The position numbers and the translations under genes are program-made. Below, piece after piece: positions 1 to 64,000 of a DNA stretch of 64,000 nt (its first letter is position 1; each line of letters opens with the position of its first letter). A model generated the notes under the pieces. The model was not told where the DNA came from, did not search any database, and saw only the letters and a list, made by a program, of their open reading frames with translations. The DNA is from Bacteroidota bacterium. Its GTDB lineage: Bacteria > Bacteroidota > Bacteroidia > 2-12-FULL-35-15. The DNA lies in assembly GCA_025963725.1 (NCBI GenBank), contig JAOQAE010000002.1, positions 1,606,411 through 1,670,410 on the forward strand, written 5' to 3'.

Positions 1-1
1 T

Positions 2-1543
2 AAAATTTCTAAGCCCGCCCTGGAAAATGTACTGAACGGAGAAGTGAAGCTGATCCCGGAAAAGTATGTGAATACCTACAAGCACTGGATGGAAAATGTA
101 CACGATTGGTGCATCAGCCGCCAGCTCTGGTGGGGACAACGGATCCCGGCATGGTACGATAACAAAGGGAATACCGTTGTTTGCAAAACGAAAGAGGAAG
201 CCATACAAAAGTTAAAAGGGATAAATTCAGAAGTCAAAAGTGAAGATATACGCCAGGACGAAGATGTGCTCGACACATGGTTCTCTTCCTGGCTGTGGCC
301 GATCAGCGTATTCGACGGATTTAAGAACCCCGAAGGAAAAGACATCAATTATTATTACCCGACGAATGATCTCGTAACCGGGCCGGATATTTTATTTTTC
401 TGGATCGCGCGGATGATCATTGCAGGCTATGAATACAAAGGCCAGAAGCCATTTTCGAATGTATATTTAACGGGGATCGTTCGCGATAAGCTGGGCCGTA
501 AAATGAGCAAGCAGCTGGGTAATTCACCCGACCCGATCGAATTGATCGAGAAGTACGGCGCTGACGGCGTACGCGTGGGAATGCTGCTTTGCGCCCCTGC
601 GGGAAATGACCTTTTATTTGACGAAAGCTATACGGAACAGGGAAGGAATTTTTCGAACAAGATCTGGAATGCATTCCGCCTGATCAATGGCTGGGAAACC
701 GCCTATACAAAGCAAACACAGGCAAATACCATCGCCATCCGCTGGTTTGAAGCGAAGTTCAATGAGCAGCTGGAGATCATCAACGACCTCTATTCCAAAT
801 ACAGGATGAGCGAAGCACTGATGGCCACTTACAAGCTGGTTTGGGACGATTTCTGCGCCTGGTACCTCGAGATGATCAAGCCTGAATTTGTGGACGGGAA
901 ATCGCTGCCGATCGATAATGAGACGTACGATGCAACAATTGTTTTCTTTGAGAAGATCCTGAAAGTGCTGCATCCCTTCATGCCGTTCATTACGGAAGAG
1001 CTCTGGCACCTGATCAGGGAACGCGCAGAAAAGGATTGCATCATTGTAGCTGAATGGCCGAAGCCAAGCGGTGAAACGGATGAGATCACCAGGCATTTCG
1101 ACGTGGTGATGGAAGTAATAACGAACATCCGGAACCTCCGCAAGCAGAAGAACATTCCGCAGAAAGAGCAGTTGCAGGTATTCGAAAAAGTGAACCAGGG
1201 AGAGGTAATTAAAACATACGACGAGATCATCATCAAGCTCTGCAACCTCAGCAGCTTTGAGTATGTAACGGCAAATGTGGACAATGCATTTTCCTTTGTG
1301 CTGAAGCATGCCGAATTCTTTGTGCCGCTTTCGCAGAACATGGATGTGGCAGCCGAAAAAGAAAGGCTTGCAAAAGACCTTGAATACAATAAAGGCTTCC
1401 TTAAATCCGTTGAAATAAAGCTGTCCAACGAGAAATTTGTTGCGAATGCAAAGCCTGAATTAATTGAGAATGAACGTAAAAAACAGTCGGATGCAATGGC
1501 GAAGATCAAGGCGATCGAAGAGCAGCTGGCAGGATTAAAATAA
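2..1543 (+). CDS. valS: Valine--tRNA ligase, C-terminal part (5' end outside window)
   Basis: Cytoplasmic class I aminoacyl-tRNA synthetase that charges tRNA-Val. The frame is open from base 2, so the gene is cut by the window edge and the GTG at 44 is internal. Visible are the class I catalytic-core stretch CISRQLWWGQRIPAWY, the KMSKS-type loop KMSKQLGNSPDP that binds ATP, the helical anticodon-binding domain, and the C-terminal coiled-coil arm (AEKERLAKDLEYNKGF onward) typical of ValRS. About 510 residues remain of a family of roughly 870-950; the HIGH motif lies upstream. A GC-rich palindromic repeat follows the stop at once. The identification rests on strong family motifs. Confidence 0.97.
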   Translation, partial: KISKPALENVLNGEVKLIPEKYVNTYKHWMENVHDWCISRQLWWGQRIPAWYDNKGNTVVCKTKEEAIQKLKGINSEVKSEDIRQDEDVLDTWFSSWLWPISVFDGFKNPEGKDINYYYPTNDLVTGPDILFFWIARMIIAGYEYKGQKPFSNVYLTGIVRDKLGRKMSKQLGNSPDPIELIEKYGADGVRVGMLLCAPAGNDLLFDESYTEQGRNFSNKIWNAFRLINGWETAYTKQTQANTIAIRWFEAKFNEQLEIINDLYSKYRMSEALMATYKLVWDDFCAWYLEMIKPEFVDGKSLPIDNETYDATIVFFEKILKVLHPFMPFITEELWHLIRERAEKDCIIVAEWPKPSGETDEITRHFDVVMEVITNIRNLRKQKNIPQKEQLQVFEKVNQGEVIKTYDEIIIKLCNLSSFEYVTANVDNAFSFVLKHAEFFVPLSQNMDVAAEKERLAKDLEYNKGFLKSVEIKLSNEKFVANAKPELIENERKKQSDAMAKIKAIEEQLAGLK

Positions 1544-1544
1544 A

Positions 1545-1578
1545 CACCTCACCCCAACCCCTCTCCAAAGGAGAGGGA
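1545..1578. repeat. Short intergenic palindromic repeat (CCCCTCTCC type)
   Basis: The sequence CACCTCACCCCAACCC leads into a perfect 8-bp hairpin CCCTCTCC-AAA-GGAGAGGG (1559-1577). It sits between valS and the next start, 18 bases before ATG 1596. Similar 'cctcaccccaacccctctcc' repeats are, as I recall, widespread between bacterial genes. It may act as a transcript-end hairpin, but no T tract follows. Confidence 0.7.
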
Positions 1579-1595
1579 CTAAAAATGTAAAAATC

Positions 1596-1868
1596 ATGAA
1601 CAGAAGAGAACTAAAAAGAAACATCAATGGCCTGCTGGGCGATGTAATCGAAGAATGTTATGAATCACTGCTGAACAACGAAGGCAAGAACGAAGAAGCT
1701 GTGGAAGCGATCGTTGACGAAGCTGTTGACGCAGCGGACGACCTGATCGCAAGGGCAAATGCCGCTAAAAAATTAAAGCCGAAAGAAATGAAAAAACACT
1801 TTTCCGACATTAAGGAAGAGCTCGGTGATAAAGTGATCGGCTTCATTGAAAAGCTGAATACATTGTAA
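1596..1868 (+). CDS. Small acidic helical protein of unknown function
   Basis: A 90-residue soluble protein with no signal peptide or membrane segment. It looks all-helical: a basic N-terminus (MNRRELKRNINGLLG), an acidic middle rich in EE, DE and DD pairs, and a lysine-rich stretch (KKLKPKEMKKHF) before a final helix. I do not recognise a named domain. It lies 52 bases after valS with a palindromic repeat between them, and a strong terminator follows, so it is either the last gene of the valS transcript or a single-gene unit. Length, composition and clean start and stop support a real gene. Confidence 0.75.
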   Translation: MNRRELKRNINGLLGDVIEECYESLLNNEGKNEEAVEAIVDEAVDAADDLIARANAAKKLKPKEMKKHFSDIKEELGDKVIGFIEKLNTL

Positions 1869-1871
1869 AAT

Positions 1872-1900
1872 AAAAGGCTGTCGGAACGATGGCCTTTTTT
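1872..1900 (+). terminator. Rho-independent terminator after the small acidic protein
   Basis: AAAGGCTGTCG, loop GAA, CGATGGCCTTT (two wobble pairs), ending in a run of six T. It starts four bases after the stop codon. Confidence 0.85.
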
Positions 1901-1936
1901 CTTTGCTACAGATCTACAGATGTGAACTGATTAAAC

Positions 1937-2698
1937 TTAACAGTAGCCGAACACTTTATAAGTAAGATATCCCACCATTTCATGGATGATGATATCCCAA
2001 TCGTTCATAGCGGAAACATTCGGAATGAATAAATAATCGAACTCGAATTTACGCGGGCCTGAATAGCGGTCGGTGCTGTACGGATCCACGCTCATGCCCG
2101 CTTTCCTGAAGCAGCCAAGGCTCCTGCGCATGTGAAAAGCGGATGTGATCAGCAGCATATCGCCGCTTATTTTCTGATCATCCAGCATTTTTTTTGTGAA
2201 CGTTGCATTCTCCCTCGTGTTCTGCGATTCGGATTCAATGAGCAGATCCTCTTTTGGAACTCCCATGTACAAAAGATAGCGGCTGATGTAACTCCCTTCC
2301 TTCATTTCGGGGTGAAGGATGCGGCCGGAGCCGCCTGTAAAAATGATCTTTTTTATAATACCCCGCCTGTACAGCTCCACTGCCTGCACCAGCCTGTCGA
2401 TCCCGCGGTAAAACTGCGCCCGCTCCATTGCAGGATCGTACACGCTCATTCCGCCGAGCACTACGCCGTACTCATACTTTTTCACATCTTTATACGGCGT
2501 TGCCGGGATCTCCCATACCCGTGTTACCTCATCAAAAATAAAGGAATTAGAAAAGACCAGGGCCAGTATCAGCACAATCCGCAACAGCTTCTTTTTCCGC
2601 TTCTCGTCCTTTGCAAGGAACGACCAGATCAGCAAGGCGATGATCCACACCAGGGGCGTGATAAGGAAAGCAAGGAGTTTGGAAAGAATGAAAAACAT
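1937..2698 (-). CDS. YdcF/SanA-family (DUF218) membrane protein
   Basis: A 253-residue protein with two N-terminal membrane helices (about residues 5-27 and 38-55) followed by a DUF218 domain. The domain shows YGVVLGGM, then a basic stretch IIKKIIFTGGSGR, then ESQNTRENATFTKKML and LLITSAFHMRRS, the usual order of conserved blocks in YdcF, SanA and ElyC. These proteins are linked to cell-envelope assembly and polysaccharide precursor use in other bacteria; the exact reaction is unknown. It is transcribed against the preceding gene and away from the aminopeptidase gene. The family call is firm; the role is inferred. Confidence 0.88.
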   Translation of the reverse strand: MFFILSKLLAFLITPLVWIIALLIWSFLAKDEKRKKKLLRIVLILALVFSNSFIFDEVTRVWEIPATPYKDVKKYEYGVVLGGMSVYDPAMERAQFYRGIDRLVQAVELYRRGIIKKIIFTGGSGRILHPEMKEGSYISRYLLYMGVPKEDLLIESESQNTRENATFTKKMLDDQKISGDMLLITSAFHMRRSLGCFRKAGMSVDPYSTDRYSGPRKFEFDYLFIPNVSAMNDWDIIIHEMVGYLTYKVFGYC

Positions 2699-2726
2699 GA
2701 TCCGTATTTGTAATTGTTATAATAGC

Positions 2727-2830
2727 GTCAGTTCGAGTAGCGAGGCACGAGCGTATCGAGAACAAGCGACTCCATCACACAGTACCACTTCTCGATACTC
2801 TCCCTTCGGTCGAACTCGAAGTGACCTGAC
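2727..2830. repeat. Palindromic intergenic element, 'TTCGAGT...GTATCGAGAA' family, copy 1
   Basis: Outer ends GTCAGTTCGAGT and ACTCGAAGTGAC plus inner arms GCGTATCGAGAA and TTCTCGATAC form an imperfect long inverted repeat with a variable centre. It fills the spacer between two divergent genes. Related copies lie at 15847, 33424, 33876 and 62419. Confidence 0.85.
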
Positions 2831-2876
2831 GAATAGTGTTTTTCTTTAACTCTCAAAAATACACATTTTATAAACG

Positions 2877-2884
2877 TATCTTTG
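2877..2884 (+). promoter_or_regulatory. Bacteroidota -7 box, possibly for a leaderless transcript
   Basis: TATCTTTG fits TAnnTTTG and ends four bases before ATG 2889, so transcription would start at or next to the start codon. No good -33 TTG is seen at the usual distance, which lowers confidence. Confidence 0.45.
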
Positions 2885-2888
2885 GCGA

Positions 2889-3932
2889 ATGTTCAAAGCA
2901 GCGCTGAAGCTCTTCCTTAACATCCTTTTTTTCCTGCTCATGCTCTTTTGCCTGATCTGGCACGAGCTGGTTGTTTACGGCATTTCACAGGCAAAGGGAC
3001 AGCTCTACATTATCCGCAAAGCACAGCCTGCTGAAGAGATCCTCCGCGACCCTTCCTTTTCCGATTCCCTGAAGCAAAAACTGCTGCTGATCGCCGATAT
3101 AAAAAGGTTTACGGTCGACAGCCTCGGCATGCGTCCAAGCGACAATTACACCACGGTTTTCAACCAGCATAAAAAACCGATCTTATGGACAGTTTCCGCA
3201 GCGGAGCCTTATGCCATGAAAGCCAGGGAATGGACGTTTCCCTTCCTGGGAGCAGTTTCATACAAAGGTTTTTTCAGCAAAACAATGCTGCGCAGGGAAG
3301 TTCTTGATCTTGTGAAAGACAACTATGATATTGATGTGTACAGCCCTTCCGGCTGGTCGACCCTCGGCTGGTTCAAGGACCCGATCCTTTCCAACATGCT
3401 GTACAAAAATGAAGGCGAGCTTTCCAACCTCATCATTCATGAGCTTACGCACGGTACCCTGTACGTAAAAAATGATGTAACCTTCAATGAGAACCTTGCC
3501 AGCTTTATCGGCGATAAGGGCGCGGAGCTTTTCCTGGCGCAGCGTTTCGGTAAAGAGTCGAAGCAGTTCATTGATTATGAGAACAGCAAGGCGGATGATA
3601 AAATTTATAACGATTACATCCTGAAAAGCACGAAGCGGCTGGACAGTCTGTATCACCTGCTGGGAAGGGGCATTTCGGAAGATGCAATGAAAATAAAAAA
3701 GAGGGAGCTGATCACGGAGATCGTGCTGGGTGTTTACGGGCAGCAGCTGCACAAGCCAAAACTTTATTTCAAATACACCAAGCAGGCCTTCCGGGAAGGA
3801 AATGCTTTTTTTATGTCGTTCAGCAGATATGATTCGGAATATGATAAATTTGAAAAGGAATACAGAACCATCTATCATTCCAGCCTGAAAGAATATTTAG
3901 AGGCGATGAAGGAGAAGTATCCGTCACTATAG
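2889..3932 (+). CDS. Predicted membrane-anchored zinc aminopeptidase (COG4324-like)
   Basis: A 347-residue protein with one N-terminal membrane helix (residues 8-30) and a periplasmic catalytic domain. The zinc motif HELTH is at 184-188 and the downstream acidic ligand is probably E201 in FNENLASF, the gluzincin pattern of the 'predicted aminopeptidase' family (Pfam Aminopep). Family length is about 330-370 residues. The ATG at 2889 is chosen because the membrane helix starts at once after it. The gene stands alone between a palindromic repeat and a repeat-rich spacer. The substrate is unknown; the protease assignment is inferred from the metal-binding motif. Confidence 0.85.
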   Translation: MFKAALKLFLNILFFLLMLFCLIWHELVVYGISQAKGQLYIIRKAQPAEEILRDPSFSDSLKQKLLLIADIKRFTVDSLGMRPSDNYTTVFNQHKKPILWTVSAAEPYAMKAREWTFPFLGAVSYKGFFSKTMLRREVLDLVKDNYDIDVYSPSGWSTLGWFKDPILSNMLYKNEGELSNLIIHELTHGTLYVKNDVTFNENLASFIGDKGAELFLAQRFGKESKQFIDYENSKADDKIYNDYILKSTKRLDSLYHLLGRGISEDAMKIKKRELITEIVLGVYGQQLHKPKLYFKYTKQAFREGNAFFMSFSRYDSEYDKFEKEYRTIYHSSLKEYLEAMKEKYPSL

Positions 3933-3974
3933 TGCGGATCGCGAATGGATACGAATTTACGAATCTGTGAGCTG

Positions 3975-4003
3975 TGTCATCCCGAGCCTGCCCGAGGGAT
4001 CTT
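3975..4003. repeat. Single arm of the 'GTCAT(C/T)C(T/C)GA...GATCTC' repeat
   Basis: TGTCATCCCGAGCCTGCCC followed by GAGGGATCTT. This matches one arm of the palindromic family seen complete at 8263-8333 and 19577-19672. Just downstream (4031-4075) are AT-rich 'cagattcgcagatttttt' repeats. Confidence 0.65.
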
Positions 4004-4123
4004 ACTCTGTGAGAGAGCTGCATTTTTTGCCGCAGATTCGCAGATTTTTTAAATAATTATTGCAGATTTATCGCTTTCGCGATGGATTTATTACCGTAAA
4101 AAAACAGGAATCAATTTCGCTAA

Positions 4124-4714
4124 ATGAGAAAGATGAAGAAAAGAACAACCCCTTTTTTTATACTACTCACCGTCACACTGTTGTTATCGGGCTTCGTGAT
4201 CCCGCCGCCGCTTAGCTGTCCGGTTCAAACATACAACAACTGGGATGAGCATACTTCCGAAAAAAAGATTAGCCGGGAATTAAGAAAGGCGGAGAAGACC
4301 CATGGTCCTCATAATTTCGGCAAAATTGCGGCTGTACTTTTTTCAAAGGCTTATCTGAATTATATCAGGACAGGATCCATTGATACAGTCACATTTCAAG
4401 GCTCAATTGAATCGTATAAAAAGAGCTATGCAAAAGTAAAATCCATGGCAGTAAAAGCAAAAGCCCTGTACATGGTTGCTTTATCTCATTATTATCTTGG
4501 TAATTATGCAAACGCAAAACAGTGGTTTTTAAAATCTGCGAAAACAGCTCTCCCGTATTCGGGATATGCAAGTATCGGTCTGGCAAAATGCGCTTTTAAA
4601 CAAAATGATCTTCCTTCTGCCGACAGCATACTCACAAATTACAGCGAAACAAAGCGCCTGCAATATGACAGCCTAAAACGTGTGGTGCTGCTGGATATGA
4701 AAAACGGGCACTAA
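4124..4714 (+). CDS. Exported helical-repeat (TPR-like) protein of unknown function
   Basis: A 196-residue protein. Residues 1-28 form a signal peptide or N-terminal anchor (basic start, then FFILLTVTLLLSGFVI). The mature part is helical, and residues about 105-180 look like two TPR-like hairpins: AKALYMVALSHYYLGNYANA, then GYASIGLAKCAFKQNDLPSA. No enzyme motif is visible. A protein-binding role in the periplasm or outer membrane is likely but unproven. The gene is isolated, with 191 bases of repeat-like spacer before it and 252 bases after it in which I see no gene. Confidence 0.7.
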   Translation: MRKMKKRTTPFFILLTVTLLLSGFVIPPPLSCPVQTYNNWDEHTSEKKISRELRKAEKTHGPHNFGKIAAVLFSKAYLNYIRTGSIDTVTFQGSIESYKKSYAKVKSMAVKAKALYMVALSHYYLGNYANAKQWFLKSAKTALPYSGYASIGLAKCAFKQNDLPSADSILTNYSETKRLQYDSLKRVVLLDMKNGH

Positions 4715-4966
4715 ATTTTCACTAAAGAAAACCCTCTTTCACTGTAACCATACTTCCCCACTAAACCATCCCTGTTTACGCGCCTTTCGATTTCCAGCCA
4801 TTTAATTTTACTGCTCAGGTATTTGCTTTACCCTTTAATCGCCAGCCTCTTCAAAAAGGTGTTTATACTGAGCGCAAAGGCACTTATTTTTAGTGCTTAA
4901 GAAGCAGAAGAACATCTGTGAGATCGTTCAGAGAAATTCAGTTAATAACCAAAAAAATTATAAAAT

Positions 4967-6121
4967 ATGCTGGCAATGAATTACAGGGGGCCCTTTCGCG
5001 TGAGAATCGACGAGAAGCCCCATCCAAAAATAGAGCATCCCGAAGATGCAATCGTTAAAGTTCTCCGTTCCTGTATCTGCGGGTCCGACCTGCACATTTA
5101 CCATGGAATGGTTCCGGATACCCGCGTGGGCACTACGTTCGGACATGAGTTCGTAGGCGTGGTGGAAGAAATTGGGCCGGAAGTGACCAAGCTGAAAGTA
5201 GGCGATAAAGTGATCGTACCCTTCAACATCAGCTGCGGAAAATGTGCGTTCTGCAAACAGGAGCTGTACGGAAACTGCCATGAATCGAACCCGCAGGCGA
5301 CAGCAGTGGGCGGGATCTTCGGGTACTCGCATACAGCAGGCGGATTTGACGGCGGACAAGCCGAATATGCACGCGTTCCGTATGCCAACGTAGGCCCGAC
5401 CATCATTCCCGAAGGCATGGACCTCGATGATGCGGTATTGCTAACGGACGTAGTTCCCACAGGATACCAGGCCGCTGAAATGGGCGGGATCAAGCTGGGA
5501 GATACTGTTGTTGTATTCGGTGCCGGCCCCATCGGGATCATGGCTGCGAAATGCGCATGGCTGTTCGGCGCCGGACGTGTGATCGTTATTGATAACGTGA
5601 ATTACAGGCTTGAATTTGCGAAGAATTATTCGCAGTGTGAAGCTTATAATTACGAAGAGATCGGTGATCCCGTGGAGTTCCTGAAAAAGGCCACCGACTG
5701 GCTGGGAGCCGACGTATGCATTGATGCAGTGGGCTGCGAGGCCGGCGGACAAGGAATGCAGACCATCACCGGAAGGAAGCTGATGCTGCAGGCGGGTTCG
5801 GCCACAGCGCTTCAATGGGCGATCAACAGTGTAAAAAAAGGCGGTATTGTTTCAATTGTCGGCGTTTACGGGCCTACAGGAAATCTTGTACCGATCGGAA
5901 ATGTGGTGAACAAGGGAATTACGATCCGTGCAAACCAGGCTTCCGTGAAACGCTTGCTGCCACGCCTGATCGAACATGTGCAGGCAGGCAGGCTGAACCC
6001 GAAAGGCATTATCACGCACCGCATTCCGCTTGAGAATGTTGCAGAAGCTTATCGCATCTTTTCCGATAAGCTCGATAACTGCATTAAAACGGTGCTGATC
6101 CCGCCAACGGTAAGGACCTAA
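4967..6121 (+). CDS. Zinc-dependent alcohol dehydrogenase (formaldehyde-dehydrogenase-like MDR)
   Basis: A 384-residue cytosolic medium-chain dehydrogenase that would oxidise an alcohol or hydrated aldehyde with NAD(P). Catalytic zinc ligands are C38 (CGSD), H60 and E61 (GHEF). The structural zinc site is C90, C93, C96 and C104. The dinucleotide-binding loop is GAGPIG at 185-190. The insert after the Rossmann core (GCEAGGQGMQTITGRK and following) resembles the glutathione-independent formaldehyde dehydrogenase subgroup, not simple ethanol dehydrogenases. It starts an apparent two-gene unit with the 163-residue gene 23 bases downstream. The substrate cannot be read from sequence. Confidence 0.93.
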   Translation: MLAMNYRGPFRVRIDEKPHPKIEHPEDAIVKVLRSCICGSDLHIYHGMVPDTRVGTTFGHEFVGVVEEIGPEVTKLKVGDKVIVPFNISCGKCAFCKQELYGNCHESNPQATAVGGIFGYSHTAGGFDGGQAEYARVPYANVGPTIIPEGMDLDDAVLLTDVVPTGYQAAEMGGIKLGDTVVVFGAGPIGIMAAKCAWLFGAGRVIVIDNVNYRLEFAKNYSQCEAYNYEEIGDPVEFLKKATDWLGADVCIDAVGCEAGGQGMQTITGRKLMLQAGSATALQWAINSVKKGGIVSIVGVYGPTGNLVPIGNVVNKGITIRANQASVKRLLPRLIEHVQAGRLNPKGIITHRIPLENVAEAYRIFSDKLDNCIKTVLIPPTVRT

Positions 6122-6144
6122 TTATAAACTAAAAAATTAAGAAA

Positions 6145-6636
6145 ATGGAAACGTTAAAAAGTGAATATTCACATATAAAAGGTTGGGGGATCGATAACGA
6201 TCCGCAGGATGAGCCCAACTATCCGATGAAAAATTATACCGGCGATGACCACATGCGTATCCGCTGGAAACGCCCAACGCTGCAAAAAGTGGATGTGGAG
6301 CTGTTATTGTCGACCGAGCGTCCTACCCCCAGCGCCGTATTCGGCTCTAAAAACCCACCGCGCGGCTTGAGTGGAATGATCCGCCGGTATGCATTCAAAT
6401 ACAGCGAAAATGAGTTCAAGCACTGGCTGCCTCTTTTGCTTGCCGACCGTGTTGATGTGGTGGAAGGAATGATCGAGGACCTGATCCATCTGAAATTCCC
6501 GAGAGTGGTAAAAGAACGCGGATGGTATGCGCTTGCAAAGCATGCCCCCGGCATCCTCGCAAGGAAGATCGGCGTAAGATTAGCCGTTCTGGCGGCAATC
6601 GCAGGAATCGGAACTTACAAGCTGGCGAAATCATAA
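6145..6636 (+). CDS. Conserved-looking protein paired with the zinc dehydrogenase
   Basis: A 163-residue protein I cannot assign to a named family. The N-terminus is polar (GWGIDNDPQDEPNYPMKNY), the middle is basic with RWKRP and FGSKNPPRGLSG, and a hydrophobic C-terminal segment (about 145-160, RLAVLAAIAGIGTYKLA) could be a membrane tail. It follows the dehydrogenase by 23 bases with no promoter and ends at a perfect terminator, so the two are very likely one transcript. A role as membrane tether or partner for the dehydrogenase is inference only. Confidence 0.75.
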   Translation: METLKSEYSHIKGWGIDNDPQDEPNYPMKNYTGDDHMRIRWKRPTLQKVDVELLLSTERPTPSAVFGSKNPPRGLSGMIRRYAFKYSENEFKHWLPLLLADRVDVVEGMIEDLIHLKFPRVVKERGWYALAKHAPGILARKIGVRLAVLAAIAGIGTYKLAKS

Positions 6637-6655
6637 TTGCACACTGATAAAAACC

Positions 6656-6692
6656 AAAAGCCTGAAATATTCAACATATTTCAGGCTTTTTT
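6656..6692 (+). terminator. Perfect-stem terminator after the dehydrogenase unit
   Basis: AAAAGCCTGAAATAT, loop TCAAC, then the exact reverse complement ending in a T run. A 15-bp perfect stem starting 19 bases after the stop codon. Confidence 0.93.
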
Positions 6693-6786
6693 GCGTCTAT
6701 GCCGCGATATATATTTTAAAATATTCCGATTGGTTTTCAGCTTAATTATCACCTGCGGAAGCACTGATCTGCCCGAATTTTTTCCC

Positions 6787-6817
6787 TTGTTTTAATGACC
6801 CTAAAAAACTAAATTTG
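6787..6817 (+). promoter_or_regulatory. Bacteroidota-type promoter of icmF
   Basis: TTG at 6787-6789, a 20-base spacer, then TAAATTTG at 6810-6817. This fits the primary sigma-factor consensus of Bacteroidota and predicts a start near 6824 with a leader of about 24 bases before ATG 6848. Confidence 0.75.
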
Positions 6818-6847
6818 TAACTTACGTCAAGCTAAACGAACACAGCA

Positions 6848-9800
6848 ATGAACACATTTGTTACAGAGCCTTACAAGGCAAAAAATAAGATCCGGATCGT
6901 TACGGCGGCATCCCTGTTCGACGGGCATGATGCAGCCATCAATATTATGCGCCGTATCATCCAGAGCAGCGGTGCGGAAGTGATCCACCTCGGCCACGAC
7001 AGAAGCGTGCAGGAGATCGTGGATTGCGCCATCCAGGAGGATGCAAATGCGATAGCGCTTACCTCCTACCAGGGCGGCCACAATGAGTTCTTTAAATACA
7101 TGCACGACCTGCTGAAGGAAAGAGGCTGCGGACATATCAAAATATTCGGCGGCGGCGGCGGAACCATCCTTCCTTCGGAGATCGAAGATCTGCACAAGTA
7201 TGGCATCACGCGCATTTATGCGCCTGACGACGGCCGCGCCATGGGCCTGCAGGGAATGATCAACGACATGCTGCAGAAATGCGACTTCCCCACAGGTGAG
7301 AACCTGAACGGCGAAGTAAAGCACCTGCTGACGAAAGATGCCAAATCAATTGCACGGCTGATCTCCTCAGCAGAAAACTTCCCGGAGCAGTTCTCGAAAT
7401 TCACCGGCGAGATCGAAAAGGCAGCAAAAGCCAAAATAACGCCGGTGCTCGGGATCACCGGCACCGGAGGCGCAGGAAAATCGAGCCTTGTGGATGAGCT
7501 CGTACGCCGCTTCCTCATCGATTTCAAAGACAAAACCATCGCGATCATTTCCGTTGACCCTTCCAAACGTAAAACCGGCGGGGCATTGCTTGGCGACCGC
7601 ATCCGCATGAACGCGATCAAGAACCCACGCGTGTACATGCGCTCGCTGGCCACACGCCAGAGCAACCTCGCACTTTCCAAATATGTGAAAGAAGCTGTAG
7701 ACATCGTGAAGGCCGCCAACTACGACCTTGTGATCCTGGAAACCTCCGGGATCGGGCAAAGCGATACGGAGATCACCGAGCACAGCGACATGAGCCTGTA
7801 TGTAATGACGCCTGAATACGGCGCAGCAACACAGCTGGAGAAGATCGACATGCTCGACTTTGCAGACATCATTGCACTGAACAAATTCGACAAACGCGGC
7901 GCACTGGATGCGATCCGCGATGTAAAGAAACAATACAAGCGCAACCACCAGCTCTGGGATACGGACGATGATGCGATCCCCGTTTACGGAACCATCGCAT
8001 CGCAGTTCAACGATCCGGGGATGAACAAGCTGTACAAGGCCATTGTGAACAAGCTGGCTGAAAAGACCGGCGCCGACCTGAAATCGGATTTCGCGGTGAC
8101 GGATGAGATGAGCGAGAAGATCTACATCATTCCGCCGCACAGGACGCGTTATTTGGCGGAGATCGCTGAGAACAACCGCGGGTACGACAAATGGGTGAAC
8201 GAACAGAAAGAGATCGCTCAAAAATTATATGCGATCGCAAAAACGATGGAATCAATATCGGGTGTCATTCTGAACGAAGTGAAGAATCTCGATACAATTG
8301 TAGAAGAGATCCTTCGCTCGGCTCAGGATGACAAAAAAGAGCTTCTAAAATTATTGCATGCAGAATATAACAGGGTGAAACTGATCTTCGATGGCCGCAA
8401 CAAAAAGATCCTCGAAGGCTGGGCGGATAAAGTGCAACAATACAAAAATGAATTCTTCATTTTCAAGGTACGCGACAAGGAATTAAAGATCAAGACACAT
8501 TACGAATCGCTTTCACATTCGCAGATCCCGAAGATCAGCACACCGCGCTACGAAGCATGGGGCGACATCCTGAAATGGAATTTGCAGGAAAATGTTCCGG
8601 GTGAATTTCCATACACCGCCGGCGTATTCCCGTTCAAGCGTGAAGGCGAAGACCCTACACGGATGTTCGCCGGGGAAGGCGGGCCGGAGCGCACCAACAG
8701 GCGCTTCCATTACGTGAGCCTGGGAATGCCTGCGCACCGCCTGAGCACGGCGTTCGACAGCGTTACCTTGTACGGACAGGACCCGGCGATCCGCCCGGAT
8801 ATTTACGGGAAGATCGGCAATTCAGGTGTTTCGATCTGCTGCCTCGATGATGCAAAAAAACTCTACAGCGGATTTAATTTAGCGGACCCGAAAACATCGG
8901 TGAGCATGACGATCAACGGCCCGGCAGCAATGCTCACAGGCTTCTTCATGAACGCCGCCATCGACCAGCAATGCGAGATCTATATCAAAAAGAACGGGCT
9001 GGAAAAAGAAGTTGAAGCGAAGATCGAAAAGATCTACAAGGACAAAGGCAGGATCCGCCCGAAATACCAGGGGAAGCTTCCGGAAGGAAACGACGGATTA
9101 GGATTGATGCTGCTTGGCGTTACCGGCGACCAGGTATTACCAAAGGATGTGTATGAAAAGATCAAGGCCGAGTCGATAGCCGCAGTGCGCGGAACCGTGC
9201 AGGCCGATATCCTCAAGGAAGACCAGGCGCAAAACACCTGCATCTTCTCCACGGAATTTGCATTGCGCCTCATGGGCGACATGCAGGATTATTTCATTCA
9301 GCAGAACATCCGCAACTTTTACTCCGTTTCCATTTCAGGCTACCATATCTCCGAAGCGGGCGCCAACCCTATCACACAGCTGGCGCTTACCTTATCGAAC
9401 GGATTCACTTATGTGGAATATTATGCAAGCCGCGGAATGGATATCAATAAATTCGCGCCGAACTTATCCTTCTTCTTCAGCAATGGCATCGATCCGGAAT
9501 ACTCGGTGATCGGGCGTGTTGCACGCAGGATCTGGGCCAAGGCGATGAAGCTGAAATACAACGCCAATGAGCGCTCACAGATGCTGAAGTATCACATCCA
9601 GACCTCCGGCCGCTCACTGCATGCGCAGGAGATCGACTTTAACGACATCCGCACCACGCTGCAGGCATTGTACGCCATCTACGACAACTGCAACTCCCTG
9701 CATACAAATGCTTACGATGAAGCGATCACCACTCCTACCGAAGAATCGGTAAGGCGCGCCATGGCGATCCAGCTGATCATTAACCGTGAGCTTGGGCTGG

Positions 9801-10288
9801 CGAAAAATGAGAATCCGCTGCAGGGATCATTCATCATCGAAGAACTGACCGACCTTGTGGAAGAAGCGGTACTGACTGAATTCGAGCGCATCTCCGAAAG
9901 GGGCGGCGTGCTGGGTGCAATGGAAACGATGTACCAGCGCGGCAAGATCCAGGAAGAAAGCCTTTACTACGAAACACTGAAGCATACAGGGGAATACCCG
10001 ATCATCGGCGTAAATACGTTCCTTTCATCCAAAGGCTCGCCTACCATTGTTCCGAAAGAAGTGATCCGCGCAACGGAAGAAGAAAAGCAATACCAGATCA
10101 CCATGCTGGAGGAATTGCAGAAAGCAAATGCGGACAAAGCGCCGGAGCTGCTGCGAAACCTGCAGACCCTGGCCGTGCAGAACAAGAATATTTTTGAAGG
10201 GCTGATGGAGGTTTGTAAATACTGCTCACTCGGACAGATCACGAATGCCTTGTTCGAGGTTGGTGGGCAGTACAGAAGGAATATGTAA
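6848..10288 (+). CDS. icmF: Fused isobutyryl-CoA mutase (IcmF): B12 domain, G-protein chaperone, mutase barrel
   Basis: A 1146-residue cytosolic enzyme that interconverts isobutyryl-CoA and butyryl-CoA with adenosylcobalamin. Domains: B12-binding (about 1-145; DGH at 25-27, H27 the likely cobalt ligand), MeaB-like GTPase (about 195-420; P-loop GTGGAGKS), helical linker, then the mutase barrel (about 560-1146). In propionyl-type methylmalonyl-CoA mutases the substrate carboxylate is held by a Tyr and an Arg; here the matching places look like Phe (GVFPFKR, 592-598) and Gln795 (EDQAQNT), as in isobutyryl-CoA mutases. Residues 472-495 are encoded by an inserted palindromic repeat. The gene has its own promoter. 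The family call is strong; substrate is inferred from the two residues. Confidence 0.95.
8263..8333. repeat. Palindromic repeat element embedded in the icmF reading frame
   Basis: Left arm 8263-8290 starts TGTCATTCTGAACGAAG; right arm 8306-8333 ends GCTCAGGATGACA. The arms match as inverted repeats at 22 of 28 positions, and most mismatches are transitions that still pair as G-U in RNA. The 15-base centre separates them. It is read in frame as residues 472-495 ([10 protein letters not shown] ... EILRSAQDD) in the linker between the GTPase and mutase domains. The same family occurs between genes at 19577-19672. Confidence 0.88.
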
Positions 10289-10302
10289 TACACATTTAAT
10301 AA

Positions 10303-13017
10303 TCATTTTAAAAATGAATTAAAATCGCTTATTGTTTCGACTTCAAATTTCCCATTCTGATAGAATGTGACCTCAACTTTATTGGTGTATTTTCGTGCAC
10401 CTATCCTTAAAAAGGATTTTAAACTTTCACGATCGCCTTCAATACTTTGAAAATCCTTTTTGCGACCTTTAATTATTTTGCAATTAATAAACTGGGTTGA
10501 GCTTATTTCAGTACTTGAAAAGTTTACATTATGAAATGAACAGTTCTCAAATACCCAACCAGAAATACTAGTTCCACTCAAATCACAATCAATAAGAGTG
10601 CAGTCGTAGAATCTCACATTATAGGATTCCCCCATATTTGAAAGGTTCACTCTATTTAAATACTGATCTATAAATTGGCTATTCCCTAGTTCTGCGTTTT
10701 CAAAAACAGTATTAACACATCCTCCACTTCCGATAACGTATATATTTTGTAAATTTAGTCCAGTAAAATCTTGATTACTGATATTCATTCTATGGCTTAC
10801 ACTATAATACCCATTCATCAAAATTCGAAGATTATTAGCAACCTTCTGCCCGCAATAATGATTTTTAAGATAATTTTTATTCTCATCCAATCCCATTAAA
10901 AAATGCCAATACCCTAAAAAAGTATTAAGAGCAATATTAATGGGCTCATCAGAAATCTCAGAGTTATAATCCCCTAGAAAATCCTTCTTTAAAGAATACT
11001 CAAAGAAACCGAATAACCGATTTGCCAACTCCCTTTTTCTAGTGATCTCGATTCTATCTATTAACTCAGAAATATTATCGACAATTTCGTTTGAAAATTC
11101 TTTAGAAAACAATTCTTGAAACAAAGCTAGCGCTCTAGCGTCATCCTCAAGAATATAACCTCCCCTTTGATCTTTATTAAGAAATTTATCCTCAATAGTA
11201 CTAACTATTTTTTCTGCCGTCATATATTCATAAAATGACCTGTGCAGAAACTCAATTGCATATGATTTTTCATTTACACCCTTTTCAGATTCCTTAAAAT
11301 AAAAAGATATCATCACCCCTTTTAAATTCTCTTTAAAATCCTTATTTGGAAACTTATTTAAATATTTTTGCACTCCTTTTAAAGTTAATGCATCCTTCTT
11401 GGATATAAAATCACCTCCATTAATATGAATTCCAAATGCAATCTCTCTAATGAGTTGTCTTATATCATCTTTGTTAAAATTGCGCAAATTCTCTAGGGGA
11501 CCATCAATACTATAATTCCGTTCTATCAATTCGGTAAAAAGCTGATTATAAACAACGGATCTAGTTGTATCCTTACCTATTTCATTATTTAGGGTGGCAA
11601 TTAAATGAAGTAAAATGGGTTGGCCCATTAACTCTGCTAAATAATTCTCATCATATTTTTTTTTCGGATAAAGCGCCTTTATCTTTTCTTTGGAAAGCCA
11701 AGTCTCAGGATGAAAGCGCAAATACTTATTTAACCATTCCAATTGTTGGTTCAAATTAAAAGAAGACAGCTGAAAAATCAGAATATCGTCCTTAATTAAT
11801 TTCTCTGTTTCGAGATAACCATATCTGGAAGTAATTATTATTTTTAACTCTTTATTTGATTCGGTTTCCCTTCTAAGTTCCCTACATAATCTTTCCACAT
11901 CGTCCAAACGCATACTCTCTTTCATATATAATTCATCCAATCCATCTAAAATCAAGATTGATTTTTTCAAACTCTGCTTAGAGATGTTTTGCTCGCTTTG
12001 GGTACATACGAAATCAAGAAGAATAGTTAAAGGACTTTCTACGAAATTTTTTCCGTCAGTTATATCCTTTAATTTTACAAAGAATATATTCTTTTGGTTA
12101 TCAGTATTAATATAATCATTCAACACCTTTTTACAAAATGAGGTTTTTCCCTGTCCAGGATACCCTAAAACGATACTAATATTTGATTTTTTTAAATTTG
12201 GAATAATGCTCACATTATTAAGCAAATTTTCGACAATATACTTATTAAGGCTAATGTTTTTAATTCCTATAAAATCTTCTGAACTCTCCTGTTTTGGGAG
12301 TGGATGCATGGAATGTCTAAACACCTCAAATAATGGCTCAACATAAACTTCATTCAGGGTCATCCCCTTATCATCATTCATTACTATATCATAATATTGA
12401 TTTTTTAATGATTGATAATACTTTTTTAAATTTGCCTTTTCCTCGATTATCCCGAATTGCTTTTGCAAATAAAAAGCAACTCGAATCTGTTGATCAATAT
12501 TGGCAGCGGCTTGTAATTTATCATGAAAATTTTTTTTATCCCACACGTTATCCAAACCGCTAAATTTAAATTGCACTTCACTTTTGGACTTCACCTTTCT
12601 TTTCTTGATTAGCTTTTGAATACAGTCGTTTATATGTTTATCAATTGCTACCTGTGAATACTTCGCTTGTCGATCAGTAATTACATAAACAAATAATTGA
12701 TTAGCAATGGTGTGTAAATCATTGTCAAAAAAAGAACTAATCGTTTTTTTGATTTTAGACAAACTAGCTTGGGAGGTAATTTGTATTGCAATTTTATTAT
12801 TCTTATCCAACAAATCAATTCCAGGGAAATTTCGCCCTATTGTATTATTCACATTTACATAATTACCGCCTAAAGTTTCGTTGAACAACTCGATTAAGAT
12901 GTTCTCTGCAACTATATTAAGTGAGAACTCACCACTATTATTAAGAATCTTAATTTGCTCTGAAAACCGGGCCAAGTATTTGGCGACTGTTTGAAGTGAC
13001 TCTAAGGTATTTGACAT
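10303..13017 (-). CDS. SMEK-domain NACHT NTPase with pentapeptide-like C-terminus (putative immune protein)
   Basis: A 904-residue STAND-type ATPase. Residues about 10-180 match the SMEK domain pattern: ARFSEQIKILN, VAENILIELFN, then NFPGIDLLDKNNKIAIQITS, which resembles a degenerate PD-(D/E)XK nuclease core. The NACHT core has Walker A GYPGQGKT (285-292), Walker B ILILDGLDE (354-362) and sensor-like IIITSR (393-398), followed by a winged-helix region (FLHRSFYEYMTAEKIV). The C-terminus (about 750-860) holds irregular pentapeptide repeats (NQDFTGLNLQN, DCDLSGTSISG, NVNFSSTEISS) as a possible sensor. The gene is much richer in A and T than its neighbours, solitary, and only 14 bases from the convergent icmF stop. 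An antiphage role is inferred from architecture; the trigger is unknown. Confidence 0.85.
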   Translation of the reverse strand: MSNTLESLQTVAKYLARFSEQIKILNNSGEFSLNIVAENILIELFNETLGGNYVNVNNTIGRNFPGIDLLDKNNKIAIQITSQASLSKIKKTISSFFDNDLHTIANQLFVYVITDRQAKYSQVAIDKHINDCIQKLIKKRKVKSKSEVQFKFSGLDNVWDKKNFHDKLQAAANIDQQIRVAFYLQKQFGIIEEKANLKKYYQSLKNQYYDIVMNDDKGMTLNEVYVEPLFEVFRHSMHPLPKQESSEDFIGIKNISLNKYIVENLLNNVSIIPNLKKSNISIVLGYPGQGKTSFCKKVLNDYINTDNQKNIFFVKLKDITDGKNFVESPLTILLDFVCTQSEQNISKQSLKKSILILDGLDELYMKESMRLDDVERLCRELRRETESNKELKIIITSRYGYLETEKLIKDDILIFQLSSFNLNQQLEWLNKYLRFHPETWLSKEKIKALYPKKKYDENYLAELMGQPILLHLIATLNNEIGKDTTRSVVYNQLFTELIERNYSIDGPLENLRNFNKDDIRQLIREIAFGIHINGGDFISKKDALTLKGVQKYLNKFPNKDFKENLKGVMISFYFKESEKGVNEKSYAIEFLHRSFYEYMTAEKIVSTIEDKFLNKDQRGGYILEDDARALALFQELFSKEFSNEIVDNISELIDRIEITRKRELANRLFGFFEYSLKKDFLGDYNSEISDEPINIALNTFLGYWHFLMGLDENKNYLKNHYCGQKVANNLRILMNGYYSVSHRMNISNQDFTGLNLQNIYVIGSGGCVNTVFENAELGNSQFIDQYLNRVNLSNMGESYNVRFYDCTLIDCDLSGTSISGWVFENCSFHNVNFSSTEISSTQFINCKIIKGRKKDFQSIEGDRESLKSFLRIGARKYTNKVEVTFYQNGKFEVETISDFNSFLK

Positions 13018-13033
13018 ACGTTTATAGTTTGTT

Positions 13034-13065
13034 TTTGCTAAAATATAATTATATAGTTAACTTTG
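13034..13065 (+). promoter_or_regulatory. Bacteroidota-type promoter of the AIM24-like gene
   Basis: TTTG at 13034-13037, a 20-base spacer and TAACTTTG at 13058-13065. The predicted start near 13071 would exclude the TTG at 13070 as initiator and supports ATG 13094. Confidence 0.75.
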
Positions 13066-13093
13066 GGAATTGTATTCAAACATATTTATAAAT

Positions 13094-13882
13094 ATGAGAT
13101 CAAACCACGAAATAGACTACAAAATCTTAGGAGAAGAGCTCCAGGCGGTAGAGATCGAGCTGGATCCGAATGAAACGGTGATCGCGGAAGCGGGAAACTT
13201 TATGATGATGGAAGACGGCATCCGCATGGATACGATCTTCGGCGATGGCTCAAAGCAGCAGAGCGGCTTTATGGATAAGTTGTTCTCAGCCGGGAAGCGC
13301 CTGCTTGTCGGCGAAAGCCTGTTCATGACCGCATTTACAAATACCAGCTCCGGCAAAAAGCACATTCATTTTGCCTCTCCATATCCCGGCAAGATCATTC
13401 CGATGGATCTGAGCAAGCTGGGCGGAAAGCTGATCTGCCAGAAAGATTCCTTTTTATGCTCTGCAAAAGGCGTAAGCATCGGGATCGAATTTCAGAAGAA
13501 ACTGGGTACAGGATTATTCGGCGGTGAAGGCTTCATTATGCAGAAGCTGGAAGGCGACGGGATGGCTTTTGTGCATTCGGGCGGAATGATCATTGAAAAG
13601 CAGCTTGCACCGGGTGAGCTCATCAAGGTGGACACAGGCTGTATTGTTGCATTTACGCAGGATGTGCAGTACGATATACAGTTCATCGGCGGCATCCGCA
13701 ATAGCATTTTTGGCGGCGAAGGCCTCTTTTTTGCGACGCTCCGCGGCCCGGGAAAGATCTGGATCCAATCGCTGCCCGTAAGCCGCCTTGCCGGCAGAAT
13801 GATGGCCTATGCAAACAACGGTAAAGAGGAAGGCAGCGTGCTTGGCGGGCTCGGACGTATGTTCGACGGCGATAACGGCTAA
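13094..13882 (+). CDS. TIGR00266 / AIM24-family protein
   Basis: A 262-residue soluble protein of the AIM24 (TIGR00266) family, a trimeric beta-prism fold found in bacteria and mitochondria with no settled biochemical role. Family marks seen: ELDPNETVIAEAGNFMMMED near the N-terminus, glycine-rich loops (KLGTGLFGGEGF and NSIFGGEGLFFATLRGPGKIW), and SLPVSRLAGRM near the end. The ATG at 13094 is preferred to an upstream TTG because a good promoter starts transcription between them. It diverges from the NACHT gene. No membrane segment is present. Confidence 0.9.
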   Translation: MRSNHEIDYKILGEELQAVEIELDPNETVIAEAGNFMMMEDGIRMDTIFGDGSKQQSGFMDKLFSAGKRLLVGESLFMTAFTNTSSGKKHIHFASPYPGKIIPMDLSKLGGKLICQKDSFLCSAKGVSIGIEFQKKLGTGLFGGEGFIMQKLEGDGMAFVHSGGMIIEKQLAPGELIKVDTGCIVAFTQDVQYDIQFIGGIRNSIFGGEGLFFATLRGPGKIWIQSLPVSRLAGRMMAYANNGKEEGSVLGGLGRMFDGDNG

Positions 13883-13936
13883 GCACAGGCGATCGAAGAA
13901 TTTTGTATGAAATGGAATTCTTATCGTATTTATTAC

Positions 13937-13944
13937 TAAATTTG
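13937..13944 (+). promoter_or_regulatory. Possible -7 box for the LTxxQ-motif protein
   Basis: TAAATTTG matches the Bacteroidota -7 consensus 43 bases before ATG 13988. No -33 element is found at the right spacing, so this is tentative. Confidence 0.4.
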
Positions 13945-13987
13945 GTATATTGTTTGACAACCCAACTCAACCTTAAAAAATAAAAAC

Positions 13988-14356
13988 ATGAAAAAAATAG
14001 TTTTACTTTCAGCTCTTTTGATCGCAGGGATCAGCGTTAATGCACAATCTACACGCACAGCACCTGTTGAGCAAACACAGGATGCCGCTTCCAAAGCAAA
14101 AAAGCAAACTGCCCAGCTGGACCAGGTTGTATTACTGAATGCTACTCAAAAAGAAAAAGCATACGCGATCAACCTTGAAAAAGACAACCAGATCAACGCA
14201 GCAGCAGCTAACAAAGCTACGTTTGAGGCTGAAAAAACAAGGATCAACAAAGAGCGCGAAAAAGAACTAATGGCGATCCTTACTCCTGAGCAGCAGGCTA
14301 AATTCAAAACAGCACAGGCCGAGAAAAAATCAGCACGCGCAACTGAGAAAAAATAA
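13988..14356 (+). CDS. Exported helical protein with an LTxxQ-like motif (Spy/CpxP-like)
   Basis: A 122-residue protein with a clear signal peptide (MKKIVLLSALLIAGISVNA, cut before Q20). The mature part is a charged helix rich in Ala, Lys, Glu and Gln, with LTPEQQAKF near the end, resembling the LTxxQ motif of periplasmic stress chaperones such as Spy and CpxP. It has its own spacer and a strong terminator, so it is probably a single-gene transcript. The chaperone role is inference from composition and one motif; it could be another small periplasmic helical protein. Confidence 0.75.
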   Translation: MKKIVLLSALLIAGISVNAQSTRTAPVEQTQDAASKAKKQTAQLDQVVLLNATQKEKAYAINLEKDNQINAAAANKATFEAEKTRINKEREKELMAILTPEQQAKFKTAQAEKKSARATEKK

Positions 14357-14376
14357 TTAATCCTCTTCTATAGTGA

Positions 14377-14405
14377 ATGCCATACCAACCGGTATGGCAT
14401 TTTTT
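14377..14405 (+). terminator. Terminator after the LTxxQ-motif protein
   Basis: ATGCCATACC, loop AACC, GGTATGGCAT, then five T. The ATG in the left arm is in frame with the next gene but is part of the hairpin. Confidence 0.9.
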
Positions 14406-14415
14406 ATTCCCCCCG

Positions 14416-15078
14416 GTGAACGAACAGATCCCTTATATCAATATCCATACGCACCACTCTGCTGAGGAGGGTGAGATTGCAATTGTAAATACCGCACCTG
14501 AAAATGCAGCAGCTGCAAAAGGCTTTATTTCTGCGGGCATTCATCCGTGGCATATCGGTTCCTCTAATATCGAAGAAGCGCTTGAACTGCTAAGGAAGGC
14601 GGCTTCCTTAACGCATGTGCTGGCGATCGGGGAATGCGGGCTCGACAAGCTGAAGGACACGCCGATGGAAGTGCAGGAAAGTATTTTCATTGAGCAGATC
14701 CGCATCGCGGAAGCGGTAAGCAAGCCTCTCATCGTTCATTGCGTAAAAGCTTTTGAGCAATTACTGCGGATCAAAAGATCGGAAAACACAACCCAGCCTT
14801 TCATTATCCACGGCTATAACAACAATGAGCAAATTGCAGCACAATTACAGCAGCATGGCATGTATCTTTCGTTTGGAAAAGCGCTGCTTGCCGAAGGTTC
14901 GAATGCGCAGCGCGTGTTGAAGAATACTGCAGCGGAACGGTTTTTCCTGGAAACGGATGATGCCGCTGTTCCAATAAAGAGTATTTTTGAGAAAGCGGCG
15001 GGATTAAGGAACATAAGCGTGGAGGAGCTGCGCCGGCAAATGATGTTTAACTTTAAAAGAGTATTCAACCATGAGTGA
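14416..15078 (+). CDS. TatD-family metal-dependent hydrolase
   Basis: A TIM-barrel hydrolase of about 220 residues, of the type that acts as a DNase or on related phosphoesters. Metal-binding and family blocks in order: YINIHTHHS (the usual DxHxH is altered to NIHTHH), GIHPWHIG, IGECGLDK, PLIVHCVKAF, FIIHGYNN and FLETDDA. It is shorter than E. coli TatD (about 260). The GTG at 14416 is chosen because the in-frame ATG at 14377 lies in the previous gene's terminator; an alternative non-ATG start is possible. It overlaps tcdA by eight bases, so the two are translationally coupled. Confidence 0.85.
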   Translation: MNEQIPYINIHTHHSAEEGEIAIVNTAPENAAAAKGFISAGIHPWHIGSSNIEEALELLRKAASLTHVLAIGECGLDKLKDTPMEVQESIFIEQIRIAEAVSKPLIVHCVKAFEQLLRIKRSENTTQPFIIHGYNNNEQIAAQLQQHGMYLSFGKALLAEGSNAQRVLKNTAAERFFLETDDAAVPIKSIFEKAAGLRNISVEELRRQMMFNFKRVFNHE

Positions 15079-15805
15079 TATAAGCTGGTTATCGAGAACG
15101 GAGCTGCTGATCGGGAAAGAGAAGCTGATGAAATTGCAGAACGCACATGTGCTGGTGGTTGGTATGGGCGGCGTTGGCTCTTTTGCCGCCGAGTTCATTT
15201 GCCGCGGCGGCGTGGGCACCATGACCATTGTGGATGGCGATACGGTGGACCCCAGCAACAGGAACCGCCAGCTACCCGCACTTTCAACCACGCATGGACT
15301 GCCGAAAGCCGATGTGATGGCAGAGCGCCTGCTTGCGATCAACCCTGACCTGAAGCTGCATGTGATCAAGGAATTCATTACGCCGGAAAGGGCGGAGCAG
15401 CTTCTTTCAGAGCCTTTCGATTACGTGGTGGATGCGATCGACAGCATTACACCGAAGCTTCTTTTTATTAAAACAGCATACGAGAAAAAAGTGCGGATCA
15501 TCAGCTCGATGGGTGCCGGCGCCAAGCTCGATCCTACACAGCTTCGCGTGGTCGACATCTCCAAAACATACAACTGTCCGTTTGCACAATACGTGCGAAA
15601 ACGCTTAAAAGCATTCGGCATTTACAAGGGCGTGAAAACCGTTTTTTCACCGGAGCTCCCGATCAAAGAATCGCTGATGCTGACCGACGGGACAAAATTC
15701 AAGAAATCGGCCTACGGAACCATCTCCTACCTGCCGGCCGCATTTGGCGGGGTTTGCGCCTCGGTGGTGATCCGTGACCTGATTGCTGCCGAAGCGAAGA
15801 AATAG
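15071..15805 (+). CDS. tcdA: tRNA threonylcarbamoyladenosine dehydratase (TcdA/CsdL)
   Basis: A 244-residue E1-like (ThiF-fold) enzyme that uses ATP to cyclise t6A37 of tRNA to ct6A. The nucleotide-binding loop GMGGVGSFAAEFICRGGVG is at about 34-52, followed by DGDTVDPSNRNRQLPAL with the ATP-contacting Arg, and DYVVDAIDSITPK. The C-terminal YGTISYLPAAFGG block is also typical. Length equals the family norm (about 240-270). It overlaps the TatD-like gene; the pair is one transcript that ends in a palindromic-repeat region. Confidence 0.93.
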   Translation: MSDISWLSRTELLIGKEKLMKLQNAHVLVVGMGGVGSFAAEFICRGGVGTMTIVDGDTVDPSNRNRQLPALSTTHGLPKADVMAERLLAINPDLKLHVIKEFITPERAEQLLSEPFDYVVDAIDSITPKLLFIKTAYEKKVRIISSMGAGAKLDPTQLRVVDISKTYNCPFAQYVRKRLKAFGIYKGVKTVFSPELPIKESLMLTDGTKFKKSAYGTISYLPAAFGGVCASVVIRDLIAAEAKK

Positions 15806-15816
15806 CTTACAAATAA

Positions 15817-15963
15817 GTTATAGAAAAATGTTCCAATATTTTAATAGTCACTTCGAGTGCGAAACGGAGTGAAGCGTATCGAGAAGTAGACCAGTTCTCG
15901 ATACTTTCGCCAGAAAAGGCGAAAACTCGAACTTACAATAATAAATCAACATTTTTCTATAAC
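15817..15963. repeat. 16-bp inverted repeat split by a palindromic element (copy 2)
   Basis: GTTATAGAAAAATGTT at 15817-15832 and its exact reverse complement at 15948-15963 flank an element at 15847-15933 of the 'TTCGAGT...GTATCGAGAA' family. The inner element has arms GCGTATCGAGAA and TTCTCGATAC and a mini-hairpin TTTCGCC-AGAAAA-GGCGAAA. The outer repeat looks like a former terminator stem after tcdA that was interrupted. Confidence 0.85.
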
Positions 15964-15976
15964 AATCCGAAAATAT

Positions 15977-15984
15977 TATATTTA
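15977..15984 (+). promoter_or_regulatory. -7-like box four bases before the TPR-phosphatase start
   Basis: TATATTTA, close to TAnnTTTG, ends four bases before ATG 15989. The same spacing occurs before 2889 and 20951. No clear -33 element is seen. Confidence 0.35.
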
Positions 15985-15988
15985 CTGA

Positions 15989-18145
15989 ATGAGCCTACTC
16001 CGCTTCGCTATCATCGCTTTCCTGCTCCTGCTTTCCGCCGCCTGCATTTCTCAAAATGCAATGCTTGATTCCCTCATGAAGAAAGACCGCGAGCTCCAGG
16101 CAAAACAGGATTACAACTCCGATACCACACGCCTCAACGTACTTTATTTTCTCAGCCGCGAGCTGATCAGCACAGGCGCTTATGCCAAGGCCGATTCGGT
16201 GGCTGCATACAGCTACGGGCTTGCTGAAAAAAAAGAAGGGGAAGATAAAAAGCACGGCAATCATTTTTTCAGCGCGTCGATGGCGAAATCAGTTTCGAAC
16301 CGCGGAATTGTGGCGAGCTGCCAGGGCAATCCGAATAAAGCGCTGGAACACTTTAACAGATCACTGGACATATTCACTAATACCGGCGACAGGGGCAATG
16401 CGTCCAAGATCCAGGGAAACATCGCGAATGTGCTGAAGGACCAGGGCAGCTATGCGAGGGCGCTTGAATTTTATTTCAAGGCTTTAAAAGTTTCGGAGGA
16501 GCTTGGCAACAAACGCGCGATGGCCATTCATCTTGCCAACATTGGGAATGTATATAAGGCGCAGATGGATTATCCGAAATCGCTCGTGTATTATTTCAAA
16601 GGGCTGGCGCTTGCTGAAGAGATGCAGGACACCCGCGGGATTGCTGCAGACCTGAGCAATATCGGGATCGTTTACAAAAACCAGGGCGAGCTTGAAAAAG
16701 CGCTGGAATATTATTTCAAAGCGCTGAAGATGGCGGAATCGCTCGATTACAAGCTGCTCATCGCCAACACGCTTGGAAATATAGGAAGCGTGTACACCGT
16801 TCAGAAGAAATATCCCGAAGCGCTTGATTATCTCCGCAGAGCCCTCCAGATCGTTGAAGAGCTGGGCGATAAAGCCGGACTTGCGCGGATCACCGGAAAT
16901 CTTGCAACCATTTATACAAACCTGCACAAATACACTGAAGCAGAGCAATTCCTGAAAAAGGCATTGGCGCTGGCAACGGAGGCCGGCGACCTTAACCTGA
17001 TCAAAGAGCAACACAATGGGCTCAGCCAGGTATATGAAGCGCAGGGAAGATGGAGCGAATCGCTGAAGGAATACAAGCTTTATACGGCGGCCAAAGACAG
17101 CATCTTTAACGAGGAGAATACAAAAAAAGCGCTGCGCTCCGAGCTTAATTTTGAATTTGAAAAAAAGGCAACTGCCGACAGCGTAAAGAATGCAAGCGCG
17201 CAAAAAATAAAAGACGCCACTATCAAAGCAAAGGAAGCCGAGCTGAAGCAGGAACGGACCCAGCGCTATTCACTTTACGGAGGGCTGCTGCTGGTGCTTG
17301 TTTTCTCAGGATTCCTTTTCAACCGCTTCCAGATCACCAGCAGGCAGAAGCGCGTGATCGAGCAGCAGAAAGTGCTTGTGGAGGAGAAGAACAAGGAGGT
17401 GATCGATTCGATCAACTATGCAAGAAGGATCCAGGATGCCTTGCTCAAGGAAGGCGAAGGCAGTGGGATGCCGGAGCATTTTATATTGTTCAAGCCGAAG
17501 GATATTGTTTCCGGCGACTTTTACTGGAGCGCTGAAAAGCAGGGCTATTGGTATTTCTGCGTAGCCGATTGCACCGGACACGGTGTTCCGGGCGCTTTCA
17601 TGAGCATGCTCGGGATCGCTTACCTCAACGAGATCACTTCGGTCACCGGCATTCTCAGTCCCTCGGAGATCCTCGGCCTGCTGCGCGATAAGATCGTAAA
17701 GGAATTAAAGCAAAAGGGAGAGAGCGGCGAAAGCAAGGACGGCATGGACATATCACTGATCAGGTACCATGCTGCAACGGGCGAGCTGCAATGGGCAGGA
17801 GCGAATAACGCATTGTGGATCCGTAAGAACGGGCAGGCAGGATTGCTGGAGATCAAGCCCGACAAGCAGCCGATCGGCTATACCATTTCACCTGTGCCTT
17901 TCCGCACGCATACGCTGCAGGTTGAAAAAGGTGATATACTTTACCTGTTTACCGATGGCTATGCCGATCAGTTCGGCGGCCCGAAAGGAAAGAAATTCAA
18001 ATACAAGCAGCTGCAGGAAACGATTATCGGCGTGTACGACCGGCCCTTACCACAGCAGAAGGAATTCCTGCATCAAACCTTCGAGAGCTGGAAAGGCCAG
18101 CTGGAGCAGCTGGACGATGTAGCATTCGCCGGCATCCGCATTTAA
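15989..18145 (+). CDS. TPR sensor with SpoIIE-type PP2C serine phosphatase domain
   Basis: A 718-residue membrane signalling protein. A signal peptide (1-21) is followed by about six to seven TPR units (about 85-370; repeated GNIGNVYK and ALEYYFKALK blocks), a membrane helix (about 428-447, LYGGLLLVLVFSGFLF), a short coiled coil with the block EVIDSINYARRIQDALL, and a cytoplasmic SpoIIE phosphatase domain (about 490-718; DIVSGDFYW, ADCTGHGVPGAFMSM, DGYADQFGG). The metal-binding Asp residues in these blocks are present. It would dephosphorylate a partner, often an anti-sigma antagonist, in response to a periplasmic TPR-sensed signal; no such partner is encoded nearby. Confidence 0.9.
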   Translation: MSLLRFAIIAFLLLLSAACISQNAMLDSLMKKDRELQAKQDYNSDTTRLNVLYFLSRELISTGAYAKADSVAAYSYGLAEKKEGEDKKHGNHFFSASMAKSVSNRGIVASCQGNPNKALEHFNRSLDIFTNTGDRGNASKIQGNIANVLKDQGSYARALEFYFKALKVSEELGNKRAMAIHLANIGNVYKAQMDYPKSLVYYFKGLALAEEMQDTRGIAADLSNIGIVYKNQGELEKALEYYFKALKMAESLDYKLLIANTLGNIGSVYTVQKKYPEALDYLRRALQIVEELGDKAGLARITGNLATIYTNLHKYTEAEQFLKKALALATEAGDLNLIKEQHNGLSQVYEAQGRWSESLKEYKLYTAAKDSIFNEENTKKALRSELNFEFEKKATADSVKNASAQKIKDATIKAKEAELKQERTQRYSLYGGLLLVLVFSGFLFNRFQITSRQKRVIEQQKVLVEEKNKEVIDSINYARRIQDALLKEGEGSGMPEHFILFKPKDIVSGDFYWSAEKQGYWYFCVADCTGHGVPGAFMSMLGIAYLNEITSVTGILSPSEILGLLRDKIVKELKQKGESGESKDGMDISLIRYHAATGELQWAGANNALWIRKNGQAGLLEIKPDKQPIGYTISPVPFRTHTLQVEKGDILYLFTDGYADQFGGPKGKKFKYKQLQETIIGVYDRPLPQQKEFLHQTFESWKGQLEQLDDVAFAGIRI

Positions 18146-18152
18146 ACAAAAT

Positions 18153-18190
18153 AAAAGCACAAAACCTCCATAGGGAAGTTTTGTGCTTTT
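18153..18190. terminator. Bidirectional terminator between the phosphatase and a small ORF
   Basis: AAAAGCACAAAAC and GTTTTGTGCTTTT form a 13-bp perfect stem with A and T runs on both sides, so it can end transcripts from either direction. Confidence 0.88.
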
Positions 18191-18207
18191 CAGAATACCT
18201 GGTCCGG

Positions 18208-18321
18208 TTACTTGGCCGCAGGCATTACATATTTCTTAACATCATCCAAAGTAATATTATACTTTTTTGCGACCTGGTATGCTGCTGCAGCTCCCAATGT
18301 CAATAATAACAGCTTTTTCAT
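18208..18321 (-). CDS. 37-residue small protein
   Basis: Encodes MKKLLLLTLGAAAAYQVAKK followed by a short polar tail (YNITLDDVKKYVMPAAK) and TAA. The start has an A-rich leader (AAAAAAAGAAAACT) like real genes here, and the stop lies 18 bases before a bidirectional terminator. The first 18 residues form a membrane-helix-like hydrophobic segment without an evident cleavage site, and the tail is amphipathic. No family is recognised. Codon choice is coding-like. A small membrane-associated protein is the simplest reading. Confidence 0.6.
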   Translation of the reverse strand: MKKLLLLTLGAAAAYQVAKKYNITLDDVKKYVMPAAK

Positions 18322-18552
18322 AGTTTTCTTTTTTTCGTTAATCTACTTTGATACATTCCAATAGCATGCCATTGCAGCCCATAAATACAGCGGTATCGGC
18401 GAGCGGCAGAAATCAGCGTTTAAAAATACGGAATCTGTATCCGGGTGAAAACGCACATCAGCTCCGTGGTTTTCCGCTCCCCGCCTTGTGTGGAAATTAT
18501 GCGGATGCAATGGGAAATTTGTACCTTGTTTTATCAACTATCTCATAATTTT

Positions 18553-19047
18553 ATGAATCCAATCTTAAAAACACCCCGCCTCTATCTCCGGGAATTTACT
18601 ATGGATGATGCACAATTGCTGATCGACCTGAACAGTGACCCGGAAGTAACGCGGTTTACAGGCGACGGCCCGGTGGATGCTACTGAAGCGGCACGCGTAC
18701 TCAAGGAAGTGATCCTTCCGCAGTATGCAAATAAGATCGGCCGCTGGGCGGTGCATTTAAATTCAACAAATGAATTCATCGGCTGGTGCGGATTAAAATA
18801 CATTGAATCACTCGACGAGATCGACCTCGGCTATCGCTTCTTTAAAAAGCATTGGGGAAAGGGCTATGCAACAGAATCGGCAAAGGCGGTGATGGAGTAT
18901 GGATTGAACGTCCTTAAATTCAAACAGATCGTTGGCAGGGCGGCTGTGGATAATCACAATTCGATAGCCGTGTTGCAAAATGCCGGACTGCATTTTAAAG
19001 AGAAGGGCTTTGAGCATGGAGAAGAGATCGTGAAGTACACTACCTGA
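18553..19047 (+). CDS. GNAT acetyltransferase, RimJ/RimL type
   Basis: A 164-residue acetyl-CoA-dependent N-acetyltransferase. The N-terminal TPRLYLREFTMDDAQLLIDL is the RimJ/RimL signature, followed by WAVHLNSTNEFIGWCGL and the acetyl-CoA-binding loop RFFKKHWGKGYATES, then AVDNHNSIAVLQNAGL. ATG 18553 is chosen because the family N-terminus begins there; an in-frame ATG at 18445 would add an unrelated 36 residues. The acceptor may be a ribosomal protein or a small molecule. Confidence 0.9.
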   Translation: MNPILKTPRLYLREFTMDDAQLLIDLNSDPEVTRFTGDGPVDATEAARVLKEVILPQYANKIGRWAVHLNSTNEFIGWCGLKYIESLDEIDLGYRFFKKHWGKGYATESAKAVMEYGLNVLKFKQIVGRAAVDNHNSIAVLQNAGLHFKEKGFEHGEEIVKYTT

Positions 19048-19053
19048 GCTTTT

Positions 19054-19081
19054 ACCACGGAGACACGGAGAACACGGAGAT
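19054..19081. repeat. Short direct repeat 'ACACGGAGA' run
   Basis: ACCACGGAGACACGGAGA followed by ACACGGAGA, a short direct-repeat run just after the acetyltransferase stop. A related 'ACCACGGATTACACGGAT' stretch occurs at 32043. Confidence 0.5.
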
Positions 19082-19102
19082 GAAAGCGATTGCTTTTACT
19101 TG

Positions 19103-19552
19103 TCAGCTATTGAGAAGGTAATCAAAATGGATCACCTTTTCCCCGGTAGCTCCTGTTGACCTGTAAAATTTAATCGCGTAATCATCCGCTTCATCTGCCT
19201 GCACCATCACGGCTTCTGCGCCGATGCTCCTGCAATACTCATTGTTGCCGGCGATCAGCATCTTGCCGATCCCCTTCCACTGCATTTCCCGTTTCACGGC
19301 AAGGTCGAAAATATACACCAGCGGCGCCGTTGAATAATATTGCTGCATGATGTAAGAAGTAAGTCCGCCCACCACTTTTTCATCCAACACCGCGACAAAA
19401 ACAAAAAAATCATCCTTATTCAGCAATTGATGCAAATGTGCGCGGGGAGGGATTCTGAAATCCTTCATTTCAAATACATCCTCGAAGAGCAAGATCAGCT
19501 CTGTGAACTTTTCGATGTCGGTAGTACTTAGCTTTTCGATTTTGATGTTCAT
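19103..19552 (-). CDS. GNAT acetyltransferase resembling the AAC(3)-I aminoglycoside family
   Basis: A 149-residue GNAT-fold enzyme. The block order LFEDVFEM, LLNKDDFFVFVAVLDEKVVG, YIFDLAVKREMQWKGIG, VMVQADEADDYAIKFYRSTG and VIHFDYLL follows the AAC(3)-I family (AacC1-like), including the acetyl-CoA loop near KGIG and the conserved QAD-DD patch. The nearest relatives are probably chromosomal Bacteroidota proteins, so true aminoglycoside acetylation is not shown. There is no mobile context such as a cassette site or transposase. It runs opposite to the neighbouring GNAT gene. Confidence 0.85.
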   Translation of the reverse strand: MNIKIEKLSTTDIEKFTELILLFEDVFEMKDFRIPPRAHLHQLLNKDDFFVFVAVLDEKVVGGLTSYIMQQYYSTAPLVYIFDLAVKREMQWKGIGKMLIAGNNEYCRSIGAEAVMVQADEADDYAIKFYRSTGATGEKVIHFDYLLNS

Positions 19553-19576
19553 GTTATTTTAAATAGAATTTCATAA

Positions 19577-19672
19577 GAGATTCTTCGCTTCATTTCATTC
19601 CGCTCAGAATGACAAACAGGGCAGAAATTACAGTTTTAATACGCTTGTCATGCTGAGGCACGAAGCATCTCA
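19577..19672. repeat. Complete palindromic element of the 'GTCATTCTGA...GATTCTTC' family
   Basis: An arm AGATTCTTCGCTTC ... CGCTCAGAATGACA at 19577-19614 and an opposing arm GTCATGCTGAGGCACGAAG ... CATCTC at 19647-19672. This is the same repeat family as the copy in icmF, but with the arms in the opposite order. Confidence 0.75.
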
Positions 19673-19795
19673 TCATTAAGAACCTTAAGATCTATTTTCA
19701 TGACAGAGACTGCTTCCGATAAATATACCCCTTTTCAACAAACATTTCATTACCCCGCAATTTTCAATTTCCAATCTTTCAATCTTATCTCCACC

Positions 19796-20872
19796 CTAAA
19801 ACAACTCCAGCTGCTGCACTTCCCCCGGCCTCCGGAAAGCGGTCAGGTCATAATCAAACCTGTCGCGGCCGCCCAGGTATTTTTTAACCGACATCTGAAA
19901 CAACTGCCTGATGGATGCCGAGATATTTCCTTCGCCGCTCATGCGTGTTCCATAGCGGCTGTCGTTCAGCGTGCCGCCATGTACACTTTCGATATGGTTC
20001 AACACTTTTTCAGCCCTGTCGGGATAATTTTTATGGATCCAGTCTTTAAAGATGGCCCCGATGGATCCGTTCAAACGGACGATCGTATAGCCTGCACAAT
20101 CCGCTCCGTGATCGGCAGCCGCTTTAATGAGCTCCGGGATCTCATCGCTGTTCAAACCGGGAATGATCGGCGCCGTCATTACTCCGGTGGGAATTCCCGC
20201 CTTGCTGAGCTGCTCGATCACCTTTAGCCTGTTCTTTGCCGTTGCCGTGCGCGGCTCCATCTTCAAGCGAAGCTCCTCGCGCAGGCTGGTGATCGACACC
20301 ATTACATGCACGATCTTCAGCTTTGCCATTTCCTGGAGAATGTCGGTATCACGCAGGATAAGGCTGTTCTTCGTGATCATGCCTGCCGGATGCCTGAACT
20401 TCAGCAGCACTTCAAGCATCTGCCGGGTGATCTTTAATTTACGCTCTACCGGCTGGTAGCAATCCGTATTTCCGGAAAACATGATGGGCGATACCTTCCA
20501 GTTCTTGTTCATCAGCTGCTTTTCCAGCACCTGCGCCGCATTCGGCTTCGCAATGATCTTCCGCTCAAAATCGAGCCCGGCGCTGTAGCCCCAGTATTCA
20601 TGCGTGTTGCGGGCATAGCAGTAAATGCAGCCATGCTCGCATCCCTGGTAGGGATTCATGGAATACATCGCCTTGAGATCGGGGCTGTTCACAATGTTCA
20701 CGATCTTTTTAGGATTTTCATAAAAGATCTGTGTTTTCTCATCGCTGATCAGCGGCTCGTCCAGCATTTCATCATGCTCCGATACGTAAGTATTCTTTAA
20801 GAATTTATTGGAAGTATTTATCTGGGCTCCCCTGCCCTTGTGATACAAAGGCTTTTCATCGTTTTCCTGCAT
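19796..20872 (-). CDS. PA0069-family radical SAM protein
   Basis: A 358-residue radical SAM enzyme of the PA0069 / Rv2578c family, related to spore photoproduct lyase. The [4Fe-4S] cysteines are C78, C82 and C85 in GCEHGCIYCYAR. Other family blocks: MFSGNTDCYQPVERKLKITR, MITKNSLILRD, HVMVSITSL, MTAPIIPGLNSDE, and GYTIVRLNGSI. The N-terminal RGAQINTSNKF is also typical. The last five residues are QLELF, a sequence that fits sliding-clamp-binding motifs. The natural reaction is unknown; nucleic-acid repair is an inference. Stand-alone gene, divergent from the lipoprotein gene. Confidence 0.92.
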   Translation of the reverse strand: MQENDEKPLYHKGRGAQINTSNKFLKNTYVSEHDEMLDEPLISDEKTQIFYENPKKIVNIVNSPDLKAMYSMNPYQGCEHGCIYCYARNTHEYWGYSAGLDFERKIIAKPNAAQVLEKQLMNKNWKVSPIMFSGNTDCYQPVERKLKITRQMLEVLLKFRHPAGMITKNSLILRDTDILQEMAKLKIVHVMVSITSLREELRLKMEPRTATAKNRLKVIEQLSKAGIPTGVMTAPIIPGLNSDEIPELIKAAADHGADCAGYTIVRLNGSIGAIFKDWIHKNYPDRAEKVLNHIESVHGGTLNDSRYGTRMSGEGNISASIRQLFQMSVKKYLGGRDRFDYDLTAFRRPGEVQQLELF

Positions 20873-20938
20873 ACTCTAAAGGTACAAACGAAGCGAAAAA
20901 ATTCAAACTGAAAACGAAAGTAATTTTTAACAAATCAC

Positions 20939-20946
20939 TATCTTTA
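20939..20946 (+). promoter_or_regulatory. -7-like box four bases before the lipoprotein start
   Basis: TATCTTTA, one base from TAnnTTTG, ends four bases before ATG 20951. This again predicts a nearly leaderless transcript; no -33 TTG is obvious. Confidence 0.35.
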
Positions 20947-20950
20947 CTAA

Positions 20951-21916
20951 ATGAACAACCATCACAGGATCCCGGCGCTCTGCCTTTTTTTATTAACATT
21001 TTTTGCTACGAGTTGTAGTAAGGTTGCGGATCATAACCGCTTCCTGAAAGAACACGGAATTACGGAAACCGACAAAGTGCCTGTTGACTATGCCGCACAT
21101 AACGGCTGGAAGGAGCTTGCAGGGGACTACGTTTATTTCATGGATATTTTCAACACTTATCCGAACCCACAAATGATATATATCGTAGCAAATAAAAAAG
21201 AGAACAAGATGATCGGCATCATGCATGTGAATCCGCAGATCATGCCTGCAGCTGTTGCCAAAGGCGTAAGCCCGGCCACCGTTGTTACGAATTACGAAGA
21301 GATCAGCCCCCGCGATATTGCAAAGGCAAACGACATGACGGAGCTTAACGCACTTCTCAGCGCTATGCCGGAAATGAAGGATTTCACATGGAAAAACAAG
21401 ATGCAGAACCAGATCGCATCGGGGATCATTTTAAAAACACATTTTATCTATGCATCTAAAAAGGCGGCCGACGATAAGCTCTTCACCTATTCGGAGCAGC
21501 CTGTAATGCAGGACCACGACCAGCTGCTCTCTTCTATTCTCCAGGGTGAATACGCGCTTTATCACCGCGATGTGCAGCGCCTGAACAAGAGCGTGGAGCT
21601 GGGGCAGTTTGTGACCTCGCTCGGCTTTCATTACGAAAGCCAGGATGCCGGCATCATCCACAGCAACGATAAATTCTACATCGATGACCTGATCACAGAG
21701 AACCCCATCAATTTTGAAGGAAAAGGGAAAATGTTCTTTTTCGCCCCGATGAAATGTTACTCACGCCCGCAGAAAAGCGAAGAAACACCCTCTTATTTCC
21801 CCGCTATCGAAACCTTCGAGTACTCCTGTACGCCCGATGCGGCAGGATTCCCCGTATTCAAACGCAACACGCATTTTGCTTCCCTGCTCAGAGCTGAGGA
21901 AGTACCCAAGCCATGA
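20951..21916 (+). CDS. Predicted lipoprotein of unknown function
   Basis: A 321-residue lipoprotein: the signal sequence IPALCLFLLTFFATSC ends in a lipobox with the lipidated Cys at residue 22. The mature part is mixed alpha/beta without repeats or a recognised domain; it contains MIGIMHVNPQIMPAAVAKGV and a later SLGFHYESQDAGIIHS. It overlaps the next gene by four bases (ATGA), so it is translationally coupled to a SpoIIE phosphatase and may act as its sensor or partner outside the membrane. That role is inferred from coupling alone. Confidence 0.8.
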   Translation: MNNHHRIPALCLFLLTFFATSCSKVADHNRFLKEHGITETDKVPVDYAAHNGWKELAGDYVYFMDIFNTYPNPQMIYIVANKKENKMIGIMHVNPQIMPAAVAKGVSPATVVTNYEEISPRDIAKANDMTELNALLSAMPEMKDFTWKNKMQNQIASGIILKTHFIYASKKAADDKLFTYSEQPVMQDHDQLLSSILQGEYALYHRDVQRLNKSVELGQFVTSLGFHYESQDAGIIHSNDKFYIDDLITENPINFEGKGKMFFFAPMKCYSRPQKSEETPSYFPAIETFEYSCTPDAAGFPVFKRNTHFASLLRAEEVPKP

Positions 21917-22968
21917 AAAAAAACAGCTGCCTGCTCATCCTCTCACTATTCCTGCTTTCATTGAATACAATGGCGCAGGCCAGCTTCATGGACTCCGTTT
22001 CACATGCAAGCACCCATCACAGCCCGGCGGATATCCTCTCGGGCGACGGCCATGATACGATCGTGTGCTACAAGCAGGCACACAGGAACATCTACCTGCT
22101 TGTTACGCTGCTCATCGTGGTGATTGCGATCGTTGCGATCAAGCTGCTGCTCCTGAACAGGAAAACAACGCAGATGCTGAAGCATAAGAACGAAGTGATC
22201 GAAGAAAAGAACAAGAACATCACCGACAGCATCAACTATGCAAAGCGCTTGCAGAATGCGATACTTCCTCCGCGCGACCTTGTAAGTAGCATCCTTGCCG
22301 AGCATTTCCTGCTGTACCAGCCGAAGGATATTGTCAGCGGCGACTTTTACTGGGTGTCGGACCACGAGCATAAATTCATGGTTGCCGCCATCGACTGCAC
22401 AGGACACGGCGTACCGGGCGCCTTGCTGAGCATTGTAGGCTACAATGCCATCGCGCAAACGGTGAATGAAATGAACATCATAAAGCCGGATGAAGTGCTG
22501 ATCTCCATGAACAGGATCATCAAGAAGATCCTGCACCAGGATACCAACAGCGACATCCGCGATGGCATGGACATGGCGCTCTGCACCTTCGACCGCAAAA
22601 CAAGCACGCTTGAATATTCGGGCGCCAACAACCCGATCTACATCGTGAGCGAAGGCCACATGAGCATTGTAAAAGCCTCGAAGCTCACCATCGGCAGCAT
22701 CCAGGAAGAAGTGCATTACCTGCCGGAACATCATTCCATACAGCTGAAAAAAGGAGATTGCTTTTATATTTTCAGCGATGGCTATGCCGACCAGTTTGGG
22801 GGTAAGGACAATAAAAAATTCAAAACAAGCAGGATGCAGGAGCTCCTGCTCTCCATTAACCACAAGCCGATGCCGGAGCAGGAACAGCTGATCCATGAAG
22901 CCTTTGTAGACTGGAAAGGCGTGAATGAGCAGGTGGATGATATTTTAGTGATTGGCGTGAGGGTGTAG
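21913..22968 (+). CDS. Membrane SpoIIE-type PP2C phosphatase
   Basis: A 351-residue signalling phosphatase. Residues 1-22 are a signal peptide, a short periplasmic stretch follows, a membrane helix spans about 58-78 (NIYLLVTLLIVVIAIVAIKL), then a coiled coil ending in the block KNITDSINYAKRLQNAIL, then the SpoIIE domain (about 120-351; DIVSGDFYW, AIDCTGHGVPGALLSIVG, DGYADQFGGKD). The same pre-domain block is in the TPR-phosphatase at 15989. It lacks TPRs, so its input may come from the coupled lipoprotein. It is followed four bases later by dinB. Confidence 0.9.
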   Translation: MKKNSCLLILSLFLLSLNTMAQASFMDSVSHASTHHSPADILSGDGHDTIVCYKQAHRNIYLLVTLLIVVIAIVAIKLLLLNRKTTQMLKHKNEVIEEKNKNITDSINYAKRLQNAILPPRDLVSSILAEHFLLYQPKDIVSGDFYWVSDHEHKFMVAAIDCTGHGVPGALLSIVGYNAIAQTVNEMNIIKPDEVLISMNRIIKKILHQDTNSDIRDGMDMALCTFDRKTSTLEYSGANNPIYIVSEGHMSIVKASKLTIGSIQEEVHYLPEHHSIQLKKGDCFYIFSDGYADQFGGKDNKKFKTSRMQELLLSINHKPMPEQEQLIHEAFVDWKGVNEQVDDILVIGVRV

Positions 22969-22972
22969 CTGA

Positions 22973-24052
22973 ATGGCGCATAACCGCAAAATAATTCACA
23001 TCGATATGGATGCCTTTTATGCATCGGTGGAGCAGCGCGACAATCCCGAACTAAAGGGAAAGCCGCTCGTGGTTGGCGGTTCACCGGAAGGCCGCGGCGG
23101 TGTGGTGGCAGCAGCCAGCTATGAAGCGCGGAAGTTCGGCATCCGCTCTGCCATGCCCAGCAAAAAAGCCAAAGAGCTTTGTCCGCATGTGATCTTTGTA
23201 TATCCCCGCTTTGCAGCCTACAAGGAAGTTTCCAAAAAGATCCGCGAGATCTTTCACCGCTATACCGATATAATAGAGCCGCTTTCGCTGGATGAGGCCT
23301 ATCTCGATGTTACGGAAGACAAACTGAACATCGGCTCCGCGATCGACATTGCAAAGCTGATCAAGGAGCAGATCAAAGCGGAGACCGGCCTTACCGCATC
23401 TGCCGGCGTATCCTCCAGCAAATTTGTGGCGAAGATCGCTTCCGACCTCCAGAAGCCTGATGGGCTCACGTTTATCGGGCCATCGAAAATAGAAGCCTTC
23501 ATGGAAAAGCTTCCCGTGGAAAAATTTTATGGCGTAGGGAAAGTAACGGCAGATAAAATGAAAAGCATGGGACTGCACACCGGAGCCGACCTGAAAAAGC
23601 TGAGCGAAGATGAGCTGGTGAAGCATTTCGGGAAATCGGGGCATTTTTTTTATAAGATCGTACGTGGAATAGATGAGCGCGAAGTGCATGCCGACCGGGA
23701 AACAAAATCGCTGGGCGCGGAAGACACCTTCAGCTACGACCTCACGGAAATCGAGGAGATGAATGCGGAACTGGATAAGATCGCGCTGCTTGTTTTTGAG
23801 CGGTTGAAGAAATACAACCTGAAAGGGCGAACCATTACACTGAAAATAAAATACCACGACTTCAGGCAGATCACGCGAAATTTTTCTTTCCTGCATCCCA
23901 TTAACGACCTTGAAACCATTGCGGCAACAGCGAAGCAATTACTGCTAAAAACGGAACCGGAAGATAAGAAGATCCGCCTGCTGGGCATTTCACTTTCCAA
24001 TTTCGGGGAGCAGCCGCGGAAGAACAACAACGGGCAATTAGAATTATTTTAA
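22973..24052 (+). CDS. dinB: DNA polymerase IV (Y-family translesion polymerase)
   Basis: A 359-residue error-prone polymerase for bypass of damaged bases. Catalytic acidic residues lie in HIDMDAFYASVEQRD and SLDEAYLDVT; the Y-family blocks YEARKFGIRSAMPS, TASAGVSSSKFVAKIASD and YGVGKVTADKM are present, followed by the little-finger domain. The C-terminal QLELF is the expected sliding-clamp-binding motif. Length is normal (about 350-360). It sits four bases after the phosphatase and two bases before the next gene, so it is part of a four-gene transcript. No LexA-like operator was recognised near the operon's first gene. Confidence 0.96.
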   Translation: MAHNRKIIHIDMDAFYASVEQRDNPELKGKPLVVGGSPEGRGGVVAAASYEARKFGIRSAMPSKKAKELCPHVIFVYPRFAAYKEVSKKIREIFHRYTDIIEPLSLDEAYLDVTEDKLNIGSAIDIAKLIKEQIKAETGLTASAGVSSSKFVAKIASDLQKPDGLTFIGPSKIEAFMEKLPVEKFYGVGKVTADKMKSMGLHTGADLKKLSEDELVKHFGKSGHFFYKIVRGIDEREVHADRETKSLGAEDTFSYDLTEIEEMNAELDKIALLVFERLKKYNLKGRTITLKIKYHDFRQITRNFSFLHPINDLETIAATAKQLLLKTEPEDKKIRLLGISLSNFGEQPRKNNNGQLELF

Positions 24053-24053
24053 A

Positions 24054-24950
24054 ATGAAAAAGCTTCTCCTTCTTTTTGCGATCATGCTTAGCCAGTTCAC
24101 CTTTGCTAACATGGCATCGCCTTTCAACTGGGGCACTATCGGCTCCAATGCATTTTCGAGCGCAGATATCGACATATTAAGAGAGAAAATTTTCGTGAGT
24201 ATCGACAGCGGATTCAAAACTGCTGCATACGATATTGAATACATCATCCGCAGCGATGTTCATGGCGTACAGATCCCGCTGATGTTCTATGCCAAAGATC
24301 TCAAAAGCAATTTTAAAGTGTGGCTTGATGATGAAGAGATCCAGCTTGTGCCGATCCCGGATAATGTAAAAACAAGCGCCCCCACTTTCAGCCGCTTCTC
24401 CCGCAGCTTCATGCCTTCTGCCCGCGAAGGCGAGCCGGAAACCATTGTTATTTCCTGGAGCGAACACGGCGGCTTCGTGTGCCCGATCTCCGACCTGATG
24501 TATTTTTACGCGAATCTCACCGAGGGGGAGCACAGGATCCATGTAACTTATGCAGCGAACGTAAGCATCACTGAAATGACAGAAGGTGATGAATACAGCT
24601 TCCTGTATTCGCTGTCGCCGGCAGCACACTGGCGCTCTTTCGGAAGCCTTGAAATAACAGTGGATGCTACCAAATACGAAAAGGGAGCGCTGCAAACCAA
24701 TCTTGGAAATCCTGCTGCAGGAAGCATCGATTCTGTTGCCACCTGGCACTTTAATAAACTACCCGCCGATTATTTCAGCATCTCGTATTTTCAAAAGCTT
24801 GTCGTGCCGCACGAACCTTATCCTTCCATGGGGAGCGGGGTCGATTTACAAAGCCCGGTAATGAAGATCATTGCAGCAGGCATCCTTCTCGTCATATTTT
24901 GTGGGCTTTTGTTCTTTATTCGCAGAGGTAAGAATAAAAGACAGGGCTAA
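24054..24950 (+). CDS. Membrane-anchored exported protein of unknown function (DUF4424-like)
   Basis: A 298-residue protein with an N-terminal signal peptide (MKKLLLLFAIMLSQFTFA) and a C-terminal membrane helix (about 269-288, MKIIAAGILLVIFCGLLFF) followed by a basic tail. The extracytoplasmic part is beta-rich; VSIDSGFKTAAYDIEYIIR and ITVDATKYEKG suggest a DUF4424-like fold, which I recall only loosely. It begins two bases after dinB, closing the lipoprotein, phosphatase, dinB unit. No catalytic motif is visible. Confidence 0.8.
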   Translation: MKKLLLLFAIMLSQFTFANMASPFNWGTIGSNAFSSADIDILREKIFVSIDSGFKTAAYDIEYIIRSDVHGVQIPLMFYAKDLKSNFKVWLDDEEIQLVPIPDNVKTSAPTFSRFSRSFMPSAREGEPETIVISWSEHGGFVCPISDLMYFYANLTEGEHRIHVTYAANVSITEMTEGDEYSFLYSLSPAAHWRSFGSLEITVDATKYEKGALQTNLGNPAAGSIDSVATWHFNKLPADYFSISYFQKLVVPHEPYPSMGSGVDLQSPVMKIIAAGILLVIFCGLLFFIRRGKNKRQG

Positions 24951-24995
24951 GCTTCGTCTTTGTTCTATTCAATGATTTGGTTACATTTGAACACG

Positions 24996-25460
24996 ATGAG
25001 AACACCCGCCTTCTTCACGCTTCTGCTGCTGGCTACTATTTCTTATGCGCAAAAGCCATCCTCAACAGACAGCCTGAATGGAGCAGGATCGATCAATATA
25101 TATTACGGCGCTAAGCTATTTTGCAACAGCTTTAACAATAAGCTGAACACTATAAATGAATTCGAAGCAGGCGCTCCGGTGCAATTACTGAGTATGGGTT
25201 ATAGCGGAGAGATCCGTACCACGCGCAACACCCGCTGTTACGGACACCTTTTATACAACCAGGTGATCCCGCAACGGATCCGGGTATATGATACGATCAG
25301 CTGCATGTTATCGGGATATTCATTCAGCCTTGCCCTTGGCGGCGCATTAGCGAAGCGCTCCCCGCACTTCCGCCTGATGTATTATGCCGGCTTCAATGCC
25401 GGGCGGCTGCGGCTTTATGAAGACGTCCGCCGGAAAAACCCCTTCTTCTCACCGGTCTAA
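24996..25460 (+). CDS. Short exported protein, possibly a truncated outer-membrane barrel
   Basis: About 154 residues from ATG 24996, chosen because a signal peptide (MRTPAFFTLLLLATISYAQ) starts there; an in-frame ATG at 24972 and a TTG at 24960 lie upstream. The mature part has short alternating segments (INIYYGAKLFCNSF, CYGHLLYNQVIP, FRLMYYAGFNAGRL) like beta-strands of a small outer-membrane barrel, and ends abruptly at RRKNPFFSPV without the C-terminal aromatic strand typical of such proteins. It may therefore be a 3'-truncated gene. No frame nearby offers an obvious continuation. Confidence 0.6.
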   Translation: MRTPAFFTLLLLATISYAQKPSSTDSLNGAGSINIYYGAKLFCNSFNNKLNTINEFEAGAPVQLLSMGYSGEIRTTRNTRCYGHLLYNQVIPQRIRVYDTISCMLSGYSFSLALGGALAKRSPHFRLMYYAGFNAGRLRLYEDVRRKNPFFSPV

Positions 25461-25561
25461 CGTGTACAAATTGAAGACACGCTCCAGCTTATTTATCTTA
25501 TATTTGTTCTATGGCTTATCCGTAGTTCAGGAAAGTGAATTTATACAGCATAAATTATAAC

Positions 25562-28500
25562 ATGAAACAACTCTTCCTGTTGCTTTTACTGATCTCATTC
25601 AGTTGCACTTTTCAAAAACTCAGTGCCCAGGTGCCCGGTTGGCAATGGGTAAAAAGTGCCGGCGGCGGATCCTCTGATGTTACAAATGGTATTGCTACGG
25701 ATGCAAATGGTAACTCATTTATAACAGGATACTTTTATAGTCCGACAATCACTTTCGGGTCGACCACTCTTACGAACTCCGGTTTGAGCGGCACTCATGA
25801 TTTTTTCCTGGTGAAATACGATCCATTGGGCAATGTGCTATGGGCAAGGTCAGCAATAGGAGCTTCTTATGACCGTGGCATGGGAATAACCACAGATCCA
25901 AGCGGGAATGTTTTAGTAGCCGGTTACTTCAGTGGGCCTTCAATAACATTTGGAACGACTACTTTATCCTGTTCAGGAAATACCAATGTTTTTGTTGCGA
26001 AATATGACAGTTCGGGCAATTTAATCTGGGCAAAACGGGCAGGTGGAACGGGCTCAAGCCAGGCGTATGCGATTTCAAGCGATGTTAACGGCAATGTGTT
26101 TTTAACAGGCTCATTTCTTAATTCATCAATTACATTCGGCACAATCACGTTAACCAATGTAGGAAACCAGGATATATTTGTGGCTAAATACGATGCATCG
26201 GGTAATGTTGTTTGGGCACGCTCTGCAGGGGGAAATTCCCTTGATAATGGCTTTGGCATCTCTAATGACGCGAGTGGAAACACTTATGTCACAGGGCAGT
26301 ATGCCAGCCCCGTGATTAATTTTGGAACGGCCACATTGACCAACACCAGTAGTGATTTCGATTTTTTTATTGTAAAATATAATGGTTCAGGCAATATTGT
26401 TTGGGCCAAATCTGCAGGTGGAGCTGCCCAGGAAAAAGGAGTAAGCATTTCCTGTGATGCGCTTGGAAATTCCTTTGTGACGGGTCAATTTTCAAGCCCC
26501 TCAATTACTTTCGGAACTTCTACTTTAATTAATGGAGGTGGTTCGGTCTTTGATATTTTTGTAGTGAAATACAATTCTTCAGGCAATGTGCTTTGGGCAA
26601 AATCAGGAAGTGGCTCAGCGGCCGATTATGTATGGGATAATGCAATAGATACGAGTGGAAATAGTTTTATAACAGGTCTTTTCGATAGCCCTTCCATTAC
26701 TTTCGGAACAACCACTTTGATCAGGAGCAGTGTTCGCGATATTTTTGTGGTGAAATACGATATCGCCGGCAATGTTCTATGGGCTAAATCAACAACAGGC
26801 AACTCTTTTATTGAGGGATACGGAATATCATGGGATGAAAACGGAAGTGTTCTCGTGACAGGCGCACTTCGGGGATTCGCGAATTTTGATACGATCCTGC
26901 TGACCACTCCAAGCACTACAACCGATGATGTGTATGTGGCAAAAATTTGTGAACTCGCAAAACCCGACATATTTTCAAGCGGGGCAACTACCTTTTGCAG
27001 GGGCGATTCCGTAATACTTACTGCCAGTTCGGCGAACAGCTATTTGTGGAGCAATGGTGCTACCACTCAAAGTATAACCGTTATGAACTCCGGAAGCTAT
27101 TCTGTGAGGATCACAAACCTGTATGGCTGCAATGCGACCTCTGCTGTAACAAACGTTGCTGTAGATACTTTGCTTTCAACCACTGTAACCCCCGGAGCAG
27201 CAACAACTTTTTGCCAGGGCAGCTCCGTCGCACTTACCTCCAGCGCGGCAAGTTCTTATCTTTGGAGCAACAACGTCACCACTCAAAGCATTACCGTTTC
27301 CGCTTCAGGAGCCTACTTTGTCATTGCAGCAAATTCATGCGGTTCAGACACTTCATCTTATGTAAATATTGTGGTGAACCCTTTACCGCTTGCGTTAGTT
27401 ACCGCAAACGGGACAACTACTTTTTGTGAAGGCGACTCAGTGACACTAACTGCTGCTTTAGCAAATTCATATTTATGGAGCAACGGTGACACCACGCAAA
27501 ACACTCCCGCTTTATCTACCGGAAATTATTATGTTACTGTAACCGGGGCTAATGGCTGTTCTGCAACATCTACATCTTTGCCCGTAACTGTAAATCCGTT
27601 GCCGCATCCAACAATAACCGCCAGTGGTTCCACTGAATTTTGCCAGGGGGATTCTGTCATTCTCACTGCACCAGGTGGTATGAGCAACTACTATTGGTCC
27701 AACACTGCAACTTCCCAAAGCATCGCTGTTTCCAATACTGAAAATATTTCGGTTACAGTTACAGATCCGAATGGTTGTGCAGCGACTACTTTACCATTGC
27801 AAATCAGGGAAAATCCTTGGCCTAACCCTGTAATAACGGCAGGCAGTGCTACAGCATTTTGCCAGGGAGCTGCTGTTATGCTCGCAGCAAGCACAGGTAT
27901 GACTACATATAATTGGTCAACCGGCACAACTTCACAAAATATTTTAGTTTCGAACACAGGCAATTACTCGGTAACGGTCATAGATTCAAATGGTTGCTCA
28001 GCCACATCTCCTGCTTTGCCGGTTACTGTTTACCCGCTGCCAAGTTCGATGGTGAACCAAACCGGCGCGACTTCGTTTTGTCGTGGTGATTCTGTGATGC
28101 TGACTGCCGCGAACGGTGGAATCTCCTATAATTGGTCTAATGGTGCAAATTCGCAAAGTATCATAGTTTCGGATACGGAAAATGACTCGGTAATTGTTAC
28201 GGATGCACACGGTTGTACTGCAACCTCAGCTGTTATACACATTACAGCATACCCTTTGCCCAGCGCAGTTATAAGTCCGGGTGGGCCAACCACCTTTTGC
28301 CAAGGTGATTCGGTAATGCTCACGGCTCCAGGCGGGGGAAGTGCATATAACTGGTCAAATGGTGAAAGTTCACAAAGCATTTTTGCTTTAAATTCTGAAA
28401 ATGACTCAGTAACAGTCATTGATTCACATGGCTGTTCTGCCACATCACCCGCTTTACAGGTTACCGTGTATCCATTGCCAGACGCTCTGATTACCGCAAC

Positions 28501-29371
28501 CGGGCCGACTTCTTTCTGCCAGGGAGATTCCCTGACGCTCATGGCACCAACAGGTATGAGCGGCTATTATTGGTCGAATAATTCAAATTTACCTTTCATT
28601 ACTGTTTTCTCTTCTCAAACTGATTCCGTAATGGTCACTGATGCAAATGGTTGCTCCGCGACCTCCCAGGCATTAGAAGTTACTGTCAATTCATTGCCAG
28701 ATGCTAATATAGCGCCCGAAAGCACAACAACCTTTTGTGAGGGAGGTTCGGTAACACTTGATGCCCCTGCGGGAATGAACAGCTATCTTTGGTCAGATGG
28801 TACATCCTCGCAAAGCATTACCGTTTCGCTTTCCGGCAGTTATTATGTGATTGTAAACAATTCCTGCGGTTCCGATACTTCCTCCATAACAAATGTTATC
28901 GTACATCCCCTGCCATCCGCTGCTATAACTGCCAGCGGTTCTGCATTGAATTCCTCCTCCGTTACGGGTAATCAATGGTATTTGAACGGGAATATCATCC
29001 CTGGGGCAACAGCGCAATCTTTGAATTTAATGCAGGATGGTAATTATACAGTTACGGTTACCGATAGTAACGGATGTTCCGCTTCTTCCGACCCCATTAC
29101 TATCAATACTCTTGAAATAAATGAACAATTAATAAGTACCGGCCCTGCAATTTCGCTTCAGCAATTTAATTCTGAAATAAGTGTTAAAACGACGGGAATA
29201 AATAATTTGAAGTGTGACTTAAATATAATTGATATTCTTGGGAGAGAAGTATATAATTCTCCAATCACAAATCAGATGACTGTACTTAATGGCAATCTAC
29301 AGCCAGGCATTTATTTCCTCCAGCTGATATTTGGGAACGAAATCATTACAAAAAAAGTAATGGTCAAATAA
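25562..29371 (+). CDS. Giant secreted adhesin-like protein: SBBP repeats, Ig-like repeats, T9SS tail
   Basis: About 1269 residues from ATG 25562, chosen because MKQLFLLLLLISFSC begins the signal peptide. The first third has seven SBBP-type repeats of about 58-65 residues (ITTDPSGNVLVAGYF ... SITFGTTTL ... NVFVAKYDSSGN), likely a beta-propeller. The middle has nine Ig-like repeats marked by FCxGDSVxLTA and YxWSNG, with a tenth degenerate one. The last 75 residues form a type A T9SS sorting domain (LNIIDILGREVYN, LQPGIYFLQL, KKVMVK). It would be exported by T9SS and attached to the cell surface. The repeats are diverged, so they are old. Confidence 0.92.
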   Translation: MKQLFLLLLLISFSCTFQKLSAQVPGWQWVKSAGGGSSDVTNGIATDANGNSFITGYFYSPTITFGSTTLTNSGLSGTHDFFLVKYDPLGNVLWARSAIGASYDRGMGITTDPSGNVLVAGYFSGPSITFGTTTLSCSGNTNVFVAKYDSSGNLIWAKRAGGTGSSQAYAISSDVNGNVFLTGSFLNSSITFGTITLTNVGNQDIFVAKYDASGNVVWARSAGGNSLDNGFGISNDASGNTYVTGQYASPVINFGTATLTNTSSDFDFFIVKYNGSGNIVWAKSAGGAAQEKGVSISCDALGNSFVTGQFSSPSITFGTSTLINGGGSVFDIFVVKYNSSGNVLWAKSGSGSAADYVWDNAIDTSGNSFITGLFDSPSITFGTTTLIRSSVRDIFVVKYDIAGNVLWAKSTTGNSFIEGYGISWDENGSVLVTGALRGFANFDTILLTTPSTTTDDVYVAKICELAKPDIFSSGATTFCRGDSVILTASSANSYLWSNGATTQSITVMNSGSYSVRITNLYGCNATSAVTNVAVDTLLSTTVTPGAATTFCQGSSVALTSSAASSYLWSNNVTTQSITVSASGAYFVIAANSCGSDTSSYVNIVVNPLPLALVTANGTTTFCEGDSVTLTAALANSYLWSNGDTTQNTPALSTGNYYVTVTGANGCSATSTSLPVTVNPLPHPTITASGSTEFCQGDSVILTAPGGMSNYYWSNTATSQSIAVSNTENISVTVTDPNGCAATTLPLQIRENPWPNPVITAGSATAFCQGAAVMLAASTGMTTYNWSTGTTSQNILVSNTGNYSVTVIDSNGCSATSPALPVTVYPLPSSMVNQTGATSFCRGDSVMLTAANGGISYNWSNGANSQSIIVSDTENDSVIVTDAHGCTATSAVIHITAYPLPSAVISPGGPTTFCQGDSVMLTAPGGGSAYNWSNGESSQSIFALNSENDSVTVIDSHGCSATSPALQVTVYPLPDALITATGPTSFCQGDSLTLMAPTGMSGYYWSNNSNLPFITVFSSQTDSVMVTDANGCSATSQALEVTVNSLPDANIAPESTTTFCEGGSVTLDAPAGMNSYLWSDGTSSQSITVSLSGSYYVIVNNSCGSDTSSITNVIVHPLPSAAITASGSALNSSSVTGNQWYLNGNIIPGATAQSLNLMQDGNYTVTVTDSNGCSASSDPITINTLEINEQLISTGPAISLQQFNSEISVKTTGINNLKCDLNIIDILGREVYNSPITNQMTVLNGNLQPGIYFLQLIFGNEIITKKVMVK

Positions 29372-29469
29372 TTTTTATGCTTATGCAGGTGTAACGGAAT
29401 CGGGTTACTCTTCTTTTTATTAAATGGGTTCAGGCCCGTACAACGGAATAAAAAAGAGAAGCGAGCGAC

Positions 29470-29841
29470 TCATCCGATCTCCACCGTATACACATCGCTG
29501 TTATTCCGTAAAATGCTTTTCACATGAAAGCCGCCTTCCTGCGGGATCTCTTCTTTCAGGTCGAACATAATGCAATTGCGGCTCAGCCCTTCAAAGATGA
29601 GCGTGAATTTCTGCCCGGCATTTTTTAATGTCCAGTAGGGATAAAAGGAAATATTAAAGGCCGTCACCAGCTTTGCACGCTTGCCGCTCCCATGCTCGAT
29701 AAGAAACGTGCTTGGCCAGATTCGGTAAGCAGCATCCATCGCGCAAATGCAATGCACAATCACCTGGTTCTCTTCCGCCACCATGGTGTCGGTTGCAACT
29801 TCTTCTTCCTGCTCGGTTATTATTTCTGGTTTCGTGGTCAT
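29470..29841 (-). CDS. Conserved-looking cytosolic protein of unknown function
   Basis: A 123-residue protein without signal or membrane segments. An acidic N-terminus (ITEQEEEVATD) is followed by a compact beta-rich domain: VIVHCICAMDAAYRIWPSTF, then FNISFYPYWTLKNAGQKFTL and IFEGLSRNCIMFDLKEE. I do not recognise a domain name. It is downstream of the YcaQ-like gene on the same strand, separated by a perfect palindromic repeat, so it may share that transcript. No function is proposed. Confidence 0.75.
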   Translation of the reverse strand: MTTKPEIITEQEEEVATDTMVAEENQVIVHCICAMDAAYRIWPSTFLIEHGSGKRAKLVTAFNISFYPYWTLKNAGQKFTLIFEGLSRNCIMFDLKEEIPQEGGFHVKSILRNNSDVYTVEIG

Positions 29842-29853
29842 GTTTCTGTTTAT

Positions 29854-29886
29854 AGCCCTGTCAGGGTTTGAAACCCTGACAGGGCT
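29854..29886. repeat. Perfect 33-base palindromic repeat
   Basis: AGCCCTGTCAGGGTTT, one central G, then its exact reverse complement. It lies between two minus-strand genes. I recall similar 'agccctgtcagggtttgaaa' palindromes between genes of other Bacteroidota. No T tract follows, so termination is not certain. Confidence 0.85.
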
Positions 29887-29891
29887 CCATT

Positions 29892-31097
29892 CTAATCTTT
29901 CAATTTCTCTGTGATCTCTTTCTTCCAGCCTTTCTCCGCCTTCTCAATTTTAATTTTCGTGCAACCGTTGAATGCTGCAAATGCTTTTAACTTTTCCGCA
30001 AAGGCGATATTGAATTTATCATCGGGCTTAAAGCCTTTTTCAAAATGCATCGCCTTTACATAAAATGTTTGAGAGGCGCGATCGGCCTTCGGATCAAAGC
30101 GCCCGGCAAACGTATCGCCATACAGAACAGGCAGGCAGAAATAACCGAACTTCCGCTTCGGCTCGGGCACATAGCATTCAACCTGGTACTCAAAGCCGAA
30201 AAAGCGCTGCAGCCGTTTACGCTGGATCACAAGGTTATCGAACGGAGAAAGCAGGTGCATGTCCTTTTTTAATTTTAGCTTTTCAATTGCATTCAGCTGC
30301 TCAAGGCTTGTAATGAATGGGCTCTTGCCACAGCCTTCTGCATGCACTTCTTCATACTCTCCTGATCTTATCAGCTTCTTCAAAGCCTTGTTCACTTGTT
30401 CCTTCAACCCTTTCCGCAGGTAAGCGATCTCCTTCTCCTCCACCACTCCATTCGCCTCCACGGCCTTCTTCACAAGGTATTCGGCATATTCAGCTGCAGT
30501 GGGCATTTCCGTATTCACATCCGCAGGCAGCACCCGTTCGGCAAGATCATACACCTTCTGAAATCCCTGCCGCTTCACCACCATCAAAGTGCCATCCATA
30601 AACAGCTGCTCCAGCGCTTTCTTTGCGGGCTTCCACTCATACCAGTTGCCGGGGCCTGTGCGCTTAAACTCAAAATCCTTCGATTGCAATGCCCCTTCGG
30701 CCCTGATCCTGTCGAGCACATACTTCATCACTTTTTTATCCTGCGCAAACCAATGCGATTTCCCTTCCGCGAATAGTTTTTTGCGCGGGAGCGAAAACCG
30801 GTAATCGCTCATCGGCAGGTAAGATGCCGCGTGGCTCCAGTATTCGAACACGGATTTGTCCTTTTCCATTAGCTCACCAAGAAAGCTTTCCTTATAGTCG
30901 GGCAGGCGGCTGTAAAGCGTATGATGGTGCGCCCTCGCCACTACTGACAGCGTATCGATCTGCACATAGCCAAGGTGGCTTATCGCAGCCAGGGTGCCTT
31001 TTTTGCCCTTGCCGAAATGCCCGGTCAGCAAGCCCTGGCTGTTGAGCGCAAGCAGGCGGATCGACTTCAATGGCAGTATTTCAGGGCTTTGCGGCAT
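29892..31097 (-). CDS. YcaQ-type winged-helix DNA glycosylase (crosslink repair family)
   Basis: A 401-residue protein of the YcaQ/AlkX (HTH_42) family, whose studied members unhook DNA interstrand crosslinks. It starts with tandem winged helices; the family's catalytic Q-x-D appears as QID in LGYVQIDTLSVVARAHHHTL. Further blocks are LYSRLPDYKESFL, VFEYWSHAASYLPMSDYRF, LLSPFDNLVIQRKRLQRFFG and CLPVLYGDTFAGRFDPKADR. Length is normal (about 390-410). It diverges from the SPOR protein across 67 bases. Activity on crosslinks is by family, not shown here. Confidence 0.9.
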   Translation of the reverse strand: MPQSPEILPLKSIRLLALNSQGLLTGHFGKGKKGTLAAISHLGYVQIDTLSVVARAHHHTLYSRLPDYKESFLGELMEKDKSVFEYWSHAASYLPMSDYRFSLPRKKLFAEGKSHWFAQDKKVMKYVLDRIRAEGALQSKDFEFKRTGPGNWYEWKPAKKALEQLFMDGTLMVVKRQGFQKVYDLAERVLPADVNTEMPTAAEYAEYLVKKAVEANGVVEEKEIAYLRKGLKEQVNKALKKLIRSGEYEEVHAEGCGKSPFITSLEQLNAIEKLKLKKDMHLLSPFDNLVIQRKRLQRFFGFEYQVECYVPEPKRKFGYFCLPVLYGDTFAGRFDPKADRASQTFYVKAMHFEKGFKPDDKFNIAFAEKLKAFAAFNGCTKIKIEKAEKGWKKEITEKLKD

Positions 31098-31131
31098 GTT
31101 AAAATTTATTAGCCAAATTAAGGAATTTTCT

Positions 31132-31139
31132 TAATTTTG
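31132..31139 (+). promoter_or_regulatory. Probable -7 box of the SPOR-protein gene
   Basis: TAATTTTG fits TAnnTTTG and lies 25 bases before ATG 31165. The -33 region has only TTTA at a suitable distance. Confidence 0.45.
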
Positions 31140-31164
31140 GTATCCTTTTAACTACAAGATAACC

Positions 31165-32040
31165 ATGTCGAAGAACCTAAGCTTGCTCCTCCTCGTTTTG
31201 CTCGGCCTTTCGGGCTATGGGCAGGATATCACCGCCACAGTGAAGGCTCCGAATACTGTTGCCCCGGGAAAAGACCTTACCGTGGAAGTAAGTGTGAACA
31301 AGCCCGGCGTAAGCGGGTTTATGAAATACTTCCAGGACCTGCCGGCAAGTTACACCGCGACCGACATCGACAGCAAAGGCGGGAACTTCACCAATGCCGA
31401 CAATGGAGCGAAGATCATCTGGATCTCCCCGCCAAGCGCCGACCAGTTTACGATGACCTATAAAATTGCGATCCCGCAGGGAGCAAGCGGCAGCATTTCC
31501 GTTGGCGGAAAATTTTCCTACGTGGTAGGCAACGAGCGTAAAACATTTGACGTGGCGCCACAGGTAGTGACCATTGGCAATGGAACCGCGAGCGGCACTC
31601 CCGCACCGCCTGTAAAGGAAGTGGTGAAAGAAAGCCCTCCTCCAGCTGAAACAAAGCCGCCGGTAACTGAAACGAAGCCGCCGGTTGCAGAATCAAAGCC
31701 AACGCCTCCGCCAGCTGAAGAAAAGCCGAAGCCTGTTGAACCAAAAAAGGAAACACCGGTGGTGATCACGCCTCCTGTTAACAAAGCGCCTACCAGCGCC
31801 GCTCCTACTGCTACTGCAGGAAGGTCGTACCGCGTACAGATCGGCGCATTTGCACTGAAGCCGCATATTGAAGGCGTTCCGGAATCGTCGACGGTGGTGC
31901 TCGACAACGGGATGACCAAATATTTCAGCGGTAATTTTAAAACCTACGAGGAAGCAAAGAAACGCAAGAACGAGATGATCGATAAAGGGTTCCAGGGAGC
32001 GTTCATTGTTGCTTTTGAGAATGGGAAGATCGTGAAATGA
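31165..32040 (+). CDS. Exported SPOR-domain protein with proline-rich linker
   Basis: A 291-residue envelope protein. Signal peptide 1-19, then a beta-sandwich (about 20-140; ITATVKAPNTVAPGKDLTVE) that resembles BatD-type domains, then a long Pro/Lys/Glu/Thr linker (about 150-215), then a C-terminal SPOR domain (about 222-291; YRVQIGAFALKP, FKTYEEAKKRKNEMIDKGFQ). SPOR domains bind septal peptidoglycan that lacks stem peptides, so location at division sites is likely. The linker would span the periplasm. A single-gene unit ended by a bidirectional terminator. Confidence 0.87.
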   Translation: MSKNLSLLLLVLLGLSGYGQDITATVKAPNTVAPGKDLTVEVSVNKPGVSGFMKYFQDLPASYTATDIDSKGGNFTNADNGAKIIWISPPSADQFTMTYKIAIPQGASGSISVGGKFSYVVGNERKTFDVAPQVVTIGNGTASGTPAPPVKEVVKESPPPAETKPPVTETKPPVAESKPTPPPAEEKPKPVEPKKETPVVITPPVNKAPTSAAPTATAGRSYRVQIGAFALKPHIEGVPESSTVVLDNGMTKYFSGNFKTYEEAKKRKNEMIDKGFQGAFIVAFENGKIVK

Positions 32041-32042
32041 TT

Positions 32043-32091
32043 CACCACGGATTACACGGATAGCACAGATTTTTTTACCGCAAAGACGGTA
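32043..32091. repeat. AT-rich direct repeat 'ACCACGGATTACACGGAT'
   Basis: CACCACGGATTACACGGATA followed by GCACAGATTTTTTTACCGCAAAGACGG. The same kind of 'cacagat' wording recurs at 1907-1924, 4031-4046 and 61811-61830. It is a dispersed low-complexity intergenic repeat. Confidence 0.55.
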
Positions 32092-32105
32092 AGTATCAGA
32101 AATAA

Positions 32106-32137
32106 AAAAAGCGAAACAATTACTTGTTTCGCTTTTT
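32106..32137. terminator. Bidirectional terminator between convergent genes
   Basis: AAAAAGCGAAACAA, loop TTAC, TTGTTTCGCTTTTT: a 14-bp perfect stem with A and T runs on the two sides, between the SPOR gene and the C1 peptidase. Confidence 0.9.
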
Positions 32138-32160
32138 CTTTGCGTCTCTGCAAGAAACCC

Positions 32161-33318
32161 TTATAATCCCAGCTTCTTCGCGATCTCCTTCTTCACGCCA
32201 TCCTTGTGCAGCATGATCGAAGTTGTTTTGTATTTCACGAATGCTTCGGAAGCATAGAAATAGCCATCACAGTCGTTATTCTTCACTCCCCATGAGTTCT
32301 TCACGATGTAGTATTTTGTGCCGTTCTGATCCTTTACAATGCCGGTGATGTGCATTCCATGATCATCCTGCGTTTCGTAATTATCAAATGCTTCCTGGCG
32401 CATCGCCTGGGTGATCACTTTTTGCTTGCCCGGGGTCTGGATCACCGAATCGATCTTTTCCTTTTTGATGTCTGTCCAGTCCACATCCGGAACCACAGCT
32501 ACGCCATTTTTAAAGGAGAATCCTTTTTCGCTCACATCGGCGCCCCATGCAATGGAATAGCCGTTCATCAGCGCATTGTCCATGATCTCGATCATCTCGT
32601 CAACAGGCACATTGTATACCTGGTCGCCAGCCCAATTGTCGGGCACCTCCAGCATAAACTTCGAATAGAACGGGTGATGTGAGAACGAAGAAATCTCGAT
32701 GTAATTCTCCATGTTCAGGCCCAGCATATCCGCGAATGATTTTGGCGTGTATTGCTTTCCTTCGTAGGTAAATGTTTTTGGGATCGGACCCAGGTAGCCG
32801 TCGAGTGTGGCATTGAATGCTTTTTTCCAGCCCGGGTTCGGCTTTGCGCTTTTGATCACAGCATCCACGATGGCGCGTGTTACAGCATCGAGGTCGTTAT
32901 GGTTGATCTCTTTTTCACCGTTTGCAAGTCCGCTGTAAACCGACTGCGGCACCATTCCGGAATCTTTCACCACCTGGATCACATCGTGGAAAGCGCCGCC
33001 TCCTGCGAAGTTCACCGAGCCGTGCATGCGCACGAACTTATCTGCTTTCATGTTGTAGGCCGTGTGCACGATGAACATTTCCGACAGGTTCACCTTTGGC
33101 TTTTTCATGCGCAGCATTTCCGATTCGAGGAAAGAGAGCGATGAGAAGGTCCAGCAGGTTCCCGACTGGTTCTGGTTCTGCACTTCCGTGCTTTCAAGAT
33201 TTTTAACAACGGTGAATTTATAATTCCCGTCCTTCTTGTTGGTGATGGTTGTTTGTGCGCTTACAGCGGATGCGCCAATGGCAAGCGCTGACAGCAGGAT
33301 CGATTTTTTAAAGTTCAT
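32161..33318 (-). CDS. Exported C1-family cysteine peptidase (bleomycin hydrolase / PepC type)
   Basis: A 385-residue papain-like aminopeptidase. The signal peptide (ILLSALAIGASAVSAQ) marks it as exported, unlike cytosolic PepC of other bacteria. The catalytic triad is C55 (QSGTCWTFSS), H323 (DDHGMHITG) and N341 (VKNSWG), with the oxyanion Gln in VQNQNQSG. Substrate loops typical of the bleomycin-hydrolase group are present. Length is shorter than cytosolic PepC (about 440-450). It probably trims peptides in the periplasm. Single gene with its own terminator. Confidence 0.92.
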   Translation of the reverse strand: MNFKKSILLSALAIGASAVSAQTTITNKKDGNYKFTVVKNLESTEVQNQNQSGTCWTFSSLSFLESEMLRMKKPKVNLSEMFIVHTAYNMKADKFVRMHGSVNFAGGGAFHDVIQVVKDSGMVPQSVYSGLANGEKEINHNDLDAVTRAIVDAVIKSAKPNPGWKKAFNATLDGYLGPIPKTFTYEGKQYTPKSFADMLGLNMENYIEISSFSHHPFYSKFMLEVPDNWAGDQVYNVPVDEMIEIMDNALMNGYSIAWGADVSEKGFSFKNGVAVVPDVDWTDIKKEKIDSVIQTPGKQKVITQAMRQEAFDNYETQDDHGMHITGIVKDQNGTKYYIVKNSWGVKNNDCDGYFYASEAFVKYKTTSIMLHKDGVKKEIAKKLGL

Positions 33319-33423
33319 TGTGCTGAGAGAGATTTATGTGTATTTAAATATGCGAATAAAATGCATTGCTTACTTCCGTATTTGATAAGCGGTAAATATG
33401 TGTTATAATTGGTTCTGTGTGGC

Positions 33424-33470
33424 GTCAGTTCGAGTGCCCTTCCTTTTTCAGGAAGGGTGTATCGAGAACG
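33424..33470. repeat. Half element of the 'TTCGAGT...GTATCGAGAA' family, copy 3
   Basis: GTCAGTTCGAGT, a mini-hairpin CCCTTCC-TTTTTCA-GGAAGGG, then TGTATCGAGAAC. It matches only one half of the full element but has the family's inner hairpin. It lies just before the stop of the DUF3467 gene. Confidence 0.75.
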
Positions 33471-33478
33471 TGCGTGGC

Positions 33479-33790
33479 TCAGGCCTGCGCTGTAGGCCCG
33501 CCGAAATTCATCGGCAGCACATTCGGCATTTCCGTATCCTTGATAGGGCCGTGCGTCTGCTCAAATTTCTTGATGTTATCATTGAGCGCTTTCATTAATC
33601 GCTTTGCGTGCTGCGGCGTTAATACGATGCGCGACTTTACTTTTGCCTTCGGCACGCCGGGCATCATTTTGATGAAATCGAGCACAAATTCCGAATTGGA
33701 ATGAGTGATGATCGCCAGGTTAGAATAAATACCTTCTGCGATCTCCTCGCTTAATTCTATATTGATCTGGTTAGGGTTCTGCTCTTCCAT
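33479..33790 (-). CDS. DUF3467 protein
   Basis: A 103-residue cytosolic protein of the DUF3467 family. The whole family core is seen: INIELSEEIAEGIYSNLAII, THSNSEFVLDFIKMMPG, AKVKSRIVLTPQHAKRLMKA, then LNDNIKKFEQTHGPI. Function is unknown. The end MNFGGPTAQA lies nine bases from a palindromic half element, so the last residues may have been changed by its insertion. It stands alone, with repeat-filled spacers on both sides. Confidence 0.9.
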   Translation of the reverse strand: MEEQNPNQINIELSEEIAEGIYSNLAIITHSNSEFVLDFIKMMPGVPKAKVKSRIVLTPQHAKRLMKALNDNIKKFEQTHGPIKDTEMPNVLPMNFGGPTAQA

Positions 33791-33875
33791 GGTTTATTTT
33801 TTTGAATTGTAAAGTTAATTATTTCCCTTGAAAATTCCGGAAAAACTTGTTCATGAGATGTGCGATAAGCGCATA

Positions 33876-33972
33876 GTCACTTCGAGTGCGAAGCGTATCG
33901 AGAAGTAGACCAGTTCTAGATACTTTCGGCAAAAGGCCGAAATCCCGATAGCTATCGGGACGAACTGACAGT
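33876..33972. repeat. Mosaic palindromic element, 'TTCGAGT...GTATCGAGAA' family, copy 4
   Basis: Begins GTCACTTCGAGTGCGAAGCG, core GTATCGAGAAGTAGACCAGT then TCTAGATACTTTCGG, with inner mini-hairpin CTTTCGGC-AAAA-GGCCGAAA and an 18-base perfect palindrome TCCCGATAGCTATCGGGA, ending in CGAACTGACAG. The first half is nearly identical to copy 2 at 15847, less an internal 10-base stretch. Confidence 0.85.
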
Positions 33973-34013
33973 CCGATCCAACACCTCTTTAATTATACCA
34001 TTTAAATAAAAAA

Positions 34014-34033
34014 GTCCCGGGTTTCCCCGGGAC
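34014..34033 (-). terminator. Terminator after the first collagen-like gene
   Basis: GTCCCGGG, loop TTTC, CCCGGGAC; on the minus strand it is followed by a T-rich run. It ends the 34-36.6 kb pair. Confidence 0.85.
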
Positions 34034-34056
34034 CTTTATCATTTGTAGGTTATGTC

Positions 34057-36165
34057 TTATAATTTCGTGATCAGGATCGAAGCATTCACTGCAGACAGTG
34101 TTCCTCCTGTGTTTGCCCCGAGGTTAACACTTGCCGGTGAACCTGTATTGTTAAGCTGGATCACATCGCCTGCTACTACGTTAATGATCACCTGCCCGCT
34201 GGTTTGCGTGTTTGCAGTTGGAGATCCGTTCCTTGAACCCAAAACAGAGACGCCGTTCTGATATACAGAGAATTGGTTTGCAGAAGCTGCAGACACAGTG
34301 TATTCTATTTTATAAACTCCCGATACATTTATAAAAATAAATGATGATCCCGGGTTATGCGTAATGTTAGCAGAGAGTATACCGTTTGCATCAAATGTAA
34401 CAGCATTTCCAAGCGTTACAAATTGTGCGGTCGTATTATAAATGTATCCATATTCCGAAGAGGCAGTTACTCCCGTGGCTCCTACCGCACCGGTTGCTCC
34501 GGTTGCACCGGCAGTGCCAACCGTACCTGCAATGGAAATATTCCAGTTGTTCACAATTGATCCCAACGCACCAACGGCAACGTCAACGTTAACTACCATC
34601 GTATTCCCTGAGTAAGATACAATAATACCTTCTGTGTAGTTTGCAATGGTTGTCTGATCTACAAGCCTGATGCGGTCTCCCGCGATGTATGCAAGGCCAG
34701 CCTGTGTATTAAATGATTTTCCGGGGCCTGTGCCCAGTGTTTTAGGTGAGTTGGAAGTTGCGCTATAGCCGCTGCCTGTAGCACCTGTTGCCCCTGTTAC
34801 GCCGGTTGCACCCACTGCTCCCACAGGACCAATTGCACCTGTTGTTCCCGTAACACCTGTTGCGCCGGTAGCGCCGTTCGCTCCTACTGCACCCACCGGA
34901 CCAATTGCACCTGTAGTTCCCGTAACACCTGTCGTTCCGGTTGTACCCGTTGCTCCATTAGTTCCGTTCGTACCATTGGTACCCGCAGTTCCTGTTGCGC
35001 CGGTAGCTCCTGTTGCACCATTCGTGCCCGGTGATCCCGGCATCCCCATGCCCATTGGGCCCATCGGACCCATTGCGCCTGTAGTTCCCGTAGCACCTGT
35101 TGTTCCGGTTGTACCTGTTGTTCCGTTAGCGCCATTGGTTCCGTTCGTACCATTGGTACCCGCAGTTCCAGTAGCACCTGTTGCGCCGGTAGCTCCTGTT
35201 GCACCATTCATTCCCGGTGACCCCGGCATTCCCATGCCCATTGGACCCATCGGGCCCATTGCGCCTGTAGTTCCCGTAGCACCTGTTGTTCCGGTTGCAC
35301 CAGTCGTTCCGTTAGCGCCATTGGTTCCGTTCGTACCATTGGTACCGGCAGTTCCTGTAGCACCTGTTGCGCCGGTAGCTCCTGTTGCACCATTCATTCC
35401 CGGTGATCCCGGCATTCCCATGCCCATTGGGCCCATCGGGCCCATTGCACCTGTAGAGCCTGTTGCCCCGGTTGCACCTGTGGTTCCATCAATACCGTTA
35501 ATTCCGGCAGTACCTGTAGCGCCTGTTGCACCATCGATCCCGTTTGTGCCGTTCATTCCGGTTGCGCCTGCAGCGCCGTCAATTCCATTCGTTCCGGCTG
35601 TTCCGGTCGCGCCTGTTGCGCCATCCGCTCCGTTAATGCCCGGGGTTCCCGCTGCACCATCAATTCCGTTTGTTCCGTCAGCACCTGTTGCGCCTGTTGC
35701 ACCGTCGATCCCGTTTGTACCGGTAGCTCCCGTTGCGCCAACGCCACCCGTTCCGGATGTTTCAGCATACAATGCATAAGGAACGCTCATCAGCTGGGTT
35801 GTTCCAGTGATGGTATACGATGTTCCGCCCGAAGGATCGGTTTCTGTCATGATGAAATAAGGGCCTGCCGCCCAGTTGATCGAAGCGAAGGTTCCTGTAA
35901 CAGGAGTTCCGTTCCCGATCTCGATCGTCACCAATCCGTTGATGTTTGTAGTGGCTGTTTGTGTTTCCACGTAAACCGCAGTTCCCGTTGGAGATCCCTG
36001 GAGGATGCTTACCTGCATGCCTACCGGCGATGATGTAACAAGCGTATTCCCAGCATTGCGGATCACTGCCTGGTAGCTCATTTTTTGCGGAGCCTGCGCT
36101 GATGTTGTTAAAACCTGGACGCTGAACAACAGCATTGCAGTAATACGGAGTAATCCTTTTTTCAT
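34057..36165 (-). CDS. Collagen-like surface protein A, C1q/BclA-like C-terminal head
   Basis: A 702-residue exported protein. The signal peptide ([18 protein letters not shown]) leads into a conserved N-terminal domain (about 25-140; [43 protein letters not shown]). Residues about 143-461 are almost uninterrupted Gly-X-Y triplets rich in GAT, GTN and GPM. A linker and a short second Gly-rich tract follow, then a C-terminal domain (about 565-702; [47 protein letters not shown]) that looks like a trimeric C1q/BclA head. The Pro content is low, as in bacterial collagens. It pairs with the small gene three bases upstream. Confidence 0.9.
34903..35460. repeat. Three tandem copies of a 186-bp unit inside collagen-like gene A
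   Basis: Matching points such as CCCGGTGA recur at 35027, 35213 and 35399, giving a 186-base (62-codon) period that keeps the frame. The copies differ by a few bases, so the expansion is recent on the scale of this gene. Confidence 0.85.
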
Positions 36166-36168
36166 AAT

Positions 36169-36651
36169 TTAGTTTTTGATGATTTTAAATGTTTTGATCT
36201 CTTTATTGGTATCGAGTACTTTTACGAAGTAAATCCCTTTGCTCAGCGTGCTCATGGAGATCGTTGTTTCAGTGCCGCTGAGCTTGTCGCTGCTGATGAG
36301 CTTGCCCTGCGCATCGGAAAGCGTGTAGTGCATTCCCGCAGTGGAAAGGTCCTTAATGGTGAGCGTCACCTGCTCCGCAGTGGGGTTCGGATAAACAGAG
36401 GCAGATAAATCAATATCTTTTGCATCCACACCTGTGATCACGTAAATTTCAAATGGCTGCTGCAATCCCTGTGTGATGGTTCCGCCTGTTCCATTTGCCG
36501 TGATATAATCCACCTGCCCGATGGAATAGCTTGCAGAGCCGCCGGTGCCCGAAGCATCGCCGCCAGCCGCAACTGTTCCCTGCTGGGCGCTGAGCGTTGC
36601 GATCCCTGAAAAAAGGAATGTGGCGCAAAGGAGTTTTTTAATGTTTGTCAT
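36169..36651 (-). CDS. Small T9SS-tail protein paired with collagen-like gene A
   Basis: A 160-residue exported protein: signal peptide 1-22, a short module with GGSASYSIGQVDYI and GGTITQGLQQPFEI, then a C-terminal T9SS sorting domain of about 75 residues (VYPNPTAEQVTLTIKDL, LSDAQGKLISSDKLSGTET, GIYFVKVLDT, KTFKIIKN). It is little more than a secretion tail plus a short head. It lies three bases before the collagen-like gene, so the two are co-expressed; it may help anchor or display the collagen-like partner, which lacks its own T9SS tail. That role is an inference. Confidence 0.88.
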   Translation of the reverse strand: MTNIKKLLCATFLFSGIATLSAQQGTVAAGGDASGTGGSASYSIGQVDYITANGTGGTITQGLQQPFEIYVITGVDAKDIDLSASVYPNPTAEQVTLTIKDLSTAGMHYTLSDAQGKLISSDKLSGTETTISMSTLSKGIYFVKVLDTNKEIKTFKIIKN

Positions 36652-36729
36652 TTGATTTTGGAGAATTAAGAAACGTAAGGTTACGGAAATTAAACGACAC
36701 GGGAGTAAGAAAACGGATATATTAAAGCC

Positions 36730-36762
36730 AAAAGCCTCCCGGGAGCTTCCCGGAAGGCTTTT
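36730..36762 (-). terminator. Terminator after collagen-like gene B
   Basis: AAAAGCCTCCCGGGA, loop GCT, TCCCGGAAGGCTTTT: a 15-bp stem with one wobble pair and flanking T and A runs. It separates the two duplicated cassettes. Confidence 0.88.
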
Positions 36763-36798
36763 AATTCAAAGGGTTAAAATGAATTTAGAATTACTTTA

Positions 36799-39018
36799 TT
36801 AGTGAAAGTCAACCCAGGAATTAACTGTAGGCTTAACGTATGTTTTAAACCACAGATCCCAGGTTAAGTTTGGCATTCCCGAATTTTCGGCACCGGAAGG
36901 ATAGCTGTTAGTATTATCCATTGACCAGGCGCAATTAGCTGTATGTGAAATCATAAATGTATAGGTATTGCCTGCTGTTACATTTATCCCCGTTAATACA
37001 AATGATTTTATTCCGGCCGAAGAAATTGTACCAGCTAAAGAACCTAATAAAGTCCCTCCGGGGATTGTTCCGGCATATACATTAATTGTACATGACCCGG
37101 CAGCGGTGAAAGCAGATACTGTTACATCTATTTTCGATAACTCACCTGTTGCTCCTGCAATAAACGACTGCCCGATCATTGTAGCATTTAACTGGGTATT
37201 TGGTGTCGTCATACTCTGATCAAGTGCCTCAGCACCAAGAGCCGTGGCATATCCCTGGAACTTGCCTGTGCTGCTGTTATAGATCATCATCCCCGGTACA
37301 GCTGTTAAAGCAGTGCGCTCTGTTGTTGTGAGCCTTGGAAGCAATACGGCTCCCGTTGTTGTAGTTATTTCCAACTGGCCGTTAATTTTAGTTTTACCGG
37401 CCACTTCTAATTTAGCAGAAGGTGCTGATGTTCCGATCCCAACGTTACCGTCGCCCCGGATGCGCATTAATTCAAGACTGCTCGTAGCATTTATTGCTGC
37501 ATAAAAAACATGGCTCTGCACCGGGGAGCTTACCTGGTAACGCAATGCATTGTTATTCATACCAAAGCCATAATATTCATGATCATTGTTTCCATCTTCC
37601 CACAAAACAAGCCTTCTGTTTCCCTGCACATTTCCAAATTGTAAGGCTGCATTCGGAGCTGATGTCCCAATCCCCACATTACCGGAATTGAACCATTGGT
37701 TAGTAAGGCTGAACTGAAGCCTGTTTGCTCCGTTATAATAAAATGAGAGCAGATCATCAGAGGCGTTATTTGTCAGCATGAAATCTCTTTCAGGATTTCC
37801 CAGTATAAATGATGCAAAAGAATTGGAACCTAAGGATTTTTCGCGGACAAATATGCTGCCGGGATCAGAGATATCAAGCTTATACGCCGGTGTTACTGTT
37901 CCGATCCCTATGTTACCGCCATTGTTATAAATGTTGCTGCTGTTGGTTACCCAGTCGGTACCGTTCCAATAAGCAGTATTGCCGGCTGCAGAACCTGCAG
38001 GTAAAATACCGTCGGCACCTGCTGTTCCTGTAGCACCTATGGAGCCTGTTGCTCCGGTAGAACCTGTTGCGCCCGTTGCACCGGCAGCACCATTCGCTCC
38101 GGGAGTACCGGGCATTCCGGGCATTCCCATTGTTCCGGGCGAGCCGGCTGTTCCGGTTGCGCCTGTCACACCAGTGGCACCTGTTGCACCGGTAGCTCCC
38201 GCTGCTCCATTTGCTCCGGGAGCACCTGGCATTCCGGGCATTCCCATTGTTCCCGGTGAGCCTGCTGTTCCGGTTGCACCTGTCGCACCCGTGGCACCTG
38301 TTGCGCCATCGATACCATTTGTTCCGTTAATTCCATCGATCCCATTGGTACCATTTGTTCCATCAATTCCATTTGTTCCGTTGATGCCGTCAACACCGTT
38401 GGTGCCATTGGTTCCATCAATGCCATTTATTCCGTTGATCCCGTCAATACCGTTGGTGCCATTGGTTCCATTAACACCATTCGTTCCATTGATGCCATCA
38501 ATACCGTTGGCACCGTTGATTCCGTTAGTCCCATTGATACCATCTGCTCCATTTGCACCTGTTGGGCCTGTAGCGCCGGTTGCACCCGCAGGGCCTGCAC
38601 CGTTACCGGAAGTGGCTGCGTACAATGCATAAGGAACACTCATCAATTGTGTAGTTCCTGAAATGGTGTATGAAGTTCCTCCTGAAGGATCCGTTTCTGT
38701 CATTATAAAATAAGGGCCCGCCGACCAGTCGATAGCCGCAAACGTTCCCGATACAGGCATTCCATTCCCGATCTCAATTGTCACCAATCCGTTCACGTTA
38801 GTAAAAGCGGATTGAGTTTCAACATAAACCGCCGTTCCTGTTGCTGAACCCTGGAGAATGCTGATCTGCATGCCTACCGGGCTGGACGTTACCAATGCAT
38901 TTGACGCATTACGCACCACTGCTTGGTAGCTCATTTTCTGAGGAGCCTGTGCAAAGCTGACCGATAGCTGAAAGCTAAGGAAAAGGACTGCGCTTACTCG
39001 GAGTACTATTTTTTTCAT
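36799..39018 (-). CDS. Collagen-like surface protein B, tail-fibre and jelly-roll-like C-terminus
   Basis: A 739-residue exported protein whose first 140 residues are nearly the same as those of protein A ([28 protein letters not shown]). Gly-X-Y triplets run from about 143 to 355, with GTNGIDGIN blocks and a repeated GSPGTMGMPGMPG unit. After that it differs fully from protein A: NIGIGTVTPAYKLDI and NVGIGTSAPNAAL stretches resemble phage and bacterial tail-fibre shafts, then a VLLPRLTTTERTAL block, then a C-terminal beta-rich domain (SFIAGATGELSKIDVTVSAF, GNTYTFMISHTANCAWSM). The swapped C-terminus suggests a different ligand. Confidence 0.9.
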   Translation of the reverse strand: MKKIVLRVSAVLFLSFQLSVSFAQAPQKMSYQAVVRNASNALVTSSPVGMQISILQGSATGTAVYVETQSAFTNVNGLVTIEIGNGMPVSGTFAAIDWSAGPYFIMTETDPSGGTSYTISGTTQLMSVPYALYAATSGNGAGPAGATGATGPTGANGADGINGTNGINGANGIDGINGTNGVNGTNGTNGIDGINGINGIDGTNGTNGVDGINGTNGIDGTNGTNGIDGINGTNGIDGATGATGATGATGTAGSPGTMGMPGMPGAPGANGAAGATGATGATGVTGATGTAGSPGTMGMPGMPGTPGANGAAGATGATGSTGATGSIGATGTAGADGILPAGSAAGNTAYWNGTDWVTNSSNIYNNGGNIGIGTVTPAYKLDISDPGSIFVREKSLGSNSFASFILGNPERDFMLTNNASDDLLSFYYNGANRLQFSLTNQWFNSGNVGIGTSAPNAALQFGNVQGNRRLVLWEDGNNDHEYYGFGMNNNALRYQVSSPVQSHVFYAAINATSSLELMRIRGDGNVGIGTSAPSAKLEVAGKTKINGQLEITTTTGAVLLPRLTTTERTALTAVPGMMIYNSSTGKFQGYATALGAEALDQSMTTPNTQLNATMIGQSFIAGATGELSKIDVTVSAFTAAGSCTINVYAGTIPGGTLLGSLAGTISSAGIKSFVLTGINVTAGNTYTFMISHTANCAWSMDNTNSYPSGAENSGMPNLTWDLWFKTYVKPTVNSWVDFH

Positions 39019-39023
39019 GTATG

Positions 39024-39509
39024 TTAGTTTTTAATGATTTTAAATGTTTTAACTGTATTCGTTCCGTCCATCACTGTGATGATGTATGCGGCCTTGTTTA
39101 ATTCCATCATTGAAATAATGGTTTCAGTTCCGCTTAGCTTATCCTGTTTGATGAGCCTGCCACGGGCATCGGAAAGAATATAGCTCATTTGCGTTGCTGA
39201 AAGATCTTTAACAGAAAGCGTAACCAGCTCTGAGCTTGGGTTCGGGTAAACCGACATTGAAAGCCCGATCCCTGTTTTTTCGATCCCTGTCATCACAGAG
39301 ATCTCGTACGGCTGCTGTAAGCCCTGCGTGATGGTTCCGCCTGCTCCTGTTCCGGTGATATAATCCACCTGCCCGATCGAATAGCTGGCTGATCCGCCAC
39401 TGCCGGATGCATTGCCACCCGCGGCTACCGTTCCCTGCTGCGCCTTTATTATGCCTGTTAAAGCCAGAAAGGAGCAGAAGAAGAAAATCTGTTTTTTTGT
39501 TTGTGTCAT
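39024..39509 (-). CDS. Small T9SS-tail protein paired with collagen-like gene B
   Basis: A 161-residue paralogue of the gene at 36169: signal peptide (IFFFCSFLALTGIIKA), the module GGSASYSIGQVDYI and GGTITQGLQQPYEI, and a T9SS sorting domain (VYPNPSSELVTLSVKDL, ILSDARGRLIKQDKLSG, KTFKIIKN). It lies five bases before collagen-like gene B. Signal-peptide regions of the two paralogues differ more than the mature parts, pointing to an older duplication or later homogenisation of the mature part. Confidence 0.88.
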   Translation of the reverse strand: MTQTKKQIFFFCSFLALTGIIKAQQGTVAAGGNASGSGGSASYSIGQVDYITGTGAGGTITQGLQQPYEISVMTGIEKTGIGLSMSVYPNPSSELVTLSVKDLSATQMSYILSDARGRLIKQDKLSGTETIISMMELNKAAYIITVMDGTNTVKTFKIIKN

Positions 39510-39667
39510 GGTATATCCTGTATTTATTTTATCCTTTATTAATCACGGAGGCCGGGAGCCTTATTCAGGGCAGTAAAGGTGGGATTATACACGGCGGTGC
39601 ACAATAGTGGTTACCCCCTATATTGTTTTTCCGTGTGTGTTTATGAAGAGAGAAGCTTGTGGAATTT

Positions 39668-40300
39668 CTAAAGCGAACCTTTAGAATGGATGGCAAATTT
39701 CAGAAGGGAGTTCTTTCCTTCCAGCCCTAATTTTTTAACAATATTGGAGCGGTGGTTATCTACCGTATTTGGACTAACAAACAGCAAGCCGGCGATCTCA
39801 GCAGTGGTCTTGCTTTCCGCGATCAGCTTTAAAATAACCTTTTCAGTGGCAGTAAGTATTTTCAGTTCCGGAATGTCGTTGATCTTATTCTGCGCGGTAA
39901 GAAGCTTTTCAATTCCCGCGCTGATAAATCGTTCGCCCTTCAGAACCTTTTCAACGCACACGATCAGCTCGGTGATCGCATTGTCCTTTAACAGGTAGCC
40001 CATCACACCCATTTCCATGGCACTATTGAAGAAATCCTTCTCCCTGTGCATGGTCAGCAAAATGAATTTGGTATCCGACTTTTCCTTCAGCACTTTATTG
40101 CACACATCAAGTCCTGATAAGCCGGGCATCTCTATATCCAGTATGGCAATATCCGGCCGCCGGGAAATGATCTGCTGGTAAGCAGCCAATCCATCCGACA
40201 CTTCAGCAACAATTTCAAGGCTTTCCACATCCCGGAGGATCTCTATCAGGCCCTTCCTGAAGATTGGGTGATCATCGGCAACAACAGCTGTTCTTTTCAT
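39668..40300 (-). CDS. NarL/FixJ-type response regulator
   Basis: A 210-residue two-component regulator. The receiver domain has acidic residues D9 and D10, the phosphorylated D55 (IAILDIEMPG), and the switch-region T/K blocks (LLTMHRE, GYLLKD). The C-terminal LuxR-type helix-turn-helix reads LTATEKVILKLIAESKTTAE then VSPNTVDNHRSNIVKKL. The gene begins two bases after the kinase stop, so the kinase at 40303 is its partner. Targets are unknown; the collagen-like cassettes just downstream are candidates by position. Confidence 0.94.
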   Translation of the reverse strand: MKRTAVVADDHPIFRKGLIEILRDVESLEIVAEVSDGLAAYQQIISRRPDIAILDIEMPGLSGLDVCNKVLKEKSDTKFILLTMHREKDFFNSAMEMGVMGYLLKDNAITELIVCVEKVLKGERFISAGIEKLLTAQNKINDIPELKILTATEKVILKLIAESKTTAEIAGLLFVSPNTVDNHRSNIVKKLGLEGKNSLLKFAIHSKGSL

Positions 40301-40302
40301 TG

Positions 40303-42216
40303 CTATGAAGGTATGGAAAAAATATATTTAGTCCCCTTCCCCGGCGAAGTTTCCAGCACTAATTTTCCCTTTAAATATTTCACGCGCTCCTCCAGGTTCA
40401 GCAATCCGAAGGATCGCTGCGCTTTTTCAGAAAGAATGCTTTTGTCAAAGCCCTTGCCATTGTCCTGCACCACCAGCTCCAACACCCCATTTGCTTTAGA
40501 AGCGGAGATTCGTAAAGCAGTAGCATCTGCGTGCTTTAAAGCGTTCGTAACACATTCCTGAATGATCCTGTAATAATTTATCTGCTTATCGGGCGGAAGT
40601 TCTTTATCTACTGCATCAAGATCATAGCTCACAAACACATTGGAGCTTTCCTTTACCTTTTCGGCAAGCGCATCCACGGCTGCTACCAACCCGTACTTTT
40701 CGAGCTGGTTCGGGTACAGGTCCTTTGAAATGCTCCGGACCTCTTCCAGCGTTTCATCCACCGCAGGCATTAAGCGGAGATCATTGTTCTTTAGCATCTG
40801 GTTTTTGATAAAAAGAATATTCTGGCCGATACTATCATGCAGCTCTTTTGAGATCCGCTGCCGTTCCTTCTCCTGGGAAATAAGAAGCTGCTGCGAATAC
40901 ATTTCACGCAACTGGAGCGCTTTCCGGTTATTGAAATAGGCAAAGCCCCCAATTACAAGCAACAAGACCATTACTGCCAATAGAATAATAAAGTTGCGCG
41001 TGGTTCTTTGGATCTGGTTCTCAGCTTCCAAAGCAATAACTTCTTTCTCGTGTTCGTTCTTTTGAAGAGCGGCTTTCTTTTCAAACTCAAAATTCATCTC
41101 CAGCTCAACATTCTTTTTTGCATTGTCGATATTAAAAATACTATCCTTTGCAAGGATGTAATTTCTATAATATCCAAGCTCTTTTTTAGGATCACCCAGA
41201 TCCGAGTATAACCGGCTAAGATTTTCATTGGCCTCCATTACCCCATCCAGGTAATTGATCTCTTCCGACAGCTCAAGCGATTGCAAAAGCCGTTCTTTTG
41301 CCTCCGGGTATTTTTTCATGCCACGGTATAATGAGCCCAGGCTGGCAAGATGAACCGCCTTATTCCTTTTATCCCCTGTAATTTCATACAGGGCAAGTGA
41401 TTTCTTATAATATGCAACAGCGGTATCATACTCGGGGATCTTTCGCGGGTCTGCTCCCTTATTCAGTTTTTTATCACCGAAATTACCGTAAACATTTCCT
41501 ATGTTCCCCAGTATCATTGCGATTGTCCCCGTATCCTTCAGTTTCCGGAACATTTCCATCGACTTTGTATAATATTGCAAAGCCATATCATTGTTTTCCA
41601 TTTCAACATACGCACTTCCAAGATTACTGTAAAGCGTAGCCTCCGCCTCCGCTCCGATAGACTTCATCTGCTTTGCGACCGCAAGCGCCCTGTACATATA
41701 ATCAATGGATTTTTCAGATTCGTCAATGCTATTGAAAGCGATGGCAATGTTACCTAAATGACGCAGGATCCCGGCCTTATTATCAATACCTTCATCGATC
41801 CTCAATGCCTTAAAATAAAACTCTAGGGCTTTCGTATCATCGCCGGTGTCTTCATAATAGCTGCCAATATTCCCGTATCCTCTTGCTTCCGTCTCAAGGG
41901 CATACCTCTTCAGTTCAGCGGAAATAAGCGGCTTCACCAGCATTGATGTTGCAAGGTCTATCGCTTTTTTAGTATAGCCCTGCTCTGCCGGCCGGTCTTC
42001 CAGCATATAATGTTCATCGGCTATCGAGTAATACGCCTCAATAAGATTAGTATCCGCAGTAACATTCCGCGGTTGGCCTTCAAGCCCCGTTATTACTTTC
42101 AGCAGAGAGTCAATTTTGTTATTCTGAGCTGTAAGGAATGAAGAATACAGGAGGAAGGCCAATAAAACAACAAATGAAAGGGAATAAATGCGCGAACGCG
42201 TGTGCCTGCAGATCAT
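40303..42216 (-). CDS. TPR sensor histidine kinase (HisKA_3 type)
   Basis: A 637-residue sensor kinase. Signal peptide or first membrane segment 1-30, periplasmic TPR array (about 50-360; GYGNIGSYYEDTGDDTKALE, ILGNIGNVYGNFGDK), membrane helix (about 395-415, FIILLAVMVLLLVIGGFAYF), then the HisKA_3 box with H460 (SKELHDSIGQN) and a HATPase domain (VQDNGKGFDKS, and SPGKGTKYIFSIPS at the end). It would sense a periplasmic or cell-surface state through TPR-bound ligands and phosphorylate the adjacent regulator. Confidence 0.94.
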   Translation of the reverse strand: MICRHTRSRIYSLSFVVLLAFLLYSSFLTAQNNKIDSLLKVITGLEGQPRNVTADTNLIEAYYSIADEHYMLEDRPAEQGYTKKAIDLATSMLVKPLISAELKRYALETEARGYGNIGSYYEDTGDDTKALEFYFKALRIDEGIDNKAGILRHLGNIAIAFNSIDESEKSIDYMYRALAVAKQMKSIGAEAEATLYSNLGSAYVEMENNDMALQYYTKSMEMFRKLKDTGTIAMILGNIGNVYGNFGDKKLNKGADPRKIPEYDTAVAYYKKSLALYEITGDKRNKAVHLASLGSLYRGMKKYPEAKERLLQSLELSEEINYLDGVMEANENLSRLYSDLGDPKKELGYYRNYILAKDSIFNIDNAKKNVELEMNFEFEKKAALQKNEHEKEVIALEAENQIQRTTRNFIILLAVMVLLLVIGGFAYFNNRKALQLREMYSQQLLISQEKERQRISKELHDSIGQNILFIKNQMLKNNDLRLMPAVDETLEEVRSISKDLYPNQLEKYGLVAAVDALAEKVKESSNVFVSYDLDAVDKELPPDKQINYYRIIQECVTNALKHADATALRISASKANGVLELVVQDNGKGFDKSILSEKAQRSFGLLNLEERVKYLKGKLVLETSPGKGTKYIFSIPS

Positions 42217-42235
42217 TGAGATGTAGTAATAGGTA

Positions 42236-42272
42236 AAAAAAAGAGGGACAGAAATATTGTCCCTCTTTTTTT
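42236..42272 (-). terminator. Terminator of the rpoBC transcript
   Basis: AAAAAAAGAGGGACA, loop GAAATAT, TGTCCCTCTTTTTTT: a 15-bp perfect stem 91 bases after the rpoC stop on the minus strand, before the kinase start. Confidence 0.93.
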
Positions 42273-42362
42273 ATTAATTTATTTGAAGAGATCCCGGATC
42301 AGGTCCGGAATGAATTCGAATTATAATTTTACTTCGGCAAGGCCTTGTAAAATCACAGTCTC

Positions 42363-45300
42363 TTAAGCCTCTTCTTCTTCTAATGCTTCTTTCTTGGAAG
42401 CCATCAGTCGGTCGTACTCTTCCTGTGAACCTACGATCATTTTCTCGTAAGACCTCAAGCCTGTACCTGCCGGGATCAAATGTCCAACGATAACGTTTTC
42501 TTTCAATCCTGATAAGTCATCCACTTTACCGCTAACAGCAGCTTCGTTCAGCACTTTCGTTGTTTCCTGGAAGGAAGCAGCGCTCATGAAGCTGTTTGTC
42601 TGCAACGACGCACGGGTGATACCCTGCAGGATCTGTTGTGATGTAGCAGGAATTGCTTCGCGTGCTTCGATCGCTTTCATATCCTTACGTTTCAGCGATG
42701 AGTTCTCATCGCGTAAACGGCGTGCCGTGATGATCTGTCCGGCTTTGAACAGCGGAGAGTCACCCGGCTCAACTACGATAACCTTACCGTATAATGAATC
42801 GTTCTCTCTCATGAACTCAGCCTTGTTCACCAGTTGCTTCTCTAAGAAGATAGTATCGCCTGCTTCGCTGATGTCTACTTTACGCATCATCTGGCGAACG
42901 ATCACTTCAAAGTGCTTGTCGTTGATCTTCACACCCTGTAAGCGGTAAACCTCCTGTACCTCATTTACTAAGTACTCCTGAACAGCTGTTGGCCCTTTGA
43001 TAGCGAGGATATCACTTGGCGTGATCGCTCCGTCTGACAATGGCTCACCTGCGCGGATGAAGTCGTTTTCCTGTACAAGGATATGTTTCGATAATGCAAC
43101 AAGGTATGTTTTCTTCTCACCGGTCCTTGATTCAACATGCACCTCGCGGTTACCACGTTTGATCTTACCGAATGATACGATACCGTCGATCTCGGATACT
43201 ACAGCCGGGTTGCTCGGGTTACGTGCTTCGAAAAGCTCGGTAACACGCGGTAAACCTCCTGTGATATCCCCTGTTTTTCCTGCTGTGCGCGGGATCTTAA
43301 CAAGGATCTGTCCTGCATCGATCTTCGCATTGTCGTTCACAATTACGTGAGCGCCAACCGGGATGTTGTATGTGCGCAGGATCTCTTTGTTCGCTGCGAT
43401 CTTGATCGCAGGGTTCTTGGATTTATCGCGGCTTTCAACAATTACTTTTTCTTTAAATCCCGTTTGCTCATCCGATTCTTCGCGGAATGTAACACCTTCT
43501 TCGATATTCTCGAATTCGATCTTACCTGCAAATTCGGAAACGATCACCGCATTGTACGGATCCCAGTCGCAGATCAGGTCGCCCTTTTTCACTTTTGACA
43601 AGTGCTGGATGTAAACCTGTGATCCGTAAGGGATGTTTGCAGTGGTCAGAACAATTTTAGTGTTTGCATCAATGATACGCATCTCAGCTGAACGGCCGAT
43701 CACAACATCAACAACTTTACCGTCAGGGTTTTTACGCTTCACTGTTTTCAATTCATCCACTTCGATGATACCATCGTATTTGGATTCAAGCTTGGATGAT
43801 GCAGCAGTGTTGGATGCAGTACCACCTACGTGGAACGTACGCAGCGTTAACTGTGTACCCGGCTCACCGATTGACTGTGCAGCAATTACACCTACAGCCT
43901 CACCGCGCTGAACCATACGTCCTGTTGCCAGGTTACGTCCGTAGCATTTCGAACAAACACCGTTCTTGCTTTCGCATGTTAACACGGAGCGGATCTCAAC
44001 TGCTTCGATCGGAGATTCAGAGATAATTTTTGCAACTTCCTCTTTTACCTCTTCACCTGCGCCGATGATCATATCACCTGTTAACGGGTTGTATACATTG
44101 TGAACTGTTGTACGTCCGATCACGCGGTCGTATAACGATTCCACAACTTCATCATTTTTCTTCAATGCTGTTGCCACAAGTCCGCGGAGTGTTCCGCAAT
44201 CCTCGATGGTAATGATCACATCCTGTGCAACGTCAACCAGCCTGCGGGTTAAGTAACCTGCATCGGCTGTTTTTAACGCCGTATCGGCAAGACCTTTACG
44301 CGCACCGTGAGTGGAGATGAAGTACTCAAGGATGGACAGGCCTTCCTTAAAGTTAGAGATGATCGGGTTCTCGATGATCTCTCCTCCACCTGCTCCTTTT
44401 TGCGGTTTCGCCATCAATCCACGCATACCGCCAAGCTGACGGATCTGCTCTTTGGATCCACGGGCACCGGAATCAAGCATCATATATACCGGGTTGAATC
44501 CCTGGCGGTCGTTTGTAAGCGTGTGCAATACTTTCGCAGTGATGCGGGAGTTGGTATGCGTCCAGATATCGATGATCTGGTTGTAACGCTCGTTGTTGGT
44601 GATGAAACCCATGTTGTAGTTTCCGATCACTTCATCCACCTGCGTATTTGCATCAGCGATCATCTTGTCTTTATCCTCAGGAACCATAACGTCGCCCAGG
44701 TTAAAGGATAAGCCTCCGCGGAATGCGCTCATGAAACCTAATGTTTTCATGTCGTCGAGGAACTTGGCTGTTTTAGCCATACCGGTTTCCTTAACAATGG
44801 TTCCGATGATATCACGTAACGATTTTTTAGTAAGCAGCTCGTTGATGAAACCAACTTCTTTCGGAACAACCTGGTTGAACAGGATGCGGCCTACGGTAGT
44901 TTCAACAATTTTGCTCACCATTTTATCGCCGTCTTTCACCTGTAAGCGAACTTTTACGAAAGCATGCAGGTCAACGCGTTTTTCATTGTATGCGATAATT
45001 GTTTCTTCCGGAGAATAGAATGTTAATCCTTCACCTCTCACAACTTCGTCTTTTGTATTTCTCTTGCCTTTGGTCATGTAGTACAGACCAAGCACCATAT
45101 CCTGGGAAGGAACCGTTACCGGCGCCCCGTTCGCAGGGTTTAAGATGTTGTGTGAAGCAAGCATTAACAGCTGCGCCTCAAGGATTGCGGCATGTCCCAA
45201 TGGAACGTGAACCGCCATCTGATCCCCATCGAAATCGGCGTTGAAGGCCGTACAGGTCAATGGGTGCAGCTGGATCGCTTTTCCTTCGATCAGTTTCGGC

Positions 45301-46658
45301 TGGAAAGCCTGGATACCTAACCTGTGGAGTGTCGGAGCGCGGTTTAACAGGACAGGATGCCCTTTTAAAACGTTCTCTAAAATATCCCAAACGATCGGCT
45401 CTTTTTTATCTACGATCTTCTTTGCAGATTTAACGGTTTTCACAACACCACGCTCGATCATCTTGCGGATGATGAATGGCTTGAATAACTCCGCTGCCAT
45501 ATCTTTCGGCAATCCGCACTCATGTAATTTCAATTCAGGCCCAACGACGATCACCGAACGTGCGGAATAATCGACACGCTTACCGAGTAAGTTCTGACGG
45601 AAACGGCCCTGCTTACCTTTCAATGAATCGGAAAGTGATTTTAAAGCACGGTTCGATTCTGTTTTTACTGCATTTGATTTACGTGAGTTGTCGAACAATG
45701 AATCAACAGCCTCCTGTAACATACGCTTCTCATTACGCAGGATCACCTCCGGAGCTTTGATCTCGATCAGGCGCTTCAAACGGTTGTTACGGATGATCAC
45801 GCGGCGGTAAAGGTCATTTAAATCGGATGTAGCGAAACGTCCGCCATCCAATGGAACGAGTGGACGCAATTCCGGTGGAATTACAGGAACGATCTTCACG
45901 ATCATCCACTCAGGGCGGTTCTCAACGTGATCGTTTGCATGACGGAAACCTTCAACAACTTGTAAGCGCTTTAACGCTTCGTTCTTACGCTGCTGTGATG
46001 TTTCTGTGTTTGCTTTGTGACGCAGGTCGAATGATAAAGCATCCAGGTCAACGCGGCTCAGCAACGACTGTAATGCTTCAGCGCCCATGCGTGCGATGAA
46101 TTTATTAGGATCATTATCATCGAGGTACTGGTTGTCTTTCGGCAATGTATCCAGGATGTTCAGGTATTCTTCTTCCGAAAGAAAATCAAGGTAATTGATC
46201 CCGTCAGCAGCTTTCACACCTGCATTTACCACTACATAACGCTCGTAGTAAATGATCATGTCCAGTTTTTTTGTTGGTAAACCCAACAGGTAACCGATCT
46301 TATTCGGCAATGATTTGAAATACCAGATGTGCGCAACAGGAACCACCAGGTTGATGTGTCCCATACGCTCACGGCGTACTTTTTTCTCCGTTACTTCAAC
46401 ACCACAGCGGTCGCACACAATCCCTTTGTAACGGATCCTTTTATATTTTCCACAAGCACACTCCCAGTCTTTAACCGGACCGAAGATCCTTTCGCAGAAC
46501 AACCCGCCCATTTCAGGCTTGTAGGTTCTGTAGTTGATGGTTTCGGGCTTTACCACCTCACCGCTTGAACGTTCGAGAACTGCTTCTGGAGACGCAAGGC
46601 TGATGGTAATTTTCGAGAAATTGCTTTTTAGTTTATTATCTCTTTTATTAAAAGCCAT
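42363..46658 (-). CDS. rpoC: RNA polymerase subunit beta'
   Basis: A 1431-residue catalytic subunit of RNA polymerase. The N-terminal zinc site is [20 protein letters not shown]. The active-site motif NADFDGD that holds magnesium is in [20 protein letters not shown] second zinc-binding cluster ([19 protein letters not shown]), the bridge helix and trigger-loop regions ([40 protein letters not shown]) and the acidic C-terminus are present. Length is normal for Bacteroidota. Last gene of the long informational transcript, 93 bases after rpoB with a perfect hairpin between them. Confidence 0.99.
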
Positions 46659-46702
46659 GTTATTTATTTGTTGAGTTGGTGAATTCTTGATTTTTTGAAT
46701 GA

Positions 46703-46732
46703 AGAGTTGCAGATTCTGAAATCTGCAACTCT
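46703..46732 (-). other. Perfect 13-bp hairpin between rpoB and rpoC
   Basis: AGAGTTGCAGATT, loop CTGA, AATCTGCAACTCT. No T run follows on the minus strand, so it looks like an RNA-processing or stability hairpin, not a terminator. Confidence 0.75.
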
Positions 46733-46751
46733 AAAATTCTAAAATTGTTTA

Positions 46752-49700
46752 TTAGTCAAGGGAGATATTCAATCCAAGGCCTCTTAACTCATGCAACAAT
46801 ACGTTGAATGACTCAGGGATTCCCGGGGTTGGCAGGTTCTCACCTTTAACAATTGCTTCATAAGCTTTCGCCCTTCCGATAACATCATCCGATTTGATCG
46901 TAAGGATCTCCTGGAGAATGTTGGCTGCGCCGAATGCCTCGAGTGCCCAAACCTCCATCTCACCAAAACGCTGGCCTCCGAACTGAGCTTTACCGCCCAG
47001 TGGCTGCTGTGTAATGAGAGAGTATGGCCCGATAGAACGGGAGTGCATCTTATCATCCACCATGTGGCCAAGCTTCAGCATGTAGATCACACCAACGGTA
47101 GCCGGCTGATCGAAACGCTCACCTGTTCCGCCGTCAGTTAAGTAAGTGCGGCCAAAACGAGGCAAGCCTGCTTTGTCTGTCCACTCATTCAGCTGCTCTG
47201 TGGTAGCGCCATCAAAGATCGGTGTGAAGAACTTCTCACCTAATTTCTGACCGGCCCATCCGAGAACGGTTTCATAGATCTGTCCGAGGTTCATACGTGA
47301 AGGTACACCCAGCGGGTTCAGCACGATATCAACGATGGTTCCGTCTTCCAGGAATGGCATGTCCTCATCACGCACAATACGCGCAACGATACCTTTGTTA
47401 CCGTGACGGCCCGCCATCTTATCACCCACTTTCAACTTACGTTTTTTAGCGATGTAGATCTTAGCAAGCTGCACGATACCTGCAGGAAGCTCATCCCCAA
47501 TGGTTACGGCAAACTTTTTACGCTTGTATGCACCCAATAAATCGTTGTACTTGATGTTGTGGTTGTGGAGCAACATTTTGATCTTGTCGTTCACATCCTT
47601 ATCAGTAGTCCATTTATTAGGGTTAACTGTAGCATAGTCAATTTTCTCAAGGATCTTTTGTGTGAACTTGGTGCTTTTCGCAACAATTTCTTCCTTAAGG
47701 ATATTCATCACACCCTGTGAAGTTTTACCGTTCACCAGCGTATTTAACTTTTCAATTAATTTCGCTTTCAACGCTGCAACTTCCGCAGCATGCTCTTTAT
47801 CGATCTTCTCAAGCAATGGCTTCTCTTCCGCTTTTGCTTTCTTGTCTTTAATCGCCCTTGAGAATAATTTTTTATCAATTACAACACCGCGTAATGATGG
47901 AGGCGCTTTCATGGAAGCATCTTTTACATCGCCGGCTTTGTCGCCAAAGATCGCGCGTAAAAGTTTTTCTTCCGGTGAAGGATCTGTTTCACCTTTCGGA
48001 GTAATTTTTCCGATCAGGATATCTCCTTCTTTCACGTCGGCACCGATCCGGATCAACCCGTTCTCATCGAGGTCTTTTGTAGCCTCTTCAGAAACGTTAG
48101 GGATATCAGCCGTTAATTCTTCCAATCCGCGTTTTGTATCACGAACTTCCAGCGCGTACTCATCGATGTGAACCGATGTGAAGATGTCCTCGCGTGCAAC
48201 ACGCTCGGAGATCACGATCGCATCCTCGAAGTTGTAACCTTTCCATGGCATGAACGCCACTTTCATGTTACGTCCGAGAGCAAGCTCGCCGTTCTGTGTA
48301 GCGTAACCATCGCATAACACTTGTCCTTTAGTAACTTTTTCACCTTTCTTAACGATCGGTTTTAAGTTGATACAGGTGCTCTGGTTGGTCTTGCGGAATT
48401 TCGTTAACTGGTAACGTTTTACATCATCGTCGAAGCTGATGAGGCGGTCTTCCTCTGTACGGTTGTAACGGATCACGATCTCGTTTGCATCCACGTACTC
48501 AACAACACCTTCTCCTTCAGCATTCACAAGCACACGTGAATCGCGTGCAACCAGCGGCTCAAGGCCTGTTCCAACGATAGGTGCTTCAGGGCGTAACAAT
48601 GGTACGGCCTGGCGCTGCATGTTGGAACCCATCAGGGCGCGGTTAGCATCATCATGCTCCAGGAAAGGGATGAGTGATGCCGCGATAGATGCGATCTGGT
48701 TAGGGGCAACGTCCATCAATTGTAATTTCTCCGGTTCTACAACCGGGAAATCACCTTCGTAACGTGCTTTTACTTTTGCTTCCTTGAAATTACCTTTTGC
48801 ATCCACCGGTGCATTGGCCTGTGCAATGGTTTTGGAATCTTCTTCTTCTGCGCTCAGGTAAGTCACAGATTTTTCGATATCCACTTTACCATTCTTCACG
48901 GTCATGTAAGGGGTTTCAATGAAACCTAATTTGTTGATCTTCGCGAATACACACAGTGAAGAGATCAAACCGATGTTCGGCCCTTCCGGTGTTTCAATCG
49001 TACAAAGGCGTCCGTAGTGCGTGTAGTGAACGTCACGTACCTCGAAGCCTGCGCGCTCGCGGGATAAACCTCCTGGCCCGAGTGCAGAGAGACGACGCTT
49101 GTGCGTGATCTCCGCAAGCGGATTGGTTTGATCCATGAACTGTGACAGCTGGTTTGTTCCGAAGAACGAGTTGATCACAGAAGATAATGTTTTTGCATTG
49201 ATCAGGTCGGTTGGCGTGAACACCTCGTTGTCACGAACGTTCATACGCTCGCGGATGGTGCGTGCCATACGGGCAAGGCCAACGCCGAACTGTGAATATA
49301 ACTGCTCACCTACTGTACGTACACGACGATTGCTCAAGTGGTCAATATCATCCACATCGGCTTTGGAGTTGATCAGCTCGATCAAATACTTAATGATGCA
49401 GATAATATCTTCCTTCGTTAATGTTTTTGTATCGGAAGGTGTATTCAGGTTTAATTTTTTGTTGATACGGTAACGTCCAACTTCCCCAAGGTCGTAACGC
49501 TTGTCGGAGAAGAATAACTTATCGATGATGCCGCGTGCTGTTTCCTCATCAGGTGGCTCGGCATTACGCAGCTGGCGGTAGATATGCTCTACAGCCTCTT
49601 TCTCGGAGTTGGATGTATCTTTCTGTAAAGTATTGTAGATGATCGCGTAGTCGGCAGAGTTTACTTCCTGCTTGTGCAGGATCACTGATTTTACGTTAGC

Positions 49701-50561
49701 ATCAACGATCATATCGATGTGGCCGTTCTCAAGGATGGTCTCACGGTCAATGATCACTTCATTACGCTCGATCGAAACAACTTCCCCGGTATCCTCATCT
49801 ACGAAATCTTCGATCCATGTTTTCAGTACGCGTGCTGCAAGCTTGCGGCCTACGGCAGTTTTAAGGGCAGCTTTGCTTACTTTTAATTCGTCAGCAAGGC
49901 CGAATATTTCAAGGATTTGTTTATCGCTTTCAAATCCGATAGCTCTCAATAATGTGGTTACCGGTAACTTTTTCTTACGGTCGATGTAAGCATACATTAC
50001 GCTGTTGATGTCGGTAGCAAACTCGATCCATGATCCTTTGAAAGGGATCACACGTGCAGAGTAAAGCTTGGTACCGTTAGCGTGACGGCTCTGGCCGAAG
50101 AACACACCCGGTGAACGGTGAAGCTGGGAAACAATAACGCGCTCAGCTCCATTGATCACAAATGTGCCTTTTGGAGTCATGTACGGGATAGTTCCCAGGT
50201 AAACATCCTGCACGATGGTTTCGAAATCCTCGTGTTCAGGGTCAGTACAATACAAACGTAATTTCGCTTTCAGCGGCACGCTGTATGTCAATCCACGCTC
50301 GATGCACTCTTCGAGGGAGTAACGTGGCGGGTCAATAAAGTAATCCAGGAATTCGAGCACGAAGTTGTTGCGTGCATCAGAAATTGGAAAGTTTTCAGCG
50401 AAAACTTTGTAAAGGCCTTCGTTCTGACGGTTTTCGGAAGTTGTTTCCAACTGGAAAAAGTCCTGGAACGATTGAAGTTGAATATCTAAAAAATCAGGGT
50501 AGTCGATCTGACTTTTAATAGATGCAAAACTTATTCTCTGAGGTTTTTTATTTTGAGCCAA
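46752..50561 (-). CDS. rpoB: RNA polymerase subunit beta
   Basis: A 1269-residue catalytic subunit. Family blocks in order: [11 protein letters not shown] near the N-terminus, [20 protein letters not shown], the rifampicin-binding region ([40 protein letters not shown]), [19 protein letters not shown], and the C-terminal [19 protein letters not shown] clamp region. The rifampicin region has the usual sensitive-type residues ([14 protein letters not shown]). Followed by rpoC; 149 bases after rplL with a hairpin in the gap. Confidence 0.99.
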
Positions 50562-50653
50562 GGTGCTTTAGTATTAAGCCTGCATTCACAATTTGCATTG
50601 GGCCTGCCGGCGAGGTTAATAAGATAAAAACAAAATACGGATTAACGTCATAT

Positions 50654-50681
50654 ACCTCATCCCCTTTTACGGGAATGAGGT
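50654..50681 (-). other. Hairpin in the rplL-rpoB spacer
   Basis: ACCTCATCCCC, loop TTTTAC, GGGAATGAGGT (11 bp, one wobble). No T run follows. In E. coli the same spacer holds an attenuator and an RNase III site, so a role in lowering rpoBC expression relative to ribosomal proteins is plausible. Confidence 0.7.
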
Positions 50682-50710
50682 AACGACATTAAAATTGTAT
50701 CAGAAACAGC

Positions 50711-51079
50711 TTATTTAACTTCAACTTTTGCTCCTGCTTCTTCTAATTGTTTTTTCAATGATTCTGCTTCTTCTTTAGAAACACCTTCTTTAATTGGTTT
50801 TGGTGCACCGTCAACAAGATCTTTAGATTCTTTCAAACCTAATCCTGTTAAGTCTTTAACGATTTTAACAACACCTAATTTAGCTGCACCTGCTTCAACC
50901 AAAATCACATCGAATGTGGTTTTTTCTTCAGCTGCTGCTGCTCCTCCGCCTCCGGACATAACTACTGCTGCTGCAGCTGGTTCGATACCGTACTCGTCTT
51001 TAAGGATTGTTGATAATTCCTGCACTTCTTTCACAGTTAAATTTACTAACTGTTCAGCAATTGCTTTTACGTCTGCCAT
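50711..51079 (-). CDS. rplL: 50S ribosomal protein L7/L12
   Basis: A 122-residue stalk protein that recruits elongation factors. The N-terminal dimerisation part ([20 protein letters not shown]), flexible Ala/Gly hinge ([20 protein letters not shown]) and C-terminal factor-binding domain ([33 protein letters not shown]) are all present. It sits 65 bases after rplJ. Confidence 0.99.
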
Positions 51080-51144
51080 TTTTATTGATTTTTAAAATTT
51101 GTTACTAATTAATTTTTTGATTTGTTTTTCTTTAAGCTGTTGAA

Positions 51145-51648
51145 TTAAGCGGCATCTTTCTCTTCCCTGTTTCCAAGAGCTGAAACAACTCTCTGGATAG
51201 GAGACTGAAGTAATCCGATAACTTCTCCGATAAGCTCGTTTTTGCTCTTAATGTTTGCAAGAGCATCCAGTTCTTTGTCGCCGAGATAAATGTTCTCTTC
51301 AACGAAAGCACCTTTTAACAATGGCTTTTCGATCTTCGGGTTCTTTGACCTGAATTCCTTAATTAACTTTGCAGGAGCATTTCCCACTTCGGTGAACATG
51401 ATCGCTGTAGCGCCTTTCAAAGCAGGAATCAATCCTGTTAAGCGGCTGTCTTCAGCTCTTTCAATTGCTTTCTGAAGCAATGAATTTTTAACTACTGTTA
51501 CCGAAACGTTTTTCTGGAAACAAGCTCTCCTGAACTGGTTAACTTTTTCAACAGTTAAAGAAGAACAATCTGCCAGGTAGACTTTGTTGTTTGCGTTCAA
51601 CTGCTCTACCAATGAATCGATTATTTTTGTTTTGTCTTCTTTTTTCAT
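51145..51648 (-). CDS. rplJ: 50S ribosomal protein L10
   Basis: A 167-residue stalk base protein that binds 23S rRNA and carries L7/L12 dimers on its C-terminal helix. Family blocks: KIIDSLVEQLNANNKVYLAD, VSVTVVKNSLLQKAIE and LKGATAIMFTEVGNAPAKLI. Located between rplA and rplL; the 66-base leader after rplA may hold the site where L10 represses its own mRNA in other bacteria, but I cannot resolve that fold. Confidence 0.98.
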   Translation of the reverse strand: MKKEDKTKIIDSLVEQLNANNKVYLADCSSLTVEKVNQFRRACFQKNVSVTVVKNSLLQKAIERAEDSRLTGLIPALKGATAIMFTEVGNAPAKLIKEFRSKNPKIEKPLLKGAFVEENIYLGDKELDALANIKSKNELIGEVIGLLQSPIQRVVSALGNREEKDAA

Positions 51649-51714
51649 TTCTACTTTGTTTAAATTGTTTGTCCAGTGGAAGCCAGTACAAACGGATGAT
51701 GATTTGTTTTAAAA

Positions 51715-52410
51715 TTACTGGGCCATGAACTTCGTGTCGATCTGGATACTTGGGCTCATTGTAGAGCTCATGTAAACGCTTCTCACGTATTGTCCTTTTG
51801 CTGATGAAGGCTTCAGTTTTACTATTGTCTGTAACAACTCATTTGCATTTTCTTCGATCTTTTTGCTGTCGAAAGATACTTTCGCAACCAAAGACTGGAT
51901 GATCCCTGCTTTGTCAACTTTGAAGTCGATCTTACCGCCTTTGGATTCAGTAACTGCTTTAGCTACGTCCATTGTTACGGTGCCTGTTTTCGGGTTCGGC
52001 ATTAAGCCGCGTGGCCCGAGAACACGTGCAACAGTGCTCAGTTTACCCATTACGCTTGGTGTAGCGATAACTACATCCATTTCTAACCAGCCGCCTTTGA
52101 TCTTTTCGATATATTCGTCCAGTCCAACGTAGTCAGCTCCTGCAGCTTTTGCTTCAGCTTCTTTGTCGGGTGTACACAATACCAAAACGCGCAGCGTTTT
52201 ACCTGAACCGTGTGGCAGTGATACCGAGCCGCGAACCATCTGGTTTGCTTTGCGCGGATCAACGCCTAAGCGGATGCTCAGGTCAACAGATGCGTCGAAT
52301 TTAGAGGTGGTGATTTCTTTGATCAGTTTTGCTGCTTCTGCCAGGGTGTAGACCTTGGTAGCATCATACTTAGAAAGCGCAAGCTTTCTGTTCTTAGAGA
52401 TTTTTGTCAT
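51715..52410 (-). CDS. rplA: 50S ribosomal protein L1
   Basis: A 231-residue protein of the mobile L1 stalk, involved in release of deacylated tRNA. Blocks seen: [60 protein letters not shown] and [17 protein letters not shown]. It follows rplK by 57 bases. In many bacteria L1 represses its own operon. Confidence 0.99.
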
Positions 52411-52467
52411 TTTATTTAAATTATGATGTACAAACGCCTTACTTTATTCGGGCTCCATCGGGTTTAC

Positions 52468-52914
52468 TTACTTTTTTTCCAGCGGAGACTCACCTGTTAC
52501 GGTTAAGCCCATGCTGCGTGCTGTACCTGCAACCATGCTCATAGCAGATTCGATGGTAAAGCAGTTCAAATCCGGCATTTTTGCCTCAGCAACCTGGCGG
52601 ATCTGATCCCATGTAACATTACCAACCTTGATACGGTTAGATTCTTTGGAACCTTGTTTTACTTTGGTGATCTCCAGCAACGATACTGCTACCGGCGGGT
52701 TCTTGGTGATGAATTCAAATGATTTATCATTGTAAACCGTGATGATCACAGGAATTACTTTTCCTGCCTTATCCTGTGTTCTTGCGTTGAACTGCTTGCA
52801 GAACTCCATGATGTTAACACCTTTAGCACCTAATGCCGGTCCGATCGGAGGCGAAGGATTTGCTGCCCCACCTTTTATTTGCAATTTGATCATTGCACTT
52901 ACTTCTTTTGCCAT
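52468..52914 (-). CDS. rplK: 50S ribosomal protein L11
   Basis: A 148-residue protein of the GTPase-associated centre. The proline-rich N-terminal [20 protein letters not shown], followed by [12 protein letters not shown], and the rRNA-binding C-terminal domain ([32 protein letters not shown]) are typical. An A-rich leader (AAAAAAAGAAAAAA) precedes the ATG. It is separated from nusG by 171 bases. Confidence 0.99.
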
Positions 52915-53085
52915 TTTTTTCTTTTTTTAAGATGAAGTGAATTAATTCTGCTTCATCGTTCTTGTTAGATCCCTTTATTAGCGGGACGTTTCTGTTCTTC
53001 AACGCTTGTCACTGCTGCGGATGTACTTGCTGATGGAAGCTCAGCGTTCTATCGTTAACCCTTTGGGGGCGTTGACGGTATTGTA
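52915..53085 (-). other. nusG-rplK spacer with a short open frame but no start
   Basis: Between the nusG stop and rplK, a frame of 27 codons (53048-52968, then TAA at 52967-52965) reads AELPSASTSAAVTSVEEQ then KRPANKGI. It has no ATG and follows a TAG. It looks like the tail of a ribosomal-type protein but cannot be called a gene. The spacer is longer than the others in the operon and may hold an untranslated control region for rplK-rplA. Confidence 0.4.
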
Positions 53086-53652
53086 TTAACTTTCTTTTTC
53101 CACTTCTAAATATCCAAGCTCGAGCGGTGTTTTTCTTCCGAAGATCTTCACCATTACCTCTAACTTTTTCTTCTCTTCGATCACCTTCTCTACAGTTCCT
53201 GTAAATCCGTTGAACGGCCCGTTGATCACTTTCACAGTTTCTCCGACAATGAACGGGATGCTGATCTGCGCATCGCTTTCAGAAAGGTCATCCACGGTAC
53301 CGAGGATGCGGTTCACTTCTGATAAACGCATCGGCACAGGCTCTCCTCCTTTTGTTTCTCCCAGGAACCCGATCACGCCGGTCACATTTTTGATCACGTG
53401 AGGAACCTCACCTACCAATGCCGCTTCGATCAGGATGTATCCGCCGTAGAAAGGGCGCTCTTTGCTTACCTTTTTTCCGTTGCGGATCTGATATATTTTT
53501 TCTGTCGGGATTAAAATCTGGGAAACATAGCTGCTTAAGCCCAAACGGTTGATCTCAACTTCAATATACTGCTTCACTTTTTTTTCCTGTCCACTGATCG
53601 CTCTTACCACGTACCATTTTTTTACAGTGTCAGTTTTTGTTTGCTCGCTCAT
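53086..53652 (-). CDS. nusG: Transcription antitermination / elongation factor NusG
   Basis: A 188-residue factor that binds RNA polymerase and couples it to the ribosome or Rho. The NGN domain shows WYVVRAISGQEKKVKQYIEV and RPFYGGYILIEAALVGEVPH; the C-terminal KOW domain shows FIVGETVKVINGPFNGFTGT. The position between secE and rplK is the ancestral order and rules out the specialised Bacteroidota UpxY paralogues. It begins 22 bases after secE. Confidence 0.98.
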   Translation of the reverse strand: MSEQTKTDTVKKWYVVRAISGQEKKVKQYIEVEINRLGLSSYVSQILIPTEKIYQIRNGKKVSKERPFYGGYILIEAALVGEVPHVIKNVTGVIGFLGETKGGEPVPMRLSEVNRILGTVDDLSESDAQISIPFIVGETVKVINGPFNGFTGTVEKVIEEKKKLEVMVKIFGRKTPLELGYLEVEKES

Positions 53653-53674
53653 TTTAACTTAAAATATCGGGTGA

Positions 53675-53866
53675 TTAAAATAAATGATAAATCGCTTCCA
53701 TTCCTTTGTTGAATGTAAAGTCCATTGCAAAAACAACCAATGCAATGATCACGGATGCAACCATTACAACGATAGCGCTGCTCTGCAATTCGCTCCACGA
53801 AGGCCAGCTTACTTTATTCACCAGCTCGTCGGTTGTCTCGCTGATATATTCCTTGAATTTACTCAT
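53675..53866 (-). CDS. secE: Preprotein translocase subunit SecE
   Basis: A 63-residue single-span translocon subunit. The cytoplasmic amphipathic part has the conserved DELVNKVSWPSWSELQSSAI, followed by the membrane helix VVMVASVIIALVVFAMDFTF. Like other short SecE proteins it has only one membrane helix. Directly upstream of nusG. Confidence 0.97.
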   Translation of the reverse strand: MSKFKEYISETTDELVNKVSWPSWSELQSSAIVVMVASVIIALVVFAMDFTFNKGMEAIYHLF

Positions 53867-53950
53867 ACCTGGTTGTTTGTTGATTTGGTTATTGTTAAGC
53901 GGCCGGGGCCTGAAAACATTTAATCCAATTATTTACTAATTCTCTTTTCG

Positions 53951-54021
53951 CACAGGTGGAGAGATTCGAACTCCCATCAAAGGTTTTGGAGACCCGTATG
54001 CTACCCTTGCACCACACCTGT
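53951..54021 (-). tRNA. tRNA-Trp (CCA)
   Basis: A 71-base cloverleaf on the minus strand: acceptor ACAGGTG/CACCTGT, anticodon loop CTCCAAA with CCA anticodon, T-loop GTTCGAATC. The 3' CCA is not encoded. It lies between tuf and secE, a common bacterial arrangement. Confidence 0.96.
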
Positions 54022-54079
54022 AAACTCTCCGATGCGCTCATTTAAACCTCAAAAGAACACATTTAAGTACCACCCTTTA

Positions 54080-54129
54080 TTAGTAGAAAACAGCAGGCAG
54101 TGTTTTCCACTACCTACTGTCTGTACTAA
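54080..54129 (-). other. Two-part hairpin between tuf and tRNA-Trp
   Basis: An inner stem ACAGCAGGCAGTG / CACTACCTACTGT (13 bp, two wobbles, loop TTTTC) inside an outer TTAGTA/TACTAA stem. On the minus strand no long T run follows, so this looks like a processing or attenuation structure separating tuf mRNA from the tRNA. Confidence 0.65.
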
Positions 54130-54143
54130 TGTTGTGATATTTA

Positions 54144-55331
54144 TTACTTGATGATCTCAGTTACCTGACCTGCACCTACGGTACGTCCACCTTCGCGGAT
54201 AGCGAAACGTAAACCTTTGTCCATAGCTACCGGAACGATCAGCTTCACAGTGATGGTAACGTTGTCACCAGGCATAACCATGTCGCGTCCTGTTGGTAAT
54301 TCAATTTCTCCTGTTACGTCAGTTGTACGTAAGTAGAATTGAGGACGGTATTTGTTATGGAATGGAGTGTGACGTCCACCTTCTTCTTTTTTCAATACAT
54401 AGATCTCTGCTTTGAACTCAGTGTGAGGAGTGATCGTACCAGGACGAACTACAACCATACCGCGGCGGATATCTTTTTTATCGATACCACGTAACAGAAG
54501 TCCAACGTTATCACCTGCTTCACCACGGTCAAGGATCTTACGGAACATCTCAACACCAGTGATAGTAGATTTTAATTTTTCATCCTGCATTCCGATGATC
54601 TCAACCTCATCACCTGTGTTGATAACACCTGTGTCGATTTTACCAGTTGCAACAGTACCACGACCAGTGATCGTAAATACATCCTCAACAGGCATCAGGA
54701 AAGGCTTATCCAAGTCACGTGTAGGGATTGGAATGTAAGTATCAACCGCATCCATCAATTCCATGATCTTCGGCATCCACTTAGCATCTTTATTTAAACC
54801 ACCAAGAGCAGAACCCTGGATGATAGGAGTGTTGTCGCCATCAAACTGATAGAAAGACAATAACTCACGGATTTCCATTTCAACAAGCTCCAATAACTCA
54901 GCATCGTCAACCATATCCACTTTGTTCATGAACACAACGATCTTAGGAACACCAACCTGGCGGGCCAAAAGGATGTGCTCACGTGTTTGTGGCATAGGAC
55001 CATCTGTAGCAGCAACAACAAGGATAGCACCGTCCATCTGGGCAGCACCTGTAACCATGTTCTTCACATAATCCGCGTGACCCGGACAGTCAACGTGAGC
55101 ATAGTGACGGCTAGCTGTAGAATACTCAACGTGAGAAGTATTGATCGTGATACCACGCTCTTTCTCTTCAGGAGCATTATCAATTGAAGAGAAATCTCTT
55201 ACTTCTGACAAACCTTTTTCAGCCAATACAACAGTGATTGCTGCGGTTAAGGTAGTTTTACCGTGGTCAACGTGACCAATTGTTCCGATGTTTACGTGTG
55301 GTTTGGAACGGTCGAATTTTTCTTTAGCCAT
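54144..55331 (-). CDS. tuf: Elongation factor Tu
   Basis: A 395-residue GTPase that delivers aminoacyl-tRNA to the ribosome. GTPase motifs: G1 GHVDHGKTT, switch I region [15 protein letters not shown]3 DCPGHADYV, and G4 NKVD. The C-terminal barrel domains end in [20 protein letters not shown]. Located after four tRNA genes and before tRNA-Trp-secE, as in the classical tufB arrangement. It probably shares the promoter at 56.06-56.09 kb. Confidence 0.99.
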
Positions 55332-55503
55332 TGCTAGTTATTTATTAGATTGTTATTTTATTATTTATTTACTCGAATTTCTTTCAAAAAAAAGATTGCG
55401 CAGGCCCTTTTAAGGCTTACACAAAACAAAAAATCTTATTTCCGACAACACAGGCACAATTTTTTTTAATTCTGCCTTAAAATACCTCAACGCTCTTATT
55501 AAG

Positions 55504-55575
<72 letters not shown>

Positions 55576-55602
55576 TTAATGAGAGCATTGAGTTTAAAAA
55601 AG

Positions 55603-55675
55603 AGCGGAAGACCGGGCTCGAACCGGCCACCCTCAGCTTGGAAGGCTGACGCTCTACCAAATGAGCTACTTCCGC
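55603..55675 (-). tRNA. tRNA-Gly (TCC)
   Basis: A 73-base cloverleaf: acceptor GCGGAAG/CTTCCGC, D-arm GCTCATTTGGTAGAGC, anticodon loop CTTCCAA (TCC), T-loop GTTCGAGCC. No encoded CCA. Confidence 0.97.
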
Positions 55676-55793
55676 TTTTATTATTATTCAAAACTCTGTA
55701 AAAAACCCGGAGAACCGGATGTTTTTCCATTTTTAAAAGAACTGGCCTGCTGGGCAGGAATCTTTACTCTTTGCCAGGTTTGAGAAAACCAAG

Positions 55794-55874
55794 TGGGGAG
55801 AGAAGGATTCGAACCTTCGAAGCTTGCGCAAAGGATTTACAGTCCTTCCCATTTGGCCACTCTGGTATCTCCCC
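55794..55874 (-). tRNA. tRNA-Tyr (GTA)
   Basis: An 81-base class II tRNA: acceptor GGGGAGA/TCTCCCC, anticodon loop CTGTAAA (GTA), a long variable arm (TTTGCGCAAGCTTCG) and T-loop GTTCGAATC. No encoded CCA. Confidence 0.97.
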
Positions 55875-55903
55875 GACAAATATTACAATACTCTTAAAAA
55901 AAG

Positions 55904-55977
55904 AGCCGATGGAGGGATTCGAACCCCCGACCAGCTGATTACAAATCAGCTGCTCTGGCCAACTGAGCTACATCGGC
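55904..55977 (-). tRNA. tRNA-Thr (TGT)
   Basis: A 74-base cloverleaf: acceptor GCCGATG/CATCGGC, D-arm GCTCAGTTGGCCAGAGC, anticodon loop TTTGTAA (TGT), T-loop GTTCGAATC. No encoded CCA. First gene of the cluster. Confidence 0.97.
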
Positions 55978-56060
55978 TTATGCTGTAATACCTTATTTCA
56001 AAAGAACTTTAACCGCTTTCTATCCCTGCTTCCAGTGGATACCTCCTTAAAAAAGGACTG

Positions 56061-56091
56061 CAAATTTAGCAAACATTATCTTATGAACAAA
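56061..56091 (-). promoter_or_regulatory. Strong promoter of the tRNA-tuf cluster
   Basis: On the minus strand: TTTG (56088-56091), exactly 19 bases, TAAATTTG (56061-56068). A perfect match to the Bacteroidota consensus. The predicted start near 56055 gives a leader of about 78 bases before tRNA-Thr(TGT). Confidence 0.88.
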
Positions 56092-56118
56092 AAAAATATG
56101 CGTTTTTTTCAAAAAAAA

Positions 56119-56144
56119 TGCCCCCGCGGGTAATTGCGGGGGCA
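56119..56144 (-). terminator. Terminator after hpf
   Basis: TGCCCCCGC, loop GGGTAATT, GCGGGGGCA, followed on the minus strand by a run of eight T. It separates hpf from the tRNA-tuf promoter. Confidence 0.92.
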
Positions 56145-56174
56145 AATGTAGACAAATCTTTGAATGTACAAGGC

Positions 56175-56474
56175 TTACATGCCTTTTATTTTTTCTTTAT
56201 GTTTTTTCACTTGGATCTTCAGGGCATCAATGCTGGTATCGATAGCCTCTTCAAAGCTTTTGCACTGTTTTTTAGCAAACAGGTCATTCCCCGGGATATG
56301 CAGCTTTATTTCCGCGATCTTATTTTCCGCAGCGTCCGACTTATCTATCTTCAGGATCACCTCACTGTTGATAATGCCGTCGTAATAAAGATTAAGCTTA
56401 TCCACACGCTCCTGGACGAACTCTAAAAGCTTTTTATCAGCATCAAAATGTACCGATTGAATTTTAATTGTCAT
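56175..56474 (-). CDS. hpf: Short ribosome hibernation promoting factor
   Basis: A 99-residue short-form HPF/RaiA protein that binds the 30S decoding region and silences ribosomes in slow growth. Blocks: MTIKIQSVHFDADKKLLEFV, ERVDKLNLYYDGIINSEVIL, and KCKSFEEAIDTSIDALKIQV-like helix (here KQCKSFEEAIDTSIDALKIQ). No C-terminal dimerisation domain. It follows the Xer gene by 48 bases and ends at a strong terminator. Confidence 0.95.
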   Translation of the reverse strand: MTIKIQSVHFDADKKLLEFVQERVDKLNLYYDGIINSEVILKIDKSDAAENKIAEIKLHIPGNDLFAKKQCKSFEEAIDTSIDALKIQVKKHKEKIKGM

Positions 56475-56522
56475 GGTATGGTCCTCCTCGTTTTATATTG
56501 GTTAATATATATCACTCAAAAT

Positions 56523-57401
56523 TTATGCCTTTGGATGCGCCTGCTTATGAATATTCTTCAGCTTTTCAACGGTATTGTGGGTGTATACCTGCGTGGCCGA
56601 CAGGTTTGCATGCCCCAGCAATTCCTTGATCGCGTTCAGGTCTGCCCCGTTATTAAGCATGTGTGTGGCAAAAGTGTGGCGCAGCACATGCGGACTTTTC
56701 TTTTCAATGGTTGTTACAAGGGAAAGGTACTGCTTCACGATTGTATAAACAAGCTTTTCATACATTTTTTTACCCGATGCCGTGAGCAGCAGATAATCAT
56801 CGCTTCCCGACTTTCTTACCTCCAGATACGCCTCTATTTTACCCTTTAATTCGCTGCTGAACGGGATGATGCGCTCCTTGTTGCGCTTTCCGAGCACTTT
56901 CAGCTGTCCGGCATGCAGGTCAACATCCTTCAGCCGGAGCCCGGTGAGCTCCGATAAACGCATCCCTGTAGCGTAAAACAGCTCGATAATAAGCTTGTTG
57001 CGCAGGCCCTCGGCATCTTCCCCGAATTCCACATGATCGAGCAACGTATCCATCTGCGCCTTTTCCACAAATACGGGCAGGCGCTTTGAGGTTTTCGGCG
57101 ACTGGATCTTCAGCATCGGGTTTTCTGTGACGATCCCCTGCCGGAGCAAAAATTTATAAAATGTTTTGAGGGTGGTGATCTTGCGGTTAATGCTGCGGGA
57201 GCTCATTTTTCCCTGCATCATCTGCACGATCCAGGAACGGATGAGCAGGTGGTTGATCTCTGAAAAATCCTTCACTTTGTAGGCGCTTTCGAGATAATCG
57301 TAAAACTGCGTGAGATCGGTGGAATATGCGAGAACGGTATGCGCGGAAAACCTTTTTTCGTATTGAAGGTAGTTGATAAAATTATCCCGGCTCGCGATCA
57401 T
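56523..57401 (-). CDS. Tyrosine recombinase of the XerC/XerD type
   Basis: About 292 residues from ATG 57401, chosen because the SAM-like N-terminal domain (NFINYLQYEKRFSAHTVLAY) starts there; an in-frame ATG at 57440 would add 13 hydrophobic residues. Catalytic residues are seen in ATGMRLSELTGLRLKDVDL (Arg), HVLRHTFATHMLNNG (His, Arg), LLGHANL (His) and the nucleophile Tyr in TQVYTHN. It resolves chromosome dimers at dif, probably with a partner recombinase encoded elsewhere. XerC versus XerD cannot be settled. The neighbours hpf, tuf and rpsU match the usual housekeeping position. Confidence 0.93.
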   Translation of the reverse strand: MIASRDNFINYLQYEKRFSAHTVLAYSTDLTQFYDYLESAYKVKDFSEINHLLIRSWIVQMMQGKMSSRSINRKITTLKTFYKFLLRQGIVTENPMLKIQSPKTSKRLPVFVEKAQMDTLLDHVEFGEDAEGLRNKLIIELFYATGMRLSELTGLRLKDVDLHAGQLKVLGKRNKERIIPFSSELKGKIEAYLEVRKSGSDDYLLLTASGKKMYEKLVYTIVKQYLSLVTTIEKKSPHVLRHTFATHMLNNGADLNAIKELLGHANLSATQVYTHNTVEKLKNIHKQAHPKA

Positions 57402-57497
57402 AATGAATGGTAAGATGAATACCTGATCTTTTAAACGCAAACGCGGCTAAAAAGTTATCCCGCCAGGGCAGATTTCATACAATAAATGTTAATTGCT

Positions 57498-60074
57498 TTA
57501 TTGCTTAACAAGCCGCCGGTTAAGCGAACCATTCAGCCGGAGAATATAAATGCCCTTCGGTTGAGCGCTCAGGTCAATAACGGTGGAGCTTCCGGCAAAC
57601 TGATCACTCAGCAGCAATTTACCAAGCAGGCTGTACACCTCCACTTTCTGCACCTTACCGGAAATCCCCGATAGGCTTACATTGTACATTCCCGTACCCG
57701 GATTAGGATATACGCTTAAATTAACATCTTCCGCAAAGGCGCTTACAGCAAGCGGTTCCACGAACTCATTTACCGTTGTATTCGTAACAACAGGCGCGTT
57801 GTAATCGAAATAAATGTAGGCTGTATTCTCAATTGTTGTTCCTGCTATTAAACCTGCTTTCGGCTTGATGCGATACTGAACAAAACCTTTCGAGCCTTCG
57901 GGATCGCTTGCGCTGTCGGGCAGCATGATATGTGGAAAATGAAATGTAAGCGCGTTGCCGCTTAAGGAAGCTGTGCTGTAATGACTGTAGTTGATCACTT
58001 CAAATGTTTCAAGATCAAGATGAGCATCCAGCGTATCGGCGAGACGAATGTTCATTGCAGGCGCATTCCCCGTGTTCTGGAAATGTATTGTATAAGTCAG
58101 CCAGTCCTGGTAGCCGGGCTCTACATTTACAGGATATACTTCTTTTAAATTGGGGTCATACGAATTATTTACCTCCATACAAACCTGGTAAGTGTCATTA
58201 CCGGGATTATAGTCTCCGGCAGGAGTTGTTACGGTAACACTTAAGCATACTGTGTCGCCAATAACAGCACTGGTATCGGTATTGAACAGAAGCCTGAAGT
58301 CTGAAGATATATTCACATTTCCAAAGTCAGGAACATTGTAGGTAAATACATTTCCTGCAACTACCGGTACAAGCGCCCCGCCGGCAGGACCAGCATATGT
58401 AACCGGACCGGTGACAGTAAGCTGCACCACACCCGATACTCCTGCAGCACAATGCAAGCCAACCCAGCTGCTCATATCGCCTGCAACCACCGTCAATGGA
58501 AATTGCTCTCCGGGAAAAATAAATCCGTATAAAGAACGCACTCCTATATCAAACCCATTTCTACAGGCAATATCAAAGTTAATATTGCTCATCAATGGGC
58601 TTGAAGCAGAAAGTACAACAGAAGAATCCATGCCGGAAGCCGCACATTGCACATAAAATGGCATGCCGGCAGTATCCAGTTTTACTGTGTATGAACCTAA
58701 AGCAGATGGAATATTATAAAGTCCGTCCGCAAACGAATATGCCATTGCTACCATATTATTTGATGCGTCATACAGCTTCAAAGGGATATTGGTGACCCCG
58801 TAATCAGGCGAACTCATTACACAAGTTGAATCAATATCGGCATACGTGTGACCCATAATTCCCTGTGCACCTCCGCAACCATTGGGGTTGTTCACCAAGT
58901 CTCCATCTACACAAAGCGGATAAGCCAATGTTGCGCTATCCATCCCCGAAACATAATTCGGAAGACAGCTAAAAGGATTGCCGGAAATAAAACATGAAAG
59001 TGAATACAAAGGGAGTACAGGAAAACAGCTGATATTATTATTCCGGCAATATAACTCAAGATATACAGGCAGGGAAGGAAGGCTTGTTAACTGGTTATCA
59101 TCACAGTTTAATTCCATCAGGATATCCGGCAAAACAGGAAGGCTGGTCAGCAAATTATTATTACAAAACAACTTAAATAAATCAGGTGGAAGCGCCGGAA
59201 GGCTTCCTAATTGATTATTCCGACAATTTAAATACGATAACGATGCAGGCAGGGGAGGAAGTGAACTTAATTGATTATCCTCACAGTTCAAGGTTGATAA
59301 ATTAGGTGACAGCGGAGGAAGAACGGGTAGTTGATTACTTCCACAATACAGAGAACTTACCAAGGCGGGAATTGCGGGAAGATTTGTTAAGAGATTATGA
59401 GTACAACTTAACCCTGTAAGTGTTGGGGGCAGGGACGGTAAAACAGTAAGCTGATTATAATTAACATCCAGGTCCTGAAGGGATCCGGGAAGCGTGGGAA
59501 GAGTCGAGATCAGATTGTAGTTTAACCCTAATTTCAATATTGAACTGGGTAATGATGGAATAGTTGATATTAAATTCTGATCAGCATTTATAACTCGGAT
59601 GAAATTACTTACAGGAAGAGCGCTAAGCTGATTATATCCGCAATACAAGGTATGCAGGGAGGGGTTAAGAGCCGGCATTGCAGTCAGGTTATTATCATAA
59701 CAAACCAGGTGTTCAAGTCCGTTTGGCAATGCAGGTAAGGAGGTCAATTCATTTGATGAACAATCCATGTATTTGAGCGAATCAGATAAGGGAGGAAGGC
59801 TGGATAAACCATTAACCGCACATTCCAGGTGCCTCAGATTTATAAAATATTGAATTCCGGTCAGATCCTGAATATTATACCCCGAGCAATTCACTAAAGT
59901 ATCATTCTGAATGGCTGGGCAGCTTACGTCCATCTGGTTTCCGCTCATGCAGGAAGGATAGTGGCTCTGCAGGAAATATACAAAAATCGGGTCCGGAATG
60001 GTAACAAACGTCTGAGCCTTTGCACCAGCGCACAGAAACAGGATCATACAGATCTGGAGCAGTCTTGATCTCAT
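57498..60074 (-). CDS. Secreted leucine-rich-repeat protein with T9SS tail
   Basis: An 858-residue surface protein. After a signal peptide (1-20) and a short cap, 14 leucine-rich repeats of 20 residues (about 85-370; LKYMDCSSNELTSLPALPNG pattern) of the short IpaH/YopM-like class form a solenoid. Then come a carboxypeptidase-like beta-sandwich, a DUF11-like domain with NTGNAPAMNIRLADTLDAHL and YIYFDYNAPVVTN, and a type A T9SS sorting domain (LSVYPNPGTGMYNVSLSG, KGIYILRL). It probably binds proteins or glycans outside the cell. It is wedged between the Xer gene and rpsU, genes that are neighbours in many Bacteroidota. Confidence 0.92.
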   Translation of the reverse strand: MRSRLLQICMILFLCAGAKAQTFVTIPDPIFVYFLQSHYPSCMSGNQMDVSCPAIQNDTLVNCSGYNIQDLTGIQYFINLRHLECAVNGLSSLPPLSDSLKYMDCSSNELTSLPALPNGLEHLVCYDNNLTAMPALNPSLHTLYCGYNQLSALPVSNFIRVINADQNLISTIPSLPSSILKLGLNYNLISTLPTLPGSLQDLDVNYNQLTVLPSLPPTLTGLSCTHNLLTNLPAIPALVSSLYCGSNQLPVLPPLSPNLSTLNCEDNQLSSLPPLPASLSYLNCRNNQLGSLPALPPDLFKLFCNNNLLTSLPVLPDILMELNCDDNQLTSLPSLPVYLELYCRNNNISCFPVLPLYSLSCFISGNPFSCLPNYVSGMDSATLAYPLCVDGDLVNNPNGCGGAQGIMGHTYADIDSTCVMSSPDYGVTNIPLKLYDASNNMVAMAYSFADGLYNIPSALGSYTVKLDTAGMPFYVQCAASGMDSSVVLSASSPLMSNINFDIACRNGFDIGVRSLYGFIFPGEQFPLTVVAGDMSSWVGLHCAAGVSGVVQLTVTGPVTYAGPAGGALVPVVAGNVFTYNVPDFGNVNISSDFRLLFNTDTSAVIGDTVCLSVTVTTPAGDYNPGNDTYQVCMEVNNSYDPNLKEVYPVNVEPGYQDWLTYTIHFQNTGNAPAMNIRLADTLDAHLDLETFEVINYSHYSTASLSGNALTFHFPHIMLPDSASDPEGSKGFVQYRIKPKAGLIAGTTIENTAYIYFDYNAPVVTNTTVNEFVEPLAVSAFAEDVNLSVYPNPGTGMYNVSLSGISGKVQKVEVYSLLGKLLLSDQFAGSSTVIDLSAQPKGIYILRLNGSLNRRLVKQ

Positions 60075-60214
60075 AGAATTTTATTTATCCTAACGAATAT
60101 AGGGAAAAAGGCGGGATGTAAAGCAAAAAAGGAAAAACCTACATCCTCCGCTCCTTTTGGTAGCATCAGCATGTAAATTTTTCCTTTGGAAAATATCAGG
60201 AAAGAACTGAAGAA

Positions 60215-60409
60215 TTAATCTTCAGCGTTTCTTTGCAATTTCTCTTTGTAGATGGCTTTGATCTTCTTTTCACGGAATACCACAGATGGTTTCGTGAATT
60301 TCTGACGCTCACGTAATTCCTTTACAACACCTGTTTTTTCAAATTTCTTTTTGAATTTTTTCAGTGCTTTTTCGATTGCTTCGCCTTCTTTAACTTGTAC
60401 TATTAACAT
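60215..60409 (-). CDS. rpsU: 30S ribosomal protein S21
   Basis: A 64-residue small-subunit protein near the anti-Shine-Dalgarno end of 16S rRNA. The core GEAIEKALKKFKKKFEKTGV and the basic LRERQKFTKPSVVFREKK are family-typical. In Bacteroidota S21 helps hide the anti-Shine-Dalgarno sequence, consistent with weak Shine-Dalgarno use in this window. Confidence 0.97.
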   Translation of the reverse strand: MLIVQVKEGEAIEKALKKFKKKFEKTGVVKELRERQKFTKPSVVFREKKIKAIYKEKLQRNAED

Positions 60410-60465
60410 TATGTTGAATTTTAAATTTATTGAACTTTAAATCTTCCCGTTTTTAAATAGGGATG

Positions 60466-60473
60466 CAAATATA
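60466..60473 (-). promoter_or_regulatory. Probable -7 box of rpsU
   Basis: On the minus strand TATATTTG fits TAnnTTTG and predicts a leader of about 50 bases before the rpsU start. The -33 region is only T-rich. Confidence 0.5.
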
Positions 60474-60534
60474 GGCAAAAATCGGAAATTGAAAAAATAA
60501 TTAGTGAAAAAATCTTTCATTTTCCCGCCCCCTA

Positions 60535-60557
60535 CTCTTCGACAAGCTCAGAGTGAC
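60535..60557. repeat. Repeat fragment 'CTTCGACAAGCTCAGAGTGAC'
   Basis: CTCTTCGACAAGCTCAG then AGTGAC, an arm-like fragment of the 'GTCA...GAAG' intergenic repeat family, just after the acyl-CoA dehydrogenase stop. 'CTTCGACAAGCTCAG' is a wording I recall as common in bacterial spacer repeats. Confidence 0.6.
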
Positions 60558-60570
60558 ATCCCTCCACCTT

Positions 60571-61710
60571 CTATTTCATGATCTCGCGGGCGATCACCAG
60601 CTTCTGGATCTCTGAAGTCCCTTCGCCAATGGTGCAGAGCTTGGAATCGCGGTAGTATTTTTCTGCCGGGAAATCCTTTGTATAGCCGTATCCGCCGAAG
60701 ATCTGGACAGCCTCCGTAGAAACCCTCACCGATACTTCCGATGCATAATATTTCGCAAAAGCGCCTTCTTTCGTCATTTTCAGGCCTTTGTTCTTCCTGT
60801 CGGCAGCCATAAAGGTCAGCAGTTCCGCAGCTTCGATCTCCGTTGCCATATCGGCCAGCTTGAAGGAAATTCCCTGGAACTGGGAGATCGGCTTACCGAA
60901 CTGCTCACGCTCCTTTGAATATTTCAATGCCGCATCAAATGCGCCTTTTGCGATCCCGAGCGACAATGCAGCGATCGAGATCCTGCCGCCATCCAGCACT
61001 TTCATGGCCTGTACAAAACCTTCTCCCTCTTTGCCCAGCATTTGGTCCTTGTGAACGCGGCAATTATCGAAGATCAGTTCCGCTGTTTCGGAAGCGCGCA
61101 TTCCCAGTTTATTTTCTTTTTTCCCGGATCTGAAACCCTCTGTGCCTTTCTCGATGACAAAAGCGGACATTCCTTTGGAATCGCCCTTTTCGCCTGTACG
61201 AACGATCACCACCGCTACATCACCTGAAATAGCATGTGTGATAAAGTTCTTGGAGCCGTTGATCACAAAATAATCACCGTCTTTCTTCGCTGTTGTGCTC
61301 ATTCCGCCGGAATCGGAGCCGGTACCTGTTTCTGTAAGCCCCCATGCGCCGATCCACTCTGCTGTGGCCAGCTTCGGAAGGTATTTTTTCTTTTGCTCCT
61401 CGTTGCCGAAAGCAAGGATATGTCCGGTGCACAATGAATTATGAGCAGCCATCGATAAGCCGATGGATCCGCAGATCTTTGCAAGCTCGCTGATCGCAGT
61501 AACATATTCGGTGTAGGTGAATCCTGATCCGCCATATTCCTGCGGCACCAGAACGCCCATCAATCCAAGCTCTCCAAGCTTTTTGAAAACTTCCACAGGG
61601 AATTCCTGCGATTCGTCCCACTCCATCATTTTCGGACGGATATGATCCTCACCAAATTTTTTGATCATATCAGCGATCATGTGCTGATTTTCATTTGTGC
61701 TAAAATCCAT
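60571..61710 (-). CDS. Short-chain acyl-CoA dehydrogenase
   Basis: A 379-residue FAD enzyme that forms the 2,3-enoyl-CoA from short acyl-CoA. Family blocks: [20 protein letters not shown] (flavin loop), [59 protein letters not shown], and [20 protein letters not shown]. The catalytic base is probably E363 in GEGTSEIQ. It resembles butyryl-CoA dehydrogenase, but close relatives act on isobutyryl- or branched acyl-CoA. It stands alone. A functional link to icmF (butyryl/isobutyryl-CoA) is possible but not shown by the map. Confidence 0.94.
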
Positions 61711-61810
61711 GTATCTCAGTGTTTTGTTTTAAGAGTGGCAAAAATATACAAAATATCGGAACAGCGCTTTTCCTGTTGCGGAATAAATATCAGATGAACT
61801 ATGCGATAAA

Positions 61811-61832
61811 GCCACAGATCCACAGATTTAAC
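61811..61832. repeat. 'CCACAGATCCACAGATTTA' direct repeat
   Basis: GCCACAGATCCACAGATTTA, a short tandem 'CCACAGAT' repeat between the acyl-CoA dehydrogenase and apt. Similar wording occurs at 1907, 4031 and 32055. Confidence 0.45.
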
Positions 61833-61849
61833 ACAAAGCATCCGTCACC

Positions 61850-62377
61850 TCAGTAATTCACCAGGCTGATGCTGTTGGCGCTGTACTGCCCCAGCTTATC
61901 CTTACCGTTCAGAAAGCCCAGCTCCACAAGGAATGCAAAGCCTGCCACCTTTCCGCCCTGCATCTGAATTAACCGCGCTGCAGCTTCTGCTGTGCCTCCT
62001 GTTGCGAGCAGGTCATCGTGGATCAGTACATTCCAGCCGGGCTGGATCTCCTCTTCGTGCATCTCCACTTTTGCGCTGCCATATTCAAGCGTGTACTCGT
62101 GGGAGATCTTTTTATAGGGCAGCTTCCCTGCTTTCCTCACAAGGATAAAAGGCACATTCATTTTAGTTGCCAGCGCAAAGCCGAACAGGAAACCCCGGCT
62201 TTCAATGCCTACGATCGCATCTATCTTCTGGCCGGAAAGCCGCTGCGCAAACTCATCAACGATCGCCCTGCATAATTTCTGATCATGCAAAATGGGAGTA
62301 ATGTCCTTGAAAAGGATTCCGGGCTTCGGGAAATCCGGGACATCGCGAATAACGGATTTTATTTTTTCTTCTAACAT
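61850..62377 (-). CDS. apt: Adenine phosphoribosyltransferase
   Basis: About 175 residues from ATG 62377; an in-frame ATG at 62398 would add seven residues that the family lacks. It salvages adenine to AMP with PRPP. The PRPP loop is VLIHDDLLATGGTAEAA, and the family start VIRDVPDFPKPGILFKDITP and GIESRGFLFGFALATKM are present. Single gene, with a repeat on each side. Confidence 0.97.
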   Translation of the reverse strand: MLEEKIKSVIRDVPDFPKPGILFKDITPILHDQKLCRAIVDEFAQRLSGQKIDAIVGIESRGFLFGFALATKMNVPFILVRKAGKLPYKKISHEYTLEYGSAKVEMHEEEIQPGWNVLIHDDLLATGGTAEAAARLIQMQGGKVAGFAFLVELGFLNGKDKLGQYSANSISLVNY

Positions 62378-62418
62378 ATTTATGAGCTTAATGATCAATA
62401 CTTATTTTCTCCGCGCTT

Positions 62419-62463
62419 TCTCGATACATCCTTCCCGAAAGGGGGAAGGACACTCGAAATGAC
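62419..62463. repeat. Half element of the 'TTCGAGT...GTATCGAGAA' family, copy 5
   Basis: In the reverse direction: GTCATTTCGAGTG, a mini-hairpin TCCTTCC-CCCTTTCG-GGAAGGA, then TGTATCGAGAAAG. It is built like the half element at 33424. Confidence 0.75.
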
Positions 62464-62495
62464 CACCGCACCTAGCACTCAACAACACAACAAAT

Positions 62496-63431
62496 TTACA
62501 ACTCACCAATTGTCAGGTACGGTGCAATTTTACGGAGTGTTTCGTCATCCACCAAATCTGTTCTCTGAATCTCCTCAATAGTTTTGAACTTTCCGTGCTG
62601 CTTCCTGTAATTCACGATCGCATTCGCTACATTCCAGCTTACATACGGGCTTCTCAGGGCTTCGGCCTCGCAGGTATTGATGTTGACCTTCCTCACAGCT
62701 GCCGCATCCACTGAAATGTATTTCTCAACCATATCAAATTTTTCTTTATCAAATTTCCAGATCTCCATCAGCTGCTCCTTTGCATAAAATCCGCCCAGCG
62801 AATTTCTGTATTTGATGATACTTTTTGCAAAGAACGGCCCGATTCCTTTGATGGTGGTGAGCATAGCAGAATCGGCGCTATTCAGCTCGAGCAGCATTGG
62901 CTGAGCCGCTGCGCTATTAACATTCGCGCTTTTAGGGCTTTCCACTTTCCCATTCTCGAAAACAGCCGGCGCAGGCTGGATCCTGATGTATGGCTCCAGC
63001 ATTTCATACTGCGCTTCCTTGATGCAATACATTTTTTTGAGGTCTTCCTTCTTCCGGAACTTCCCTCCTTTCGACTCGTAATTCTTGATCATCCTGACCT
63101 GCTTATCGCTGAATCCCAAACGCTTCCAGTCGGCCTCAGGCAAGCCGTTGGGATCAAATTCGAACAGGCTGACCTTTGCTTTCTTCTGTTCCGCCATTCG
63201 CGGAAGCACGGTAACGCGGTCCTGCAAATCCTCGCCTGAGTCCTGCAACGCAAGGGCATTCAGCGAATCGAGCTCGCGCATAAAACGGCTGATGTCCACT
63301 TTTTTTGTTTCATGGAACTTATCCGAAATAGTTAACCAAACCAATAAAAGGGTTATGATGCCTAACAGCACAACCACTCCATTCCTCTCACGCTTGTTGA
63401 AGGTGAGGTAATCACGAAAAACTTGTTTCAT
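62496..63431 (-). CDS. Membrane-anchored helix-hairpin-helix (ComEA-like) protein
   Basis: A 311-residue protein: a cytoplasmic stub, a membrane helix (18-36, NGVVVLLGIITLLLVWLTI), then a periplasmic part with three helix-hairpin-helix modules: LPEADWKRLGFSDKQVRMIK, MLTTIKGIGPFFAKSIIKYR, and SPYVSWNVANAIVNYRKQHG. ComEA-type HhH proteins bind incoming DNA in competence; here the array is longer, and other roles in binding DNA or protein are possible. Alone between apt and the permease. The helix-hairpin-helix call is firm; the competence role is inferred. Confidence 0.88.
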   Translation of the reverse strand: MKQVFRDYLTFNKRERNGVVVLLGIITLLLVWLTISDKFHETKKVDISRFMRELDSLNALALQDSGEDLQDRVTVLPRMAEQKKAKVSLFEFDPNGLPEADWKRLGFSDKQVRMIKNYESKGGKFRKKEDLKKMYCIKEAQYEMLEPYIRIQPAPAVFENGKVESPKSANVNSAAAQPMLLELNSADSAMLTTIKGIGPFFAKSIIKYRNSLGGFYAKEQLMEIWKFDKEKFDMVEKYISVDAAAVRKVNINTCEAEALRSPYVSWNVANAIVNYRKQHGKFKTIEEIQRTDLVDDETLRKIAPYLTIGEL

Positions 63432-63583
63432 ACAGATACGAATTAATTATGCGACATTGATCTCAATGCGCGGGTTAAACAATTACGCTGAGAGAAGATG
63501 CTCTCCACCGCCCCGGAGTGCGGGCAGTGCTGACTGAGTAATGGAGTAGTATTAAGCGGAGCTGTTCGTGTTTCCTTTCGTGT

Positions 63584-64000
63584 TTAGTCTGCCGGCTGGC
63601 GTTTCTGGGTGAGGTAATAAACCGGGATGCCGATCGCAACGATCAGCAATCCCAGCCCGGTGCTTATCGGGCTGTAAATTAACAGGTCGATGCAGATCGC
63701 AGTGGTTACGATAATATACAAAGCGGGGATCAGCGGATAACCGAAAGCCTTATACGGGCGTTCTGTATCCGGCTCTTTTTTCCGGAGGATAAAGATCCCG
63801 GCAATGGTTAAAATATAAAACAGCAGGGAAGCGAATGTGGCATATTCGAGCAAGGCGCCATATTGCCCCGACAAGCAAAGCACGCACGCCCAGATGCACT
63901 GAAGCCATAATGCCTTTGCAGGAACCTGCTTTTCATTTAACACAGCCGCCTTCTTAAAGAACAAGCCGTCTTTTGCCATTGCATAGAACAAGCGGGCACC
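63584..64000 (-). CDS. APC-family amino-acid permease, C-terminal part (5' end outside window)
   Basis: The frame is open to the window edge. The visible 138 residues start in a conserved loop (GARLFYAMAKDGLFFKKAAV, then LNEKQVPAKALWLQCIWAC) and contain four membrane helices ending in GLLIVAIGIPVYYLTQKRQ. It resembles the amino acid-polyamine-organocation family that imports amino acids by exchange or proton symport. The loop KKEPDTERPYKAFGYPLIPA before the last two helices is typical. The substrate is not readable. About 330 residues lie beyond base 64000. Confidence 0.9.
   Translation of the reverse strand, partial: GARLFYAMAKDGLFFKKAAVLNEKQVPAKALWLQCIWACVLCLSGQYGALLEYATFASLLFYILTIAGIFILRKKEPDTERPYKAFGYPLIPALYIIVTTAICIDLLIYSPISTGLGLLIVAIGIPVYYLTQKRQPAD

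Follow-up and report, generated by a model that had tools for sequence, protein, structure and literature searches.

The window analyzed here is a stretch of 64,000 nucleotides from a Bacteroidota genome, which carries at positions 6848-10288 (+ strand) the gene icmF for a fused isobutyryl-CoA mutase of 1146 aa, identified from the Pfam matches of its product (B12-binding, MeaB, and MM_CoA_mutase) and from a solved relative (4xc6). According to the parts of PMC10481361 that were covered, the G-protein domain of the Cupriavidus IcmF is joined to the mutase domain by a linker. The linker of the window gene contains a palindrome of 69 bases, composed of two 26-base arms and a 17-base spacer. The left arm (GTCATTCTGAACGAAGTGAAGAATCT, built as GTC-ATTCT-GA-AC-GAA-GT-GA-AGAAT-CT; 8264-8289, + strand) extends from codon V473 to the first two bases of L481, the spacer (8290-8306, + strand) contains the palindrome TACAATTGTA, and the right arm (8307-8332, + strand) is an inverted copy, which reads GTC-ATCCT-GA-GC-CGA-GC-GA-AGGAT-CT on the - strand and ends with residue D495. 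Between the two arms, 20 of the 26 base positions are complementary. An initial annotation of this DNA had described an intergenic palindrome family translated in the icmF frame at 8263-8333, with 28-base arms and residues 472-495. The palindrome is real and the family is indeed translated in the linker, but the arms have 26 bases and the element corresponds to 23 codons, residues 473-495, stop-free in frame.

Each single arm can also fold back on itself, with five base pairs in the stem, then a GA/GA mismatch and two further pairs, and three bases in the loop. The 77-nt stretch with the palindrome folds with -35.2 kcal/mol (z = -6.6; 0 of 200 shuffles equally good), compared to z of only -1.1 and +2.0 for the two adjoining stretches, and the left and right arms folded separately behave the same as shuffles (z = 0.06 and -0.27). 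The commonest IcmF linker has 56 residues and no insert (41 of 114 alignment rows, one gene's repeats counted too). The short helix that the insert was proposed to add is predicted at residues 481-490, flanked by longer helices, but in an AlphaFold model of low confidence (mean pLDDT 63, input of 39 IcmF rows out of more than 100). We take it that the insert is tolerated by IcmF; no evidence for a function in the enzyme turned up, and the word "domesticated" in the initial annotation, which implies use, is not retained here.

Using a generic arm motif, in which only GTC, GA, CT, and the five-base pairing are fixed, six exact arms are found in the window compared to 0.1 per 64 kb in triplet shuffles (n = 20), although one of the six (3166-3190) resembles a chance match. 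A single exact arm of the same superfamily lies at 3976-4002 (+ strand), downstream of an ORF ending at 3932, as had been noted for position 3975; the possible arm reported near 60535 is not an exact one. The region 19577-19672, previously regarded as a complete copy, is a different dimer, in which an arm with a longer loop (19578-19613, - strand) and a second arm (19647-19670, + strand) form a pair at 19578-19670 in the opposite arrangement, with GTC ends inside, before an ORF starting at 19700; its fold is weak (z = -1.7).

The arms belong to a repeat family dispersed in the own genome and in those of relatives. The pattern GTCATNCTGAGN{2,12}GAAGNATCT gives 75 matches in 15 of 36 genus genomes and none for the reversed-pattern control, two of the 75 being the right arms of IcmF in the window and in G001. 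A looser ATNCT pattern is found 26 times in the own genome and 39 times in G001 (its control gives nothing in any of 9 genomes), and a related ATTNC pattern 38 and 124 times, respectively (its control gives a single match, in G563, among 8 genomes). The arm stems co-vary (ATTCT/AGAAT, ATGCT/AGCAT, ATCCT/AGGAT). The left arm of the window recurs at 26 of 26 bases in G001 (C50:18665-18690), where it lies in a frame 24 codons past a stop, before the point at which an M17 aminopeptidase probably starts. Within the own genome the left-arm pattern identifies only one place with two mismatches beyond the arms of the element, and a DNA search with the whole element returns itself and one weak place, 78% alike; the abundant own-genome arms are of other subtypes than those of the IcmF element.

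The context of exact arms was surveyed in 20 stretches each from the own genome and from G001, where 13 of 54 arms sit in ORFs of at least 110 codons. A second survey of 45 own-genome stretches gave 62 rows, with second-family places mostly counted once per strand, of which four are in ORFs of at least 120 codons, none with a Pfam family. Of the genes around the own-genome arms surveyed, IcmF is the sole Pfam-supported one with an internal arm, the Pfam check covering ORFs other than those of 111-142 codons at L258, L275, L276, L297, L004, L167, and L174; the ORFs of the own-genome loci L258, L275, and L276 have 111-128 codons. The arm-containing ORFs of L263, L266, and L213 match no Pfam family, and at L273, L294, L296, and L211 the element is located 0-24 codons past a stop, before a likely start. 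Paired arms occur at seven places in the G001 stretches (one partner allowed one mismatch), some mixing two arm types, with spacers of 13-16 bases at five places and of 6 and 39 at the others. No arm in the 20 own-genome stretches has a convincing partner, so the head-to-head pair is not established as common in the own genome.

Exact arms are strongly concentrated in IcmF linkers. In 171 distinct IcmF genes (184 minus 13 duplicates; L197, L205, L206, L334, L341, and L346, with unmatched linker pattern, left out), nine arms in seven genes are found in 37,005 linker bases compared to none in 502,476 other bases, while the reversed motif gives 0 and codon-shuffled linkers a mean of 0.03 (maximum 1 in 300 rounds). 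Seven of 171 is not a frequency, because later loci were chosen by linker similarity or length, but the contrast between linker and rest within the same genes still stands despite this selection. Among 110 IcmF genes collected by whole-protein similarity, counted after removal of three repeats of the window, five arms in four genes are found in 21,051 linker bases vs none in 357,186; with one mismatch allowed, the linkers contain 7 vs 13 in 17 times more remaining sequence. A chance palindrome was rejected on the linker-vs-rest counts, the fold z, and the window shuffles. Within the genus this dimer is present in 2 of 32 IcmF linkers (window and G001; G019, L123, not included), and the other 30 lack it, in support of the initial annotation.

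Outside the genus, in other families of the class, arms in the same frame as in the window are located at the same linker place in L062, L095, L180, L303, and L324. In the first four, where both arm places are recognizable, they form a 28-codon unit, which starts at codon 17 from the A of AQKLY in L062, L095, and L303, as the element of the window does, and at codon 14 in L180. Both arms are exact in L303 (GTCATTGCGAGTGAAACGAAGCAATCT and inverted GTCATCCTGAACTTGTTTCAGGATCT), and L062, L095, and L180 have one exact and one worn arm: L062 an exact left arm, whose stem is again a different one, and a worn right arm, L095 an exact right and a worn left arm, and L180 ATCATTCCGAACGAAGTGAAGGAATCT (one mismatch) and inverted GTCATTCTGAACTTGTTTCAGAATCT. 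L324 has the right arm only. Between their differing arms, L062, L095, and L303 have the same middle residues, LDKxGLNxDE or a near form of it. L095 reads DEILRQAQND at the same IcmF place, and L194 (family f4) has EEILRSAKDE where the right arm would be, with DNA agreeing by eye with the window arm in 23 of 26 bases and no arm within one mismatch remaining in the linker. Such residues in distant IcmF had been proposed as the mark of ancestral protein sequence. They partly occur, in L194 and L095, but as their DNA resembles decayed or intact repeat arms, we attribute these peptides to an old insertion rather than to ordinary ancestral protein sequence. The repeat seems to be old in the linker and to have moved along with it, and the element is probably not a new insertion in the lineage of the window.

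The segment of approximately residues 461-510 (8228-8377, + strand) is unlike its counterpart in the nearest relative, and we interpret it as laterally exchanged, based on the identity profile, the tree, and the AU test. In a core-codon tree of 34 rows, of which 30 are genes of the genus and four lie outside it (residues 446-540 excluded), the window gene is the sister of L007 (100/99) and the G001 gene L013 the sister of L028 (100/100), which has an ordinary linker. Forcing the dimer carriers together is 478 log units worse and rejected (AU p = 7.3e-6), under a model that ignores the unequal base make-up of the rows, window and L007 included. The window gene and L007 are ~90% identical outside residues 461-510; per full 30-codon step the identity is 0.84-0.98 and falls below this range only at 451-480 (0.65) and 481-510 (0.30). 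Compared to G001, identity is 0.90 at codons 471-480, 0.87 at 481-490, and 0.57 at 501-520, and the two dimers agree in place, start codon, frame, right arm, and, by eye, 15 of 17 spacer bases. The insertion in this lineage assumed in the initial annotation is not supported by these data: L007 differs from the window across 461-510 while the non-sister L013 shares the dimer with its place, spacer, and right arm, which suggests linker exchange. Such an exchange would have been not recent or not direct, since the linkers of the two carriers are only 0.57 identical at 501-520, below most of the gene. The simplest account of these sequences would be that the linker was swapped as a cassette, not recently. 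A recent insertion in the own lineage of the window is less likely given the identity profile, the tree, and the AU test. We identified no donor genome for the linker, and neither an empty site with sufficiently similar flanks nor a target duplication was readable.

Five bases distinguish the right arm of G001 from that of the window, and four of them form two compensating pairs, a result reached in 0.05% of random-placement trials. Selection or conversion could explain these changes instead of mere inheritance; overall, the observations are compatible with structure-keeping inheritance as well as with the substitution of other repeats. The left arm of G001 (L013) is interrupted, with 24 bases replacing GAA. 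This interruption (CCTTCTTCAGGCTCAGGGCTGGCT; L148) looks like a fragment of another arm.

Other palindromes have reached the same or comparable sites. A second family (CCTGNCAGGGTT-AACCCTGNCAGGG) is present in 11 of 36 genus genomes (control 0), with 43 forward matches in G034, and one copy (CCTGTCAGGGTTTGAAACCCTGACAGGG; family CCTGTCAGGGTTTNNAACCCTGACAGGG) lies in the window at 29857-29884 (+ strand). A perfect copy at C10:127089-127116 is inside the IcmF gene of G034 (C10:125124-128522), the linker of which reads PLSGFGTLTG. In L332 (family f83), an arm with one mismatch is found in a differently built IcmF linker. The arms also occur in frame in an unrelated protein, the SpoIIE phosphatase of G024, between NNPLWIV and ADKQPIG, and a G019 homologue has a different arm subtype in the same loop. 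Exact arms are present in 3 of 31 distinct SpoIIE loops (43 loci minus ten without a recognized loop and two duplicates), two of the three belonging to near-identical G024 paralogues, that is, in 2,055 loop bases compared to none in 52,623 other bases. Many SpoIIE homologues align to the query only on both flanks of the insert. REP-like arms were seen at SpoIIE loci including L431, L432, and L434, and the loops of other genes contain other in-frame repeat-like stretches, which we take to be known intergenic repeats.

The own genome (97.9% complete) has one Y1_Tnp match, L178 (G000:C6:384022-384366). No exact arm is found in its 3345-base locus, which contains five palindromes of the GCTCCTACGGAGC type, another repeat family absent from the window by the same pattern. 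Mobilization by an own RAYT was rejected, as the sole Y1 transposase is flanked by this other repeat.

In our opinion these observations are best explained, with good but not full confidence, by a REP-like pair acquired in frame by the IcmF linker of an ancestor or donor within the class, the linker then moving laterally. A head-to-head pair of TGTC-ended REP-like arms would have inserted, presumably by transposition, in the linker between chaperone and mutase, and would have been retained, probably as a neutral change, because 69 bases preserve the frame, both arms are stop-free, and the linker tolerates changes in length. Homologous recombination across the conserved flanks may then have passed the linker between lineages, to the window gene and the G001 gene, and the arms would later have kept their pairing, been replaced by other repeat subtypes, or decayed to ordinary linker. 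Recent separate insertions, each lineage acquiring its palindrome by transposition from its own genome into a tolerant site, would explain why the linker accepts different families (the second family in G034, the one-mismatch arm in f83) and why the SpoIIE loop has different inserts in different genes. We consider them unlikely, as the element of G001 agrees with that of the window in start codon, frame, and 15 of 17 spacer bases, the abundant own-genome arms belong to other subtypes, and the middle residues of L062, L095, and L303 are alike though their arms differ. A broader picture, which we put forward as possible though short of probable, is that part of the enzyme sequence evolves together with repeat DNA: IcmF linkers may be an in-frame reservoir where arms are swapped between subtypes with pairing and frame kept, with cassettes recombining between families, and IcmF together with the unrelated SpoIIE suggests that many repeat families share few tolerant sites.

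It is quite improbable that the element is an mRNA hairpin selected for slowing translation at the chaperone/mutase boundary. The fold of -35.2 kcal/mol (z = -6.6), the two pairs of compensating changes that separate the G001 arm from the window arm, and the pairing kept intact by different arm subtypes in L303 and (one mismatch) L180 would be consistent with it. However, linker z averages -0.42 over the 105 of 110 genes that lack an exact arm, with five of them below -2 (L025, L024, second family; L033, L026, similar peptide; L081, dissimilar), and the five carriers tested vary, L062 and L095 being ordinary (z = -0.75 and -1.0) and L006, L013, and L180 below -2.3. A hairpin is thus not a general need of IcmF, linkers without exact arms being not unusually structured. 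An ordinary linker with DNA palindromic by accident has hardly any probability left. Linkers that lack exact arms do contain peptides like DEEILQNAKND (L048), but this reading is at odds with the nine exact arms vs none in the rest of the same genes (0.03 in shuffles) and with the 26 of 26 bases of the window left arm copied elsewhere in G001; it is disfavored for the window and L303, and may apply to linkers without an exact arm.

The closest known elements are the CGTC/TGTC-tagged REPs, described in the covered parts of PMC3733652 (BMC Genomics 2013) as having a CGTC end often changed to TGTC, a stem starting with AT of 8-9 bp with a loop of 4 or 5, and inverted dimers; they occur in five phyla including Bacteroidetes, are sometimes intragenic, and have no dedicated transposase. 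The window arms are also TGTC-ended (T before GTC at 8263-8266, TGTC on the - strand past the right arm), their stems likewise start with AT (ATTCT/AGAAT, ATCCT/AGGAT), and the genome holds many mostly intergenic copies (26 ATNCT and 38 ATTNC own-genome arms). They differ in the stem, with seven standard pairs, two mismatches, and a loop of 3, whereas the right arms of L180 and L303 have an 8-bp stem and the loop CTTGT. We therefore call the window element REP-like and do not assign it to any of the four published families, the comparison being with the stem and loop description in the covered parts of that paper and not with a consensus. As in a REPIN, two inverted REPs that form one hairpin unit (Bertels and Rainey 2011, PMC3116915; PMC6006769, in the parts covered), the window element has two inverted REP-like arms and a short spacer; it differs in that the one Y1 transposase found in the 97.9% complete own genome is not flanked by the same REP. 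For the target-site duplication expected of a MITE, no empty site was seen with flanks alike enough.

The likeness to the protein-coding palindromes of Rickettsia pointed out in the initial annotation is supported. According to the covered parts of PMC2229807 and PMC3733652, RPEs (Ogata and colleagues 2000, 2002, 2005) are in-frame palindromes in conserved proteins, in 19 Rickettsia reading frames, with neutral or slightly detrimental effect, RPE-4 and RPE-6 matching the CGTC class. Such palindromes became known first from Rickettsia and later from Wolbachia and from some other bacteria. The window element is similarly in frame in a conserved protein, missing in relatives, and of a family also found outside genes; it has 69 bases compared to the 105-146 given in the covered part of PMC2229807 and comes from another phylum. 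The kind is thus already known, from in-frame REPs, from different REPs at about the same site of recB in X. campestris and X. oryzae (PMC3733652), and from the Rickettsia palindromes (PMC2229807), as far as the covered parts of these papers go. Those of PMC3733652 have no mention of IcmF, linker exchange, or several families per site. The literature searched, in which subscription journals were thinly covered and result lists short, gave no in-frame repeats in this phylum beyond the mention of Bacteroidetes in the covered parts of PMC3733652, and within the same coverage no IcmF case, travelling linker, or several families at one site.

Repeat DNA appears to have supplied part of the IcmF protein sequence, and as one linker can be traced across relatives in empty, occupied, changed, and decayed states, the fate of protein-coding repeat DNA becomes open to study. 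For annotation, peptides like NEVKNL or LRSAQDD within a conserved protein are not necessarily errors.

Two further observations concern linkers. Those of L095 (GTCATTCCGATGGAAGGAGGG) and L333 (GTCATTCCGACAGAAGGAGGT) have an extra in-frame stretch past the right arm, perhaps a third repeat, and the pattern-defined linker of L347 (G497) has 113 residues and contains SPSPTLPQRKGAGSG, perhaps another type of in-frame repeat.
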